Positions 1 to 64,000 of a DNA stretch of 64,000 nt are shown here, one piece after another (the stretch's first letter is position 1; each line of letters begins with the position of its first letter). Source of the stretch: an uncultured Synergistales bacterium (lineage in GTDB: Bacteria; Synergistota; Synergistia; Synergistales; Aminobacteriaceae); the NCBI GenBank assembly GCA_905233215.1, contig CAJODC010000007.1, positions 1 to 64,000 of the forward strand. The letters run 5' to 3'. Both the position numbers and the translations under genes were made by a program. The notes beneath the pieces were generated by a model. The model made no database searches and had not been told where the DNA came from. It worked only from the letters and a program-made list of their open reading frames with translations.

Positions 1-990
1 CTCACAATAACTCAAGGCAACGGAAAAACCGCAAGCGTTACCCTCTACGAAACCGACACAATGCAGGACGTAGCCGACAAAATCAACAACGCTCTCGCCG
101 ACACTCTCGGTCAGTCAAAATACACCGACAGCAGAACAAAATTCTGCACACTCTCTGACGGTACTGAAGGAACATCAGAATCAGTTTACGACAGGGAAGA
201 AATCAAAGAGCCAGTGTATGACAATGACGGGAATTTTACAGGGTATAAAGTAACAGGCTATAACACTTACTCAACAATGCTCGTCCGTTCGGCAATTCCG
301 GGCAAAGAAGGCGAGCTGTCCTTCTCAGGCGATAACGATTTGTTGAACGCTCTCGGCCTCAATACCATTCAGGAGTCATCAGAGTCACGCTTCACTGTCT
401 CAATCTCTGACGCTCACTCAGGTAAAATCATCTCATCAGGCGTTAAGACAACAGGTAATGTCATCAATGACGCTGTAACAGGCGTTGACGTTGAGTTTGA
501 CTCAATGGCAGGGATAATTTCAACATGGAGCGAGTCGACAAAACGTTTCGTTACATCAGGCACAACCTACACGGCAGCCATTCACCTCAAGGACAACGGA
601 ATAACCTTTCAGACAGGCGCGAACAAAGGCGAGGACTTCATGATTCAGCTCGGCGACATGTCATCTCAGGCTCTCGGGATCTCAGGCGTTAATCTCACAA
701 CAAGAGAGTCCGCAGCTCGTTCAATCGGCATTCTCGACCGTGCAATAAATCGTGTATCCTCTCAGCGTGCAAAGATCGGAGCTTACACCAACGCCCTCGA
801 ACACACTCACGAGAGCCTCACCGTAACAAGTCTCAATCTCACCGCAGCCGAGTCAAGAATCCGTGATGCTGACATGGCCGCAACAATGATGGAATTTGTG
901 AAGCTGCAAATTCTCAACCAGTCGGGAACTTCAATGCTTGCTCAGGCCAATCAAATGCCTCAATCTGTATTGAGTCTTCTCGGAAATTGA
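1..990 (+). CDS. fliC: Flagellin, 3' part (5' end outside window)
   Basis: The reading frame is open from the first base and ends at 988-990, so this is the last 329 residues of a longer gene. The final ~100 residues carry the conserved flagellin C-terminal D1/D0 helices: an ARSIGILDRAINRVSSQRA-type segment, SLNLTAAESRIRDADMA, and a terminus ending in SVLSLLGN. The earlier part is rich in Ser, Thr and Gly and would form the variable surface-exposed domains. Flagellin is exported through the flagellar type III apparatus and polymerises into the filament, so the cell is probably motile. An internal ATG at position 61 is not the real start because the frame continues upstream without a stop. A strong hairpin terminator follows immediately. 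Confidence 0.93.
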   Translation, partial: LTITQGNGKTASVTLYETDTMQDVADKINNALADTLGQSKYTDSRTKFCTLSDGTEGTSESVYDREEIKEPVYDNDGNFTGYKVTGYNTYSTMLVRSAIPGKEGELSFSGDNDLLNALGLNTIQESSESRFTVSISDAHSGKIISSGVKTTGNVINDAVTGVDVEFDSMAGIISTWSESTKRFVTSGTTYTAAIHLKDNGITFQTGANKGEDFMIQLGDMSSQALGISGVNLTTRESAARSIGILDRAINRVSSQRAKIGAYTNALEHTHESLTVTSLNLTAAESRIRDADMAATMMEFVKLQILNQSGTSMLAQANQMPQSVLSLLGN

Positions 991-993
991 TTT

Positions 994-1022
994 CCCTCAG
1001 TTTTCGTCTGAGGGATTTTTTT
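994..1022 (+). terminator. Rho-independent terminator of the flagellin gene
   Basis: A 7-bp stem (CCCTCAG at 994-1000 pairing with CTGAGGG at 1008-1014) with a 7-base loop is followed by ATTTTTTT. The stem overlaps the last codons and stop of the convergent citG-like gene, so coding and termination functions share these bases. Confidence 0.85.
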
Positions 1023-1860
1023 GTGTCAATGAATAGAGAAAGTATGTTACCGCTAACAAGTCCCCAGCTCCGCCCGGACTGATCCAGCGTTCGATAAATT
1101 CATCATCAAGTCTCCAAATGTCATCAATCCCAAAGCCCTCGTCAATCATCTCTCTCGCTCTCGTCATAACTTCATCGGCTGTCCTCATGTCATGCCGTGA
1201 AATTATGTTCGTGTCCCTCGCAAATGACATAATGTGAATCATTGTCATACACATTGCGTCATTCACGTTCAGACCGTCAGCAAGATACTTTCTCATTGCA
1301 GGAAGCGATATTTTCATCACAACAGGATAACCCGATTCAGCTTCGCCCCTGATGCCCGTTACGCCGTACTCAAGATAAACACGTTCGCCCTTCGTCAAAA
1401 TTTTCTTTGACTGGACATCAGCGAAATCACGCTCAGTTATCCCACTGCACATTTCAGCAGCAGCATTCACAGTGTCAAACGCCGTAACTTTCCGCCCCTT
1501 GCCCAAAAGATAACCGGCACTCGCTGACAGAAGACCAAGCGAGAATATTTCACCCTTGTGAGTGTTGATGCCTCCTGTCGCTCTGAACATTCTTTTTTCG
1601 GCCTCAACTCCAATTTTTCTCACCGCTCCAAACACAAAAGAAGGAGGGAGATTTTTCTCCCCCCCTTTGAAGCCTTCTTGTGAAAATTCCCCGAAACTTT
1701 CCGCAAGACTCGCCGCGCTCTTCATGAACGTGAAAAAATCCATGTCATCATGTGCGCCGGAGTTGTTACGGTCAACAAGTCCGGGCTTGGGAGTCGCTGA
1801 CACTTCAAACAGCATCGCCTCAAGTGCAAGACTCCCGATTTCGTTACTCGTCATCTTCAT
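997..1860 (-). CDS. citG: Triphosphoribosyl-dephospho-CoA synthase family protein (CitG/MdcB-like)
   Basis: CitG-family enzymes make the 2'-(5''-triphosphoribosyl)-3'-dephospho-CoA precursor of the prosthetic group of citrate lyase or malonate decarboxylase. The family motifs are visible: EVSATPKPGLVDRNNSGAHDD near residues 19-39, TGGINTHKGEIFSLGLL in the middle, and SPGGAGDLLA near the end. The length of about 287 residues is normal. The frame extends upstream to a GTG at 1893, but that would overlap the RND gene more deeply; the ATG at 1860 (or 1854) leaves the usual short N-terminus. No citrate lyase or malonate decarboxylase genes are in the window, so the carrier protein it serves is unknown. 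The 3' end lies inside the flagellin terminator hairpin. Confidence 0.85.
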   Translation of the reverse strand: MKMTSNEIGSLALEAMLFEVSATPKPGLVDRNNSGAHDDMDFFTFMKSAASLAESFGEFSQEGFKGGEKNLPPSFVFGAVRKIGVEAEKRMFRATGGINTHKGEIFSLGLLSASAGYLLGKGRKVTAFDTVNAAAEMCSGITERDFADVQSKKILTKGERVYLEYGVTGIRGEAESGYPVVMKISLPAMRKYLADGLNVNDAMCMTMIHIMSFARDTNIISRHDMRTADEVMTRAREMIDEGFGIDDIWRLDDEFIERWISPGGAGDLLAVTYFLYSLTQKNPSDEN

Positions 1861-4800
1861 ATTCTTCGTCATCGTCTGTTTTGCCGTATTCACGACCTCT
1901 GAATTTCGCCCACAAGAATCGAATCCTCCAGACTATTTTATACGCCGCTGGTATCGACAGCATTGCAAGCATTCCGCCCGCTATCAATCCGCCTATAGCA
2001 ACAACTGCAATCGGCCTCTTCATCTCTGAGCCTCTGCCCGTTGACAGCAACGGCAGCAACGAAACGATTGACGTTACGACAGCCATTAACAGCGATTTGA
2101 ATCTAACGTGGCACGCTTCCTCAACTGCCTCGTAAGGGTGAGTGCCTTTCAGCCTCAAGACTTCGGCGTAATCGACAACGACAATGGCATTGTTGACGAC
2201 CATTCCGACAAGCATAATCATTCCTATCAGTGCGAAAATCGAGATGTTGACTTCTGACAGAAGCATCGCAGGAACGACTCCAATGGCTGCCATAGGAACG
2301 GTCGCTAGAATTACAACGCTGTAGACCCACGACTCAAGTATTGCAGCGACAACAAGATAACATGTCCTCTTGTTCACCGCCGAAATTCACGCTCACTCCT
2401 TCAGGAAGCGTCATGTTGTTGACGACCTCACGCATTCTCGCGTTTCCTTCACCTGATGTGATGTAACGCACTCTTCCTGTAACGACTACTGCACGTTCAC
2501 GCTCAACACGCCGAATTTCTGTCGGGCCGTCGCTCCACGAGATCACCGACATTTCATCGAGAGGAACAAGCCCGTAACCTGTCATTATCGGCAGTTCGTG
2601 AGCCATGAAAATATCGCTTGCCTTTTCCCGTGAGATTCTCGCTTTGATGTCATACTCGTAACCGCCCTGTCTGAATTTCCCTGCGTCCCTTCCGATGAGA
2701 TAGCCCCTGACGATTCCGGCAAGGTCAGAGATATTCAGCCCCAAAGGAGCTAGCCTCCATCGTATCGGAGTTATTCGCAGTTCAGGCTTTCCCATTTCCA
2801 TTTCAATGTTCAAGTCTCGAATGCCGGGAATGTTCCTTCCCTTCGCTCTTATCTCCTCAGCTATCGTGTACAACTGGTTCAAGTCCTGTCCCTTAATCTG
2901 AATCTCTATCGGGTTTCCGAAGCCTGAACGTGTAGCAGCGATTGAGATTTGGACTCCCGGAAGATTCGAGAGGTACGGCCTGATTTTGTCGGCTAAAACT
3001 TGTGTTGACGGCCGGTCGGGATCGTTGTTCATGTAGAGTGCTATTTGCGCCTCGCTGATTGAGTTTGAACGCATTGAGCCTGCTACAGTTGAGACAACAT
3101 TACGGATATATTTGCGTTCGGGAAGACCGTTGATGTAGTCTTCAACGTGGTAAATCAAATCCGCTGTCCTGTGTATTGAGGAATTATTATCGAGAGTCAG
3201 AGTGATTCTTACCGTTCCATCGTCCATGTTAGGCGTGAACTCTGTACCGATGAAGGCACCGAGCTTCAATGAGCCGTAAGTAGCAAGAATGGTAAACAAA
3301 ATCGTTGTCATCGGAAATTTCATAGCCGCGTGAAGAATGATGAAGAACATATCCCTGAAGCCGTCAAATATCCAGTTCCACCAGCCTGTGAGAATCTTGC
3401 CGATCAACGGAAGCTCATTATCATGGCCGGACTTCTTGATTCTCGCCGCTAGACATGGAGTAACGGCCATAGTAACCCAGAGTGAGAAGCATGTAGCGTA
3501 AACGATAGTAACGGCGTAAGGCTTGAGGAACTGACCGGCAATCGTTGACATTAACGCAACAGGCATGAACACTCCGAGATTGGTCAGGACTCCGGCAAGC
3601 ACTGACATTGAGATTTCGACCGTTCCTTCTTCGGCTGCCTCGAAAGCTCCGTAGCCCATGTCCCTGAATCGGTAAATGTTCTGAATGATTAGTATTGCGT
3701 TCATGACCAGAGTACCCATTGAGAGAGCAAGTCCCAACGTACTCATCAAGTTTAGAGTGTAGCCGTGAATCTGCAACGGTACGAACGTAGCCGCAAAGGC
3801 GACAGGCATTGAGAACGCGACAATGAAAGTTGCGCCGAACCGCCCCAAGAAGAGATAAATCACAAGAGCGGTGAGAGCGATACCGATGGCAGTATCACGG
3901 ATAATATTTTTGACTGCCGACTCAACGAAGCCCGTATCATCATAAGTGTATTCATACGTGAAATCGGGGTAGTTCTTCATTGTTCGTGTCATGAGGCGTT
4001 TAATCTGTCTTCCTGCCTCAACAACGTCAGCGTTTGAACGAGGGCTGATTCTGAGCTGAACAACCGGGTGGCCGTCAGCCCTTGCCATGCTCCTCTGGTC
4101 TTCTTCGCCGTCAATAACTTCGCCCAACATTGACAGTCTCACGGGCTGGCCGTTCGGCGTGGGAATGAGTATGTCTTCGAGCTGTTCGACCTCGTTGAAC
4201 TCGCCCATGAGTCGGAGTGACACTTCGTCTTTCCTCTGCGTAACGTAGCCTGACGGTGTAGTCTGATTGTTGGCTGCCACAACGCTGCAAACCTGCATGT
4301 AATTTATGCTGTAATCACTGAGGGCTGCCGGGTCAAGATTGATGTGAATCTCTCTGTCCCTTCCGCCGGTAACGTCAACACGCCCGACACCTTCGACTCT
4401 TGCCACAACAGGCTGTATTCTGTCCTCAATCATTTTCTTCGCTGTCTTCTCAGGCAGGGACGATGTGAACGAGACTATCAGGAACGGCTGTGCGCTGATG
4501 TCGAATTTGCTTGACACAGGCTCTTCAGCGTCATCGGGTAAATCGGGGACTTTGGCTTTGACTTTGTTGTTCACGTCAACAAGTGCCAAGTCTGGATTCG
4601 TACCTGCTTCCATTTCGACAGCGACCATTGAAATTCCCTCAATGGAGTAAGTTGTGATTGACTTTAAGTTTTCGAGGTCGGCTAAAGCGTCTTCGAGAGG
4701 TTTGCTGATGAGCTGTTCAATTTCGTTTGGGCCTGCTCCCTGATAAGTAGTGCGGACGAGTACGAACGGTAATTCAACATCGGGATAAAGGGTAACGCCG

Positions 4801-4898
4801 AGAGTGAAATAGCTTGAAATTCCTAGAAGTATCCAGATAACAACAGAACACCCTGTGAAGACAGGGTGCGTAATGCAGAATTTTATGAATCCTCTCAT
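1844..4898 (-). pseudogene. RND efflux permease, broken by an internal deletion with frameshift
   Basis: Two frames together make one RND (AcrB/HAE-type) permease. The first 854 codons (2334-4898) cover the N-terminal membrane helix, first porter and docking loop, TM2-TM8 and the second loop, up to NFGGEQEDM. The frame then runs into a TGA. The homologous continuation, YLVVAAILESWVYS through FALIGMIML and VVNNAIVVVDYAE to the end, lies in another frame (to 1844). Between the FGGE...DM block and the AAILES helix about 13 residues normally present are missing, so roughly 40 bases appear lost near 2360. TM4 reads GTLVMNAILIIQN, lacking the paired aspartates (AcrB D407/D408) of the proton relay. 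The adaptor gene lies immediately upstream in the same operon. It may be a true pseudogene or an assembly error; the family call is firm. Confidence 0.88.
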
Positions 4899-4904
4899 GA
4901 AAAT

Positions 4905-6014
4905 TTAGCCCTCGTTTGAATCGTCCTGATCATTTCTTCCTGCGATGCCGACATTCTTGACTATGCCGACTCCGTCATAAAGTACTCTGTTACCGCTGAT
5001 GATGAGCTGATCGCCTGCTTTGAGTCCCGATGTAACTACGACTCTTCCTTCACGGCCTTCACCTGTCGTAATGTTTGTGAGTTTTGCCCTGTTACCGTCA
5101 GCAACGTAGACTGACTGCGAGTTGCCTCTGTATACTACAACATTTGACGGAATGACTACTACGCTCTGCTGAGTGTTGACTCTGAATCTTCCTTCAACGT
5201 AAGTGCCGGGAAGAATGCCTGAATTTTCGGGAAGTCCTACCGTAACGGGATAGAGTCCTGAACCTGATTGAGCTTCGGGGCTTATGCGCTTGACGAAGCC
5301 CTGATGTGTCTGGCCGTCAACACGAATCTCAACGGCTGTACCAGCGTTAATTTTCACGACATCTTTTTTTGACACCATTAACTCGGCTTCCATCTCTTTT
5401 GGGTCAACGATTGAGAGAAGTACTTTACCTGCTTCAGCGATTTCGCCGGGTTCAACGTTTCTGGCTGATACGATTCCGTTAATGCTGGCTTTGAGGCTTG
5501 TTCGCTGTAACGATGACTGTGTTGTTTTGAGCGATGCTTCGGCTGTTTTCATGCGTGAATAGGCTGCGTCGACTTCTGATTTTGAGACACCGCCCTTTGA
5601 GTGTAACTGCTTCAGCCTGTTGTAGTTCAGTACTGCTTCATCGTAGGCTGTTTTGCCTGACTGAACCTGCGCACCTCTTGCCGCTTCCTGTAACGTTATG
5701 AGGGTCTGACCTGCTCTTACCGGGCTTCCTACGTCAACATTCACAGTTCTGACGATTTCGCGCTCATAAGTTGTGATGTTCTGAGTGTGAGCTGATTTTG
5801 CCTGACCGTAATAACTTCGCCATGTTTCCCAGTCTGAAGTCTTTAGCGTTTCAGTTTCGACAGGGTAGACCGTCTCGGTATGAGTCTCAAGGGAACGAAG
5901 GTTAGCGGCTGCCTGAGCGAGTTTAGCGCGTACCTGAGTGCTTACGAGGAAGCCGACTCCGACGAGAGCCAATACCCATAATAATATTCTCACACGTGTA
6001 AAGAATTTCAGCAT
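4905..6014 (-). CDS. RND efflux periplasmic adaptor (membrane fusion protein)
   Basis: A 369-residue HlyD/AcrA-type adaptor that would bridge the inner-membrane RND permease to an outer-membrane channel. It starts with an N-terminal membrane anchor (residues ~8-25, ILLWVLALVGVGFLVST). A lipoyl-type half (VNVDVGSPVRAGQTLITL), an alpha-hairpin with coiled-coil character (residues ~120-175), the second lipoyl half (INGIVSARNVEPGEIAEAGK) and beta-barrel and membrane-proximal domains follow. It sits 6 bases upstream of the permease in the same operon, and an extended -10 promoter lies at 6062-6070. No outer-membrane TolC-like gene is in the window. With the permease broken, this adaptor may be unpaired unless it serves another pump. 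Confidence 0.9.
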   Translation of the reverse strand: MLKFFTRVRILLWVLALVGVGFLVSTQVRAKLAQAAANLRSLETHTETVYPVETETLKTSDWETWRSYYGQAKSAHTQNITTYEREIVRTVNVDVGSPVRAGQTLITLQEAARGAQVQSGKTAYDEAVLNYNRLKQLHSKGGVSKSEVDAAYSRMKTAEASLKTTQSSLQRTSLKASINGIVSARNVEPGEIAEAGKVLLSIVDPKEMEAELMVSKKDVVKINAGTAVEIRVDGQTHQGFVKRISPEAQSGSGLYPVTVGLPENSGILPGTYVEGRFRVNTQQSVVVIPSNVVVYRGNSQSVYVADGNRAKLTNITTGEGREGRVVVTSGLKAGDQLIISGNRVLYDGVGIVKNVGIAGRNDQDDSNEG

Positions 6015-6061
6015 AAACTAATATCACCTCATGTAAAAATTATGTTCTATTGCGAGACCGC

Positions 6062-6070
6062 ATTATAGCA
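6062..6070 (-). promoter_or_regulatory. Extended -10 promoter for the RND operon
   Basis: On the minus strand the sequence reads TGCTATAAT, an exact extended -10 (TGnTATAAT), about 50 bases upstream of the adaptor start. No good -35 box is visible at the usual distance. Confidence 0.5.
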
Positions 6071-6229
6071 TAGTGAAACAGACTAGTATGGAGAAAATAT
6101 GAAGAGAAAAATTTTTTTGTTACCTGAATAGAAATATCGCCAGCTCATGAGCCTTAGTGTTTATTTTTAGCTGTGAAAGTAACGGGGCTTTCCCGCGTTA
6201 CTTCCACTTAATGCTTTAACGATACTGAT

Positions 6230-7219
6230 TTACTTCAATGCGTTTTTCAGTGCATTGATAAATTCATTTACGGCTTTGATGCTTAACGGCGAATCTGTGA
6301 ATACGCCCTCGAAAGCGTGAGTTGCTCCGGGTATCACATGAAGCTCAACCGGGACTCCAACTTCCATGAGCCTTTGAGCGTAGGCTATATCCTCGTCCCT
6401 GAACGGATCAAGATTTCCGACCATGATATATGCTGGAGGAAGTCCAGACAAATCTTCGGCCATAGCTGGCGAAGCGTAAGCAGGAACATCACCGCTCAAG
6501 TCAGCAAGGTACATTTTCCACGCAGCTATGTTGAAATCCTTGCACCAGACTCGATGATCGGTAATCTGATTTGATGATGCCGTTATATTTCTGTAATCAA
6601 GTTGAGGGTACAAAGGCATCTGAAAATGAATTGCCGGATATTTTTTGTCTCTCGCCATTAGAGTTACAGCAGCCGTTAATCCTCCTCCTGCGCTGCCTCC
6701 TGCAACGGCTATGCGGTCTTTTCGAACTTTGGGATTTTCCGCAAGCCACTTCAACGCCTCATAGCAGTCTTCAACATCAGCCGGATAAGGGTTTTCAGGT
6801 GCGAGCCTGTAATCAGGAGCAACGACTATACAGCCGATTTCCTTCGCAATTCTGATACATAGTCCTTCGTCTACTTCAGGGGTAGCTAAAATGTGTCCGC
6901 CTCCGTGAATCCATAACAGCGCAGGAAATTCTTTCGATTCAGTTTTAGGAGTGTAAACTCTGACTCGGAGATTTGAACCGATAATCTCGTCATGGACTTC
7001 TACAGCGTCATCTTTCGGGAGCGATTTTGAATCGATTTCAAAAAACTTTCTCACAGCATTGAGAGTCTGAGCTGTAATGTTCATTTCGGGTGCCTTGAGG
7101 AAATATTCTCTCAACTGAGGGTGAATCATGTCATTGAGATTCCAAGCTGTGAAATCTTCTGCTGATGCAATAGTTCCGGTAACAAGAACAAGTAAAAGCA
7201 TTAAAATTTTCTTCATCAA
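6230..7219 (-). CDS. Secreted alpha/beta hydrolase of the HSL (hormone-sensitive lipase) family
   Basis: An esterase or lipase of the alpha/beta-hydrolase fold. The N-terminus is a signal peptide (MMKKILMLLLVLVTGTIASA), so the enzyme probably acts in the periplasm. HSL-family signatures are present: oxyanion-hole HGGGH (~residue 105), nucleophile elbow GGSAGGG (~residue 175), an Asp in NLDPFRDE and a His in GATHAFEG. The start is TTG at 7219 or ATG at 7216; the AGGAGG lies rather far upstream, so the choice is open. It is the last gene of the minus-strand run that starts at hisC, 23 bases after hydE, and could be co-transcribed. The substrate cannot be read from sequence. Confidence 0.87.
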   Translation of the reverse strand: MMKKILMLLLVLVTGTIASAEDFTAWNLNDMIHPQLREYFLKAPEMNITAQTLNAVRKFFEIDSKSLPKDDAVEVHDEIIGSNLRVRVYTPKTESKEFPALLWIHGGGHILATPEVDEGLCIRIAKEIGCIVVAPDYRLAPENPYPADVEDCYEALKWLAENPKVRKDRIAVAGGSAGGGLTAAVTLMARDKKYPAIHFQMPLYPQLDYRNITASSNQITDHRVWCKDFNIAAWKMYLADLSGDVPAYASPAMAEDLSGLPPAYIMVGNLDPFRDEDIAYAQRLMEVGVPVELHVIPGATHAFEGVFTDSPLSIKAVNEFINALKNALK

Positions 7220-7242
7220 AACAGTGCAGTGCCTCCTATAAC

Positions 7243-8289
7243 TTAAATTCCGTTAATTATAACATCTCCCCTGTCAACAACAATTTTGTACCCGATCTTC
7301 TTCATTCTCTCGCTCAAACATTCCCGGCATTGGGCTGACTCTTCGCCGGTACAAATTTTGTTGTCGTAAAGCTCGTATTTCTTCCTCACGTTCACGGGCG
7401 ACAAGTTCGGCATTACCACATTCGCTCCTGACATGATGCCCTTTTCACGCCCGACAGGATCGACAGTCCCCAACGCTGTTGTGGCTGGCAGAAGCACAGT
7501 CGGCAGTATCAATCTTATGACCGACAGCAGGTAACACGTCAATTCCGCAGTTCCGGCCGGGTAATTACGGAACACTGTCTCAGCATGAGGGACAAACGGA
7601 CCGATACCGCACATGTCAGGCTTGAATGTCTCAAGAAACTTCAAGTCCTCCGCAAGATGCCTCACCGTCTGAAACGGACTCCCTATCATCATTCCACAGC
7701 CGACCTGATAGCCGAGTTCACGCAAAACTCGAAGGCACTCCATTCGCTTATCATACGACATCTCGGAAGGATGAAGCCTCTCGTAATGCTCACGGTTCGC
7801 CGTCTCATGTCTCAACAGATAGCGATCGGCACCGCAAGCCCTCAAGTACTCGTAGCTACTCCGTGAACGTTCGCCCATCGAAAGAGTTACGGCGCAGTCA
7901 GAGTGAGACGCTTTGATGTCTCTGACGATACCGCCGAGAGTGTCATCGTCAAAGTACGAGTCCTCACCGCCCTGCAAAACGAACGTACGAAAGCCCAGCC
8001 TGTAGCCCTCATCACAGCAAGCAAGAATCTCATCAGCCTTCAGCCTGTAGCGTTCACAGTTCTTGTTGCTACGGCGAATCCCGCAGTAGTAACAATCATT
8101 TTTACAGATGTTACTGATTTCAATCAGCCCTCGAATGTAGACCTTGTTACCGTAAATTTTGCGCCTGACTTTTACCGCAAGTTCCCTCAAGAGCCTTGAT
8201 GACTCGTCCGTTCTTTCTGAGATTAAGCGTTCGTACTCGTCAACACTCAGCGAATGAGTCTCGGCTAGTTTCTGTAGAATTTCCCTCAC
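7243..8289 (-). CDS. hydE: [FeFe]-hydrogenase maturation radical SAM enzyme HydE
   Basis: HydE acts with HydF and HydG to build the 2Fe subcluster of the [FeFe]-hydrogenase H-cluster. The radical SAM CX3CX2C motif is at C62, C66 and C69 (ICKNDCYYCG), followed by a BioB-like barrel with the FVLQGGED segment. At the C-terminus a CTGEESAQCREC cysteine cluster could hold the auxiliary iron-sulfur cluster found in many HydE proteins. The length of 348 is typical. Its GTG start overlaps the TGA of the preceding TM1266-type gene (GTGA), so the two are translationally coupled. HydF, HydG and a hydrogenase are not in the window. The paralogue PylB is less likely given the TM1266 neighbour. Confidence 0.9.
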   Translation of the reverse strand: MREILQKLAETHSLSVDEYERLISERTDESSRLLRELAVKVRRKIYGNKVYIRGLIEISNICKNDCYYCGIRRSNKNCERYRLKADEILACCDEGYRLGFRTFVLQGGEDSYFDDDTLGGIVRDIKASHSDCAVTLSMGERSRSSYEYLRACGADRYLLRHETANREHYERLHPSEMSYDKRMECLRVLRELGYQVGCGMMIGSPFQTVRHLAEDLKFLETFKPDMCGIGPFVPHAETVFRNYPAGTAELTCYLLSVIRLILPTVLLPATTALGTVDPVGREKGIMSGANVVMPNLSPVNVRKKYELYDNKICTGEESAQCRECLSERMKKIGYKIVVDRGDVIINGI

Positions 8290-8528
8290 TTCGAGAACGC
8301 TATTGTTACGCTCACTCCGTCAAGATTGCCGATTTTGCCCGACAACGCCGAGATTACGTCCTGCGGTGCGTCAAGGGCTATGCTGATGATGTTGATGTTC
8401 TTCTGGTGGTAAGGCAGTCCCATTCTTCCGATTATGCAGTCTCGGTACTCGTGAAGCGTTGCGTTCAATGCCTCGATTGATTTTGTGTCCTCAACTATTA
8501 TGCTCATTACTGCTACTCTTGTTTCCAT
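8286..8528 (-). CDS. TM1266-type iron-only hydrogenase system regulator
   Basis: An 80-residue ACT-fold-like protein of the TM1266 family, which is typically encoded beside [FeFe]-hydrogenase maturation genes and presumed to be regulatory. Visible hallmarks are METRVAVMSIIVED at the start, then a LHEYRDCIIGRMGLPYHQKN segment and a predicted second beta-alpha-beta unit with ISIALDAPQDVISALSGKIG. The start is supported by TAGGAGG ten bases upstream. The stop overlaps the hydE start by four bases, and the M15 peptidase gene ends 14 bases upstream. Its exact role in this organism is inferred only from the family and its pairing with hydE. Confidence 0.85.
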   Translation of the reverse strand: METRVAVMSIIVEDTKSIEALNATLHEYRDCIIGRMGLPYHQKNINIISIALDAPQDVISALSGKIGNLDGVSVTIAFSK

Positions 8529-8542
8529 CTCGAAAAATCCTC

Positions 8543-9226
8543 CTATCTGTAATCGGGGTAAAGTTCCCTTGCTTTTTCGTCTGACACCTCAAAGTGCTGG
8601 TAATCTTTGAGCGTCTTCCACTCTCCGCCCCATTCAAACCCTCGCTCCCTGAAGAGCCTGTAACACAAATCACCGCTCGTTATCTTGTAGGGAAAATCCT
8701 TCGTCCTGTCAACATAATTTTCAGCCGTTGCCGGTTCAAGTATTCTGCTGTCGGGAGTTATCTTGATATAGGGATTATACAGCGTGTTAATGTCAACCGC
8801 CAAACCGAGTCCATGCTTTGATATTTTTGTCGAATGAGTGATGAATCTGAAGTTGAAGCACGAGGAATTATTATCTCTCATCGACATCTCGTCATCAGCG
8901 TCATATTCATCAACGAGTCTGACTCTCTCGACAGGGTAGCGGGCCTCGTAAAGTTCACGGAAGATTTCGAGAACGTCATCAGCTATGTACTTGTTGCAGA
9001 CCATTTCGCCTGAATGAGTCACGCCGTCTTTGTCAACATGAAGCACTCTGACATATCGCAGATCGTCAAGTGGAATCGGGCAGTTGTCTTTGTAGGATTT
9101 ACCCTTCATTCTTGAGAATATCGCCTCGTCAATCATTGAGACCGAAAACTCGTCATCAGCTCCAGCCGAACACAAAGCCGCCGTCAACATTAGAACAGTA
9201 ACAAGAATTATTGCCGAAAATTTCAT
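8543..9226 (-). CDS. Secreted M15-family D-Ala-D-Ala carboxypeptidase-like peptidase
   Basis: A 227-residue protein with a signal peptide (MKFSAIILVTVLMLTAALCSAGA) and a C-terminal M15 (VanY/peptidase_M15_4) metallopeptidase core. Zinc and catalytic signatures are SKHGLGLAVDIN (HxxxxxxxD) and DYQHFEV near the C-terminus, with the characteristic RGFEWGGEWK just before. It probably trims peptidoglycan peptides in the periplasm, either as a D,D-carboxypeptidase or as an L-Ala-D-Glu endopeptidase; sequence alone does not decide. Its ATG overlaps the hisC TAA by one base, so it is translated in the same transcript as hisC. The mixture of functions suggests a housekeeping operon rather than a dedicated pathway. 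Confidence 0.86.
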   Translation of the reverse strand: MKFSAIILVTVLMLTAALCSAGADDEFSVSMIDEAIFSRMKGKSYKDNCPIPLDDLRYVRVLHVDKDGVTHSGEMVCNKYIADDVLEIFRELYEARYPVERVRLVDEYDADDEMSMRDNNSSCFNFRFITHSTKISKHGLGLAVDINTLYNPYIKITPDSRILEPATAENYVDRTKDFPYKITSGDLCYRLFRERGFEWGGEWKTLKDYQHFEVSDEKARELYPDYR

Positions 9227-10281
9227 TATTTAATGTCTCCTTTCAATACCTCTAAAAATATCTGCATCTGTTCGGGAGTACCGATTGTGATTCTATTATA
9301 GTCAGAAATTGCCGAAGGGTTAGTGAAGTGTCTGACCATTATTTTGTACTTTTTGAGGGCATTGAAGATTTCTTCGCCGCTTATGTCCTTGTGTTTGGCA
9401 AACAAAAAGTTTGTTGACGATTCCGTTACTTCAAACCCCATTTCCTGAAGCCTTGTTCTTGTGTTGTCCCTCACCATTCGTATTATGTCGATATTCTTTC
9501 GGGTATACTCCTCGTCCTCAAGCGCGGCGAGTCCGGCAGCCTGTGTCATTGCGTTGATGTTGTAGGGAGTGAGGGTGTTCTTGATGTTCCTGATGTCCTG
9601 AGACAATTCCTCACAGGCCATGCACCAGCCCAATCTCGCTCCGGCAAGTGAACGGGATTTCGAGAACGTTCGGACTACAGCAACGTTGCCGTATTCCTGA
9701 ATCAGTTTCACCGCGCTTTCTGCTCCGAAATCAACATACGCCTCATCAACAACTACAAGGCTCTCAGGGTTAGACGTTATGATTTCCTCAATTTCGCTCA
9801 ACGGCATAGCGATTCCTGTCGGCGAGTTGGGATTAGCGATGAAAATTGTACGGCCTTTAACGTTCCTGTAATATGACGGATCGACTTTGAGCTTCTTCAA
9901 CGGCACTGGAATGTAATCGACATCGTGAAACTTTGCGAGTATCTTGTAGAACGAGTATGTGATGCTTGGGAATGCCGCTCCCTTTTCACAGAAGCCCATG
10001 AAAAGAAAATTGAGTATCTCGTCTGAACCGTTCCCGAAAACTATTTGAGACGGTTTCAACCCGAACATTGATGAAATTTTTTCGGCAAGCTGGGAACACT
10101 CCGGGTCGCAGTAATAGTTCAACCCTCTCGATGACTCGTATGATGCCGCCAGTACTTTCGGTGAAGGCGGAAACGGAGACTCATTGGTATTGAGACGGAT
10201 AAAACCTTTCATGCTTTCAACCTCTCCGCTTGTGTCATAGGGCGTGAGTGACTCATACTTGGAGTGAAGAAACCTGCTCAT
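9226..10281 (-). CDS. hisC: Histidinol-phosphate aminotransferase
   Basis: A PLP-dependent class I/II aminotransferase that converts imidazole-acetol phosphate and glutamate to histidinol phosphate. Features include LNTNESPFPPSPKVL near residue 32, IVFGNGSDEILNFLF, NPNSPTGIAMP, VVDEAYVDF and the PLP lysine in RTFSKSRSLAGARLGW. The length of 351 is normal. HisC-like enzymes can also act on aromatic amino acids, and no other his genes are nearby, so the physiological substrate is not fixed. The ATG start has GAAAGG upstream. It begins the minus-strand operon running through the M15 peptidase, TM1266-type regulator, hydE and esterase; a TATAAT at 10316-10321 (read on the minus strand) may be its -10. 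Confidence 0.88.
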   Translation of the reverse strand: MSRFLHSKYESLTPYDTSGEVESMKGFIRLNTNESPFPPSPKVLAASYESSRGLNYYCDPECSQLAEKISSMFGLKPSQIVFGNGSDEILNFLFMGFCEKGAAFPSITYSFYKILAKFHDVDYIPVPLKKLKVDPSYYRNVKGRTIFIANPNSPTGIAMPLSEIEEIITSNPESLVVVDEAYVDFGAESAVKLIQEYGNVAVVRTFSKSRSLAGARLGWCMACEELSQDIRNIKNTLTPYNINAMTQAAGLAALEDEEYTRKNIDIIRMVRDNTRTRLQEMGFEVTESSTNFLFAKHKDISGEEIFNALKKYKIMVRHFTNPSAISDYNRITIGTPEQMQIFLEVLKGDIK

Positions 10282-10347
10282 TGTGTCAAAACCTTTCAGA
10301 AAAATTATCGTGCTAATTATAGTTTAACGCCGAAAATTTTTCGACAC

Positions 10348-10372
10348 AAAAAAACTCGCCTTTCCAGCGAGC
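10348..10372 (-). terminator. Terminator downstream of tRNA-Thr
   Basis: On the minus strand CTCGC pairs with GCGAG across a short loop and is followed by seven T. It lies just after the tRNA 3' end and before the hisC promoter region, separating tRNA transcription from the operon. Confidence 0.7.
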
Positions 10373-10387
10373 CTTTCACAATCGACA

Positions 10388-10459
10388 AGCCGGTGAACAG
10401 ATTCGAACTGTTGACCTGCGCATTACGAGTGCGCTGCTCTACCTCTGAGCCACACCGGC
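10388..10459 (-). tRNA. tRNA-Thr (anticodon CGT)
   Basis: A 72-base cloverleaf on the minus strand. The acceptor stem is GCCGGTG/CACCGGC with discriminator T, the D arm GCTC/GAGC, the anticodon stem GCGCA/TGCGC with loop CTCGTAA (anticodon CGT, reading ACG), and the T arm AACAG/CTGTT with loop TTCGAAT. CCA is not encoded. Confidence 0.96.
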
Positions 10460-10476
10460 CAATATCACGGTGAGAT

Positions 10477-10505
10477 ATTCTATCAGTTCATTCTCTTTCT
10501 TGCAA
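10477..10505 (-). promoter_or_regulatory. Promoter for tRNA-Thr
   Basis: On the minus strand TTGCAA (10500-10505) and TAGAAT (10477-10482) are separated by exactly 17 bases, placing transcription start about 10 bases before the tRNA. The -35 box lies inside the last codons of the upstream subtilase gene. Confidence 0.6.
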
Positions 10506-11955
10506 GCGAAATCAAAACGGCAATGCAGGCGAATCCGAATGAAATTTCGTTACAGCCTCCTCCGCTTGATGAACTGCTCTTTCCGCTGTCTGTACCGTAA
10601 TCATAGTCAGTCCCGCTGGGGTTGTAGTCATCATAGCTTCGTCCTTCAGTGCCTCTCGCTGAAAGCGTTGAAATTCTGCTTGCCGCGTATGACAGTGAAG
10701 CGTTAGCATCAAGCTGACTCCCTATCAAGATTGACTGCTTTATCTGGTAAGCCGTAGCAGCGGGAAATCTTGATGCAATCAGAGCAGCAGTACCGCTGAC
10801 GTGAGGAGCTGCCATTGATGTTCCCTGCGATGTCCTGAGACTCACACCATCGCTTCTGATGTTGGCTGTACTGCTCTGAAGCCACGTGCTCAATATGTTC
10901 ACGCCCGGCGCGCCGATGTCCGCTCCCTTGTTGCTGAAAGCCGCTGTAACGATAGTGCCGTCATCATTGCGTCCGAGTGCCGAGACAGAGATTAAATTAT
11001 CCAGTCCCTTGAACGATGCCGGATAAGCGTAATAACCTGCTCCGGGAATCATCGTTCCGTGAGCGTAAGAACTAGGCTGGCCGACTGTCTCGCTCTGATT
11101 GCCTGCTGCCACGACTATTACGGCCTTGTTCGTGTCATCAAGAACTTTGAACGCTCTCCACAATGGCATTCTGATGAGATTGTCATGATTCGGCGCGATG
11201 TTCATGTAAGTTTCAAGCGAAAGATTAACGGCTCGTATATTCAGCCCGTTGTTGATGAGGCTGGTAACGTAATTCATTGCGCTGATTACTGTTGCTATAG
11301 TTCCGCTGCCTGACGAGTCAAGAGCCTTGACGGGAATCATTTTCACGTTCCAGTTGACGCCGACAATGCCAATGCTGTTGTTGCCGACAGCACCAATCGT
11401 CCCGGCTACGTGCGTTCCGTGTCCGTAATCGTCTTTGCCGTCGTTAGCGTCTCCGGCAACGCTCCTGAAAGCGTGAGCCGTGTCAACATTGGCGGTCAAG
11501 TCCGGGTTAGTGTAGTCGATTCCTGAGTCGATGACTGCAACGTATACATTGCTGTTGCCTGTCGTAACGTTCCACGCTGACGAAGCGTTGATCTCATTCA
11601 TTCCCCAGCACTCAGAGAAGCCCGAATCGTTCGGAATCATAGCTGCGTGTACTTTGTAGTTCGGACTAGCCGCTAGAACGTTGGGATTCTCTCGGAGTAT
11701 TGATGACAATTCCTCAGCGTCAAATTCATCGCTGTGCATCATCATAAAAGCATCGCCTCCAGTTTCAGACAGTGAAGAGTAAAATTCTTTCACTGACGCT
11801 TTGAACTGACCGGCGAAATCTGAAGCTGTTACACGGCCTTCTTCTGTCGATGACTTCAACACAACGATAACATCGCCGTCTGTGTATTCTAATGCTGACG
11901 ATGAAGAAATCATCAGTAACAAAAATAAAACGGCCGATAATATTTTTCTCATCAT
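10483..11955 (-). CDS. Subtilisin-like serine protease (S8) with Synergist-CTERM-type sorting tail
   Basis: A secreted subtilase. Order: signal peptide (residues 1-21), an I9-like propeptide region (~25-105), then the catalytic domain with D143 (AVIDSGIDYTNPDL), H179 (GHGTHVAGTIG), oxyanion N285 (VAAGN) and S380 (GTSMAAPHVSG). A Ser- and Tyr-rich linker leads to SSSSSGGGC, a hydrophobic helix and the basic end ARKRMN. That tail matches the layout of the Synergist-CTERM sorting signal and related GlyGly-CTERM/rhombosortase-type tails, so the mature protease is probably processed at the envelope and anchored or released there. No sorting protease gene is in the window. The gene is transcribed divergently from guaA. 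The tRNA-Thr promoter overlaps its 3' end. Confidence 0.92.
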   Translation of the reverse strand: MMRKILSAVLFLLLMISSSSALEYTDGDVIVVLKSSTEEGRVTASDFAGQFKASVKEFYSSLSETGGDAFMMMHSDEFDAEELSSILRENPNVLAASPNYKVHAAMIPNDSGFSECWGMNEINASSAWNVTTGNSNVYVAVIDSGIDYTNPDLTANVDTAHAFRSVAGDANDGKDDYGHGTHVAGTIGAVGNNSIGIVGVNWNVKMIPVKALDSSGSGTIATVISAMNYVTSLINNGLNIRAVNLSLETYMNIAPNHDNLIRMPLWRAFKVLDDTNKAVIVVAAGNQSETVGQPSSYAHGTMIPGAGYYAYPASFKGLDNLISVSALGRNDDGTIVTAAFSNKGADIGAPGVNILSTWLQSSTANIRSDGVSLRTSQGTSMAAPHVSGTAALIASRFPAATAYQIKQSILIGSQLDANASLSYAASRISTLSARGTEGRSYDDYNPSGTDYDYGTDSGKSSSSSGGGCNEISFGFACIAVLISLARKRMN

Positions 11956-12050
11956 AAATGCACCTCTGACTATAATTTTTGCTGTTGATTATACACGCGC
12001 AAAATTTTTCTGACATTATATAATTTGACGCAAGAGGAGGTAAAAATTTT

Positions 12051-13595
12051 ATGGCAGACAACGAAAATATAATCATCATTGACTGCGGTTCGCAATTCAC
12101 TCAACTGATTGCCCGAAGGCTTCGTGAATTGAAGGTTCACAGCGTCATATTAAGCTGGGACGCTTCAGCCGAAAAAGTAAAATCATATTCACCAAAAGGA
12201 ATAATAATTTCAGGAGGCCCAGACAGCGTTAATGACCCTGACGCTATAACTGTTGACCGTGATATTCTTGCGATGGGCTGTCCAGTCTTGGGAATCTGTT
12301 ACGGAATGCAGTTGCTCGTTAAGATGACGGGCGGTCTCGTTCAGTCAGGTTCATCTCGTGAGTACGGAGTAACGGAAATTCACAAGGCTTGCGACTCTAC
12401 TCTGCTTGGCGAGAATATACCCTCATCGCTGAGAGTCTTAATGAGTCACGGCGACAATGTTGTGGAACTTCCAGAAGGCTTCAAGACAACATCAGTAACA
12501 GACAGAGAAACGATCTCATCAATCGAGGACGAAGAGCGAAAATTTTTCGGCCTTCAGTTTCACCCTGAAGTAATCCACACTGAACACGGCAACTACATTT
12601 TGAGGAGTTTCGCTTTCAACGTGTGCAAATGTTCCGGAGACTGGAATCTTTCTGACTGGGTTGAAAACACTGTGGCATCAATCCGCGAATCTGTCGGAGA
12701 TTCAAGAGTGGTCTGCGGACTTTCAGGAGGAGTCGACTCGAGCGTGTCGGCTGCGCTTGTACACAAAGCGATTGGCGGTAAGTTACAGTGTGTTTTCGTC
12801 AATCACGGCCTGATGAGGCTGAACGAACCCGAAGCGGTCATGGAAGAATACGAGTCAATCGGCCTCAACGTTAAGTATGTAGATGCTTCCGAAAGATTCC
12901 TGAAAGAGCTTGACGGAGTAACAGACCCTGAACAAAAGCGCAAAATCATCGGAAGATTGTTCATTGAGGTTTTCGAGGAAGAAGCGAAGAAAATCGAAGG
13001 TGCTGAATGGCTCTTGCAGGGTACAATTTATCCTGATGTCATCGAGAGCGGTCTCAAAGGCAAAAAGGGAACGGCACTCATAAAATCACATCACAATGTC
13101 GGAGGGCTTCCCGAAAAAATGAATCTGAAACTTCTTGAGCCTCTTCGGGATTTGTTCAAAGACGAAGTGAGACGCTTGGGAAAAATTATCGGTATGCCCG
13201 AAGAGATCATCAACCGTCAGCCGTTCCCGGGTCCGGGACTTGCCGTGAGGTGTCTCGGAGCGATAACGAAAGAGAGACTCGACACTTTGAGGGAAGCTGA
13301 TGCTATTTTCCGTGAAGAGCTGAAGAAGTCGGGACTCTATTCGGGAATATGGCAGGCTTTCTGCGTTCTTCTGCCGGTGAAATCTGTCGGCGTTATGGGC
13401 GACAGCAGGACTTACAGCGAGGCAGTCGTATTGAGAGCTATACATTCGCAGGACGCTATGACGGCTGAATGGTCGAGGATTGATTACGATGTTGTCGACA
13501 GGGTGTCAAAAAGAATCTGCAACGAGGTCAAAGGCATAAACAGAGTCGTAATGGACGTAACATCAAAACCGCCTGCAACAATCGAATGGGAGTAA
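12051..13595 (+). CDS. guaA: GMP synthase (glutamine-hydrolysing)
   Basis: Converts XMP to GMP using ATP and glutamine. The N-terminal class I glutamine amidotransferase domain shows the catalytic cysteine in GICYGMQLL and the His/Glu pair in QFHPEVIHTEHG. The ATP pyrophosphatase domain starts with the P-loop GLSGGVDSSVSAALVHK (~residue 222). The C-terminal dimerisation domain ends in DVTSKPPATIEWE. The 514-residue length is standard. AGGAGG at 12035-12040 fixes the start, and a TATAAT lies at 12019-12024. No purine riboswitch was recognised in the 95-base leader, and the gene appears monocistronic. Confidence 0.97.
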   Translation: MADNENIIIIDCGSQFTQLIARRLRELKVHSVILSWDASAEKVKSYSPKGIIISGGPDSVNDPDAITVDRDILAMGCPVLGICYGMQLLVKMTGGLVQSGSSREYGVTEIHKACDSTLLGENIPSSLRVLMSHGDNVVELPEGFKTTSVTDRETISSIEDEERKFFGLQFHPEVIHTEHGNYILRSFAFNVCKCSGDWNLSDWVENTVASIRESVGDSRVVCGLSGGVDSSVSAALVHKAIGGKLQCVFVNHGLMRLNEPEAVMEEYESIGLNVKYVDASERFLKELDGVTDPEQKRKIIGRLFIEVFEEEAKKIEGAEWLLQGTIYPDVIESGLKGKKGTALIKSHHNVGGLPEKMNLKLLEPLRDLFKDEVRRLGKIIGMPEEIINRQPFPGPGLAVRCLGAITKERLDTLREADAIFREELKKSGLYSGIWQAFCVLLPVKSVGVMGDSRTYSEAVVLRAIHSQDAMTAEWSRIDYDVVDRVSKRICNEVKGINRVVMDVTSKPPATIEWE

Positions 13596-13632
13596 CAAAA
13601 AACGGGAGACTCTCAAAAAGAGAATCTCCCGA
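13596..13632 (-). terminator. Strong hairpin between convergent guaA and the decarboxylase gene
   Basis: A 12-base arm CGGGAGACTCTC pairs with GAGAATCTCCCG with a single mismatch. On the minus strand it is followed by TTTTTTG, a good U-tract for the decarboxylase beta-subunit gene; on the plus strand the tail is weaker, so guaA termination may rely on the hairpin alone. Confidence 0.75.
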
Positions 13633-13657
13633 TATTGTTCAGACTGTCAAAAAATTC

Positions 13658-14830
13658 TTACCTTGAAAGCAATGTGAGCATTACGCCCGCAGCAACAGCA
13701 GTACCGATGACACCGGCAACGTTGGGGCCCATAGCGTGCATCAGCAGGAAGTGTCCGGGATATTCTTTCTGCACGCAACGCTGAACGACTCTCGCCGCCA
13801 TAGGAACGGCACTGACTCCGGCTGCACCGATCATCGGGTTAATCTTTCCGCCCGAAAGTACTTTCATGATCTGTCCGAAGACGAGTCCGCCGAATGTCGA
13901 GAAAGCGAACGCAACGAGTCCGAGAGCGATAATGGCAAGCGTTCCTATCGTCAGGAATCTTTCAGCGGCCATTGTTGAACCGACTGACAGAGCGAGGAAT
14001 ATCGTTACGATGTTCATGAGTTCGTTCTGAGCCGTATTGCTGAGACGGTCAGTAACTCCGCACTCCCTGAGAAGATTTCCGAACATCAAAGTACCGACAA
14101 GAGGCACGCACGCAGGAAGTATCAATCCTGAAACGACTGTGCAGATTATCGGGAAGAGAATTTTCTCGCGCTTGCTGACGGGGCGTAACTGTCCCATGAC
14201 TATTCCTCTGTCCTTCTTGCTGGTCATAGCGTAGATGACTGGAGGCTGAATCATCGGGACTAATGACATGTAACTGTACGCTGCGACAGCGACCGCTCCG
14301 AGTATCTGAGTCTGTCCCAACATGACGGTCAAGTAAATGCTCGTAGGACCGTCAGCACCTCCGATGATGGCGATACTGGCTGCTTCCTTGATGTTGAAGG
14401 AAACGAGGCCGTTGGTGAGAGTTCCGAGCCAGTTAGCACCGATGAAGGCTACGAAGACTCCGAACTGTGCCGCCGCTCCGAGAAGGAACGTTATCGGGTT
14501 AGCGATGAGCGGGGCAAAGTCGGTCATTGCTCCGATGCCCAAGAATATCAAGATCGGGTAAATCTCGAACTCTGCGCCGTAATACAATGAGCGAAGGAAG
14601 CCGATTGTGTGAGTCGTTGCGTTGTACTCGTCCCAAATTCCCGACAAAGGCAGGTTCACCAAAAGACAGCCGAACGCTATCGGAACAAGCAGCAAAGGTT
14701 CAAAGCCCTTCCCTATCGCCAAGTAAAGAAGGACGAACGACACAACAAGCATGATGATATTGCCGGTTGTAAGTCCGAAAAATCCCGACTTCAATATCAA
14801 GTCCTGTAAAGCCGTCAAATACATCTCCAT
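13658..14830 (-). CDS. Na+-translocating carboxylic-acid decarboxylase beta subunit (OadB/GcdB/MmdB type)
   Basis: The polytopic membrane subunit that couples decarboxylation of biotin-bound carboxylate to Na+ export. Family signatures are IGGADGPTSIYLT, MIGAAGVSAVPMAARV and HAMGPNVAGVIGTAVAAG, with about ten hydrophobic helices over ~390 residues. Substrate specificity (oxaloacetate, methylmalonyl-CoA, glutaconyl-CoA) lies in the alpha subunit, which is not adjacent; nor are the biotin carrier and gamma/delta subunits. The frame opens at a TTG (14842) directly after AAAGGA; the ATG at 14830 is better spaced and used here. A CPA2 antiporter gene lies upstream on the same strand with a 60-base gap. 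Confidence 0.9.
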   Translation of the reverse strand: MEMYLTALQDLILKSGFFGLTTGNIIMLVVSFVLLYLAIGKGFEPLLLVPIAFGCLLVNLPLSGIWDEYNATTHTIGFLRSLYYGAEFEIYPILIFLGIGAMTDFAPLIANPITFLLGAAAQFGVFVAFIGANWLGTLTNGLVSFNIKEAASIAIIGGADGPTSIYLTVMLGQTQILGAVAVAAYSYMSLVPMIQPPVIYAMTSKKDRGIVMGQLRPVSKREKILFPIICTVVSGLILPACVPLVGTLMFGNLLRECGVTDRLSNTAQNELMNIVTIFLALSVGSTMAAERFLTIGTLAIIALGLVAFAFSTFGGLVFGQIMKVLSGGKINPMIGAAGVSAVPMAARVVQRCVQKEYPGHFLLMHAMGPNVAGVIGTAVAAGVMLTLLSR

Positions 14831-14902
14831 ATTGCGAATCAAATCCTTTCGTGAAATATTATCCTGAGTAATTTATATCACAGTCATGAACACTTTTGCA
14901 AA

Positions 14903-16321
14903 TCAGTGAAAATTTGAATGAACATGGCCGTGTAAAATTCTGTGAACATTATTGCTCACTGCTTCAGCCGGTACTGCCTGAGTATGTTCGGGAAGTTCGC
15001 GCTGAATCTCTCGTATTCTTTCGATTAAAGAATTGATGATTATTTTGTCCTCGTCTTTGGCTGAAATTTTCGGGCTTTCTACAGCGTCATCACTGCATGA
15101 ATGCGAGAGTACCAGCGAAATTTTAGCGCAGGCAGGGCCGATTAGTTCGTACAAAACGCTCGAAGCAAGTATCACCGTATGCAGTGCGCTTCCAGTTGAG
15201 CCTCCCAAAGTCCTCGCTCCAAGTTCGGCAAGTCCTATTGCTACTCCTGCCTGAGGGATCAGAGCGAGTCCGAGATAATTTCTCACCAGCTTGTTTTTAC
15301 CCGTAATGAGACAGCCCGTGAAAGCTCCGGCATATTTTCCGGCTATCCTAACGATGAAATATATTACCCCTATCATGAGCAAAGAAGTTCCGCCTTGAGA
15401 GTTTCCGCCCGTCAACGCTCCAAGTTGAAAGCAAACGCCCGATCTCACGAAGAAGAGCAATAAAATCGGAGGGCTGAAATAATTTAGCTGCTTGAAAATT
15501 TTATCGTCATCAGTAATGTTAATGTAAACGGTTGACATAAGCATACAGCCCAAAAGAGGCGAGACACCGAGAATTTCGCATACTCCGCAGAAACCGAACA
15601 ATATAGCGACCGAGACAATCAATCTGTTGTCGGTCGAACGGTGAGTCAAAAGAATCTTCATTGCAAGTCCCAAAAACGCTCCGATGATTACGCTTGCTAT
15701 GTTCATAATTATGGGCAGAGCAACGTTAGCGAAGTCGAAGCCTGAGCCCGAAGCCGACAATGCCAGAGCGATTGAGACCGCCACGCTGTAAGCCAGCAGT
15801 CCAACAACGTCATCAAGTGCCACGACCTGTAACAGAGTGTTGACGAAATCACCGTGCGCACCGGTCTGACGAATCGTCATCATTGTTGACGCTGGAGCAG
15901 TCGCCGAAGCAAGAGCAGCGATGACCGCCGAGAACGCGAGATCAAGACCGAGAACGAAATACGCCGCTATGAACACGAACAATGACGCTACGCACGCCTC
16001 AAGCACCGTGATGACTAACACTTTCGCTCCGTTTCCCCTGAGAGCGTCAATCCTGAAGAACTGCCCTGTACTGAACGCTATGAAGGCGAGAGCGATGTTG
16101 GGGAGAAATGCAGTACTTTCGACAATGAAAGAAGGCACAAGATTGAGGCAGTAAGGGCCGATGAGTATTCCTGTGATGATGTAGGCCGTAACGTTGGGCA
16201 GTTTCAACAGCTTCGTTATTCTCGTCAAGGCAAAGCCGAACATCAGCATCAACGCTACTGTGATTACTGCTGTACTGGCTGGGGAACCCTGATGAAGATA
16301 ATCCACAAAATGAGCAAACAA
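14903..16321 (-). CDS. CPA2-family cation/proton antiporter
   Basis: A 472-residue Na+(K+)/H+ exchanger of the monovalent cation:proton antiporter-2 type. About 12 hydrophobic helices are visible, with the family features LPNVTAYIITGILIGP in the early helices and ALASATAPASTMMTIRQTGAHG followed by VVALDDVVGLL. The DD pair sits where the ion-binding aspartates lie in NapA-type proteins. The last ~70 residues are a soluble charged tail. The start is TTG with AAAGGAG upstream. Its neighbour is a Na+-pumping decarboxylase subunit, and both may contribute to Na+ circulation, though co-transcription is not shown. Confidence 0.85.
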   Translation of the reverse strand: MFAHFVDYLHQGSPASTAVITVALMLMFGFALTRITKLLKLPNVTAYIITGILIGPYCLNLVPSFIVESTAFLPNIALAFIAFSTGQFFRIDALRGNGAKVLVITVLEACVASLFVFIAAYFVLGLDLAFSAVIAALASATAPASTMMTIRQTGAHGDFVNTLLQVVALDDVVGLLAYSVAVSIALALSASGSGFDFANVALPIIMNIASVIIGAFLGLAMKILLTHRSTDNRLIVSVAILFGFCGVCEILGVSPLLGCMLMSTVYINITDDDKIFKQLNYFSPPILLLFFVRSGVCFQLGALTGGNSQGGTSLLMIGVIYFIVRIAGKYAGAFTGCLITGKNKLVRNYLGLALIPQAGVAIGLAELGARTLGGSTGSALHTVILASSVLYELIGPACAKISLVLSHSCSDDAVESPKISAKDEDKIIINSLIERIREIQRELPEHTQAVPAEAVSNNVHRILHGHVHSNFH

Positions 16322-16378
16322 TTTTCACTCTCTCCTTTCCTGATGTCCTTGTTTGCACATGCCACGAAAAAAATTCAG

Positions 16379-16410
16379 CCCCTCAGCATTCCAGCATAAG
16401 GGGTTTTATT
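16379..16410. terminator. Possible terminator between the antiporter and radical SAM genes
   Basis: CCCCT (16379-16383) pairs with AGGGG (16399-16403), followed on the plus strand by TTTTATT and, a few bases away on the minus strand, by a run of T. It lies about 90 bases after the radical SAM gene on the minus strand. The stem is short, so the call is tentative. Confidence 0.4.
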
Positions 16411-16488
16411 TCAAAATATTCTAACATTTTTTTGACCGTCTGTATTGCGGCTGTTACTTATTATTTTAACGTCAACCGAAAATTTCTC

Positions 16489-17442
16489 TCACTCAGTTCC
16501 CCATTTCCGCCAGCGTTTTAACTCGTACTGTTTCAAATCGGTCGACTCTATTTCAGCGATAACGTCATCTATTCGCTGCAATAATCTTTCTTTGTGCTCG
16601 GGAATTTTGCCTTTGACGGGAAAAATATTGGTCTTGTGAGTCGCGTCCCATATCGTTGAGATGTCGATGAGCGAGAGCAATTTCCTTCCTTCTTTGAGAG
16701 CGTCAAAAGGGTGCATTCTCAAAAATTCATGAGACTTTATGCGCTCAATCAGTCCGGCTCCTTTGAATATCACAAGAGTAACAACAGTAAGCTCAAAAGG
16801 ATTGGACATGTTAAGGAGGCTTGCGGTTTCATTGACGTGAGACTCGCTCATTTTTTGACCGCCAAGACCGAGCATGATGTAGACCGAGTATTTCATTCCG
16901 GCATTGTCGAGCATGTTCATGGCCGTAAGATTATCGGCTCTTGTTACTCCTTTGTTCTGAAACGCAAGAACGTCATCGCTTCCCGATTCTATTCCGATAC
17001 AAAGCCTGTCATAGCCTGCCGAGCGGAGCATGTCGAGTTCATCGGTTGTCTTGCGTGTTATGTCATCGGCGCGTGAGAATGATGAAATGTATTCGCAGTC
17101 AGGAAAATTTTTGTGAATAACATCGGAGATTCGCAATAATTTTTCCGTCGACAGAACGAAAGGATTACCGCCGGCAAGAAGAAAGCGTTTTGATTTTCTG
17201 CCTTCATTGATGACACGTAAATTTTCGACATGGCCGGTGATTTCTTCAAGCGATAACTCCCGGAATTTCCGTCCCTGATTCAACTCGCAGTAAAGGCATT
17301 TATTGTACGAACAGCCGACAGTAACAGGAACTTGAACTGTATAGGCTTCGGCCATAGGGACGTAATAATAGAAGCCGTATTCACGGTAGACATCACGCTT
17401 CAAACGGTTAATGTTTTGGATTCGTTCAGCGGTCTGTGTCAT
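16489..17442 (-). CDS. Radical SAM protein with CX4CX2C motif, coupled to gcvH
   Basis: A 317-residue radical SAM enzyme of unknown reaction. The cluster-binding motif is GCSYNKCLYC, with four rather than three residues between the first two cysteines, a spacing seen in COG1032-like radical SAM proteins. Downstream are LLAGGNPFVLS, an SSFSRADDI segment, CIGIESGSDDVL and YIMLGLGGQ, in the order expected for a (beta/alpha)6 barrel. No cobalamin-binding or SPASM domain is evident. Its ATG overlaps the gcvH stop (ATGA), so the two are translationally coupled. A function around the H protein or its lipoyl group is possible but purely an inference from context. Confidence 0.82.
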   Translation of the reverse strand: MTQTAERIQNINRLKRDVYREYGFYYYVPMAEAYTVQVPVTVGCSYNKCLYCELNQGRKFRELSLEEITGHVENLRVINEGRKSKRFLLAGGNPFVLSTEKLLRISDVIHKNFPDCEYISSFSRADDITRKTTDELDMLRSAGYDRLCIGIESGSDDVLAFQNKGVTRADNLTAMNMLDNAGMKYSVYIMLGLGGQKMSESHVNETASLLNMSNPFELTVVTLVIFKGAGLIERIKSHEFLRMHPFDALKEGRKLLSLIDISTIWDATHKTNIFPVKGKIPEHKERLLQRIDDVIAEIESTDLKQYELKRWRKWGTE

Positions 17443-17822
17443 CGTGATATGAACGCTTTGTACTCTGACTGTGTCATCAATGAATTGATCTCGTCAGGGT
17501 CATCAGGGGAAATTTCAGCCAGCCAGCCTTCACCGAAAGGGTCAATGTTGAGAATGGCAGGATTTTTCACGGCTTCATCATTGACGAGGGTAATCACTCC
17601 TGAGACTGGAGCGTTGATTTCGCTGACGGACTTTGTTGCCTCGATTGAGCCTAAAGGCTGACCGGCTGTGACTCTCCTGCCTTTGCCGATAATTTCAACG
17701 TGGACAACATCGCCGAGTGATGACTGTGAGTAATCGTCAATGCCGACACGTACAACGCCGTCAAAAAATTTTGCCCACTCGTTTGACTCTGTGTAACGCA
17801 CATCGTCACGGAACTCTATCAT
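17439..17822 (-). CDS. gcvH: Glycine cleavage system H protein
   Basis: The lipoyl carrier that shuttles the aminomethyl group between the P, T and L proteins. The lipoylation lysine lies in SIEATKSVSEINAPVSG, typical of H protein, and RYTESNEWAKFF matches the family N-terminus. The length of 127 is normal. The ATG at 17822 is preferred to a TTG 15 bases earlier because GAAGGTG sits just before it. No gcvT, gcvP or lipoyl ligase gene is nearby; the only partner is the overlapping radical SAM gene. It could be a canonical H protein encoded away from the other subunits or a GcvH-like carrier for another process. Confidence 0.92.
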   Translation of the reverse strand: MIEFRDDVRYTESNEWAKFFDGVVRVGIDDYSQSSLGDVVHVEIIGKGRRVTAGQPLGSIEATKSVSEINAPVSGVITLVNDEAVKNPAILNIDPFGEGWLAEISPDDPDEINSLMTQSEYKAFISR

Positions 17823-17898
17823 AATTTTCACCTTCAATTTTTGCTTGTTGCTCTGGAAGTTACACTACTGAAATCAGAATGTCAATTCACGATTCGAC

Positions 17899-17927
17899 TT
17901 GCGAAAAAACTTTTGTCATGATAATAT
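17899..17927 (+). promoter_or_regulatory. Promoter for tRNA-Glu
   Basis: TTGCGA (17899-17904) and TAATAT (17922-17927) are separated by 17 bases and lie about 20 bases upstream of the tRNA 5' end. Confidence 0.6.
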
Positions 17928-17947
17928 TCACTTTGTTGCAGAAATCC

Positions 17948-18020
17948 GGCCTCATCGACTAGTGGTCCAGGTCGTAGCCCTCTCAAGGCTAAAACACGAG
18001 TTCGAACCTCGTTGAGGCTA
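17948..18020 (+). tRNA. tRNA-Glu (anticodon CTC)
   Basis: A 73-base cloverleaf. Acceptor GGCCTCA pairs with TGAGGCT (terminal G-U pair) with discriminator A. The D arm is GACT/GGTC, the anticodon stem TAGCC/GGCTA with loop CTCTCAA (anticodon CTC), and the T arm ACGAG/CTCGT with loop TTCGAAC. The 5' half closely matches bacterial tRNA-Glu. CCA is not encoded. Confidence 0.95.
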
Positions 18021-18029
18021 TCAAAGAAA

Positions 18030-18066
18030 AGAGCTTCCGTTGAAATGATTGCGGAGGCTCTTTTTG
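18030..18066 (+). terminator. Terminator of tRNA-Glu
   Basis: AGAGCTTCCG pairs with CGGAGGCTCT over ten bases (one G-U) and is followed by TTTTTG. Confidence 0.85.
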
Positions 18067-18089
18067 TGTCAAAATTCCGGCAAAAAACT

Positions 18090-19637
18090 TCAGAGTATTA
18101 TCGCCTCGCTTGGTGTGGTGTGTTCAATGTAGTGTATAACGTTATCCTTAATGTGAATATCTGACGAAGTACTGTCTGTGAACTCGGTGTAAAGACTCAC
18201 AAAGTCAACTTCACTGTACGTCTCGTCAACAATATAGCTTCCATCGCCATGATAGCCTTCGTCAAAGTCAGGTACATACACTCTGTCAGGGCTTTCTGTG
18301 TTCACTCCGTAGTGTATGGCTTTGATTGTGTCGTTCATGAATGAATTTATGACGGTCATACCGCCGTATTCAGACAGCCAGAGAATATCAGGGTGATTGA
18401 TGACTGCGTTTTTGCCGGACTTGTAACGCTCTTCCTCAACGTTGAACGTGAATTTGTAAGGCCCGTGTTCTTTTCCGTCAGTGTCAGAATATTTCATGTC
18501 AATCATGATTGTATCGCCCGTGATTTTTGGTGTCAGCAAAAATTGTACTCCGCCAACCTCATTGCGCCCTGTTGAGCTGTAATCGTCATTGCCATCAGTC
18601 CTGTAAAATAACTCAGCAATCTCGGCTTCGTTATCAGCGTCAACAAAAAATATAATAGGGCAGTCTCTATGACCAAAATATTCTCCACGCGCTGCACTAA
18701 CGTTTATGGCTGCTTCAGGCTGAGTTAGATTCATCACTGTACCGCCGGGAGTGTAAATTCCGTTGTCCATTGTGAGATTGATTCCCCAGAATAACATCGA
18801 CAATGTTGCTACCGCTCCGAGTTCAGCTAAAAGCTCAGTACGAGAAGACCTTTTGCGCAATATTACCGCACACGTTACAAGGCCGACTGCTGACAGTACA
18901 GCGAAAACCGGGATTAGGAACGTCCATTTCCTAGCGACCATGAAGGTAACAGCAAAGACAACCGCAAATATCATGTCTGCTTTGACGCTGAATAATTTTC
19001 CGCTGATTATTCTTATCACGTCCGACCAGCTCACTGGAGGCACATCAGGAAGAACTGAAGACGCTTCCGAGTCGGTAATTTCTTTTTGAACAACTCCGAT
19101 TTTCATGGACGACTCATTTTCAGTGTCAGCAATTTTTTTCAGATACTCCCAAAATTTTACGACCTCGCCGAAATCAGCCTTTCCTCCACGCCTTATACGC
19201 TCAAGATATTGACTCTCACGATAATCCATTATCAGCCCGAAAATATCACGGTCATAAGCGTAGATAGTGTTGTTGTTCGCCGACTTCACTTCATGTCTTA
19301 ACGATACGAGCCTTGAATACCAGCCTTCCGAACGCTCAATGTTAGCGAGCATTCTTGATGTTGATGAAGAGTCCCGGCCTGTGAGCAAGGCAATATCTTT
19401 CACGTGAAAAAGAACGCTTCCCCCGCTGAACAACGCGAGATAACTTTCGGACGGAGCTTTTTTGCTGTACTTGTCGGCTAAATATTCGTCCCTTTCCTGC
19501 GGTGTACCCTGAAAATTCATGAAGTCGGAAATGTATTCGTCAACGTTGCGGAAGATAATGGCTCTGATTTTTTGGTAACGATTGAAACGTTCTCGTATAC
19601 GATGGATATATTCACTGCTGAGTTTGAATGTCGGCAT
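18090..19637 (-). CDS. Membrane protein with N-terminal winged-helix-like domain and C-terminal outer domain, function unknown
   Basis: I do not recognise the whole protein. Residue numbers are from the ATG at 19637, chosen because AGGAGG lies eight bases before it. Residues ~70-150 look like a DNA-binding winged helix: LFHVKDIALLTGRDSSSTSR is a plausible helix-turn-helix, followed by NNNTIYAYDRDIFGLIMDY. A charged linker follows to ~215. Three hydrophobic helices come next (about 222-237, 239-261 and 271-289). They would place the last ~225 residues, acidic and beta-rich by appearance, outside the cytoplasm. This is the topology of ToxR/CadC-like one-component transmembrane regulators, but no known output or ligand domain was identified. 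It is transcribed divergently from a small acidic ORF and converges on tRNA-Glu. Confidence 0.75.
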   Translation of the reverse strand: MPTFKLSSEYIHRIRERFNRYQKIRAIIFRNVDEYISDFMNFQGTPQERDEYLADKYSKKAPSESYLALFSGGSVLFHVKDIALLTGRDSSSTSRMLANIERSEGWYSRLVSLRHEVKSANNNTIYAYDRDIFGLIMDYRESQYLERIRRGGKADFGEVVKFWEYLKKIADTENESSMKIGVVQKEITDSEASSVLPDVPPVSWSDVIRIISGKLFSVKADMIFAVVFAVTFMVARKWTFLIPVFAVLSAVGLVTCAVILRKRSSRTELLAELGAVATLSMLFWGINLTMDNGIYTPGGTVMNLTQPEAAINVSAARGEYFGHRDCPIIFFVDADNEAEIAELFYRTDGNDDYSSTGRNEVGGVQFLLTPKITGDTIMIDMKYSDTDGKEHGPYKFTFNVEEERYKSGKNAVINHPDILWLSEYGGMTVINSFMNDTIKAIHYGVNTESPDRVYVPDFDEGYHGDGSYIVDETYSEVDFVSLYTEFTDSTSSDIHIKDNVIHYIEHTTPSEAIIL

Positions 19638-19740
19638 GTCTTGAGCCTCCTGAGTCATTTGCATTCGATTATGTAACTAGAAATGTGTATTATTCAGAGC
19701 AGATTTTAACACGTGAAACGAAAGGAGGTAACGAGAAGCG

Positions 19741-19869
19741 ATGTCGAAGTATAGCGATGATACTCTGGACGATATGCTGGACACTTTCGGAGCGGATAGA
19801 GATGAATTTGACAGCAGAGAAGAAGCAGAACAGTTCGTTGACGACTGCATGGACAATATGATGAGTTAA
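19741..19869 (+). CDS. Small acidic protein of 42 residues, function unknown
   Basis: A short ORF beginning MSKYSDDTLDDMLDTFGA and ending CMDNMMS. It is supported by an almost ideal ribosome-binding site (AAAGGAGG at 19721-19728, about 12 bases before the ATG). The product is strongly acidic, with about a third of residues Asp or Glu, and probably forms two short helices. It is divergent from the membrane regulator-like gene and followed after about 60 bases by a hairpin terminator. No homologue is recognised; with no cysteine pair or membrane segment its role cannot be guessed. Confidence 0.6.
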   Translation: MSKYSDDTLDDMLDTFGADRDEFDSREEAEQFVDDCMDNMMS

Positions 19870-19931
19870 TCTGTTTCGTACAGTTTCAAAATGAAGCAAG
19901 ATTAACGTTTCGCACAGAGAGCAAAAAAATT

Positions 19932-19957
19932 CCCCCGACTCATCATCGGGGGTTTAT
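19932..19957. terminator. Bidirectional terminator between the small ORF and the NCS2 permease
   Basis: A perfect 7-bp stem, CCCCCGA with TCGGGGG, has a 7-base loop. It is followed by TTTATT on the plus strand and by AATTTTTTG on the minus strand, so it can serve the convergent genes on both sides. Confidence 0.8.
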
Positions 19958-19961
19958 TGTG

Positions 19962-21368
19962 TTACACGCCTCTTGGCGTTACGTTAATTCCTCGTTCCTC
20001 ATCTGTTCCCGGTATCAGCGAGTCGCATACAGCAGCACAGACTCCAGCGACTGCCATCGGTGTCTTGAGGACTGCCCAGACCATTCCGCCGAGCGTGTGA
20101 ACTAACTGGCTCTGAGCATCATTCATGAACAGAGACTGATTAGCTTCAACCCAGCCGGGAAGCCCCAATGCCATCAAGAACGCAAACCCTATGATGAGAA
20201 TGTTTCTCTGGCTCGACATGTCCGCTCTCATTAAGACCTGAATACCCATCGCTCCGATCGTCCCGAACAATGCTATATACGCTCCGCCGATTATCGGTGA
20301 AGGCATCGTTGCAATTAACGCGCTCAACTTTCCTACAAAGCTCATCAGTATCAGTATCACCGCTCCAGTCCTCACAACAACTCTCGAAGCGACTCCAGTC
20401 AGACCGATGAGGCCGATGTTCTCAGTGTATGACGTAGTGCCGACTGAACCGAATACTCCCGACAGCGCACAGCACAGGCCTTCTGCACCGATTCCCCTGC
20501 TTATCGTCTCGGAGTCGGGATCGTCAACGCCTGAAGCGTATGAGACTGAATGATAGTCGCCGATCGACTCAATCATTGTGGCAAAAAATCCGGCAAGCAA
20601 AGCGGCAATCGCCATCAGGCTGAACTTAGGCATTCCCCAAGGGATTATTACGGTCTTCACATCTCTGATCCAAGGGGCTTCGGATACTCTCGCAAGGTTG
20701 ATGTACGCTGGGTGTTCGGGCGTGAATATTCCCTTCATCGAAAGAGCAAGACATATGCAGTAAGTGATGACAATAGCTAGAAGGATTGCGAAAATGTTGA
20801 TGTACTTGTTCTTCAACACCAAGCTGAAAAGGAAAATTAACACCACAACTCCAAGCGATGCTGGCCAGTAATTAGCGGCGTTACCCTGTACTGCTGTTCC
20901 GGCAAGGGAGAAGCCTATCGCCATTATTACCGGGCCGATTACTACCGGCGTGATTACCTTGCGGATTACTCCGGCTATTCTGCTGTAGCCGATTATTGAG
21001 AGCAATATTCCTCCAACTATCAAGCCTCCGCCCATGTACTGCATAACCTGCTCAGGGCCTCCAGCTTTGTACAGAGCTATTACCGTCATGACTGAAGGGA
21101 TAAAAGAAAAGCTCGATCCCTGAACGATTGGTAGTCCTGAACCGAGCTTTTTGCTTGTCTGGATTAGTGTCGCAACTCCCATTCCGAAGTAAACGCAGGA
21201 GATTAACGAAGCTATTTGTAGTGCGTCCATTCCCATTGCCGGACCGAATATCAATGGTACTAGTGTTGTTGAGCCGAAGAGGGTCAGAACGTGCTGCGCT
21301 CCTGAAAGAAGGGTGATGAAGAATGGCGGTGTGTCGTTGATGCCGTAAACCATTTGTTTTTTGGCCAT
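19962..21368 (-). CDS. NCS2-family uracil/xanthine permease
   Basis: A 468-residue nucleobase:cation symporter of the NCS2 (UraA/PbuX) family in the inner membrane. About 12-14 hydrophobic helices are present. Characteristic segments are LSGAQHVLTLFGSTTLVPLI, GSGLPIVQGSSFSFIP, AGFFATMIESIGDYHSVS (the substrate-binding Glu region of TM8), TENIGLIGLTGVASR and TMPSPIIGGAYIALFG (NAT signature area). The MIESIGDY motif is common in uracil/xanthine carriers, but specificity cannot be decided. The start has TAGGAGG. It diverges from glpX; no purine riboswitch was found upstream. Confidence 0.88.
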   Translation of the reverse strand: MAKKQMVYGINDTPPFFITLLSGAQHVLTLFGSTTLVPLIFGPAMGMDALQIASLISCVYFGMGVATLIQTSKKLGSGLPIVQGSSFSFIPSVMTVIALYKAGGPEQVMQYMGGGLIVGGILLSIIGYSRIAGVIRKVITPVVIGPVIMAIGFSLAGTAVQGNAANYWPASLGVVVLIFLFSLVLKNKYINIFAILLAIVITYCICLALSMKGIFTPEHPAYINLARVSEAPWIRDVKTVIIPWGMPKFSLMAIAALLAGFFATMIESIGDYHSVSYASGVDDPDSETISRGIGAEGLCCALSGVFGSVGTTSYTENIGLIGLTGVASRVVVRTGAVILILMSFVGKLSALIATMPSPIIGGAYIALFGTIGAMGIQVLMRADMSSQRNILIIGFAFLMALGLPGWVEANQSLFMNDAQSQLVHTLGGMVWAVLKTPMAVAGVCAAVCDSLIPGTDEERGINVTPRGV

Positions 21369-21494
21369 GCGGTAAAACCTCCTAAGTTTGTATTTCTGAA
21401 GGGGGAATTTTACAGGCGGTAAAAATTTTTGTCAAGTCTGTATGGTATATAATACTCTCATCACGTAAAAATTCTCAGAGAGGGGAAAAATTTT

Positions 21495-22517
21495 ATGGCA
21501 TTATTTGCGCAGGATAAGAATCTCGCAATGGAATTAGTGCGCTCTGCTGAAGCTGCCGTAATGGCTTCAGGGCGTTGGTTCGGACTCGGCGACAAAAACG
21601 AAGTTGACCATGCCGCCGTAGAGGCTATGCGTTACGTTCTTCACGGTGTGGCGATGAAGGGCGTTGTCGTAATCGGTGAAGGTGAAAAGGACGAAGCTCC
21701 AATGCTCTTCAACGGCGAGGAAGTCGGAACAGGCGAAGGCCCGGAAGTTGACATAGCTGTTGACCCTATAGACGGCACTCGCTTAATGGCTCAGGGTCAG
21801 GACGGCGCAATCAGTGTCATTGCTGCTGCTCCGAGAGGCTCAATGTTCAGCCCCGATAATCTGTTCTACCTCAACAAAATTGTTACTGGCCCTGAAGCAG
21901 CCGGTTACATTGACATTCAAGCCCCCGTTGAGTTCAACGTTAGAATCGTGGCAAAAGCAAAAGGCAAAAAGATAGAGGAGACTACAGTTGTAATGCTTGA
22001 CCGCCCGAGAAACGGCGAAATCCTCAAGAAAGTCAGGGCAATGGGCGCAAGAGTCAGACTCATCGGCGATGGTGATGTTGCTGGAGCATTGATGACGAGT
22101 CTTCCCGGCCATGAGACAGCCGATATTCTTTTGGGAATCGGTGGAAGTCCCGAAGCTGTAATCACTGCGTGCGCTATGAAGTGTCTTGATGCAAACATGC
22201 AGTGTATGCCCTACTTCAGGAACGATGACGATGAAGCACGAGCAAGGGAACGAGGCTTGACCCGTGATACAGTCCTGACGATTGACGACCTCGTGAAGAG
22301 CAACAATGTATTCTTCGCGGCTGCTGGAGGTTCTGACGGCGACTTATTGAGGGGCGTTCACTATCACGGAGCGCACATCGAGACAAATTCACTCTGCATG
22401 AGGAGCAGTTCAGGCACAATCAGATTCATATCGGCTACACATTCACAGAAGAAACTTGAAGAAATGGGCGGTAACATCGCCTATGATCCGTCAGTAAGAG
22501 AGGAATTAGGACTGTAA
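21495..22517 (+). CDS. glpX: Fructose-1,6-bisphosphatase class II
   Basis: Hydrolyses fructose-1,6-bisphosphate to fructose-6-phosphate in gluconeogenesis; some homologues also act on sedoheptulose-1,7-bisphosphate. The class II signatures are [15 protein letters not shown] and the metal-binding [16 protein letters not shown], followed by [18 protein letters not shown]. At 340 residues the length is normal. GAGAGGGG upstream supports the start, and a TATAAT at 21448-21453 may be the -10. A gluconeogenic enzyme fits growth on amino acids. Its stop overlaps the dedA start (TAATG), so glpX, dedA and comM form one operon. Confidence 0.95.
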
Positions 22518-23128
22518 TGCACATAATAGGCGCACTCACTCAATGGCTTGTTGAGACGATCGGGAAAATGGGTTACACTGGGATAATCTCGCTGATGTTT
22601 CTTGAATCGTCATTCTTTCCTTTCCCCAGTGAAGTCGTAATGCCTCCCGCCGGTTATCTGGCGTGGAAAGGCGAAATGTCGCTCCCTCTCGTTATAATCG
22701 CAGGCATTGCCGGAAGTTTACTGGGTGCGCTGTTCAATTACTGGCTTGCGGTGAAATTAGGCCGTCCGTTTCTGATAAAGTACGGAAAATATTTCTTCAT
22801 CTCACGTGAATCAATCGACAAGGCCGATGAATTTTTCAGGAAGCACGGCCATGTAAGCACGTTAGTCGGAAGATTGCTGCCTGTTATACGACAATATATT
22901 TCGCTCCCTGCCGGAATAGCTAGAATGCCGATGAAAACATTTATGCTCTTCACGTCAATCGGTGCAGGAGCGTGGGTTGTAGTGCTTACGTTCGCAGGCT
23001 ATCTTCTCGGTGAACATCAAGACCTGTTGAAAGAATATCTCCACGTGATAACGATAGCATGTGTTGCTCTCGCCGTGATAATAGCGGTGGGATACATGTT
23101 TGTTTTGAAGAGACGGAAAAAATCATGA
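22517..23128 (+). CDS. DedA-family membrane protein
   Basis: A 203-residue inner-membrane protein of the DedA (SNARE-associated, VTT domain) family. Members of this family include flippases that recycle undecaprenyl phosphate or phosphatidylethanolamine. Features are [40 protein letters not shown], and the conserved [19 protein letters not shown] with the essential Arg residues. Four to five hydrophobic segments are seen and the C-terminus is KRRKKS. It overlaps glpX by one base and comM by four bases. The substrate is not predictable from sequence. Confidence 0.9.
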
Positions 23129-24633
23129 GCGGTATACCCGGTGTAACACTGAGAGGAATGGAGGCCTTCCCCGTTGAGGTTGAAGCTGAAATAACGGGGG
23201 GACTCTTCTCGGTCTCAATAGTAGGAATGCCCGATGTAGCCGTAAGAGAGTCGAAAGAGCGGGTACGTTTGGCACTTCGTTCACTCGGTCTCAACATGAA
23301 GGGGCGTGTGTCAATCAATCTCGCTCCTGCCGACATTCCGAAAGAGGGCGCACTGCTTGACCTGCCGATTGCACTCGGAATAATGAGAGCGTCAGGAGCT
23401 TTGAAGTCATGCCCTAGAGCGTTATACATGGGCGAACTTGCTTTTGACGGAAAGTTACGGCGAGTCAGAGGAGCGGTACCGGCTGCATTTTTGGCCAAGA
23501 AAATGAATATTCCTCTCTACATTCCATCAGGCAACGCCGAAGAGGTTGCATTAGTTCAGGGAGTTGAGGCTTATTGCGCCGACAATCTCGCCGAACTCGT
23601 CATGATGCTGACCGGAAGCGAAGAACCTCGACAGTTACCGCCAGCGTATATTCCCGACATTCCAGCGAAGGTTGAGCCGGATTTTTCAGACATCAAGGGA
23701 CAGTCTCAGGCAAAGAGAGCCGCAGAGATAGCAGCAGCCGGACATCATAATTTGCTCTTGGTGGGTTCGCCGGGAAGCGGAAAGACTTTGATTGCCAGAG
23801 CGATAGCAGGGATATTACCGCCTTTGACAGATGATGAGATGGTTGAGACTCTTTTGGTACGAAGCACTTTGGGACTTGAGATGAAGCCGGGACGCGAGAG
23901 ACCTTTCAGGATTGTTCACTTCACGGCAAGTACTGTTTCAGTCTGCGGAGGAGGACACAACTTGAGGCCGGGCGAATTGTCGCTTGCTCACAGGGGAGTA
24001 CTTTTCCTTGACGAGTACACGGAATTTCCGAGAGACCTGACCGAGAGTTTACGTGCGCCGATTGAGGACGGCGAGATTATTGTGAGTCGCGCTTCAGGAT
24101 CGGTGAAATATCCTTCGAGGGTGCTTCTTGTGCTTGCTGCTAATCCCTGCGCCTGCGGTTACGCCGGAGACCCTGTAACGCCGTGCAAGTGTTCACAGGT
24201 TGAAATTGACCGTTACAGGCGCAAACTGTCAGGGCCAATCATGGACAGAATAGACTTGCAGATTACAGTACCGAGATTAACGCCCGAAGAACTGCTGTCG
24301 ATTGACGAGAAGGGCAAGACCCCTGAGAAAAGCGCAGCGATAAGAAAGCGAGTCATAGCAGCGAGAAATATTCAGATTGAGAGATGGCGTGAATACGGTT
24401 TTGTCTGCAATGCTGAAATCCCCGAAAGCGTTGTGAGAAGATGCCTGACACTGAACGATTCGAATCGTGAATATCTTGCCTCTATGGCCGGGAAAATGAA
24501 TCTCTCAGGAAGAGGACTGACGAGAGTGTTGAAAGTTTCGAGGACGATAGCGGACTTGGCCGGAGATGAGGAAATTCAGCGCAAGCACATCGCTGAAGCC
24601 TTGATGTTCCGTCAGATTTACGGGAAAAGATAA
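23125..24633 (+). CDS. comM: YifB/ComM-family Mg-chelatase-like AAA+ ATPase
   Basis: A 502-residue AAA+ protein of the YifB/ComM family; ComM of Haemophilus and Vibrio is a hexameric helicase that promotes branch migration in natural transformation. The N-terminal Lon-S5-like domain ([20 protein letters not shown]) is followed by Walker [12 protein letters not shown], Walker [12 protein letters not shown], the [18 protein letters not shown] segment and a cysteine-rich NPCACGY...CKCS loop. The C-terminal region has the helical lid with [21 protein letters not shown]. The start is the ATG overlapping the dedA stop (ATGA); the frame extends 66 bases further upstream inside dedA without a better start. 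Confidence 0.93.
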
Positions 24634-24659
24634 GGGGCAGGAATTTTCCTGTACCCCTT
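24632..24659. terminator. Hairpin between convergent comM and wzz-type genes
   Basis: AAGGGGCAGGA pairs with TCCTG(TA)CCCCTT with a two-base bulge. U-tracts are weak on both sides, so efficiency is uncertain, but its place between two convergent stop codons fits a shared terminator. Confidence 0.5.
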
Positions 24660-25841
24660 CTATTCATCATCGTAATCTTCTTCGTGTGAATCCTCGTGAA
24701 GTTTAATCATGTACTTAACGAACACCCAGCCGCAGCCGAGAAAGAATCCGATGAATGTACCTATCAGCATTATTCTTGCTCGTTGAGGCTTATACTTCCA
24801 GTCAGGCGGTGTAGCAGGGTCGATTATTTGCAACGTTGAGATGTCATTCGCCTCTGAAAGTCTAGCGTTCTCGTACTGTCTGAGCATAGTGTCATACTTG
24901 ACGTTAGCGAATCTCAGATTGCGTTCATGTCGTGCGTATTCCACGTTAATTTCGGGAACGTTTGCGATTGTCGAAATGAGATCGCTCGAAAGTGCCCGGC
25001 CCTGCCTGTGTTCTGTTCGTTTCTGCTCTTCTTCAAGGCGGTGAAGCTCCCTCGTTATTGCCTCAAGCTGTGAACGTGCCAGCTTCAATCGTGGGTTATC
25101 CTCACGGGCGTAACTCGCAAGCGATGAAATTTCAACGTTCTTCGCCGCAATCTGGTTACGGAGACTCGCTATCGCTCCAAGCATTGAGGCCGTCTGTGAA
25201 CCGAGTGCTAACACTCCGCTGCTCTGCTGGTACTTCATCATTGCGTCCTCTGCTTCGGCTAACTCCTGCTGTGCCGCAGTGAGCTGATTCTCAAAGAATG
25301 CTCGTCTCTCTTGAGCGTCCTGAAAGTTAATTTCACGTACCTTCTTTTGAAGTTCGTCAACAAAAGCGTTGGCTATATCCGCTGCTCTCTTCGGATCTTT
25401 GTGGATATATGCTACACTGATGATACCGCTTTGAGCGTCCTCTTTTGTTTCGACAGTTTTCAAAACTGCTGCTCTGGCATTGAGCCGTATTTCCTGCTGC
25501 ATTTCCTCCATGAGATTGAAGCGGTCAATTACTGCGTCAACTACAGAGTTGCCCTCAAGTATTCCCAACATGGTCTGACCCGGCGTTTTTCCTATTGACG
25601 AAGCTCCCATGAAGTTCGCAAGCCCTCCAAGCTGAGACACAATCCCTCCTGCACTGCCTCCACCCGGAGGAACAAACCTGCATTCAGCCCTGTAGATGAA
25701 AGGAGCTGTAAAAGCATATATCGTGGCACCAGCTCCAAAAATGAACGACAGAAAAATTATTAGTCCCTTTCTTCGCCAAAGAGTTTTGAACAAATCAATT
25801 AAATCAATCTCAACTTCATCATCGTAGTTATTGTTGGGCAA
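24660..25841 (-). CDS. Wzz-type polysaccharide chain-length determinant
   Basis: A 393-residue inner-membrane co-polymerase of the Wzz/PCP family. An N-terminal acidic cytoplasmic tail with IDLIDLFKTLWRRK leads to TM1 (~residues 30-50). A large periplasmic coiled-coil-rich region with SVVDAVIDRFNL and VAYIHKDPKRAADIANAFV follows. A C-terminal Pro-rich segment (ATPPDWKYKPQRARI) precedes TM2. The short charged tail has no tyrosine-kinase domain, so it is the PCP-1/kinase-less type. No polymerase (Wzy) or flippase (Wzx) is nearby. The start is TTG with AAAGGA upstream, and an extended -10 lies at 25879-25887. Confidence 0.87.
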   Translation of the reverse strand: MPNNNYDDEVEIDLIDLFKTLWRRKGLIIFLSFIFGAGATIYAFTAPFIYRAECRFVPPGGGSAGGIVSQLGGLANFMGASSIGKTPGQTMLGILEGNSVVDAVIDRFNLMEEMQQEIRLNARAAVLKTVETKEDAQSGIISVAYIHKDPKRAADIANAFVDELQKKVREINFQDAQERRAFFENQLTAAQQELAEAEDAMMKYQQSSGVLALGSQTASMLGAIASLRNQIAAKNVEISSLASYAREDNPRLKLARSQLEAITRELHRLEEEQKRTEHRQGRALSSDLISTIANVPEINVEYARHERNLRFANVKYDTMLRQYENARLSEANDISTLQIIDPATPPDWKYKPQRARIMLIGTFIGFFLGCGWVFVKYMIKLHEDSHEEDYDDE

Positions 25842-25878
25842 ATTTCATCAAATCCTTTCGCTTGAGTTTATCTGCCAG

Positions 25879-25887
25879 ATTATAACA
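25879..25887 (-). promoter_or_regulatory. Extended -10 promoter for the wzz-type gene
   Basis: The minus strand reads TGTTATAAT, an exact TGnTATAAT extended -10 element, 38 bases before the start codon and right after the racemase stop. Confidence 0.45.
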
Positions 25888-26592
25888 TCAAAGGCCGTAC
25901 AGCACACTGATACACTTATCGCTCAACGCCTTGAGACTCGACACCTGACGCTCAAGAGGAAGCCCCGATGCCTCATACGCTAACGGCAGTTCAGTACAGC
26001 CCATAGTTACAGGAACATCACGCTCACGCCAAAGTTCGCCGACAACATCACGCATGACCTCTCCAGCCGTCTTCATGTCGCCAGCCTTCACCAGCCTCAC
26101 GCACTTTTGAACACGCTCCTGTTGTCCGGGCGATGGCTTGAGGAAATGATACTGCATTCTCGCGGCGCATTCAGGGTAAATCATGCTCTTCTGAGTCCCG
26201 TCAGTCGCAAGAAGCCACGAACAATTACCCTGACTCAATTCCTTCGCGGCTTCAACAGTCGCCTCGACAATGTGAATGAGCGGTACAGGCAATTCATCTC
26301 TGAAACGGTCGATGAAGTAGTGGGCGGTGTTGCAGGGTACAGCAAGAACATCAGCTCCCCATTGAGCGAGCGTCATCAGATTTTTACGGAGTACAGGCAG
26401 AGGGTCAGGACCTATTCCCATGAGGCCATCGCTCCTGTCTGGGGTCTCCGGGTCTGAAAGCATTATGATTTTCGGGTGCTGTGAATCATTTCCGGCCGGG
26501 CAGTCTCGTGCCAGTATGCGCAGAAATTCAGCACACGCTGCGGGCCCCATTCCGCCGAGTACACCTAGCGTTTTTTCTGGACGTGCAGACAT
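25888..26592 (-). CDS. Aspartate/glutamate racemase family protein
   Basis: A 234-residue cofactor-independent amino-acid racemase of the Asp/Glu/hydantoin racemase family, closer to RacD/YgeA than to MurI in its termini. Two catalytic cysteines are visible in VPCNTAHYF and MGCTELPLAY, and the N-terminus LGVLGGMGPAACAEFL is typical. It probably interconverts L- and D-aspartate or a broader set of amino acids in the cytoplasm. The ATG at 26592 is chosen over one 18 bases upstream because AAGGAGG lies eight bases before it. It diverges from cstA. Confidence 0.9.
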   Translation of the reverse strand: MSARPEKTLGVLGGMGPAACAEFLRILARDCPAGNDSQHPKIIMLSDPETPDRSDGLMGIGPDPLPVLRKNLMTLAQWGADVLAVPCNTAHYFIDRFRDELPVPLIHIVEATVEAAKELSQGNCSWLLATDGTQKSMIYPECAARMQYHFLKPSPGQQERVQKCVRLVKAGDMKTAGEVMRDVVGELWRERDVPVTMGCTELPLAYEASGLPLERQVSSLKALSDKCISVLYGL

Positions 26593-26622
26593 AAAAATTA
26601 CCTCCTTCAATAATATAAACGC

Positions 26623-26650
26623 TTGATTTAATTTCTGAATGGTCTAAAAT
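26623..26650 (+). promoter_or_regulatory. Promoter for cstA
   Basis: TTGATT (26623-26628) and TAAAAT (26645-26650) are 16 bases apart and lie 43 bases upstream of the cstA start. Confidence 0.45.
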
Positions 26651-26692
26651 TTCTCACATACTATCACATTTTTCAGAAGGGAGAAAATTTTT

Positions 26693-28207
26693 ATGTATTC
26701 ATTCTTAGGCGGCCTTGTACTTTTGATACTGGGCTACATGATTTACGGTGCGATAGTCAGCAAGATTTTCGGTCCTGACGACAGAAAAACACCTTGTGTC
26801 GCTCACCCTGACGGCGTTGACTTCGTTCCCATTTCGGCAGGAAGGGCTTTCCTGATTCAGTTACTCAACATCGCTGGATTAGGGCCCATCTTCGGAGCTT
26901 TGACCGGCGCAATCTGGGGGCCTCAGGTTTACCTCTGGATAGTCTTCGGAACAATCTTCGCCGGAGCTGTTCATGATTATCTCGTCGGTATGCTCTCAAT
27001 AAGGAATGACGGCGCGAGCGTCTCGGAAATCACCGGAAAATATCTCGGAGGCTTCATGCTTCAGGTCATGAGACTGTTCAGCGTTGTGCTTCTCGTTATG
27101 GTCGGCGTTGTCTTCATGGTAGGTCCTGCCGGACTGCTTGCCCTCATGGTGACTCAGGGTACAAGCGGTGCAGTAGGCGCGGGCGGTACTGCTGCAACGG
27201 CTATGGGCTTCAATGCTGCCGAATGGACGAAGATTCTCACAGTCATAATACTTGTCTATTACTTCCTTGCTACACTTCTTCCGATCGATAAAGTTATCGG
27301 CAAGATATATCCTGTTTTCGGACTGTGCTTGATCTTCATGGCCATCGGAATCGGAGGCGTTACAGTCTACAATCACATTCAGGGAACGAAGCCGATGATC
27401 GAACTTTGGGAAGGTCTCTACAACATGCACCCGAAAGCCGACTCGATGCCTATCTGGCCGTTAATGTTCATCACGGTAGCCTGCGGAGCGATTTCGGGCT
27501 TCCACGCTACACAGTCGCCCTTGATGGCAAGATGCTTAACGTCTGAGCGTCAGGGAAGATTCGTGTTTTACGGCGCAATGGTCGCTGAAGGCATCATCGC
27601 TCTCATCTGGGCAAGCGCAGGCATAGCGTTCTACAATGGGACTGACGGCGGATTCTCAACAGCCGGACTTCTTGCGGTCGGCGGTGGAAACTCAACGAGT
27701 GTCTACCAGATTTCAGTCGGACTCTTAGGGCCTATAGGAAGTATTTTGGCGTTGCTCGGAGTCGTAGCGTGCCCGATAACGTCAGGCGATACGGCGTTCA
27801 GAAGCGCGAGATTGACTCTTGCTGACTGGTTCAAGATTGACCAGAAGGGAATCGCTCCGAGACTTGTACTCGCTGTTCCTCTGCTTGCTGCTGGCTATGG
27901 AATTTCGTTCCTTGATTACGGAATCGTTTGGCGTTACTTCTCATGGTCAAACCAGACACTCGCAATGATAGCGTTATGGGCCGGTGCCGTGTATCTTGCT
28001 ACGAACGTGAGCGCAGGAGCGAGTCTTCTTGCTGCTGTTCCTGCAACATTCATGTCAGCCGTCAGCGTAACATATTTCTGCATTGCTCCTGAGTGCTACC
28101 TGATGCTTGAGAGGAATCTTGCTTACGGAATCGGCTGCTGCGTTGCTGTAGCGTTCGCTTTGCTGTTCTACTTCAAGACTTACCGTCCCAGCAGTGAGAG
28201 GGCGTAG
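26693..28207 (+). CDS. cstA: CstA-family carbon starvation/peptide transporter
   Basis: A 504-residue polytopic membrane protein of the CstA family; family members import peptides or pyruvate. Conserved segments are LNIAGLGPIFGALTGAIWGP, GTIFAGAVHDYLVGMLSIRNDG, TVACGAISGFHATQSPLMAR and GVVACPITSGDTAFRSARL. AGAAGGGAG upstream supports the ATG. It is followed after two bases by a copZ-like gene. Peptide uptake fits an amino-acid fermenter, but substrate is not evident from sequence. It is shorter than E. coli CstA (701 residues), matching the shorter form common in anaerobes. Confidence 0.92.
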   Translation: MYSFLGGLVLLILGYMIYGAIVSKIFGPDDRKTPCVAHPDGVDFVPISAGRAFLIQLLNIAGLGPIFGALTGAIWGPQVYLWIVFGTIFAGAVHDYLVGMLSIRNDGASVSEITGKYLGGFMLQVMRLFSVVLLVMVGVVFMVGPAGLLALMVTQGTSGAVGAGGTAATAMGFNAAEWTKILTVIILVYYFLATLLPIDKVIGKIYPVFGLCLIFMAIGIGGVTVYNHIQGTKPMIELWEGLYNMHPKADSMPIWPLMFITVACGAISGFHATQSPLMARCLTSERQGRFVFYGAMVAEGIIALIWASAGIAFYNGTDGGFSTAGLLAVGGGNSTSVYQISVGLLGPIGSILALLGVVACPITSGDTAFRSARLTLADWFKIDQKGIAPRLVLAVPLLAAGYGISFLDYGIVWRYFSWSNQTLAMIALWAGAVYLATNVSAGASLLAAVPATFMSAVSVTYFCIAPECYLMLERNLAYGIGCCVAVAFALLFYFKTYRPSSERA

Positions 28208-28209
28208 CC

Positions 28210-28419
28210 ATGACCAAGACAGTACACGTTGAAGGAATGGGCTGCATGAACTGCGTGAAACACGTCAAGGAAGCTCTCGAAGCTCTTGACGCTGTATCAT
28301 CGGCGGAAGTCAGCCTCGAAACGAACACCGCTGTGATTTCGCTGACAAAGGACATATCCGACACAGCGATAATTTCAGCAGTCGAAGAAGCCGGTTACGA
28401 GGTCAGCAAGATAGCGTAA
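28210..28419 (+). CDS. Heavy-metal-associated (HMA) domain protein, CopZ-like
   Basis: A 69-residue protein consisting of one HMA domain, with the metal-binding motif GMGCMNCVKHV (CXXC) near the N-terminus and a beta-alpha-beta-beta-alpha-beta pattern ending EEAGYEV. It is likely a cytoplasmic Cu(I) chaperone. It lies two bases after cstA, so it is probably co-transcribed with it; no copper ATPase is in the window. The link with a peptide transporter is unexplained. Confidence 0.9.
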   Translation: MTKTVHVEGMGCMNCVKHVKEALEALDAVSSAEVSLETNTAVISLTKDISDTAIISAVEEAGYEVSKIA

Positions 28420-28431
28420 CAAAAAAAATAG

Positions 28432-28467
28432 ACGGGTCGCGCAAAAAATGCACGGCTCGTTTTTTTC
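28432..28467. terminator. Terminator after copZ, shared with the convergent secreted coiled-coil gene
   Basis: ACGGGTCGCGC pairs with GCACGGCTCGT (two wobbles, one mismatch) followed by TTTTTTT on the plus strand. A run of eight A just upstream provides a U-tract for the minus-strand gene. Confidence 0.7.
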
Positions 28468-28468
28468 T

Positions 28469-29689
28469 TTACCTTTTGAGCCTTCTGTTAATCTCGTCAA
28501 ATTCAGCCCTCATTACACCGCTCTCAAAGATTTTCAGCTCAGGCATCGACAAATTACCGATAGCGTCAAAGGCATTCAGCCCCGAATGTATCAGCCCTCT
28601 CAATTCTCCGGAACTCCTCACGGTCTTGTATGTGTTTTCAGCCAAATCTCGATTCAGTCTCAAGTTCTTCACGCTGTCCATGATTGCCGTTTTCTGACTG
28701 TCGAGAAGTTCGCCGTATAACCTTGCTGCCTCGATTGTCGTTGCGTTGGACTTAGCGTTCTGCGCAAAAGATTTCCGCTGTGCCTGAGTGTATGCCCTGT
28801 TGTTGCTCTTTGAGAGAGCGTCCTTCCTCAATGTCTCGGCTTCCCTCATGATTTCGGCTAAATGCGGTCTGTACTCTGTGTTCATCTTCCTGATTAACTG
28901 CTCCTGTGTGTGTATCAGTAGGTCATTCAGCACCAGATACATTCCAGTGTAACGCCGGGTTATAGCGAGATCGTTGGTCTCATTCTGTGAGAGTTCCTCG
29001 AGTTTTGAGACTACGGCTTTAACGTTGTCGAATATCACCGTGTTCTGTAAAATGTCCTCGCCTGTTACGGAATTTAGCAGTATCTCAGTCTGTGTGTCGG
29101 TCAACTCAAGTCCGATGCTCCGAAGATCCGATGTCAGACGTGAATTTATCGCTGTCATGTCGGCTTCGGTCTTGTCGATTGCGTTCTCAGTCTCCTTGAT
29201 TTTCGCGTCAACTTTGCTCTTTGTCCTTACCCAGAAAAAATACGAACTTTCGGGAGCGTTGATGCGTTCGTTTCTTAGAGCGTCAAGTTCAGCCCTTAAT
29301 GACGAAAGTTTTGAACGAAGTTTCATGGCCTCCGCTCTTGAGTTCCCTGCATCACTCCCGGAAAGTATCACAAGCGCACGGTCAAGAAGCTCATCAATCT
29401 TCCTGCTGTTACTCGCCTTGTCATCGCCGAACCACGCTGAGTCAGGGAGCGTTTCATGTTTGTCACGAAGTTCGAGAGCGTCATTGAGATTGCCAGTGAG
29501 CTTCCCCCACTTGCCAGCGATATTCTCAGGCAGTCCGTCATCACTCGTAACCGTCTCTTCCGAACTGAACCAGCCCGTTACGCTGTCCCAAATTCCGCCG
29601 GCATAGTCCGTAACATCTTCCCAGCCGAAAGCGTGAGCACTGTTCACCCAAAACATCATCAACGCTGTTAATGTAGCAATCCTTTTCAT
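28469..29689 (-). CDS. Secreted coiled-coil protein, function unknown
   Basis: A 406-residue protein with a signal peptide (MKRIATLTALMMFWVNSAHA) and then a mostly helical body rich in Lys, Glu, Leu and Arg. Coiled-coil potential is strongest at about residues 120-205 (LRSKLSSLRAELDALRNER onward) and 235-350. No catalytic motif, lipobox or C-terminal anchor is seen, so it is probably soluble in the periplasm or secreted. The ATG at 29689 is chosen because AAGGAG lies eight bases before it; the frame extends 27 bases further. It diverges from the lpxB-like operon. I do not recognise the family. Confidence 0.8.
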   Translation of the reverse strand: MKRIATLTALMMFWVNSAHAFGWEDVTDYAGGIWDSVTGWFSSEETVTSDDGLPENIAGKWGKLTGNLNDALELRDKHETLPDSAWFGDDKASNSRKIDELLDRALVILSGSDAGNSRAEAMKLRSKLSSLRAELDALRNERINAPESSYFFWVRTKSKVDAKIKETENAIDKTEADMTAINSRLTSDLRSIGLELTDTQTEILLNSVTGEDILQNTVIFDNVKAVVSKLEELSQNETNDLAITRRYTGMYLVLNDLLIHTQEQLIRKMNTEYRPHLAEIMREAETLRKDALSKSNNRAYTQAQRKSFAQNAKSNATTIEAARLYGELLDSQKTAIMDSVKNLRLNRDLAENTYKTVRSSGELRGLIHSGLNAFDAIGNLSMPELKIFESGVMRAEFDEINRRLKR

Positions 29690-29811
29690 GTTCAAGACTC
29701 CTTTCTTGTGTAACAATATTAGTCAAAGTATATGGAGATTTTTTGATGTAGTCCATCGTAGACTATATTATAATAATTTTCTATCAATTTTTTTCAAGGA
29801 AGGTGAATTTT

Positions 29812-30918
29812 TTGCGTGTTACTATTTTAACGAATGGTCCCGGCGAATTATGGGGCTGGGTTCGCCCGGTCGCTTCGGAATTGAGAGAACGAGGCCATTC
29901 AATATCATTGTGGCTCTTGCCGTGTCCTTTCTCGTCAAGCCATGAGAGGGAAGCCGCTTCTCTTCTCGGTGTCGATAAACTTCAGGGGCCTTCTTCAACT
30001 TCTGTTACATGGCAGGAAGCCGCTCACGAAAAGACTGACAGAATTATTCAAATGGGCGGTGATATTTCATTCGGGCTTAGAATGTCAAAGTTCTCGAAAG
30101 CTCCGTTGACTGTCTACAGTTACAGACACAGAAAAGAAATCAAAGGCGTTAAACTTCTCACAGCGTTTCAAGAACAGGTGAATTTTCCTTCTGTTACGGC
30201 AATAGGCGATCTTGTCAAGGACTCTCTCGAAACGGCTTCGACTGTCTCTGACGTTGTTCGCTGGAACTGGAAGAAGGACCCTGCATCGCCGAGAATATTA
30301 TTTTTACCGGGAAGCAGACCGCAGATTCGTTCAGCCGTGATGAACTGGCTTTGCGAACTCCGTGACAACATAAAGACTCTAATACCAAACGCAAGAATAA
30401 GATCATTATTTCCTCAGTTCATGCCGGAGATTGAGATTAAACAGTGGAAGAAGGCCGGGTTAAATCCTGTCAGAGCAAGCGCGGCTCTTGCCATGAGGAA
30501 CGCTGATTTTGCCGTGACTCAGCCGGGTACAAATAATTTTGAGATGATGCACTGCGGGCTTGCAGGAGTCGTTATTGCTCCCGAAAAATTTTTGGACTAC
30601 ATGCCCGTTGCAGGTCTTGCCGGATTTGTCGCAGGTCTTCCAGTTGTCGGCAGAATAATACGCCGAAAAGCTCTCCTTCGCACCGTTGAAAAATGGAACG
30701 GTTATATCTCCCTGCCTAACAGGACGTTCAACAAAAATATTCTCCCTGAAATGTGGGGCAATGTTACGCCCGTCATGGTCGCCGAGAAAATCAAATCTGA
30801 ACTTGATGATGACGAACACATGACAGCCATTCATGATGAACTGCTTTCATTTTCGGGCGAAAGCGGAGCGGCTGAGAGGCTCTGCGATATTGCGACAGGC
30901 ACGGGGGGAGCGGTATGA
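29812..30918 (+). CDS. LpxB-like GT-B glycosyltransferase
   Basis: A 368-residue protein related to lipid-A-disaccharide synthase but clearly divergent. The N-terminus ILTNGPGELWGWVRPVASEL is the equivalent of the LpxB start (GExSGD). ILFLPGSRPQIRS and FAVTQPGTNNFEMMHCGLAG match the LpxB donor-binding and acceptor blocks. The start is TTG at 29812; GTG at 29803 lies inside the ribosome-binding site AAGGAAGGTG. It overlaps msbA by four bases (ATGA), so it belongs to a lipid A assembly operon. Whether it performs the LpxB step is unproven, since a second LpxB-related domain is fused to LpxK two genes downstream. Confidence 0.8.
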   Translation: MRVTILTNGPGELWGWVRPVASELRERGHSISLWLLPCPFSSSHEREAASLLGVDKLQGPSSTSVTWQEAAHEKTDRIIQMGGDISFGLRMSKFSKAPLTVYSYRHRKEIKGVKLLTAFQEQVNFPSVTAIGDLVKDSLETASTVSDVVRWNWKKDPASPRILFLPGSRPQIRSAVMNWLCELRDNIKTLIPNARIRSLFPQFMPEIEIKQWKKAGLNPVRASAALAMRNADFAVTQPGTNNFEMMHCGLAGVVIAPEKFLDYMPVAGLAGFVAGLPVVGRIIRRKALLRTVEKWNGYISLPNRTFNKNILPEMWGNVTPVMVAEKIKSELDDDEHMTAIHDELLSFSGESGAAERLCDIATGTGGAV

Positions 30919-32627
30919 AAATTTCCGAACCTCTGAGAATGCTGGCAGGTTACACGAAAAAATACAGGCTGAAAATTTTTCTCGCCGTCATCTTCATGTT
31001 AGCGTCATCGGGGCTTAATGTCCTTCCGCCTTACTTGTTCAAGTCTGTCGTTGATGATGTCTTAATCTCAAAAAATATTTTCATGCTAAACATCATCTGT
31101 TTCGCCGTGATAGCTATTTTCGGAATCAAGGCTCTGACGATGTACCTTCAGCGTTACTACATGAACGAGGCCGGTCAGGGCGTTGTCATGGACATTCGCA
31201 ACGCTCTCTACGATCACATGATGAGAATGAAGTTGGGCACTATTTACGCCTCAAGGACTGGCGAACTCATGAGCAGGATCACGGGCGATGCCGCTACCCT
31301 TCAGAACATAGTAACAACAACTTTCATCGACCTGCTCTTCAACCTGATAACCTTCGTGGGAATGTTTGCTTTTATCATTTACATCAACTGGAAATTGACA
31401 TGCTTAATCGTTATCGTTCTTCCGTTTGTGGGAATGCTTCTGTCTTTTGCAGGGAAAAAACTCCGTGCAGCAGGCCACAACGTTCAGGAACATTTAGCCG
31501 ACATTACTGCAACGGCTCAAGAGGCTTTCAGCGCAGTCAGGGTAGTGAGGTCTTTTGCGAACGAAGACGCAGAGCTTGAACGTTTCAGGGAGGCAGGACG
31601 GGGAAATTATGACGCACTGTTGAAGGCTGTGAGCGTTCAAGGGATTTTGGCTGGAGTGATTGAGGTGTTCCTGATATTCGCTCTGGCTGTGGTCTTCTGG
31701 GTTGGAGGAAGGAGCGTCATCAATGGCGACTTGACACCGGGAGAATTGATTTCTTTCACCGGCTACATTGCCTTCATGGTTCAGCCGATAAGGAGCGTCA
31801 TGAATCAGATGAGCTACATTCAAACGGGAATAGCGAGCGCGGAAAGAATCTGCGAGATTCTCAGCGTCCCAGCCGAAGATGACACGTCAACAAAAACTCA
31901 CATTCCCATAACAGGCCGTATAACTTTCGAGAACGTGTCATTCAGTTACGACTCACAGGAGATTCTTCACGGGATAAACCTCGATGTCAAAGCCGGAGGA
32001 AAAATAGCCATTGTCGGCCCTACAGGTTCGGGAAAATCAACGATTGCCGATTTAATCCCACGCTTCTATGAACCCTCAAAGGGAAGAATCTTGATTGACG
32101 GCGTGAATATTTCGGACTTCTCATTGAAAGATTTACGGAGACAGATCGGAATAGTTCCTCAGGAATGTATCTTGATGAGAGGGACTATAGCTTTCAATAT
32201 CGCTTACGGCCTCGATGAAATTGACATGAACAAAGTAAAAACGGCTGCTGAAATTGCGGACATCAGCGGCTTCATTGAGTCATTGCCTGACGGTTACAAT
32301 ACGCTTGTCGGCGAAAGAGGCGTAACGCTCTCAGGCGGTCAGCGTCAGAGAATAGCAATAGCACGAGCAGTCATCAGAGATCCGAGAATACTAATACTTG
32401 ACGAGGCTACAAGCTCGCTTGACACAGCATCAGAACAGGCGGTGCAGAAAGCTCTCAATCAGGCCATGAAAGGAAGGACATCAATAATCATCGCTCACAG
32501 GTTAAGCACAATCAAGAACGCTGACAGAATTTATGTCTTGAAGGACGGAACGTTCACGGAGTCGGGGACTCATGAAAATTTGCTCAAAGAAGGCGGCCTC
32601 TATGCTGAATTATACGGAAATCTATAA
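30915..32627 (+). CDS. msbA: Lipid A export ABC transporter (permease and ATPase fused)
   Basis: A 570-residue half-transporter that flips core-lipid A across the inner membrane as a homodimer. The N-terminal six-helix domain spans residues ~15-310. The nucleotide-binding domain carries Walker A IVGPTGSGKST, signature LSGGQRQRIAIARA, Walker B ILILDEATSSLD and the H-loop IIIAHRLSTI. The assignment as MsbA rather than another exporter rests on its position between an LpxB-like gene and an LpxK gene, with overlaps on both sides. Length and layout match MsbA (582 in E. coli). Confidence 0.88.
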   Translation: MKISEPLRMLAGYTKKYRLKIFLAVIFMLASSGLNVLPPYLFKSVVDDVLISKNIFMLNIICFAVIAIFGIKALTMYLQRYYMNEAGQGVVMDIRNALYDHMMRMKLGTIYASRTGELMSRITGDAATLQNIVTTTFIDLLFNLITFVGMFAFIIYINWKLTCLIVIVLPFVGMLLSFAGKKLRAAGHNVQEHLADITATAQEAFSAVRVVRSFANEDAELERFREAGRGNYDALLKAVSVQGILAGVIEVFLIFALAVVFWVGGRSVINGDLTPGELISFTGYIAFMVQPIRSVMNQMSYIQTGIASAERICEILSVPAEDDTSTKTHIPITGRITFENVSFSYDSQEILHGINLDVKAGGKIAIVGPTGSGKSTIADLIPRFYEPSKGRILIDGVNISDFSLKDLRRQIGIVPQECILMRGTIAFNIAYGLDEIDMNKVKTAAEIADISGFIESLPDGYNTLVGERGVTLSGGQRQRIAIARAVIRDPRILILDEATSSLDTASEQAVQKALNQAMKGRTSIIIAHRLSTIKNADRIYVLKDGTFTESGTHENLLKEGGLYAELYGNL

Positions 32628-34821
32628 CTGGTACATCGCTCACGCAAAGGGCAAAAGTTACAGCCTATTTCTTGACGTGATACTTTTTCCGCCGACTGTC
32701 ATTCTCGCAATGATAACGGCTCTGTCTGACTTTCTCCACTCTCACGGCCTCATGAAGAGCGAACAGCCTCCTTTGCCCGTAATCAGTGTCGGAAATCTCA
32801 CATACGGCGGTACCAACAAGACACCTTTCGTGATAATGCTGGCACAGTACGCTAAATCAAAAGGCATAAAGCCCGGAATAGTCCTCAGAGGTTACAGGGG
32901 AAAGGCTCACGAGGCTGTAATAATCATGAACGGTGAGGGCGAACGTGATTTGACGGGCGATGAAGCTCTCATGATTTCGGGGAAACTGCCTGATGTGCCT
33001 GTTGCCGTTGCCGTGAAAAGAATTGACGGTGTAAAAGCACTCAAAGAGGCTGGAGCTGAACTTGTCATAGCTGACGATGCTTTTCAACACAGGGCGATGA
33101 ACAGGGACTGCGATATTGTACTGGTTGACGCTCTATGCCCTGACGGTAACGGTAGACTCTCGCCGTCCGGGATAATGCGTGAGAAGTTCAAAGCCCTAAA
33201 ACGCGCTCACATTGTCGTCATCACGAAATCATCAATGGCGGAACGTGAGAAGTTAGCGAAACTTCATGAGAAGCTGAAAAAGTATGTCAACAGTGAAAAT
33301 ATATTCATGTCTGACATTGACGCTGACGGCTGGCGTTTCAACATTCCTGATGAAGGAAGCTCGGTTTTCGCTTTCTCAGCGACCGGAAGCCCTGAGACCT
33401 TCACACGCTCGCTTGAGGAAAGGGGCTGTAACGTAACGGGAAGCAGGGCATTCACGGATCATCACAAGTACACTCATGATGACGTTAAAACGCTCAACGC
33501 TCTCTCGGTGAACGCAAAATATATCACCTGCACCGAAAAAGATTTAGCGAACATGGCCGGGATTTTGCCCGATGAATTTACGCTGCCTCTTGCTGTTCCG
33601 AAAGTGAAGGTAACTCTGCGTGAGAGTGAAAAATTTTTCGCCCGTCTTGCCGAAGTAATGAGACCTGAAATCGTGATCGCCTCGAACGGTTACGGCGAGG
33701 ACGCAATAGCCTCAGTGCTTGCGGTGAAGATGCGTGAGGCTTACCCCGAAGCGAGACTGTCAGCGTTCCCTCTTGTCGGAAGCGGTGAAGCGTTCAAGCG
33801 TGTCGGTGTTGATGTGATGTCGGCAAAATCCGTAACGCCTTCAGCAGGAGTGTTCAAATATTCATTGCGTGAACTTTGGGCTGACTTGAGAGCCGGACTC
33901 CTTCATCAGGTCGCTGAACAGCTCAAGGACTGGCGGAAAGTCTCCCGTAACATTCTCACTCCTGTTTGTGTCGGAGATGTTTACTTGTTGCTGAATACTT
34001 TGTGGGGAGCTGGAAAGCGTCCTCTTTTTGTTGCTACGGCCAAGACGGTTTATATTTCTGGACACTGGCGCACGGAAAGGGCGTTGATACGTTCGTTCAC
34101 CCTCAAGACGTGGACAAGGGACGAGCCTACAGCGGTACAAATCGGGAGGAACGCTTCGTATTCCGGAAGTCCGATAATGGATTTGATTGCTGACGGTAAA
34201 AGGACTGAAGGAAATGTTATTCTTCTTTTACCGGGAAGCAGGAAGAGTGCGAATAATGACGTGAAAATTCTTCTGTCAGCCGTTGAGATAATGAACTCAA
34301 AAGGCTATGACAATTTCAGAATGATGCTTGCTCCAACGCTTGATTACGATAAATTTTTTGCCTCGTGCAAAGATGAAGGCTGGACACATTCCGACACGGC
34401 ACTGACGAAGGACGGCGTGAAAATTTCGCTGACTTATGACGAAATCTCGAAGGCTTCGGAAGGAGTGTGCCTGCTCTTGGGAATGGGTGGAACTGCGAAT
34501 CAATTATGCGCTGGCTTGGGTATTCCAGTAATCGCTCCTGACAACAAGGGCAAACGTGTCCAGAAAAAATTACTCGGCGACTCGGAGATTCTCACTTCAG
34601 GGAGTGCCGTTGCTATGGCTGAATGTGCCTTGAGGGTGCTTGACGATGAGAGGCTCTATGACTACATGAGCGTTACGGGGCGTGAGAGAATGGGCGTGTC
34701 GGGAGCGTGTGATGATGTCGTGAGGTACACAAGCGAGACTCTCGGCTGGAAGGTCAGAGAGAATGTCTACAGGAAGCTAGCATCTTCCCCAGTGTACACA
34801 GAGGAAGCCCGACAACGTTGA
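32602..34821 (+). CDS. lpxK: LpxK (tetraacyldisaccharide 4'-kinase) fused to an LpxB-related domain
   Basis: A 739-residue fusion. Residues ~30-350 are Lpx[18 protein letters not shown] (P-loop region, with N where most LpxK have G in GGTGKT), [18 protein letters not shown] and [11 protein letters not shown]. Residues ~355-739 resemble COG4370/TIGR03492, a lipid-A-disaccharide-synthase-related family, with [34 protein letters not shown] and [17 protein letters not shown]. LpxK phosphorylates the 4' position of the disaccharide in the inner membrane; the role of the second half is unknown. The ATG at 32602 is preferred over one 30 bases upstream and overlaps msbA by 26 bases. Its 3' end overlaps the decayed maf gene. 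Confidence 0.88.
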
Positions 34822-35261
34822 AGTAATCGCCGACAACCCCCTCAACGAGTAAAGCTCCCCTGCCTTGAACCGCGTAAGCTCCGGCCTTGTCATCACATTC
34901 TCCCGTTGTGAACGTCAGCAACCCTCATCTCACCGTCAGAATACACAGCCAGCCCCGTTATGACTTCGTGTTCACGCCCCGACAAAAGCCTCAGCATTCT
35001 CACAGCGTCATCACGGTCTGAAGGTTTGCCGAGAATCTCGCCGTCAATCACAACGATAGTGTCAGCAGCAATCACGACATCATCAGGGAATGCCAACGCT
35101 CCAGCCTCAGCCTTCAGCCCAGCAAGCCTCCTGCAAAGTTCTGAAGGAGACTCGCCGGGTATTTTTGACTCGTCAGCATCAGGCCTGTAGACCTCAAACT
35201 CAATGCCGATGCTCGAAAGCAGTTCCCTTCGTCTCGGACTTCCTGAGGCAAGAATGATCAT
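34754..35261 (-). pseudogene. maf: Maf-family nucleotide pyrophosphatase, broken by an internal deletion with frameshift
   Basis: The first 122 codons encode a normal Maf N-terminus: MIILASGSPRRRELL, DADESKIPGESP, VVIAADTIVVIDGEILGKP and GREHEVITGLAVY. The frame then ends in TGA after HNGRM. In another frame, starting at about 34906, the conserved C-terminus resumes: [20 protein letters not shown], then [12 protein letters not shown], ending at 34754-34756. About 20-25 residues normally found between these blocks are missing. The bases ACGGGAGA make sense in both frames at the junction, as expected for a deletion between short repeats. Maf proteins hydrolyse non-canonical NTPs. The gene overlaps uppP (ATGA) upstream and the convergent lpxK fusion by 68 bases. 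Confidence 0.88.
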
Positions 35262-36043
35262 GACAGAAACACCGCAGACGTTCCGACAATGAGACAGTAA
35301 ACGCCGAAATACGCCCAGTTCTTAGCGTTCACCAAACGCCTCATCAATATCAATGACAAAAGGCCAAGCACAAAAGCTATCAATGCTCCGGCCATGTAAC
35401 CGTCAGGAAGAAATACAGCTCCGCCAGATTTCATGAACTTCACACACTCAAGCAATGTCGCTCCCAAAATAGCAGGTATCGAAATCAAAAACGAAAATCG
35501 AAATGCCTCCGTTATTCCGAGTCCCATGAAAAGTCCCATAGCTATTGACATTCCAGAGCGTGAAACTCCGGGCAGTACCGCCACGCCTTGAGCAAGTCCG
35601 ACAGCAAGAGCGATTTTCAGAAGCGATGAATTTTTCCTTGATGACGCGAAAAATGGAATGAGAATCAATACAAGTCCCGTGAAAATTTCTCCTGCTCCAA
35701 CAAGAATCAGGCTCTCAGAAAATTTTTCAGCGGTTGACTTCAAACCGAGACCGATCACAGCCGTTACTGCCGACGCTATAAGCACCGCCCAGCCGTATGA
35801 CCAGCCGGAACGCTTTTTTTGACTGAACCAGCCCCCGAACCAGTCCGTCAAAATCTGTACTATATCTCGCCAAAAGTACAGCACTACCGCAAGCAGTGTC
35901 GCAAAATGTAACAGTATGTCGAACGTCAGCATGTTCTCATCAAATCCCATGAATATCTGAAACAGTGCAAGATGTCCCGAACTGCTGACCGGTAAAAATT
36001 CGCAAAGCCCCTGAACCGCTCCCAAAATTATTGAACTTGTCAA
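35258..36043 (-). CDS. uppP: Undecaprenyl-diphosphatase (BacA/UppP)
   Basis: A 261-residue inner-membrane enzyme that dephosphorylates undecaprenyl diphosphate to recycle the lipid carrier for peptidoglycan and glycans; overexpression gives bacitracin resistance in other bacteria. The two catalytic blocks are visible: GLCEFLPVSSSGHLAL and VAVLPGVSRSGMSIAMGL, within about eight hydrophobic helices. The start is TTG two bases after the rnj stop, with GGAG upstream, and the stop overlaps the maf start. It forms an rnj-uppP-maf operon on the minus strand. Confidence 0.95.
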   Translation of the reverse strand: MTSSIILGAVQGLCEFLPVSSSGHLALFQIFMGFDENMLTFDILLHFATLLAVVLYFWRDIVQILTDWFGGWFSQKKRSGWSYGWAVLIASAVTAVIGLGLKSTAEKFSESLILVGAGEIFTGLVLILIPFFASSRKNSSLLKIALAVGLAQGVAVLPGVSRSGMSIAMGLFMGLGITEAFRFSFLISIPAILGATLLECVKFMKSGGAVFLPDGYMAGALIAFVLGLLSLILMRRLVNAKNWAYFGVYCLIVGTSAVFLS

Positions 36044-36044
36044 C

Positions 36045-37787
36045 CTAGAAAAACTCCTTCTCGAAAATATTATTACTGTCTGCGCTCTTCACTGATATTA
36101 CAGGAAGAACGACAGCGAATGATGAGTTACGTTTACGCAGAACATCACGCACCCGTGTTTTTATGGCCTTTCGCAAAGCGTCAGGGTTGGCACGCCCTCT
36201 CATTGACCCGGCAAGCTCCTGCACTGTCTGTTCACTGACGGCGTAAAGTTCCTTGAAGATGTCTGCGCTGTCCTCAGAGATGAATACTCCCTGTGTCTCA
36301 ATCGCTATCGGTGCGGCAAGATTCCCTCGTTCGTCAATAGCTGCTGCCACGACCATCACACCGTCTTCGGAGATTTCACGGCGTTCCTTGAGAACTTCGC
36401 TCTTGATGCTTCCTGCTGCGTTGCCGTCAACTATGACCGCTCCCGATTGAACATGGCCGTGCTTCTTCGGGGGATTGTTGCGGGTGAACGTGAGGATTTC
36501 GCCGTTGTTGACAAGAAAAATATTGCGTGAGGGTATGCCAACTTCCTGCGCTAACTGTGAATGCCTCACCATGTGCTTGTACTCTCCGTGCATGGGTACG
36601 AAGTATTGAGGGCGTGTCAGGTTCAGCATTATCTTTAACTCCTCGCTTGATGCGTGGCCTGATACGTGAATCTGTCTGTCCCTCTCGTAGACTACTTCAC
36701 AGCCTTGAGCGAAGAGTCTGTTGATGGTATTGTTGACGAGTTTTTCATTTCCCGGTATCACTGACGCTAAGAGAAACACTACGTCATGTTCGCCGAGTTC
36801 GATTGATTTATTCTCGCCCCTGCTCATCGTTACGAGACCCGAAAAAGGTTCGCCCTGACTGCCTGTCGTAACTATAACTAGCTGATTGTCCGAATATTTC
36901 CAGATTTCCTCAATGTTGATGATTATCTTGCTGTCGATTTTGAGATAGCCCGTGTCGCGTGCAAGTTCGGCGTTACGAGTCATGCTTCGTCCCAAAAACG
37001 CTATCTTCCTGTTGAAACGTGCTGAAACGTCTGCGACTTGTTGAATCCTGTGAACGTTGCTGGCGAATGAGGATATTATGATTCTCTTGCTTCGATAAGT
37101 CCTGAACAGTGTATCAAGCGTGGCAGATATGATTTTTTCCGATGGAGTGAAGCCTTTTTTCTCGGCATTAGTCGAGTCTGAACACAATAGCATTACTCCC
37201 TTGTCGCCCTCTTCGGCAAACGCTCCGTAATCCGTAACTCTTCCGTCAACAGGAGTCGAGTCCAGCTTGAAATCGCCTGTGTGAACGATTCTTCCCAAAG
37301 GAGTTTCAATCGACAGAGCTACACAGTCAGGTATAGAGTGTGCTACCGCTATGAATCTCACGGTGAAAGAACCGATCTTTATCACATCGCCTGCTCTTAT
37401 CTCGTGCATGTCGGGCTTCAACATCGGCAGATCGTCCTGTAGCTTGTTGCGTATCAATCCGAGCGTCAACTGTGTGCCGTAAATAGGAGCTTTGATTCTC
37501 TGCAATACGTAGGGCAGTCCGCCTGTGTGGTCTTCATGGCCGTGTGTGATGATTAAGGCGAGAATCTTGTCTCTGTTGGACTCAAGATATGATATATCCG
37601 GCACGATGTAATCAATTCCCGGCAACTCGCTGTCAGGGAATTTCAACCCTGCATCAATCACCAGAATCTCATCGCCGTACTCGAGAACGTACATGTTCTT
37701 TCCGATCTCGCCCATTCCGCCTAAAGGGATAAAGCACAGCCTGTCCCTGTCAGTTTCGCCGGGTCTGTGTTTGTGAACTCTTGACAT
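36045..37787 (-). CDS. rnj: Ribonuclease J
   Basis: A 580-residue metallo-beta-lactamase/beta-CASP nuclease with endonuclease and 5'-3' exonuclease activity in mRNA decay and rRNA maturation. The zinc motif is THGHEDHTGGLPYV near residue 82; the CASP motifs include ISSFASNVHRI and VTTGSQGEPFSGL, and SGHASSEELKIML and FVPMHGEYKHM follow. A C-terminal J-specific domain completes it. The ATG is preceded by AAGGAAGG. A 15-bp palindrome at 37859-37873 lies in its upstream region. Confidence 0.95.
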   Translation of the reverse strand: MSRVHKHRPGETDRDRLCFIPLGGMGEIGKNMYVLEYGDEILVIDAGLKFPDSELPGIDYIVPDISYLESNRDKILALIITHGHEDHTGGLPYVLQRIKAPIYGTQLTLGLIRNKLQDDLPMLKPDMHEIRAGDVIKIGSFTVRFIAVAHSIPDCVALSIETPLGRIVHTGDFKLDSTPVDGRVTDYGAFAEEGDKGVMLLCSDSTNAEKKGFTPSEKIISATLDTLFRTYRSKRIIISSFASNVHRIQQVADVSARFNRKIAFLGRSMTRNAELARDTGYLKIDSKIIINIEEIWKYSDNQLVIVTTGSQGEPFSGLVTMSRGENKSIELGEHDVVFLLASVIPGNEKLVNNTINRLFAQGCEVVYERDRQIHVSGHASSEELKIMLNLTRPQYFVPMHGEYKHMVRHSQLAQEVGIPSRNIFLVNNGEILTFTRNNPPKKHGHVQSGAVIVDGNAAGSIKSEVLKERREISEDGVMVVAAAIDERGNLAAPIAIETQGVFISEDSADIFKELYAVSEQTVQELAGSMRGRANPDALRKAIKTRVRDVLRKRNSSFAVVLPVISVKSADSNNIFEKEFF

Positions 37788-37858
37788 ACATTACCTTCCT
37801 TAATATGTGAAAATTTATATATTTCCCGTTCTTGACGGGTGTAAATTCTTCTTCGCTT

Positions 37859-37873
37859 TTGTATATTATACAA
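37859..37873. promoter_or_regulatory. Palindrome upstream of rnj, possible operator or part of its promoter
   Basis: TTGTATA-T-TATACAA is a perfect 7-1-7 inverted repeat in the 88-base gap between pbpC and rnj. On the minus strand it contains TATAAT and is followed by about 70 bases of leader before rnj. The AT-rich composition means it could arise by chance. Confidence 0.3.
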
Positions 37874-37875
37874 GT

Positions 37876-40059
37876 TTAGAAGAGCTTTTCACTTTCGGAC
37901 TTTTTGCCCGGCGTAAATATTTTTACTGTTACGGCTGAACTTTTCCCGTTACCGTCCGTTGCGCTCACAACGTGTTCACCGTCTTCAAGCGAAGTGAAGA
38001 GAGTCTCGCCTGTCTTTGACGAACCGATATATTTCCCGTCAGCGTACCACCACACAAAGCCCTTTGAGCCTTCAGCCTTCAACGGTATTTTCCTCTCAGT
38101 GTCAAAAGGAGCGTTGAAGTATGAAGCTCCCGGAATCGGTGAGATTATCGCCAAATTCTTACCGCCTTGAATGCTGAAACCGGCAGGCATGTTACGGGCA
38201 ACTTTCCCGCCCTTCAGAGCGTGAATGTCGCAAGGCACGGTATGAGTCACGTTTTTGACCGCCCATTCAAGTTTTGTTGACGGACACAAAGCGATCGGAG
38301 GCTTTCCCGACAATGAGCAGACTTTCCGAGCGATGACATTTTCGGGCATCTCGTACCACGTTGATTTTGGCGACACGGCACGAAGGATTTTTATTGCTAT
38401 CGGCGATGACGCTCTAGCCCCTACGAGTCCTTCCCATGATGAGCCGTCAGCCCTTCCAGCCCACACACATACAGTGTAATCAGGTGTCCAAGCGCAAGCC
38501 CAAGCGTCTCGAAGCCCGTATGATGTCCCTGTCTTCAATGCAACCTGCCATTTCTGATGAGTGGCACGGGCAAGCAGTAACAGTTCACCGTCATACTTGA
38601 GCATGTCGCTTACTATCCAGCAGCCTGCGGACGTTGCGATTCTCTCGCTTGTCTGAACGCTGTCCCTCATGAGCTTCAACGGTCTGTGAACACCGAGTGA
38701 GGCAAGAGCAGTATACGCTTCGAGCTGTTCAAGCAGTGTAACCTCACAGCCTCCGAGTATCAGAGAGTCCCCGTAATATTCCGGCGACTGTGTGAGATGA
38801 GCGTAACCGGCGTTCCTCATGAACGAAAGTACACGGTCATTGCCAGCCGAACGAAGTACACGAACCGCAGGAGCGTTCAGAGATTCATGAAGCGCAGTTC
38901 TCGCCGTAACCGCTCCCCTGTAAGTCAGATCGAAATTTCTCGGAGCCCTTCCCGAAAATGCAATCGAAGTGTCAGCAAGCAGTGTTGACGGCGTTAATAT
39001 CCCCTGCTCCACCGCTGAGAGGTACGCAAAGGGCTTCAACGTTGAGCCGGGCGAACGGGGCGACCTTCCACAGTCAACCCAAGATGAATCATGGCTGAAA
39101 CGAGCGTTGCCGACCCAAGCACAGAGATTAGCCGTCTTGTTGTCCACTACTCCTGCCGATAAAGTTACGTCTGACGGAAAATCATTCAGAGACTGTCGCA
39201 ATATCGCCTCAAGTTTCGTCTGAATCTCAATGTCAAGCGTTGTGTCATACCTTCCTGAATGCTGTGGATTTTGTGATAGTAACAACTCGCAGTAGTGCCA
39301 CGCTCTTGAAGGCAGATTAAATTTTTGTCTCGGCAATTCCTCAAGGTAAGCCCTTGACGCTGTAGAACGGTCAAAAATTTTCTTGCGTTCCATGAGAGCG
39401 ATAATCTCGTTACGGCGTTTCATGGCCGCTTCAGGGTGTCTGTCAGGCCGGTACAATGCAGGGCCGTTCAACATTCCTATCAGCAGGCACGCTTCACCGG
39501 GAGAAATCTGACTCGCTGTCTTGCCGAAATATATCAGGCTCGCCGCTTGAACTCCCCGAATATTTCCGCCGAAGGGAGCAAGGTTCAAATAGCATTCAAG
39601 AATTTTTGACTTTGACAGTTTGCGCTCAAGTTTCAACGCCATTATGAACTCTCTGATTTTTGTTGACACTGTACGCTTTCGGCCTTCGCGTTCCGACACT
39701 GACAGCCTCACGACTTGAGCGGTTATCGTTGAAGCTCCAGAGACTACTCGGAAGCGTGAAACGTTTTGAGCAGCTGCACGGAGCAATGAAAGGAAGTCAA
39801 CGCCGATGTGTGAGAAAAATCTCCCGTCCTCAGCGTTGACGGCGACTAACGGAAGCCATTTGCCCATCTCATCAAGAGGAACGGGGATTATTCGTTGAGA
39901 ATCTTGAGACAGTCTGACATGAAACAATCTGCCCTTGATGTCGTACATTACGGGCGATGCCGGGATTTCCGTTACCTGTTCGGAGTTGATGTCAATCTTC
40001 AGCCACAGAAAAATCAGCAGAGCAAGAGCAGACAGTAACAGTAACAGACATTTCTTCAT
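37876..40059 (-). CDS. pbpC: Penicillin-binding protein 1C (bifunctional transglycosylase/transpeptidase)
   Basis: A 727-residue class A PBP anchored by an N-terminal helix (LLLLLSALALLIFLWL). The GT51 glycosyltransferase domain shows VAVNAEDGRFFSHIGVDF, SGASTITAQVVRL and NLAPFGGNIRGVQAASL. The transpeptidase domain shows SXXK in SPGSTLKPFAY, SXN in HESLNAPAVR and KTG in ALKTGTSYGLRDAW. The C-terminal BiPBP_C-type domain (ISPIPGASYFNAPFDTER, then WWYADGKYIGSS) is diagnostic for PBP1C. It polymerises and crosslinks peptidoglycan in the periplasm. It overlaps the upstream nptA-type gene by four bases. No alpha-2-macroglobulin partner, often beside pbpC in other bacteria, is present. Confidence 0.94.
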   Translation of the reverse strand: MKKCLLLLLSALALLIFLWLKIDINSEQVTEIPASPVMYDIKGRLFHVRLSQDSQRIIPVPLDEMGKWLPLVAVNAEDGRFFSHIGVDFLSLLRAAAQNVSRFRVVSGASTITAQVVRLSVSEREGRKRTVSTKIREFIMALKLERKLSKSKILECYLNLAPFGGNIRGVQAASLIYFGKTASQISPGEACLLIGMLNGPALYRPDRHPEAAMKRRNEIIALMERKKIFDRSTASRAYLEELPRQKFNLPSRAWHYCELLLSQNPQHSGRYDTTLDIEIQTKLEAILRQSLNDFPSDVTLSAGVVDNKTANLCAWVGNARFSHDSSWVDCGRSPRSPGSTLKPFAYLSAVEQGILTPSTLLADTSIAFSGRAPRNFDLTYRGAVTARTALHESLNAPAVRVLRSAGNDRVLSFMRNAGYAHLTQSPEYYGDSLILGGCEVTLLEQLEAYTALASLGVHRPLKLMRDSVQTSERIATSAGCWIVSDMLKYDGELLLLARATHQKWQVALKTGTSYGLRDAWACAWTPDYTVCVWAGRADGSSWEGLVGARASSPIAIKILRAVSPKSTWYEMPENVIARKVCSLSGKPPIALCPSTKLEWAVKNVTHTVPCDIHALKGGKVARNMPAGFSIQGGKNLAIISPIPGASYFNAPFDTERKIPLKAEGSKGFVWWYADGKYIGSSKTGETLFTSLEDGEHVVSATDGNGKSSAVTVKIFTPGKKSESEKLF

Positions 40060-41678
40060 GCTTTCTTGTTCATTGCGAGAATGTCAAGAGTGTAACCGGC
40101 GATGTTATTGCTGTGATCACCGATACGTTCAAGATTGCTGAGTAACGTTATGAAGTTCACGCCCTTTTCAGGGTCGCATTCACCGCGATTGAGTCGGTCA
40201 ATGTGTCTCTTTCTGTATTTCTTTTCCTGAGAGTCAATCTTCTTCTCAATCTCGCTGATTACCTGCCAAGCCTGCGCGCTGTTCTCGTTCTTCAACGACT
40301 TCATTGACGTGTCGATGGCAAGGCATGTAGTCTCGTACATGTCTCGGAACTCCTCAACGGCCTCGTCAGAGAGATAGTGATTCATAACGTCAGAGCGTTC
40401 GATGAGATTTTCGGCACGGTCGCCAATTCTCTCAAGGTCCAAACTAGCGTTGACGTAACAGCCTAAAACGGTACTGACTTCATCGCTGACTCCTCTCTGC
40501 CAAATTTCGCTGGCATATGACGAGATCGCTCGTGTGATTTTGTTCACACTGTCTTCAAGGCTGTCGAATCTCTTGCGCCTGTCCTCAAGTTTCGCCTCGT
40601 CAAAGTGGAAGAATGTCTCACGTATAAGGTCAAACATTCTGTGAATGATGTCGCCCATGTGCAGCAATTCATCTTTGACGGCTTCGACTGCGCTCGCTGA
40701 AGAGATGCTGATGAGTTTCGGGTCAAGATACATGACATCTTCGGGCTTGTCTTCGGGGCGTAATGGTACGAGTTTCGAGATGAATTTAGCGAGAAGTGAA
40801 ACGAATGGGAAGAATATTATCGTGTTGATGACGTTGAAAATCGTGTGAGCGTTTGCGATTTGACGGCCAATATCGGGGCTTGTCGCAAGTATTATCGTCC
40901 GATAAACTGGAAGGAGCGTCAAGAATATCACCGTTCCTATCAGGTTAAAGAGAACGTGTCCGAGTGCCGCCTGTTTCGCAGGGCGTGAGGCGTTGAGCGA
41001 CACAACGATTGCGGTTAAAGTCGTGCCGATGTTGTCGCCGAGTATTATCGGTATGGCCATGTCGAGAGTGATTAAGCCCTGAGAGGCTACAGCGATTGTT
41101 AGACCGATTGTAGCCGCTGATGACTGAATCAAAGCCGTCAAAATTATTCCTGCCAACACTCCTGTGAGAGGATTTTTGCTGAGGAAGAGCAATAAATCTT
41201 TGTGCTGTGAAATTATGTGTGAAGCGGTCTTCATTGTCTGCATTCCCATAAAGACGAGACCGAGACCAATCATACCGCTTGCGAGATATGCCATCTGCTT
41301 TTTGCTGATTAACATTGACGAGAAAACGCCCACGAAAATCAGCGGTAGAGCGAGAGTGTCAATGTTGAAGGCCAAGAGTTGAGCCGTAACGGTTGTTCCG
41401 ATGTTGGCACCCATGATGAGTCCAAGAGCCTGTTGAAGAGACAGAAGGCCGTTGTTTACGAATGAGACTGTCATGACTGTGGTACCGGCGGAAGACTGAA
41501 TCAGAACTGTAACGATGATGCCGACGATGATGCCTCGCAGGGGAGTTTTTGTGAGTTCCCCAAGAAGCTGGCGGAGCTTATCCCCGGCGAGGTTCTGAAG
41601 CGAAGCAGAGAGCAGTTTTATTCCGTAAAGGAACAGCGCGACTCCTCCTGCAATGGTGAAGAAAGTAGTGATATTCAA
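40056..41678 (-). CDS. Na+/phosphate cotransporter (NptA/PNaS) with PhoU domain
   Basis: A 540-residue protein with two Na/Pi cotransporter repeats. The paired motifs VLIQSSAGTTVMTVSFV and ALIQSSAATIGLTIAVA (QSSA) are the family hallmark, and MGANIGTTVTAQ and LGDNIGTTLTAIVV follow each repeat. About eight hydrophobic segments are followed by a C-terminal helical PhoU-like domain (~residues 335-535) with LERIGDRAENL and LERIGDHSNNIAG. It imports phosphate with Na+ in the inner membrane. The TTG start is supported by AGGAGG nine bases upstream. It overlaps pbpC by four bases, so the two are co-transcribed. Confidence 0.92.
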   Translation of the reverse strand: MNITTFFTIAGGVALFLYGIKLLSASLQNLAGDKLRQLLGELTKTPLRGIIVGIIVTVLIQSSAGTTVMTVSFVNNGLLSLQQALGLIMGANIGTTVTAQLLAFNIDTLALPLIFVGVFSSMLISKKQMAYLASGMIGLGLVFMGMQTMKTASHIISQHKDLLLFLSKNPLTGVLAGIILTALIQSSAATIGLTIAVASQGLITLDMAIPIILGDNIGTTLTAIVVSLNASRPAKQAALGHVLFNLIGTVIFLTLLPVYRTIILATSPDIGRQIANAHTIFNVINTIIFFPFVSLLAKFISKLVPLRPEDKPEDVMYLDPKLISISSASAVEAVKDELLHMGDIIHRMFDLIRETFFHFDEAKLEDRRKRFDSLEDSVNKITRAISSYASEIWQRGVSDEVSTVLGCYVNASLDLERIGDRAENLIERSDVMNHYLSDEAVEEFRDMYETTCLAIDTSMKSLKNENSAQAWQVISEIEKKIDSQEKKYRKRHIDRLNRGECDPEKGVNFITLLSNLERIGDHSNNIAGYTLDILAMNKKA

Positions 41679-41795
41679 ATGATTTTCCCTCCTAGAATAG
41701 CGTTTGATATTTCAAGAGAGTATAACAGAAATTGTTGAAGCTGTCGGGAAAATGAATTGTAAACCAAAAAAGAAAGCTATTGTCGACTGTATCGC

Positions 41796-41804
41796 TGATA
41801 TAAT
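41796..41804 (+). promoter_or_regulatory. Extended -10 promoter for the rib genes
   Basis: TGATATAAT matches the extended -10 consensus TGnTATAAT, 27 bases before the ribD start. I see no FMN riboswitch in the 152-base gap. Confidence 0.5.
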
Positions 41805-41830
41805 TTTGTTGAAAGGCAGGTTGAAAACGC

Positions 41831-42922
41831 TTGCAGAATTTTTCACACATGAAGCGTGCTTTATCTTTGGCTGAAAATGGAAGGGGCTTAACTTCTCCGA
41901 ATCCTATGGTGGGCTGTGTGATAGTGAAAGACAATCGGGTAATCGGTGAAGGCTGGCACAAGAAGTACGGCGGTCCACACGCTGAAATTGAAGCGATAAA
42001 TGACGCTCATTCACGAGGCGAAAGCGTCAGAGGCTCTACAGTTTATGTTACTCTCGAACCTTGCAGCCACTTCGGAAAGACTCCGCCATGCGCTGACAGA
42101 CTCGTTAAAGAGGGAGTCAGCGAGGTATTCATAGCGATGAGCGATCCTAATCCTAAAGTCAACGGAAAAGGTATGGCGATTTTGCGCGAGGCAGGAATAA
42201 AAGTTACGATGCTTGAGGAGTTTGAACAGTCAGCAAAAAATCTCAACAGAGGATTCATTTTCCTGCACAAACACGGAAGACCCTTCGTCAGTCTCAAGGC
42301 AGCAATGAGTCTTGACGGCAGAATGAATTTGTCGAACGGTTCAAGCAAATGGATAACAGGACTTGAGGCACGCACGGAAGCTCACAGAATGCGAGCTGAG
42401 AATGACGCTGTGATTGTAGGAGTGAACACTGTGCTGGCTGATGACCCTGAATTGACGGTCAGACACGTTGAGGGAGTCAATCCTTTTCGTGTTGTACTCG
42501 ATTCGACATTGAGGACGCCTCCGTCAGCAAAAATTATCGGCAATGACGGCAAGTGTATCATCGTAACATCTTGTGATGATGCCGAAAAATCTGACGCTCT
42601 TTCATCGGCCGGAGCTGAAGTTCTAACAGTACCGACAACAAGGGATTTATCATTCGTCTTGAAACAGCTTGCGGCTCATGGAATTTTGACGGTAATGGTT
42701 GAGGGAGGCCCTGACGTTTTGAGCGTGTTTTTGATTGAAGGGCTTGCGGATTACGTGAGATTTTTCGTGTCGCCGAGAATTTTCGGTGAAGGGCGGTCAT
42801 TCAGTCTCAACATGAATTTTTCTGACGTTAATGAGGCGTTTCGTCTTTCGTCAACAAAAATTAAGACGCTCGGAGATGATGTGATGATAGAAGGGAGATT
42901 GACATGTTCACCGGACTTATAG
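41831..42922 (+). CDS. ribD: Bifunctional riboflavin biosynthesis deaminase/reductase
   Basis: Catalyses the deaminase and reductase steps that follow GTP cyclohydrolase II. The N-terminal deaminase domain has the zinc motifs GGPHAEIEAI and TLEPCSHFGKTPPCAD. The C-terminal reductase domain shows VSLKAAMSLDGRMNLSNG, AVIVGVNTVLADDPELTVR and VMVEGGPDVLSVFL. The 363-residue length is normal. The start is taken as TTG at 41831 because GGCAGG precedes it; ATG at 41849 has no ribosome-binding site. The end overlaps ribE by 19 bases. Confidence 0.95.
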   Translation: MQNFSHMKRALSLAENGRGLTSPNPMVGCVIVKDNRVIGEGWHKKYGGPHAEIEAINDAHSRGESVRGSTVYVTLEPCSHFGKTPPCADRLVKEGVSEVFIAMSDPNPKVNGKGMAILREAGIKVTMLEEFEQSAKNLNRGFIFLHKHGRPFVSLKAAMSLDGRMNLSNGSSKWITGLEARTEAHRMRAENDAVIVGVNTVLADDPELTVRHVEGVNPFRVVLDSTLRTPPSAKIIGNDGKCIIVTSCDDAEKSDALSSAGAEVLTVPTTRDLSFVLKQLAAHGILTVMVEGGPDVLSVFLIEGLADYVRFFVSPRIFGEGRSFSLNMNFSDVNEAFRLSSTKIKTLGDDVMIEGRLTCSPDL

Positions 42923-43524
42923 AGACAATCGGAACGATCAAGAATTTCAGCAGGAAGGGAACGTATTACCGATTGACGGTTGAGGCTTCATTTTCGGGTG
43001 AATTGACGCTCGGACAATCAGTGAGTGTCAGCGGTGCATGTCTTACTGTAACACGGAATGATGACAAGACGTTTGATGTTGACATGATGAACGAGACATT
43101 CACGAGAACTTCATTCGGTCGTAACGCTTCTGTCGGCAGGCGAGTCAATCTTGAACGGGCTATGAGACTGACTGACAGACTGGACGGACATTTTGTGCTT
43201 GGCCATGTTGACGGTGTAGCGACTCTCCGTGAACTTAGAGGGACTGAAACGAAAGAGGCTGTATTCGTCCCTGAGAACAAAGAATTATTGCGAGGGATAG
43301 TCGAGAAGGGCTCTGTTGCGGTTGACGGAGTGAGCCTGACGGTGATTGACGCAGGGAGCGAGTCATTCAGCGTAGGGATTATTCCGGCGACTCTTTCGGC
43401 CACAACTTTGGGAGGACTCAGAGTCGGAGGAATAATCAACCTTGAGACGGATATACTCGGCAAGTATGTCGAACGTCTGACTATCGGAGGCAATGAGCCT
43501 GATTGGCATTCGTTATTGTCTTGA
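42904..43524 (+). CDS. ribE: Riboflavin synthase alpha subunit
   Basis: A 206-residue enzyme that dismutates 6,7-dimethyl-8-ribityllumazine to riboflavin. The two homologous barrels are visible: MFTGLIETIGTIKNF and VSVSGACLTVTR in the first, GHVDGVATLREL and VAVDGVSLTVIDAG in the second. The start lies inside the ribD 3' end after AGAAGGGAG. Its last 44 bases overlap the 3' end of the convergent mtnA gene, and no terminator lies between them. The product feeds FMN/FAD synthesis. Confidence 0.95.
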   Translation: MFTGLIETIGTIKNFSRKGTYYRLTVEASFSGELTLGQSVSVSGACLTVTRNDDKTFDVDMMNETFTRTSFGRNASVGRRVNLERAMRLTDRLDGHFVLGHVDGVATLRELRGTETKEAVFVPENKELLRGIVEKGSVAVDGVSLTVIDAGSESFSVGIIPATLSATTLGGLRVGGIINLETDILGKYVERLTIGGNEPDWHSLLS

Positions 43525-44554
43525 GGCTCTCGGTGAAGGGAGGCAATGCTATTCCGTACTCTGTAACGATTCCCGTAATCAATTCGTGATCGGTAACATC
43601 GAACGCAGGGTTATAGACATTGACGTTATCGGGAGCCATTCTCTTTGAGTACCACATTTCCGTAATTTCTTCGGGCTTTCTCTGTTCGATGACGATTTCC
43701 GAGCCTGTTTTGATGTTCATGTCGACAGTGGAGACAGGACAGAAGACGTAAAACGGAATGCCGTAATGTTTAGCGATGACGGCAAGACCTGACGTTCCGA
43801 TTTTGTTGCAGCAGTCCCCGTTTGATGCAGCCCTGTCGCAGCCAACGAATACAGCTCTGACTCTTCCTTCCTTCATGACTTGAGCGGCCATGTTGTCGCA
43901 AATCAGAGTAGTGTCTACACCATCGGCCATGAGTTCAAACGCTGAGAGCCTTGCGCCCTGTAACAGCGGTCTTGTCTCATCGCAGTAGACGTGGAAATTC
44001 ATGCCTCTCTCACGTCCAAGATGAATGGGAGCTAATGCAGTGCCGTATTTTGACGTGGCTAATTGACCGGCGTTGCAGTGTGTCAATATTCCGTCGCCGT
44101 CATGAATAAGTGTCAATCCGTACTCGCCAATTCTCCTGCAAGTCTCAGTATCTTCGGACTTAATCGCTAATGCTTCGAGCCGTAAAATCTCCCTGATTTC
44201 TGGAATGCTCATGCTGACGTTGACGGAGTTGTACATTCTGTTGAGAGCCCACGAGAGATTAACGGCTGTCGGTCTTGCGGAATTGAGGTAGTCTTTTGCC
44301 TGACGCAATTTTGCGAGGAATGAAGGCGAGTCTTGAGCGTCAATCTTGAGTGCTTCGAGGTACAGTCCGAACGCTGCGGCTATTCCGATAGCCGGTGCGC
44401 CTCTGACCTGAAGTGTGTAGATGGCGTTGTGAATGTCGTGAATTTCCGTGAGATGAAGAATGTTGACTTGAGCCGGTAATTTTGTCTGATCAAGTATGAG
44501 GAGTGCCTTTTCGTTTTCGTCAAGAGAAACTGTTTCGTATTTGAGTATATTCAT
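43481..44554 (-). CDS. mtnA: S-methyl-5-thioribose-1-phosphate isomerase
   Basis: A 357-residue eIF-2B-like enzyme that isomerises methylthioribose-1-phosphate in methionine salvage; some homologues act on 5-deoxyribose-1-phosphate. Family blocks are TLQVRGAPAIGIAAAFGL, ILTHCNAGQLATSKYGTALAPI, YCDETRPLLQGARLSAFEL, IVEGCDRA-like VFVGCDRAASNGDCCNKIGT and VYNPAFDVTDHELITGIVTE. The ATG at 44554 has AGGTG upstream and is preferred to a GTG 12 bases earlier. It lies on the opposite strand between ribE and ribA, splitting the usual riboflavin gene order. No other mtn genes are here. Confidence 0.93.
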   Translation of the reverse strand: MNILKYETVSLDENEKALLILDQTKLPAQVNILHLTEIHDIHNAIYTLQVRGAPAIGIAAAFGLYLEALKIDAQDSPSFLAKLRQAKDYLNSARPTAVNLSWALNRMYNSVNVSMSIPEIREILRLEALAIKSEDTETCRRIGEYGLTLIHDGDGILTHCNAGQLATSKYGTALAPIHLGRERGMNFHVYCDETRPLLQGARLSAFELMADGVDTTLICDNMAAQVMKEGRVRAVFVGCDRAASNGDCCNKIGTSGLAVIAKHYGIPFYVFCPVSTVDMNIKTGSEIVIEQRKPEEITEMWYSKRMAPDNVNVYNPAFDVTDHELITGIVTEYGIALPPFTESLKTITNANQAHCLR

Positions 44555-44590
44555 GATTATAATCACCTGTGAAGATTATAGCTTACTGTG

Positions 44591-44599
44591 TGCTAATAT
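44591..44599 (+). promoter_or_regulatory. Extended -10 promoter for the small gene pair
   Basis: TGCTAATAT resembles the extended -10 form TGnTATAAT and lies 29 bases before the first small gene, divergent from mtnA. Confidence 0.4.
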
Positions 44600-44627
44600 T
44601 GATTTTGTGAAGGAGATGCAAAAATTC

Positions 44628-44897
44628 ATGATGTACCCATTTATGACACTCAACGATGACACGGAGATAACACACTCGGAGATGTACCCTGATGGAACTG
44701 TCAAAGTCTACATTGAGACTCCGACAGATGACGGCAAATTTCACGATGCGACGTGCTGGCTGCCGATGTTTAGATGGGAAGTTCACGGTTATTCGTGGCT
44801 GGAGATGCAGTATTTGAGTCAGCTGGTTAGGAGGAATGAGCCTCTGTTCATCAAGTATTCTATGGAGGGCGGTGTTGTTAGTGCCGACGATTCTTAA
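44628..44897 (+). CDS. Small protein of unknown function, first of a toxin-antitoxin-like pair
   Basis: An 89-residue acidic protein with MTLNDDTEITHSEMYPDG, VKVYIETPTDDGKFHDATC and WLPMFRWEVHGYSWLE. I recall similar uncharacterised proteins in gut Clostridia beside DUF4160/DUF2442-type genes. AAGGAG at 44610-44615 supports the ATG at 44628. It overlaps the next gene by 17 bases, the arrangement expected of a coupled antitoxin-toxin or toxin-antitoxin pair. No catalytic residues are apparent. Confidence 0.6.
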   Translation: MMYPFMTLNDDTEITHSEMYPDGTVKVYIETPTDDGKFHDATCWLPMFRWEVHGYSWLEMQYLSQLVRRNEPLFIKYSMEGGVVSADDS

Positions 44898-45114
44898 AAT
44901 CGGAAGGTATGTTGTTCATGTTTCCGTAAGGCGGGCAGGCTCTAACGCTACAAAATTATGGATAACCAGCAGCGGAGAAGTTCTTGTTGACAACAATAAC
45001 TCAAAAATTCCAGAGAAGGATCTTAATGGAATTATTGATGTCATAAAGAATAACATTCCTGACATCGAGGACGCATGGTTCAAACGTTTTGGTGAAATAC
45101 GACATATCCGCTAA
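44881..45114 (+). CDS. Small DUF4160-like protein, second of a toxin-antitoxin-like pair
   Basis: A 77-residue protein starting at a GTG inside the preceding gene, with GGAGG upstream. The N-terminus VPTILKIGRYVVHVS and the C-terminal AWFKRFGEIRHIR follow the pattern of DUF4160 proteins, which are often paired with DUF2442 and suspected to be toxin-antitoxin components. The central KLWITSSGEVLVDNNNSK is like the KFWL segment of that family. The similarity is by recall, not by search. The pair sits between mtnA and ribA. Confidence 0.6.
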   Translation: MPTILKIGRYVVHVSVRRAGSNATKLWITSSGEVLVDNNNSKIPEKDLNGIIDVIKNNIPDIEDAWFKRFGEIRHIR

Positions 45115-45143
45115 AATTATCCCGCAAAGAGAGATGAAAATAC

Positions 45144-45797
45144 TTGAACTGTCATTCACACGAACACGAAATCATAATCACTAAACACGAATACAAGCGT
45201 GTCGAAAAAAAATTAACCGTTCCAATCCCGACACAATGGGGAGTGTTCAGCGTCAGTGCCTACAGGAGCATAACACAAGACGATGACTCACACACTCACC
45301 TTGCTCTCGTCATGGGCGACATCACCACGCCCGAACCTGTACTGACACGAGTACACAGCGAGTGCTTCACCGGCGATGTTCTCGGCTCTTTACGCTGCGA
45401 CTGCGGACCACAGTTACACACAGCACTTTCGATGATTGCCGATGAAGGGCGTGGAGTTCTGCTCTACATGCGTCAGGAAGGGCGAGGAATAGGACTGCTC
45501 AACAAACTTCGAGCCTATCAGTTACAGGACGAAGGGCTTGACACTGTTGACGCTAACGTTGCGTTAGGATTTCCGCCAGACATGAGGGAATACGGAACAG
45601 GCGCGGAGATTCTCAAAGACTTAGGGCTGAAAAGAATCCGTCTGATGACCAACAATCCCGGAAAAATCTCCGGCCTTGAACAATACGGTATCGAAATCAC
45701 AGAACGAGTCCCCATTGTCATAACGCCCAACAAGTATAATGAATACTATCTTGGCACAAAGGCTCATAGAATGGGACACATGTTAGGAGGATTATAG
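45144..45797 (+). CDS. ribA: GTP cyclohydrolase II
   Basis: A 217-residue enzyme that opens GTP to 2,5-diamino-6-ribosylamino-pyrimidinone phosphate, the first step of riboflavin synthesis. The zinc ligands are in [18 protein letters not shown], followed by [17 protein letters not shown] and [19 protein letters not shown]. In many bacteria of this type ribA is fused to the DHBP synthase RibB; here only the RibA half is present, with a short His-rich N-terminal stretch in front. The start is TTG at 45144 after GAGATG, somewhat uncertain. ribB must be elsewhere. It is co-transcribed with ribH one base downstream. Confidence 0.93.
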
Positions 45798-45798
45798 A

Positions 45799-49252
<3,454 letters not shown>

Positions 49253-49256
<4 letters not shown>

Positions 49257-50431
49257 TGAATATTTCTGTTTACCCTGTGAAAATTTCCTGTTCTGATGAC
49301 GTGATCGACTTGTGCAGGAGAATCGGAACTGATTCGGGAGCGTTGAAATATCTTCTGCCAAAGTCGGAGATAATTCACATCTACTGTGAGGGAGTCGACT
49401 ACAGAGCCGCTAACTTCATCAAACAGGAAATGCTTTCACGAGGAGGAGACACAGCGGTAGCAAAACATGTCATAGACGGCAAGACAGATTACAGCGACAT
49501 TCTCATAATGGGAACGTCAAGACAGATATTGAATCTCACGGAAAAAATGAAGGCCATGAAAATTTGGGGGATTGATTTACTTCGTGAAAAGATAAGCGAT
49601 GCCGTGAGTAATTTATCGTGTCAAAAAAAATGGAACTTTCTTTCACCAAACGGACATCAGATTTCTTTCAGTAACAAGACTCGTTTGATGGCAATCATGA
49701 ACGTAACGCCCGATTCATTTTTTGACGGAAGCAGAACGGACGAACACGGAATAATTGAGAGGGCAGAGAAATTTTTGACCGAAGGAGCGTACATTCTCGA
49801 CATCGGAGCGGAGTCGACAAGGCCGGGAGCGTTGCCGGTCAGCGAAAGTGAAGAGGCTGAAAGATTGCTTCCTGCGCTGAAAGTTCTTCGTAAAAATTTT
49901 CCTGACGCTCTGATTTCCGTTGACACATACAAATCAGTCATCGCTCGTCTGTCAGTCGATGAAGGAGCGGACATGATCAACGACATCAGCGGAGGCCAGT
50001 TTGACCCGGAAATGATTGGGACTGTCGCTGAACTCGGAGTGCCTTACGTTTTGTCGCACACAGAAGGACGGCCTGACGAGATGAGAAAATACGAAGGCCA
50101 CGAAAATATTTTGGGGAACGTAAACCGTTACTTCTCCGAAAAACTTGACGAACTGAGCGTGAAAGGTGTCAAAACTGAAAATGTTATGCTTGACTGCGGA
50201 TTAGGTTTCGGAAAATCGGCTGAAGATAATTTCACCCTGTTGAAGAATATCGAGAGCCTTTCAGTTTTCGGACTGCCGTTGATGATCGGTCATTCGAGGA
50301 AGAGATTCACTGGAGGTCTTTCGGGTACTGTAGGAGTTACGGCGATGATGTCGGGAAGAGTTAGCCTGATAAGAGTTCATGATGTGAAAGAAAATATCGA
50401 GGCTCTCAGGATTGCTGAGGGCATAAAATAG
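49253..50431 (+). CDS. folP: Dihydropteroate synthase with N-terminal extension
   Basis: A 392-residue protein. Residues ~140-392 are dihydropteroate synthase (pABA plus DHPP to dihydropteroate): [72 protein letters not shown]-like [26 protein letters not shown] and [16 protein letters not shown]. Residues ~1-135 form an extra alpha/beta region ([20 protein letters not shown]) of unknown function; similar extensions occur in several anaerobes. The start overlaps the previous stop (ATGA). The sulfonamide-target loops look normal. Confidence 0.92.
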
Positions 50432-50437
50432 AAATCA

Positions 50438-50446
50438 TGCTAAAAT
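50438..50446 (+). promoter_or_regulatory. Extended -10 promoter for gyrA
   Basis: TGCTAAAAT has the extended -10 layout (TGn then TAAAAT), 46 bases before the gyrA start and just after the folP stop. Confidence 0.45.
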
Positions 50447-50492
50447 TATACGTCTATGCAGTACAATTTTTACAGGAGGCTCAAAAGTTTTT

Positions 50493-53027
50493 ATGCCTGA
50501 CGAAATCACAAACTCCAACATTCAAAACGAAGACAGCAAGAATCAAAACAGTGAAAAAATCTTAAACCTTCCTTTAGTCGGAGAGATAAAGACAAGTTAC
50601 CTCAACTACGCAATGAGCGTCATAATCGGTCGTGCCCTTCCTGACGCAAGAGACGGACTCAAACCCGTTCAAAGGCGTGTTCTTTACGCCATGTCCGAAC
50701 TCGGTCTCAAGCACAACACAGCCTACAAGAAATCAGCCCGTATCGTCGGTGAAACAATGGGTAAGTATCACCCTCACGGAGACTCGGCAATTTATGACAC
50801 AATGGTACGATTGGCGCAGAACTGGAATCTCCGTTACACCCTCGTTGACGGTCAAGGGAACTTCGGTTCTATTGACGGAGACAGCCCGGCAGCGATGCGT
50901 TACACTGAGGCGAGACTGAGCAGAGCAGGAGAGTTGATGCTTGCCAACCTTGACGAGAATACTGTTGAGTGGGGTCAGAACTTCGACGAGTCGCTGAAAG
51001 AACCTCTAACGCTTCCGTCAGTGATGCCCAATCTCCTCGTCAACGGTTCAACAGGTATCGCCGTCGGAATGGCAACTAACATGCCTCCCCACAACCTGCG
51101 TGAAGTTTCGGAAGTCCTCTGCTGGCTCATCGACAACGGAATCGAACCTGAAGACGCTAACCTTGCCGACATCATGAAGATCATGCCCGGTCCTGACTTC
51201 CCTACAGGCGGTGAGATTCTCGGACGTTCGGGAATACTTGAGGCTTATTCGACAGGACGAGGGAAAATTACAGTTCGAGGAAAACTGCACGTTGAAGAGT
51301 CGAAACGAGGCCGTCAAAGTATCATCATCACCGAAATTCCCTACAATGTGAACAAAACAATGCTTCTTGAAGCAATGGTGCAGGCAGTTCAGGACAAAGA
51401 CATTGAGGGAGTCCACGAGATGAGAGACGAGTCAGACAGGGACGGACTCAGAATAGTCATCGAACTTTCGAGGGACGCTGACTCGGATTTGATTACACGC
51501 CAGCTCTACAAGCACACTTCTCTTCAGTCAACATTCGGAGTGATTAACCTTGCTCTTGTCGACAAACACCCCAAAATTCTCGGCATCAGGGAGTTATTGT
51601 CAATCTTCCTGAATTACAGACGAGATGTTGTCAGACGAAGAACTGAATACAGACTGAAGCAGGCTAAAGCCCGTGAACACGTCATTGAAGGTCTCAAGAA
51701 AGCATTGACTCACATTGAGCAGGTCATCAGGACGATACGTTCGACCAACAACGCTGCGGAAGCGAAAGCAAGCCTTCAATCGGTGCTTGAGTTCTCAGAG
51801 GTACAGGCACAGGCGATACTCGACATGAGGTTACAGAGGCTGACGGGACTCGAACGCTCACGACTCGATGAGGAACAGTCGAAACTCTTGGCCGATATAT
51901 CGAGTTACACTCACATTCTTGAGGACAGGAAAGCTCTTGACGGTGTTATACGTTCTGAACTTGCTGACATCTCGGAACGTTTCGGCGATGACAGGCGCAC
52001 GGCCATAACCGAAGCTGAAGCGACTGAAGCTGAATTGTCGGAACTTATACCCGAAGAAGACATAGTGATTACACTCTCTAAGGACGGAATGATTAAACGT
52101 CAGCCCCTTGAGTTTTACCGTCTTCAGGCAACAGGCGGAAAGGGCAGGAAAGGCGCGAACATTCACGAGGACGACAGCATAGAAATTTTGTGCGTAACGA
52201 ATACTCACAGGGATATATTCTTCTTCACTAACACAGGGAGAATCATGGCCGTCAAAGGCTTCGAGATCCCTGAAACTAAATCGGGAAAGGGAAAACCTGT
52301 AGGGCGTTATCTTTCGCTGGCCGATAACGAAAGAGTCGTGAACATTGCCGGAGACGGAGCAAAAGATTTCAAGTACGCTTTCTTCGTAACAAGAAAAGGA
52401 ATAGCCAAGAAGATTTCTTTTGAGGAACTGAAGTACACCAACCGTGCAAAGAGAATCATGAAACTTGACGCAGGAGACGAGATAGCTCAAGTCAGACTCA
52501 CTACAGGAAGCAATGACATCATCATGGTGACTCGGAACGGTCTCGCTCTCAGGATTTCAGAAAGCGAGTTCCGCCCTCTTTCAAGAACGGCGAGAGGCTC
52601 AACGGCGATAAGGCTCAAGAATGATGACAGGGTGATAAGCTGTGATGTTGTTGACGACAGCAGGACTATTCTTGTTATCAGTCAGTACGGCATCGGGAAG
52701 CGTGTTGAGTTTGCATCATTCATGCCTCATCACAGAGCGACTTCGGGAATATGCCTGATGGAACTGACAGAGAAGACCGGAAAATTATCGGTGAGTCTCT
52801 CGGTCAAGAGCAAGGACGAAATCATAGCAATCTCGTCAAAAGGCAGAATGATTCGTATGCCTGTTGAAGGAATAGCGGTGATGAAGCGTCATTCAGTCGG
52901 CAATATAATTCTCAGGCTTGACGAGGGCGACACGGTAGCGGACAGCAGCATAATACGTTCAGATGACGATGAGGAAGCTACAGCGAATATTCCTTTCGAT
53001 GAAGAGAGCGAAAATGAGAATAGCTAG
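50493..53027 (+). CDS. gyrA: DNA gyrase subunit A
   Basis: An 844-residue topoisomerase subunit that breaks and rejoins DNA during negative supercoiling. The winged-helix/tower region starts with [20 protein letters not shown]; the catalytic tyrosine is in [11 protein letters not shown]. The quinolone-resistance region reads [14 protein letters not shown] with the susceptible-type Ser and Asp. The C-terminal beta-pinwheel carries the GyrA-box variant [10 protein letters not shown] (canonical QRRGGKG), supporting gyrase rather than ParC. AGGAGG lies 13 bases before the ATG. gyrB and dnaA are not nearby. The end overlaps psd. Confidence 0.95.
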
Positions 53028-53634
53028 AGACGGAATACCGACGATAACATTTTTGACACTCTGCACGGGGGCATTCGCTTTTGTTTCGTGGATACCCTGC
53101 GCTGTGATGTGCGTGATATTGTGCTTGGTGCTGTGGTTCTTCCGTGATCCTGAGAGAAGCACGGACTACGAGGACGGAAAATTCTACTCGCCTGCTGACG
53201 GTAAAGTTGTCGAAATCTCGGAATGTGAACACGAATTTACGGGGCGTTCGGTGAAAGTCGGCATCTTCATGAATATTTTTAGCGTTCACGTGAACAGGGC
53301 ACCATGTACCGGGCGTGTTGACTACATGGAATATGTACCCGGCAAGAAACTCGCGGCCTTCAACCCGAAAGCCTCAGAGCTGAACGAGCGTAACTATGTC
53401 GGACTGTCAACACAATTCGGACCGGTTATGATGACACAGATAGCCGGGCTGGTGGCAAGACGGATAGTTTGCAGGTTGAAACGCGGCGATGTACTCGAAG
53501 CCGGTCAGCGTTACGGAATGATAAAACTTGGCTCAAGGGTTGATTTATACATGCCGTCTGATACAGTTATACGAGTGAAAGACGGCGATAAAGTCAAAGC
53601 CGGAGTATCATTGATAGGAGTGATTAAGAGTTGA
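53014..53634 (+). CDS. psd: Phosphatidylserine decarboxylase proenzyme (short, archaetidylserine-type)
   Basis: A 206-residue proenzyme that makes phosphatidylethanolamine. An N-terminal hydrophobic stretch ([14 protein letters not shown], then [12 protein letters not shown]) anchors it. [37 protein letters not shown] and the autocatalytic [10 protein letters not shown] (pyruvoyl formed at the Ser of GS) follow. The short length and FFRDPER pattern match the PSD-A group. The ATG at 53014 is inside the gyrA 3' end, preceded by GAAGAGAG; the frame extends upstream but would enter gyrA deeply. It overlaps pssA by four bases. Confidence 0.93.
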
Positions 53635-54395
53635 GGAGTTTTCTCAGAATAAGACGGATAATGGGACGGAAAGGAAAGAAAAAACCGATGGAGTTCAGGC
53701 ACATACTGCCGAACATGGTAACGAGCGGAAATATTCTCTGCGGATTATTCTCGCTGATGCTTGTGCTTAATGGGAAGTATGTTCCTGCGGCATGGCTTGT
53801 ATTTTTTGCGGTGATATTCGATGGATTTGACGGAAAAGTTGCCAGAATGCTTGGAGGCGGTTCACAGTTCGGAATGGAGTTTGACAGCCTAGCGGACTTG
53901 GTGAGCTTCGGAGTAGCTCCGGCGATTTTGATGTATCAGGTTTCGTTGAGAGGTCTTCACATTGCAGGGGCGGTGATTGCGTGCTTCTTTGCGCTGTGCG
54001 TGGCGTTGAGGCTTGCTCGTTTCAACGTTGTGCATGTGCCCGGACCGTTTCAGGGTCTTCCGTGTCCTGCCGGTGGATTGTTCGTGTCATCGTTCGTGAT
54101 TGCCGGAGTGAGTCTTCCTGCGTGGGCGATGGCGTTTGTGATGGCACTGACGGCGTTGCTGATGATTTCGAGCATACCATACGCTAACATGAAGAAGCTG
54201 ACGAAGAAGACCGCTGACGGCGTGAAGTGCATTGCGTTGTTCTCGATGATGGCGTTATCGTTCGTGTTCCTGAAGAAGAGCGCGCCGATGTTTTTGTTTG
54301 CGCTGTACATAGTGAGCGGATTGATTCGTTTTGACTGGGGACAGTGGCTTTTGAAGCCTGAAGCGAGGGACGAGGCAGTCAGTCACAAGAATTAG
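53631..54395 (+). CDS. pssA: CDP-diacylglycerol-serine O-phosphatidyltransferase
   Basis: A 254-residue membrane enzyme that makes phosphatidylserine, the substrate of the adjacent psd. The CDP-alcohol phosphotransferase motif DGFDGKVARMLGGGSQFGME followed by FDSLADLVSFG carries the conserved Asp residues, with six to eight hydrophobic helices around it. The start is TTG at 53631, overlapping the psd stop and preceded by TAGGAG; ATG at 53661 is possible. With psd it gives the two-step phosphatidylethanolamine pathway. A terminator follows at 54413. Confidence 0.93.
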   Translation: MRSFLRIRRIMGRKGKKKPMEFRHILPNMVTSGNILCGLFSLMLVLNGKYVPAAWLVFFAVIFDGFDGKVARMLGGGSQFGMEFDSLADLVSFGVAPAILMYQVSLRGLHIAGAVIACFFALCVALRLARFNVVHVPGPFQGLPCPAGGLFVSSFVIAGVSLPAWAMAFVMALTALLMISSIPYANMKKLTKKTADGVKCIALFSMMALSFVFLKKSAPMFLFALYIVSGLIRFDWGQWLLKPEARDEAVSHKN

Positions 54396-54412
54396 AGTTG
54401 ACGAATTTATGA

Positions 54413-54446
54413 GAGGCTCGCCTGATGAGGGCGGGTCTTTTTTTGT
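54413..54446 (+). terminator. Terminator of the gyrA-psd-pssA operon
   Basis: AGGCTCGCC pairs with GGCGGGTCT (two wobbles) across a short loop and is followed by TTTTTTTG. Confidence 0.8.
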
Positions 54447-54465
54447 GTTTTTGAAAAAGGAACGA

Positions 54466-54474
54466 TGCTATAAT
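54466..54474 (+). promoter_or_regulatory. Extended -10 promoter for the hendecad coiled-coil gene
   Basis: TGCTATAAT, an exact TGnTATAAT element, lies 27 bases before the chosen ATG. No clear -35 is present. Confidence 0.5.
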
Positions 54475-54500
54475 CCTGAGTGATAAGAGGTGATGTGAGA

Positions 54501-55106
54501 ATGACGAGCAGCGATAATCAAATCTTAATGGTGATCTTGAGTGAATTGTCGGACATGAAGCAGGAAATGCGTTCGGTTCGACAGGACAACACAGAATTTC
54601 AGCGTGAGATGAGGCAGGATATTCAGACGCTCAAAACGGAGATTACATCTCGTATTGACCGCTTGGAGGAAAAGACTGAGGCAAGATTTGACGCAGTGGA
54701 CGCAAGGTTTAACACATTGGAAGCCAAAACTGATGCGAGATTTAATGCGTTGGAAGCCAAAACTGATGCGAGATTTAACGCATTAGAAGCCAAAACTGAT
54801 GCTAAGTTTAACGCAGTGGATGCAAGGTTTAACGCATTGGAAGAAAAAACTGACACGAGATTTAATGCGTTGGAAGCCAAAACTGATGCTAAGTTTGACA
54901 AGTTGACAGCTTCAGTAGTTGAGCTGCAGCGAGATGTTGAAGGGGTGAAACACGACATAGTAGGGCTGTATCACTGGGACTACTGGTTGTTGACGGTGAT
55001 AATAGCAGTAATCGCCATGCCTCAGATAATAACGGGGATCAGAGAGTTTTTCAGAGCTGTAGCGGACGGTATAGCTGTCGTTATAGGAGCGTTCAGAAAG
55101 ACATAG
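54501..55106 (+). CDS. Coiled-coil protein with hendecad repeats and C-terminal membrane anchor
   Basis: A 201-residue protein of unknown function. After a polar N-terminal helix (QILMVILSELSDMKQEMRS), residues ~55-135 are an 11-residue repeat, TDARFNALEAK and variants, with some 18-residue (11+7) units, giving a long parallel coiled coil. A C-terminal hydrophobic helix (YWLLTVIIAVIAMPQIITGI) and an amphipathic tail ending in FRKT follow. The ATG at 54501 is preceded by AGAGGTG; a GTG at 54480 is less likely. A similar coil-plus-anchor layout is seen in the small protein at 59558. Such proteins can act as scaffolds or adhesin-like stalks, but nothing here decides it. Confidence 0.75.
   Translation: MTSSDNQILMVILSELSDMKQEMRSVRQDNTEFQREMRQDIQTLKTEITSRIDRLEEKTEARFDAVDARFNTLEAKTDARFNALEAKTDARFNALEAKTDAKFNAVDARFNALEEKTDTRFNALEAKTDAKFDKLTASVVELQRDVEGVKHDIVGLYHWDYWLLTVIIAVIAMPQIITGIREFFRAVADGIAVVIGAFRKT
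54671..54900 (+). repeat. Tandem 33-base coding repeats with 54-base variants
   Basis: The phrase AAAACTGATGCGAGATTTAA recurs with starts at 54726, 54759, 54792, 54846 and 54879, so spacings are 33, 33, 54 and 33 bases. The 54-base units insert seven residues (AVDARFN type) into the 11-residue period. The repeats are in frame and encode the coiled coil; they are not CRISPR. Confidence 0.9.
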
Positions 55107-55118
55107 ACAACTCATAAA

Positions 55119-55149
55119 GAAGCCTCCTGCTTTCACACAGGGGGCTTCC
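55119..55149. terminator. Hairpin between convergent coiled-coil and dehydrogenase genes
   Basis: GAAGCCTCCTG pairs with CAGGGGGCTTC (wobbles included). Neither side has a strong U-tract, so it is a weak or bidirectional terminator candidate. Confidence 0.45.
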
Positions 55150-55227
55150 TTCGTAGTAACGCAGACATATTCCTCTCAAGGGCATCAGCAACTTCACCAG
55201 TCAGAAATCACTGTGTCCCTCATGTAT

Positions 55228-56193
55228 TCATACCGCCTCAGAAAAATTTGCGCTCTCACCGTTTCCGTCATGAATCTGTCTCAGAATCTCAACAGCTACC
55301 TCAAGAGCCCTCTTTCCCTCACGACCTCCAGCGACTGGCGGTCTATGTTCCCTGACGCACCTCACGAAGTCGGCAAGCTCAAGTTTCAGCGGCTCGCTCT
55401 TCGGGAAAACAGGTGTCTCTCGAATCTCAACCTGTCCTTCAGGATTGTTGACACACCGGGAAATTTGCACCGTCTGAAGCTCATAGTTCACCGTGATCTG
55501 TCTCTCACGTTCCACAACTTCAAGCTGTCTGCATTTCTTCTGGGCACACCTCGATGTCAGTATGTGAGCGAGCGTTCCGTCCTCAAATGTTATGTGAGCG
55601 TCCGCAATATCCTCGTGATCCGTGAAAACACATGCGCCTGTCGCGGCAATCTTCGTTATTCTTGACGGCACAAGCGACATCACTATATCAATGTCGTGAA
55701 TCATCAGGTCAAGCACAACTCCTACATCGTTAATTCTCGGCGTGAACGGTGCTGTCCTTCTTGCGTCAAGGTAAACTGGCCTGCATGGTATCTGTGAAAT
55801 GTATCGTATTGCGCTGTTGAATCTCTCAATGTGTCCGACCTGTAACACTAAGTTCTTTTTGTCCGCAAGCTCCAAAAGTTCGCCAGCTTCTTCGGGCTTA
55901 ACCGTTACGGGCTTTTCGACAAGAACATGTATTCCGGCCTCAAGCGCAGTTCTCGCTATCTCGTAGTGCTGGCTCGTTGGGACTACGATTGAAATCGCGT
56001 CAGGCGACTTCCTGCGTATAAGCTCCTCAAGTGAACCGTAAGCGGGAACTCCCAAATGTTCACCGATGAAGCGTGCTCGCTCAACATCACTGTCAGCGAC
56101 TCCGACCAACTGTGCGTCAGGTAACTCAGTGTAAATCCTTGCGTGATGCTGTCCCAAATGCCCTACACCTATAACTGCGACTCTCTCTGTCAT
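55228..56193 (-). CDS. Gfo/Idh/MocA-family dehydrogenase, possibly UDP-GlcNAc 3-dehydrogenase (GnnA-like)
   Basis: A 321-residue NAD(P)-dependent oxidoreductase. Its Rossmann start VAVIGVGHLGQHHARIYTEL, the catalytic-domain EKP motif (HVLVEKPVTVKPEEA) and QVGHIERFNSAIRYI match the subgroup that includes GnnA, which oxidises UDP-GlcNAc at C3 in 2,3-diamino-sugar lipid A pathways. GnnA usually lies in lpx clusters; here it is alone, about 20 kb from the lipid A genes, so the specific call is an inference. The ATG at 56193 is preceded by AAGGGGAAGG. Confidence 0.82.
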   Translation of the reverse strand: MTERVAVIGVGHLGQHHARIYTELPDAQLVGVADSDVERARFIGEHLGVPAYGSLEELIRRKSPDAISIVVPTSQHYEIARTALEAGIHVLVEKPVTVKPEEAGELLELADKKNLVLQVGHIERFNSAIRYISQIPCRPVYLDARRTAPFTPRINDVGVVLDLMIHDIDIVMSLVPSRITKIAATGACVFTDHEDIADAHITFEDGTLAHILTSRCAQKKCRQLEVVERERQITVNYELQTVQISRCVNNPEGQVEIRETPVFPKSEPLKLELADFVRCVREHRPPVAGGREGKRALEVAVEILRQIHDGNGESANFSEAV

Positions 56194-56258
56194 GATTTGA
56201 ATCCTTCCCCTTGTAAAAATCTCTCTATTGTTACTTATCACAGAATACGTAATTTTTG

Positions 56259-56267
56259 TGGCATAAT
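56259..56267 (+). promoter_or_regulatory. Extended -10-like promoter for the small Cys-motif gene
   Basis: TGGCATAAT (TGn then CATAAT) lies 31 bases upstream of the ATG at 56298. Confidence 0.35.
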
Positions 56268-56297
56268 ATACGAAATTTTTACAGGAGGAAAATCAAA

Positions 56298-56630
56298 ATG
56301 ACCAAACAGGAAATCATCGCAAAAGTCAACGAACTCATCGCAGCTCCATCAGTATGTGCCGGAGTGAAGGCAGCCGCTGAAACATACGTCAAGGCTCAGG
56401 ACAAGGCATCGGCTGACGCTCTTGTGAAAGCCCTTGAAGCTGAAGTCTGCACTGTCGATGAATTGATTGGGCTTTGCGAGTCTGAACAGGGCAAAAAGTT
56501 TTTCGGTGCTGAGAGGGCTGCGGCAATGGTCGAACAGGCGAAGAAGTCAAAAGCTGAAGGCAACAAGTACTGTATATGTCCGGCATGTCAGGCAGGCGGA
56601 AAGATTTACGAGAACAGAGAAGCTCTTTAA
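56298..56630 (+). CDS. Small cytoplasmic protein with C-terminal CxCxxC motif, function unknown
   Basis: A 110-residue helical protein beginning MTKQEIIAKVNELIAAPSVC and containing EVCTVDELIGLCESEQGKKF and a C-terminal NKYCICPACQAG motif that could bind zinc. AGGAGG lies ten bases before the ATG at 56298. I recall similar short proteins in gut Firmicutes that databases label as Hsp90 chaperones, but nothing in the sequence resembles Hsp90 and I do not adopt that name. A terminator follows directly, so it is monocistronic. Confidence 0.75.
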   Translation: MTKQEIIAKVNELIAAPSVCAGVKAAAETYVKAQDKASADALVKALEAEVCTVDELIGLCESEQGKKFFGAERAAAMVEQAKKSKAEGNKYCICPACQAGGKIYENREAL

Positions 56631-56651
56631 GGTCAACTGAAAAATTTTGGC

Positions 56652-56682
56652 TTTGTCGGAAACGGCAGAGTCAATTTTTTTA
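56652..56682 (+). terminator. Terminator of the small Cys-motif gene
   Basis: CTTTGTCG pairs with CGGCAGAG (two G-U pairs) around a GAAA tetraloop, followed by TCAATTTTTTT. Confidence 0.75.
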
Positions 56683-56954
56683 TGTTTTATGATATGCAAA
56701 ATCCCTTCCTTCATGTAAAGTATTACTATGCCAGTACATTGTGCGAAAGAAAAGGCGTAGAAATTATCAAAACACAGTTATACCTATACCACATTCACAT
56801 GCTTCTAAGCATTAGGTACGGCAATAATCAATTTTGGTGTCGAGGTTATTACGTCGACACAGTGGGAGGACATCAGCAAATTAGAGCCAGTTTAGGGTTG
56901 CCGGCAACATACTCTTACAGGGTTGAGCAAGCCACCGGCTATGGGTTATTCTGA
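56682..56954 (+). pseudogene. Degenerate IS200/IS605-type TnpA transposase remnant
   Basis: A 90-codon open frame retains pieces of an IS200-type Y1 transposase: LCERKGVEII, then HIHMLLSI (the HUH motif), and RYGNNQFWCRGYYVDTVG. In intact TnpA the HUH helix and the FWxxGYYV block are separated by about 35 residues; here they are almost adjacent, so an internal segment is gone. The N-terminus and the catalytic-tyrosine tail are also missing or altered (PDHIHM has become LYHIHM). It starts in the upstream T-tract and ends next to the convergent cyuA stop. It is not expected to be active. Confidence 0.75.
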
Positions 56955-58256
56955 CTAAAGGCACGAGTCAACGTCTACCCTGTCGATCATGACATTGAGA
57001 ATTTCACGGTCAGTCTCTTTCATTCCGATCTTGCCGATGTAACCCATATTCTTTATCGTTCGTTCAACGTCCTCTTCAACAAAGCCCTCACCGCCCATGA
57101 ACTGCTCGTGATTCATGCTCATGTGGTGAGCGAGTATGGCAGCGTGTACTGACGAGGCGATTTTCGCGGCACAGCTCGGTTTCGCTCCATCACAGACGAT
57201 TCCGCCGACATTGGCCAGCGTGTTGGTGATGGTACGTCCTACACTCGCATAATCTCCTCCGGCCATGTAGGTTATCGCTGCTCCAGCTCCTGAAGCAGCA
57301 CTGACGGCACCGCAGAACGCCGACAGTGAACCGATGTAGTGCTTGATGTAGAGTGAGACAAGATTGCTGACAGCCAACGCTCTGTACATTTTTTCACGTG
57401 ATATTCGCCACTTCTCAGCGTATTCGACAACAGGAAGCGTTACGGTTATTCCCTGATTCCCGCTCCCTGAGTTTATGACAACAGGCAGAGGACAACCGCT
57501 CATTCTCGCATCGCTACCGGCAGCAGCTCTGGCACAGGCGCAGGAGCGTACATCATTCCCCCAAGTCTCAATGATGGTCTTGCCTATGCACGCTCCCCAT
57601 TTGTTGTCGAGTCCTTCCTGTGAAATTCTAACGTTGTAATCAACCTGTCTGTCAAAAATTTCTTCAACGTCAGAAATTTTCAGAGTGTCAGCAAAATCAA
57701 TGATGCCTTTCAGTGTCATAACGTTTCTGTCGGCTGATGATTGCGTTTTGACGCTGACTTTTTCGGGCGGACGTTCCACGAGAATTTCATCATCACGCTT
57801 GATGAGAGTGATGTTAGTGTGAAAGTTCTCGATTTTTACGGTTGACTTGTGATTTTCTCCCTCTGCTGTAACCTCGATGTAAAGATTGGGTACATCTTCA
57901 GCAAGCGATACAGTGCAGATATTTTTTCGGACTAAATCACGTGTAACCGCTCGTGCTTCGTCAGTCGCATTGGAGATTACTTCAAGTTCTTTTGACGGAT
58001 CTCCGCCGACAGCACCGAGAATCGCAGCTGCTTCGATTCCTTTTTGACCGCCGGAATTGGGAACGATGACTCCCTTGACGTTCTTGACGATATTGCCGGA
58101 ACATGAGACATGAAGACGCAGGATTTTTTCAGCGAGTACTTCGGCTGCTTTTGCTGCTGCGTAAGCTATTGCTATTGGTTCAGTACAGCCCATAGCAGGG
58201 ACTAATTCCTCTTTGAGGATTTTTATGTAACTGTTATATTGGTCTTGTGAAAGCAT
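56955..58256 (-). CDS. cyuA: L-cysteine desulfidase family protein (CyuA/YhaM, UPF0597)
   Basis: A 433-residue iron-sulfur-dependent lyase related to L-serine ammonia-lyase, which breaks L-cysteine to pyruvate, ammonia and sulfide. Conserved features are AMGCTEPIAIAYAAAKA near the N-terminus, SGSGNQGITVTLPVVEYA, AFCGAVSAASGAGAAI and VCDGAKPSCAAKIASSV, with the cysteines that hold the 4Fe-4S cluster. The length matches the family. The ATG follows GAGAGGGG. The alaX gene lies just upstream on the same strand with a 28-base gap, suggesting an operon for amino-acid metabolism. A CuyR-type regulator is not seen. Confidence 0.9.
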   Translation of the reverse strand: MLSQDQYNSYIKILKEELVPAMGCTEPIAIAYAAAKAAEVLAEKILRLHVSCSGNIVKNVKGVIVPNSGGQKGIEAAAILGAVGGDPSKELEVISNATDEARAVTRDLVRKNICTVSLAEDVPNLYIEVTAEGENHKSTVKIENFHTNITLIKRDDEILVERPPEKVSVKTQSSADRNVMTLKGIIDFADTLKISDVEEIFDRQVDYNVRISQEGLDNKWGACIGKTIIETWGNDVRSCACARAAAGSDARMSGCPLPVVINSGSGNQGITVTLPVVEYAEKWRISREKMYRALAVSNLVSLYIKHYIGSLSAFCGAVSAASGAGAAITYMAGGDYASVGRTITNTLANVGGIVCDGAKPSCAAKIASSVHAAILAHHMSMNHEQFMGGEGFVEEDVERTIKNMGYIGKIGMKETDREILNVMIDRVDVDSCL

Positions 58257-58284
58257 AAAAATACCCCTCTCTTTTTGCTGTATA

Positions 58285-59484
58285 TTACACCTTCAAAGCC
58301 AGTTCCGTTACAGCGGCATCAAGAGCGTTATTGACGGTCTCAGAATTTTTCCCCCAGCCTTGAGCGATACAAGGACTTCCACCGCCCCTGCCGTCAAGAA
58401 TCTCGATTGCCTTCCTGAACGCTGAACGGACATCGACATTCTTGTTGCCTTTGTCTGTACCGATCATGATGAAAACGCCCTGTTCATTTTCACACGCAAG
58501 AAGAGCTATTGTGTCTTTTGTTTCGGTGATGATATGGAAGAGATGTTTCACTTCGTCTTGAGTTGATGACTTCATTACGTGCCTGACGATTCGGAACTGT
58601 CCGAGAATTTCCGAGTTCTTAACGAGAGAGTCGGCAAGAGGTCTCAAATATCGCAAAGTCAAAGCCTCGTTCTGTGATTTCAGCGAATGTATTTGTGATT
58701 TTAGGCTTGCGATTTTTTCGTTGATGCCGTCATAACCGCAGACTAATTCAGCCTCAGCCAGTTTGACTTCATGATACAGCGATGTCAGCCACCTGTAAGC
58801 ACTCTTTCCGCACCTGAGATAAATTCTTGAACCGCCTTTGTGATTCTCTACTGATGTTACTTTGACGAGACCGACTTGGCCGGTTGATGAAACGTGAAGT
58901 CCGCAGCATGGCACGTAGTCAACACCTTCAACTTTAACGATTCTGACTGGCGGAACGGCGTTCTCAGGCGGTAACTTGCGTGCTAGTTCTTTGACTTCGG
59001 CCATGTCAGGATAAATTACCTCAACGGGAATGTCGGACCATACAGCTTTGTTCGCTTCGGACTCGGCCTCAAGAATTGCGCTCGTGTCAGCAGGAATATC
59101 GGTGTCAATCGAAATGTTATCGCCTTCGATTCTCATTCTAGCTGTGTGAATTTGATGTAAATTCCAGAGGCAGCCAGCGAAAAGGTGTTCGCCTAAATGC
59201 TGCTGCATGAACTCGAAGCGTCTTTCCCAGTCGATTACGCCGTGAATGATTCTGCCTTCAACCGGTGAGGCTGTTACGTGTATGATTTCGTCGCCCCGTT
59301 CGTGAACGTCAATCACTTCAACGCCGTTCAACGTTCCTAAGTCGCAAGGCTGTCCGCCTCCTGAAGGGTAGAATAACGAGCGGTCAAGAATGATGTGATA
59401 TTGTCCGTTTTGTTCTGACTGAGAGAGTAATTCAGCGTCAAATTCGCGTGAGTAGATGTCATCGTAAAATAATTTAGCGGTCAA
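58285..59484 (-). CDS. alaX: Trans-editing alanyl-tRNA deacylase AlaX with DHHA1 domain
   Basis: A 399-residue AlaX-type editing protein that hydrolyses Ser-tRNA-Ala or Gly-tRNA-Ala. The editing domain has the zinc motifs QQHLGEHLFAG (HxxxH) and VPCCGLHVSST (CxxxH). A coiled-coil segment (~residues 240-275) leads to a C-terminal DHHA1-like domain with DGRGGGSPCIAQGWGK. Length fits the long AlaX form. The start is TTG after GGAAGTG. It may be co-transcribed with cyuA, consistent with high serine and alanine flux, though this link is inferred. Confidence 0.9.
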   Translation of the reverse strand: MTAKLFYDDIYSREFDAELLSQSEQNGQYHIILDRSLFYPSGGGQPCDLGTLNGVEVIDVHERGDEIIHVTASPVEGRIIHGVIDWERRFEFMQQHLGEHLFAGCLWNLHQIHTARMRIEGDNISIDTDIPADTSAILEAESEANKAVWSDIPVEVIYPDMAEVKELARKLPPENAVPPVRIVKVEGVDYVPCCGLHVSSTGQVGLVKVTSVENHKGGSRIYLRCGKSAYRWLTSLYHEVKLAEAELVCGYDGINEKIASLKSQIHSLKSQNEALTLRYLRPLADSLVKNSEILGQFRIVRHVMKSSTQDEVKHLFHIITETKDTIALLACENEQGVFIMIGTDKGNKNVDVRSAFRKAIEILDGRGGGSPCIAQGWGKNSETVNNALDAAVTELALKV

Positions 59485-59557
59485 AGAGTTTCACTTCCCG
59501 AAAAAATTTCATGAGTGAATTATAATACAGATGTTGAAAGCGAAAGGAGGAGGCATT

Positions 59558-59866
59558 ATGCCGGAGCTTCAGGAATACGTAACAGTACAGACACATGACG
59601 CGCAACTGGGACGTATTGAGGCACTGATGGAAGCGAATTTAGCTCATCAAGAACTCATAGCAAGTGAGTTGAGAAGTGAAATCAGGGAAATCAAAGGGGA
59701 AATCAAAGCACTTGATGCCAAAATTGACGCAAAGATTGAAAACTCGCGCATTGATGACCTTCACGACAAGAATGGTAATACTGTAGCGTTATGGGCAATT
59801 TTCGCAGCAGTAACAGGAGTTTTCATCACAACAGTTTTGGGAGTATACCAGCTATTTTTGAGATAA
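59558..59866 (+). CDS. Small coiled-coil protein with C-terminal membrane anchor
   Basis: A 102-residue protein of unknown function. The N-terminal two thirds form a coiled coil (HDAQLGRIEALMEANLAHQE, then EIREIKGEIKALDAKIDAKI). A C-terminal hydrophobic helix (VALWAIFAAVTGVFITTVLG) is the likely anchor. The layout resembles the protein at 54501 without its repeats. AAAGGAGG lies about six bases before the ATG at 59558, so an ATG 27 bases upstream is rejected. It is 19 bases before serC on the same strand and may share its transcript. Confidence 0.75.
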   Translation: MPELQEYVTVQTHDAQLGRIEALMEANLAHQELIASELRSEIREIKGEIKALDAKIDAKIENSRIDDLHDKNGNTVALWAIFAAVTGVFITTVLGVYQLFLR

Positions 59867-59885
59867 ATTAGGAGGAATATAAATT

Positions 59886-60965
59886 TTGAGCAGAGTTTTC
59901 AACTTCAGCGCAGGTCCGGCCGTTCTGCCCGAAGAAGTTTTACGCACAGCACAGGCCGAAATGTTAGAGTACGGCAAGAGCGGTATGTCAGTAATGGAGA
60001 TGAGCCACAGGTCAAAAGACTTTGAGGAAATCCTATTCACGGCAGAAAAAAATCTCCGTACACTCATGAACATTCCCGAAAATTACAAGGTGCTTTTCTT
60101 ACAGGGCGGAGGCTGTACGCAGTTCGCAATGATCCCGATGAACTTAATGCGCCATAAGTCAGCGGATTACATTGTTACAGGCCAGTGGTCAAAGAAAGCG
60201 GCTCAGGAAGCAAAAATTTTCGGCCAAGTCAACATCATCGCTTCATCAGAAGACAGGAATTATTCTTACGTTCCAGACATGGAAAGCGTCAAGGTTACGC
60301 CAGAGTCAGATTACGTTTACATCTGCCAGAATGAGACCGTTCACGGCACAACAATACGCACGCTTCCCGACACTAACGGAAAGCCTCTTGTCGCTGATGT
60401 CTCGTCAATGTTCCTGAGCGAACCCGTTGACGTGAAAAATTACGGCGTAATCTGGGGCGGTGTTCAAAAAAATGTAGGCCCGGCTGGCGTAACAATCGTG
60501 ATAATCCGTGATGACCTGATTACCGATGATGTTCTTCCGTTCACGCCGACAATGATGAAGTACAAGACTCACGCCGATAACAATTCTCTCTATAACACAC
60601 CGCCGTGTTACAACATTTACGTTTGCGGACTGGTCTTCAAGTGGCTCTTGAAACTCGGAGGCACTGAGGCAATACACAAGCTCAACAAGGAGAAAGCGTC
60701 TTTGCTCTATGATTATCTTGACGGCTCAAGAATCTTTCATGGTACTGTCGACAAAAAAGACCGCTCGCTGATGAATGTGCCTTTTGTTACAGGAAGCAAG
60801 GAACTTGACGCTGAATTTGTCGCCGAAGCGGAGAAGGCCGGGTTACGCAACATCAAAGGCCATCGTTCAGTCGGCGGAATGAGAGCATCGCTCTACAACG
60901 CTATGCCTATTGAAGGCGTTAAGGCACTCGTTGATTTCATGGCCGATTTCGAGAGGAGACACTAA
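59886..60965 (+). CDS. serC: Phosphoserine aminotransferase
   Basis: A 359-residue class V PLP aminotransferase that converts 3-phosphohydroxypyruvate to phosphoserine. Signatures are VFNFSAGPAVLPEEVL, MSVMEMSHRSKDFEEI, NETVHGTTIRTLPD, ADVSSMFLSEPVD and the PLP lysine in YGVIWGGVQKNVGPAGV, ending with SLYNAMPIEGVKALVDFM. The start is TTG with AGGAGG upstream. It is followed without a gap by serA, so the two early serine biosynthesis genes form an operon. Confidence 0.95.
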   Translation: MSRVFNFSAGPAVLPEEVLRTAQAEMLEYGKSGMSVMEMSHRSKDFEEILFTAEKNLRTLMNIPENYKVLFLQGGGCTQFAMIPMNLMRHKSADYIVTGQWSKKAAQEAKIFGQVNIIASSEDRNYSYVPDMESVKVTPESDYVYICQNETVHGTTIRTLPDTNGKPLVADVSSMFLSEPVDVKNYGVIWGGVQKNVGPAGVTIVIIRDDLITDDVLPFTPTMMKYKTHADNNSLYNTPPCYNIYVCGLVFKWLLKLGGTEAIHKLNKEKASLLYDYLDGSRIFHGTVDKKDRSLMNVPFVTGSKELDAEFVAEAEKAGLRNIKGHRSVGGMRASLYNAMPIEGVKALVDFMADFERRH

Positions 60966-62153
60966 ATGTCAGCACCTAAGGAACGCAAAATTTTATGTCT
61001 CAATAACATTTCAGAGGCAGGACTGACAAAATTCAGGAAAGGTTACAGCATAACAGACAAAATTGACGAGGCAGCCGGGATTCTCGTTCGTTCTGCGGAC
61101 ATGAAGAACATGAATTTTCACGATGGACTCAGGGCAATCGCTAGAGCCGGAGCAGGTGTCAATAACATTCCCATTGAACGCTGTTCCGATGCCGGTATTG
61201 TCGTGTTCAACACTCCCGGAGCGAATGCCAACAGTGTCAAAGAACTCGTAATCGCCGGACTTCTTTTGGCATCAAGAGACATCTACGGCGGTATCAAGTG
61301 GATTAAAGAAAACGCTGGCAATCCTGACGTAACGAAGCTGGCCGAGAAAGCAAAGAAGAATTTTTCAGGCCATGAAATCAAAGGCAAGACTCTCGGAATT
61401 ATCGGACTTGGCGCAATCGGCGTTAAAGTAGCAAACGCTGCCGTATCGCTCGGAATGAACGTTCTCGGCTATGACCCTTACTTGTCCGTGAAGTCGGCGT
61501 GGATGTTGAGCCCTATGGTGAAACACGCTGACACTCCCGATGAAGTTTACGCTGTCTCTGACTTCCTGACGATACATGTTCCGGCAATGGACGCTACAAG
61601 GCACATGATTAACGCTGAGGCAATCGCAAAGATGAAGGAAGGCGTTAAGATTCTCAACTTTGCTCGTGATGTGCTTGTTGACGAGGAAGCCGTGAAAGAC
61701 GCTCTCGACTCCGGCCATGTCTCATGCTACGTTTCGGACTTCCCCAACACTACAAGCTCGAACATGAAGGGAGCAATCGTTCTTCCTCACTTGGGAGCTT
61801 CAACGGAAGAGGCCGAAGAGAATTGTGCGGTAATGGCAGTGTTACAGTTACAGGACTATTTAGACAACGGGAACATAACTAACTCTGTGAATTTTCCTGA
61901 GACTAACGCAGGGACTTGCGGTGCTGAAGCGAGGGTCGCAATACTTCACAGGAATATACCGGCGATGCTTTCGGGGATAACGTCATTCTTCGGCAGCAAC
62001 GGACTCAATATCGAGAACTTGATCAACAAGGCGAGAGGCTCATACGCTTACACGCTTGTTGACATTTCACACAAGATGCCCGATGACACGACAGAGAGAT
62101 TGCGAGAGATTAACGGAGTACTCAGAGTCAGGCGAGTGAAAGAGAGAAGTTAG
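60966..62153 (+). CDS. serA: D-3-phosphoglycerate dehydrogenase
   Basis: A 395-residue NAD-dependent D-2-hydroxyacid dehydrogenase that starts serine synthesis. The NAD-binding domain has LGIIGLGAIGVKVANAA; the substrate and catalytic residues include ARAGAGVNNIPIERC, ILNFARDVLVDEEAV and VLPHLGASTEEAEEN. A C-terminal ACT-like domain (LSGITSFFGSNGLNIENLI) probably binds serine for feedback inhibition. The ATG follows the serC stop directly, with GAGGAG upstream. A terminator follows. Confidence 0.95.
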   Translation: MSAPKERKILCLNNISEAGLTKFRKGYSITDKIDEAAGILVRSADMKNMNFHDGLRAIARAGAGVNNIPIERCSDAGIVVFNTPGANANSVKELVIAGLLLASRDIYGGIKWIKENAGNPDVTKLAEKAKKNFSGHEIKGKTLGIIGLGAIGVKVANAAVSLGMNVLGYDPYLSVKSAWMLSPMVKHADTPDEVYAVSDFLTIHVPAMDATRHMINAEAIAKMKEGVKILNFARDVLVDEEAVKDALDSGHVSCYVSDFPNTTSSNMKGAIVLPHLGASTEEAEENCAVMAVLQLQDYLDNGNITNSVNFPETNAGTCGAEARVAILHRNIPAMLSGITSFFGSNGLNIENLINKARGSYAYTLVDISHKMPDDTTERLREINGVLRVRRVKERS

Positions 62154-62169
62154 CAGTAAAAATTTTTAT

Positions 62170-62202
62170 GACTCCTCTGAAATTTTCGGGGGAGTCTTTT
62201 TG
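62170..62202 (+). terminator. Terminator of the serC-serA operon
   Basis: GACTCCTC pairs with GGGGAGTC (one wobble) across an 11-base loop and is followed by TTTTTG. Confidence 0.8.
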
Positions 62203-62224
62203 TTGACTGTATAACTTTCGACAA

Positions 62225-62233
62225 TGCTATAAT
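62225..62233 (+). promoter_or_regulatory. Extended -10 promoter for the restriction-modification genes
   Basis: TGCTATAAT is an exact extended -10; TTGACT at 62203-62208 could serve as a -35 with a long 19-base spacer. It lies 34 bases before the methyltransferase ATG. Confidence 0.5.
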
Positions 62234-62266
62234 AATTCATTCCAGTTTAAGACGAGGCAAGCTGTT

Positions 62267-63031
62267 ATGTATAATGTTGATGAGGTGAAAAATTCGTTTA
62301 TCTGCGGAGATGCTCTTCAGGAGATGAAAAAGTTTCCTGATGAGTGTTTTGACCTTGTTGTTACTTCGCCTCCCTATAACCTCAAGAACTCGACAGGCAA
62401 CGGCATGAAGAACGGTTCCGGCGGTAAGTGGTCGGGAGCAGCATTGATTAACGGCTATTCAACTTATGATGACAACATGCCTTATGATGATTATTGCGAG
62501 TGGCAGAGGAATTGTCTAACCGAGATGATGAGGCTGATAAAAGATGACGGAGCGATATTCTACAATCACAAGTGGCGAGTTCAGAACGGACTGATTCAGG
62601 ACAGACACGAAATTGTCGGGGGCTTTCCTGTAAGACAGATAATAATCTGGAAACGTAAAGGCGGTATCAATTTCAATCCCGGTTACTTTCTGCCGACCTA
62701 CGAAGTGATATACATGATAACAAAACCGGGCTTCCGTCTTGTCGACAAAGCGAACAGTCTCGGCGATGTGTGGGAGTTTCCGCAGGAAATGAAGAACAAA
62801 CACCCTGCTCCTTTTCCTGTTGCGCTGATCGAAAGAATAATATCAAGCACAAACGCACAGCTCATACTAGATCCTTTCATGGGGAGCGGTACAACGGCTG
62901 TTGCTGCGAAAAATCTCGGGCGTGATTTTGTCGGTGTAGAAATTTCCCCCGAATACTGTGAAATGTCAAGAGAGAGGCTGTCATGTCAGGTATCAAAAAA
63001 TACACAAAGTCAACAATTATTGCTGCTCTAA
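62267..63031 (+). CDS. Type II DNA methyltransferase (beta-group, N4-C or N6-A)
   Basis: A 254-residue DNA amino-methyltransferase. The catalytic motif IV TSPPYNLK (~residue 35) precedes the AdoMet-binding motif I LDPFMGSGTTAVAA (~residue 205), the order of beta-group enzymes. QIIIWKRKG and YEVIYMITKPG lie in between. The partner endonuclease resembles MvaI/BcnI, whose cognate methylases modify cytosine at N4, so m4C in a CC(W/S)GG-like site is plausible but not proven. It overlaps the endonuclease gene by 49 bases. It protects host DNA from the nuclease. Confidence 0.9.
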   Translation: MYNVDEVKNSFICGDALQEMKKFPDECFDLVVTSPPYNLKNSTGNGMKNGSGGKWSGAALINGYSTYDDNMPYDDYCEWQRNCLTEMMRLIKDDGAIFYNHKWRVQNGLIQDRHEIVGGFPVRQIIIWKRKGGINFNPGYFLPTYEVIYMITKPGFRLVDKANSLGDVWEFPQEMKNKHPAPFPVALIERIISSTNAQLILDPFMGSGTTAVAAKNLGRDFVGVEISPEYCEMSRERLSCQVSKNTQSQQLLLL

Positions 63032-63762
63032 AAGAAATACGCTCACGTGGCTGGGTGAAAAGTCATCGTAACAGTAACAATGACGGTGCAGTCGGCAACA
63101 CTCTTGAGGATCTGCTCGGAATACAAGAGAATAATCTGCCTTTGCCGAATGCTGCTGAATGGGAGCTGAAGACTCAGAAACGCAGCACAACATCGCTTCT
63201 GACTCTGTTCCACCTTGAGCCGTCGCCGAGAGGACTTCACATAGCTGATTACCTTCTGGAAAATTTCGGCTGGCCTCACAAGAACGCTGGCACAAAATAT
63301 CCAGTCAATGAGAAAAGTTTTCGGCAGACTCTGAGTTATCATCAGTCGACACGCAGAGGCTTTTACGTTGACATAGACAGCGCAAATGAACGTGTAACAG
63401 TGAATTTTGACCCTTCAAGCGTAAGTGATGAGCTTTTTGACTGGAAAAACACGCTTCCCGAATACGATGAAGATTATGTGCCTTACTGGGGCTTCAATGA
63501 TTTGTACCACAAGGCCGGAACAAAACTAGGGAATTGCTTTTATGTCATCGCTGACGTGAGAGAATGTGAAGGAGAATATTTTTACCTGTACTCGGATATT
63601 ATGCAGCTTCAAGGCTTTTCACTGGAAAAATTTTTGTTCGAGATAAAAGAAGGTAACATACTCATAGATTTTGACGCAAGAACAGGACATAATCACGGTA
63701 CAAAATTCAGGATAAAACAAAACGCAATCCCTTTGCTTTATGAAAAAGTAAAAAATATTTAA
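62983..63762 (+). CDS. MvaI/BcnI-family type II restriction endonuclease
   Basis: A 259-residue endonuclease. The family blocks are visible: GAVGNTLEDLLGIQENN near residue 35, PNAAEWELKTQKRS with the catalytic ExK (WELK), and GHNHGTKFRIKQNA at the C-terminus. MvaI and BcnI are monomeric nicking-type enzymes cutting CCWGG and CCSGG. The ATG lies 49 bases inside the methyltransferase gene, so translation is coupled and methylation would come first. The start could be slightly later. No control (C) protein gene is seen. Confidence 0.88.
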   Translation: MSGIKKYTKSTIIAALKEIRSRGWVKSHRNSNNDGAVGNTLEDLLGIQENNLPLPNAAEWELKTQKRSTTSLLTLFHLEPSPRGLHIADYLLENFGWPHKNAGTKYPVNEKSFRQTLSYHQSTRRGFYVDIDSANERVTVNFDPSSVSDELFDWKNTLPEYDEDYVPYWGFNDLYHKAGTKLGNCFYVIADVRECEGEYFYLYSDIMQLQGFSLEKFLFEIKEGNILIDFDARTGHNHGTKFRIKQNAIPLLYEKVKNI

Positions 63763-63781
63763 TCAAAGTGAGAATAACGCC

Positions 63782-64000
63782 ATGCAACTAATCACAAGCC
63801 ATCTTAATACAGATTTCGACTCACTGGCAAGCATGATAGCCGTACAGAAACTTTATCCCGATGCGGTAATCTGCCCTCCCGGTTCAATGTCAAGGAAAGT
63901 CCGAGACTTCATGGCCAAGCAGGGCCGTCAATTTTCCTCGCGCATCACTAAGCCCAAGAAAATCCACCTCGATGAAGTTACACGAATGATTGTTGTTGAC
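63782..64000 (+). CDS. DHH-family phosphoesterase, start only (gene runs off the window)
   Basis: The first 73 codons of a gene: MQLITSHLNTDFDSLASM is the first DHH-domain motif, with an Asn where many proteins have a different residue in HxNPDxDxxAS. The last bases encode TRMIVVD, the next conserved Asp. Together with KLYPDAVICPPGSMSRKVR this resembles the N-terminus of DHH proteins fused to CBS and poly(A) polymerase/CCA-adding domains, but the rest is not visible. The ATG at 63782 follows AAAGTGAGA and is 19 bases after the endonuclease stop. Confidence 0.75.
   Translation, partial: MQLITSHLNTDFDSLASMIAVQKLYPDAVICPPGSMSRKVRDFMAKQGRQFSSRITKPKKIHLDEVTRMIVVD

Follow-up and report, generated by a model that had tools for sequence, protein, structure and literature searches.

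A predicted multi-pass membrane transcription regulator of Synergistales with exchanged outer parts and a palindromic upstream element

Transmembrane transcription regulators (TTRs) form a known and widespread class: a single membrane helix is present in 56% of the proteins, two in 17% and more than two in 27% (Demey et al. 2023, PMC10269533). Synergistota are absent from the text of this survey. ToxR and CadC combine a cytoplasmic winged helix, a membrane anchor of one helix and a large outer sensor domain. MarR proteins are soluble. Their operators measure ~16-20 bp, are near-palindromic and are often found in divergent promoter regions.

The locus described here lies in the first 64,000 nucleotides of contig CAJODC010000007.1 from an uncultured Synergistales bacterium, the whole stretch of DNA analysed (the window). 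Its gene product shares with TTRs the presence of a predicted DNA-binding domain and membrane helices in a single chain, and multi-pass TTRs are known. An earlier note on this DNA had considered a membrane one-component build unusual, a view not borne out in a known class with about 27% of members exceeding two helices (PMC10269533). Unlike in TTRs, the predicted DNA-binding domain has no Pfam or NCBIfam match, a candidate operator recurs across the family and the outer domains are exchanged. The predicted layout is that of ToxR and CadC, but with three predicted membrane helices instead of one and with long helices around the winged helix, arranged as in MarR; the OmpR-type winged helix (Trans_reg_C) gave no match in 11 members. 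The regulator resembles MarR proteins in the predicted N-terminal order of helices and strands, has its top Foldseek matches among them and has an 18-bp family dyad in a divergent promoter region, while differing in the membrane and outer part that follow the winged helix.

Two family memberships were considered and rejected. The MarR model PF01047 matches two of 11 members (best E 0.031), none passing its cut-off; the match of L026 reaches 15.1 bits for a cut-off of 24.6, and the best E overall with this model is about 0.02. Topology and structural matches agree with MarR, but these statistics are too weak for membership. The likeness to Virulence_RhuM (PF13310), seen in the helix-turn-helix and the following Y...IFDLI segment, is superficial: hhalign aligns only 30 columns of the helix-turn-helix with a probability of 0.6-0.8%. 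True RhuM genes exist separately in other Synergistales. The predicted regulator is assigned to a new, previously unnamed family, most likely of the known TTR class; no description of it was found in the open-access full-text literature, most subscription papers lying outside that search.

The regulator gene and its product

The coding features, all on the minus strand, are the following.

18090..19637, minus strand: regulator gene, 515 aa, stop codon 18090-18092 (open frame, conserved start, full-length homologs)
19107..19637, minus strand: predicted cytoplasmic winged-helix domain, residues 1-177 (AF2 mean pLDDT 82, pTM 0.78; MarR proteins top in Foldseek)
19332..19403, minus strand: predicted helix-turn-helix, residues 79-102, recognition helix 90-102 (AF2 secondary structure; family conservation)
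19254..19298, minus strand: predicted wing, strands 114-118 and 124-128 (AF2)
18927..18986, minus strand: predicted membrane helix 1, residues 218-237 (AF2, hydropathy)
18855..18923, minus strand: predicted membrane helix 2, residues 239-261 (AF2, hydropathy)
18774..18839, minus strand: predicted membrane helix 3, residues 267-288 (AF2; family mean hydropathy 1.55)
18093..18773, minus strand: predicted outer region, residues 289-515, acidic (40 D+E versus 14 K+R; no profile match; AF2 pLDDT below 50)

The longest open frame begins at position 19664. The ATG at 19637 was assigned as start because it opens a conserved MPxF sequence and has its own ribosome-binding site (AGGAGG), in agreement with the frame 18090-19637 of the earlier note; the coding part without the stop codon spans 18093-19637. 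The gene is not a chance ORF since ten homologs align along the entire protein with 30-66% identity and ~50 invariant columns. Sequence searches with the regulator protein in Pfam, NCBIfam and PDB gave no match above any threshold. A tRNA-Glu gene (CTC anticodon, window positions 17948-18020) is found directly downstream on the opposite strand. A tRNA-linked island was rejected, as most relatives checked have no tRNA nearby.

AF2 predicts in residues 1-177 helices 8-41, 46-58, 79-86, 90-102 and 107-111, the two strands of the wing, and helices 132-151 and 156-175. This order of elements corresponds to a winged helix embedded among long helices, as in MarR. The segment LFHVKDIALLTGRDSSSTSR (residues 76-95), which the earlier note took for a helix-turn-helix, coincides with predicted helices 79-86 and 90-102 followed by the beta wing, and the fold predicted around residues 60-150 has the winged helix at the place proposed. 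Neither outcome named in the earlier note as refuting its reading appeared: a DNA-binding fold is predicted, and searches matched neither end of the protein to an enzyme family. Foldseek searches of PDB with residues 1-177 returned almost exclusively MarR proteins in the top ranks, with a non-significant best E of 0.012 and low TM-scores (0.2-0.3 overall, 0.22-0.26 for MarR matches); this likeness is suggestive, short of proof. Profile comparison sets the helix-turn-helix in register with MarR recognition helices, and its GRDxSSxSR motif, covering the recognition helix, is the best-conserved stretch of the family. The same segment in other members gives weak matches to MarR, IclR, HTH_23, HTH_38 and similar models, none of the DNA-binding family models exceeding its own cut-off in the regulator or in the members scanned. 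Residues 1-177 are predicted to be a DNA-binding winged helix.

The three membrane helices claimed previously are predicted by AF2 and are common to 25 aligned members; hydropathy supports strongly helices 1 and 2 and more weakly helix 3. Positive net charge marks the N-terminal side and the second loop, the C-terminal region is acidic and the short first loop also carries positive charge. In spite of the latter, the charge distribution favours a predicted topology with the amino terminus inside and the carboxyl terminus outside. The outer region comprises 227 acidic residues without recognisable fold. Its sequence (residues 289-515) has no profile match in PDB or NCBIfam, so that the ~225 residues of the earlier note are indeed unmatched, while their outside location is a prediction. 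The full-length AF2 run used an alignment of three rows; its model can be used for the N-terminal and membrane parts, but not for the outer part. Two halves of the outer region look similar by eye (IKEIFYR..STG..VKYxDxxGKEHGP and VKAVxYGINTxxPD..FxDGTSSDIR). The outer domains Y_Y_Y and CHB_HEX_C were rejected, as a six-frame search of the window's genome with both models missed the regulator gene.

Family distribution and exchanged outer parts

Two named genome contigs, one from a goat-reticulum Synergistaceae MAG and one from an uncultured Fretibacterium MAG, contain homologs, as do 19 out of 61 relatives and, by profile search, 39 of 183 Synergistales genomes distributed over 11 of 59 genera. 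The profile search covered this order alone and the restriction of the family to Synergistales is provisional; phages, plasmids and viral contigs searched contained no relatives. Many genomes have several copies, up to seven matches in G030, where two copies sit in stretches identical across 15.9 kb that are perhaps an assembly duplicate. Some copies are split or contain stop codons (G004, G015, G018, G033).

Winged helix and three helices are constant in the membrane members, while the part that follows is exchanged. It can be the 225-residue region of the window type, ~110 residues of that region, a region of a different kind (L074), or ~500 residues rich in alanine and leucine and probably helical (L065 and L066, 51% identical over almost the whole protein). 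Other members have no membrane part and end after the winged helix (L034, L035, L082, L077, L065:5358-6026). Judged from these sequences, a constant chassis with changing outer parts is what one would expect of a regulator whose input domains can be exchanged.

Genes of varied nature adjoin some members. Membrane-free L035:7450-8073 lies beside eukaryote-like genes for a protein kinase and an AAA ATPase, L082:1441-2157 beside a kinase-like gene similar to the one at L035, and L034:7397-8056 beside genes for an FHA/zinc-ribbon protein and ankyrin-repeat proteins. Ankyrin proteins also flank L065 and L074, which are membrane members. A conserved gene of 71-72 aa (RVAIQTRFDEETYAKGK..) precedes the regulator in the same direction in the f4 taxonomic family (L069:50-265, L070, L072:6977-7189). 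Its product, possibly a ribbon-helix-helix protein, has no Pfam match in the case of L069.

The upstream dyad and the divergent small genes

The region upstream of the regulator gene holds three further features.

19653-19670, minus strand: candidate operator AATCGAATGCAAATGACT, copy of the family 18-bp dyad (family conservation, dyad symmetry, sole good genome match)
19689..19717, minus strand: possible sigma-70-type promoter TTCACG-17-AATAAT of the regulator gene (weak; consensus scan at chance level)
19741..19869, plus strand: divergent acidic ORF, 42 aa, possible second target (open frame with ribosome-binding site)

When the sequences upstream of the window gene and of six relatives are aligned, a single block stands out as conserved, AATCGAATGCAWCTGACTC, immediately ahead of the ribosome-binding site; L008 carries it twice. 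The pattern TCNAATGCNNNTGAYT was searched with up to 2 mismatches in the upstream 150 bp of each gene in a non-redundant set of 44 family members, which includes the seven genes from which the pattern was derived. It is present in 28 of the 44, whereas reversed sequences give 0 and dinucleotide shuffles average 0.7, with 3 as the maximum; the enrichment reaches far beyond the seven genes. The other 16 show no clear site under these settings, and no clear element appeared in the upstream scan of membrane-free members. The element carries 25 bits, with the consensus AATCGAATG|CATYTGATT. Its two-fold symmetry has a permutation p of 0.0007 for the 18-bp span and of 0.007 when all spans are allowed for; the most symmetric natural copies are AATCGAATGCATTTGATT (L012, L024) and AATCTAATGCACTAGATT (L029). 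In the distant f4 family, AATCAATTGCATCTGATT overlaps the first codons and conservation of DNA and protein is inseparable there. A coded peptide as the cause of the 5' element was rejected: past an internal ATG the codons shift amino acids and frame among relatives, and the DNA is kept.

The dyad is tied to the family genes. Its copy in the window is located inside the target region 19638-19740 proposed by the earlier note; the 1.74-Mb genome has no second good site, and a genome-wide regulon was rejected for that reason. Across 43 genomes of the genus, matches with at most 1 mismatch clearly exceed the reversed control, and exact matches are nearly all beside a family gene. Two exact matches are exceptions: one falls within a uvrC-like gene, the other beside a likely insertion-sequence end, with no family gene. 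Sites elsewhere in the genus, among those examined, are mostly inside coding genes (three of them uvrC-like) or beside remnants. The dyad at L202:430-447 is next to a ribosome-binding site and the first codons of a broken family gene, the one at L187:2357-2374 beside an apparent insertion-sequence end and the one at L188:1904-1921 near a GTPase gene; no intact family gene accompanies these copies, which resemble remnants of family loci since lost.

The dyad often sits in an intergenic region common to the family gene and a tiny divergent gene. In the window's taxonomic family the first upstream gene is divergent, codes for no more than 135 aa and lies within 350 bp in 19 of 31 membrane members by hand count, versus 7 of 51 control genes handled alike; some loci are closely related and not all are independent. 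The divergent partners include cytosolic zinc-ribbon-like proteins of 42-44 aa (L001, L002, L083, L219), mostly secreted proteins with an HWxCxxCG..C..HSW-like sequence (L030, L031, L032, L218, L226, L230) and small membrane proteins (L001, L225, L227), none of the small partners scanned scoring above cut-off in Pfam. One small protein recurring beside family genes (L030, L031, L032, L218, L226, L230, L026, L027) usually has a signal-peptide-like start and a CxxC...C...H.W core, doubly repeated in L030, and belongs to no Pfam family. At L220:2991-4319 a radical SAM/SPASM protein takes the place of the tiny divergent gene, and two dyad copies are present at the locus.

The 42-aa acidic ORF has no homolog in the 43 genomes of the genus and was rejected as a conserved partner. 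Its control by the regulator, suggested earlier, is plausible because the dyad lies in the shared intergenic region.

Proposed mechanism and alternative readings

With a probability of roughly 0.7, the protein represents a new family of one-component transcription regulators with several membrane passes; it would bind the dyad upstream of its gene as a dimer, probably repress its own gene and respond to a signal from outside. We infer its DNA binding, dimerisation, sign of regulation and ligand. The N-terminal winged helix would remain in the cytoplasm and a dimer of it would bind the 18-bp inverted repeat upstream of its own gene. Occupancy of the dyad would most likely repress the regulator gene, since the site is just before the ribosome-binding site and downstream of the likely promoter; the position of the dyad relative to the transcription start is itself conjectural because the promoter match at 19689-19717 is at chance level. 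Occupancy may also control the divergent gene, perhaps the 42-aa acidic ORF. The exchangeable outer domain would sense an external or envelope condition, and the signal would pass via the three membrane helices and the linker (about residues 178-203) to alter DNA binding. The output of the regulator may be only itself, as the window's genome has no second target.

It is unlikely that the dyad, real in itself, is the site of a different factor or works within the 5' leader RNA, with the winged helix being a protein-interaction or degenerate domain. Location of the dyad in or near the transcribed leader and the family genes without a dyad are compatible with such a role, but a perfect, loop-less palindrome centred on GC makes a poor RNA hairpin and a good dimer site, and Rfam gave no match at the dyad. 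Furthermore, the dyad follows family genes from genus to genus and does not otherwise occur in the window's genome, a distribution more in keeping with self-recognition than with a global factor. The recognition helix (GRDxSSxSR) is among the best-conserved parts of the protein.

A conflict module formed by the divergent small gene and the membrane protein, either toxin-antitoxin-like or for envelope defence, is very unlikely to replace an environmental sensor here. Fast turnover with split and stop-containing copies, small partners that change and include secreted or zinc-ribbon-like Cys proteins, and the kinase, AAA, FHA and ankyrin genes near membrane-free relatives would suit it; against it stand the lack of phage or plasmid relatives and partners too varied for a single toxin-antitoxin pair, the window's acidic ORF being unique. 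Membership in a defence system was rejected as PADLOC gave no credible match. Most improbable is a protein without transcription output whose role is to anchor DNA or the nucleoid at the membrane or to organise the chromosome. The fusion of a predicted DNA-binding domain to membrane helices and the single dyad site per genome in the window's organism are what a tether might show, yet the dyad is nearly always within 150 bp upstream of its own gene, the place of an autoregulatory operator, and the outer domains are large and exchanged.

If the protein is the membrane transcription regulator proposed here, its private palindromic site is an immediate testable target, and the constant chassis with its exchangeable outer domains lets one follow, as in a natural experiment, how a three-helix membrane anchor relays a signal to a DNA-binding domain. 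Surveys of membrane regulators depend on DNA-binding models already known and would probably overlook this family, so that the class may be undercounted in Synergistota. A broader proposal, less likely than not, is a platform of lineage-specific membrane-embedded switches. One winged-helix/three-helix chassis with soluble relatives would accept exchangeable outer sensors (beta, all-helical and others). Each copy would act on a near-private 18-bp operator in a divergent promoter region and drive a tiny, fast-changing partner of its own, an envelope or zinc-ribbon protein. If so, these genomes would collect sensor-effector pairs much like two-component systems.
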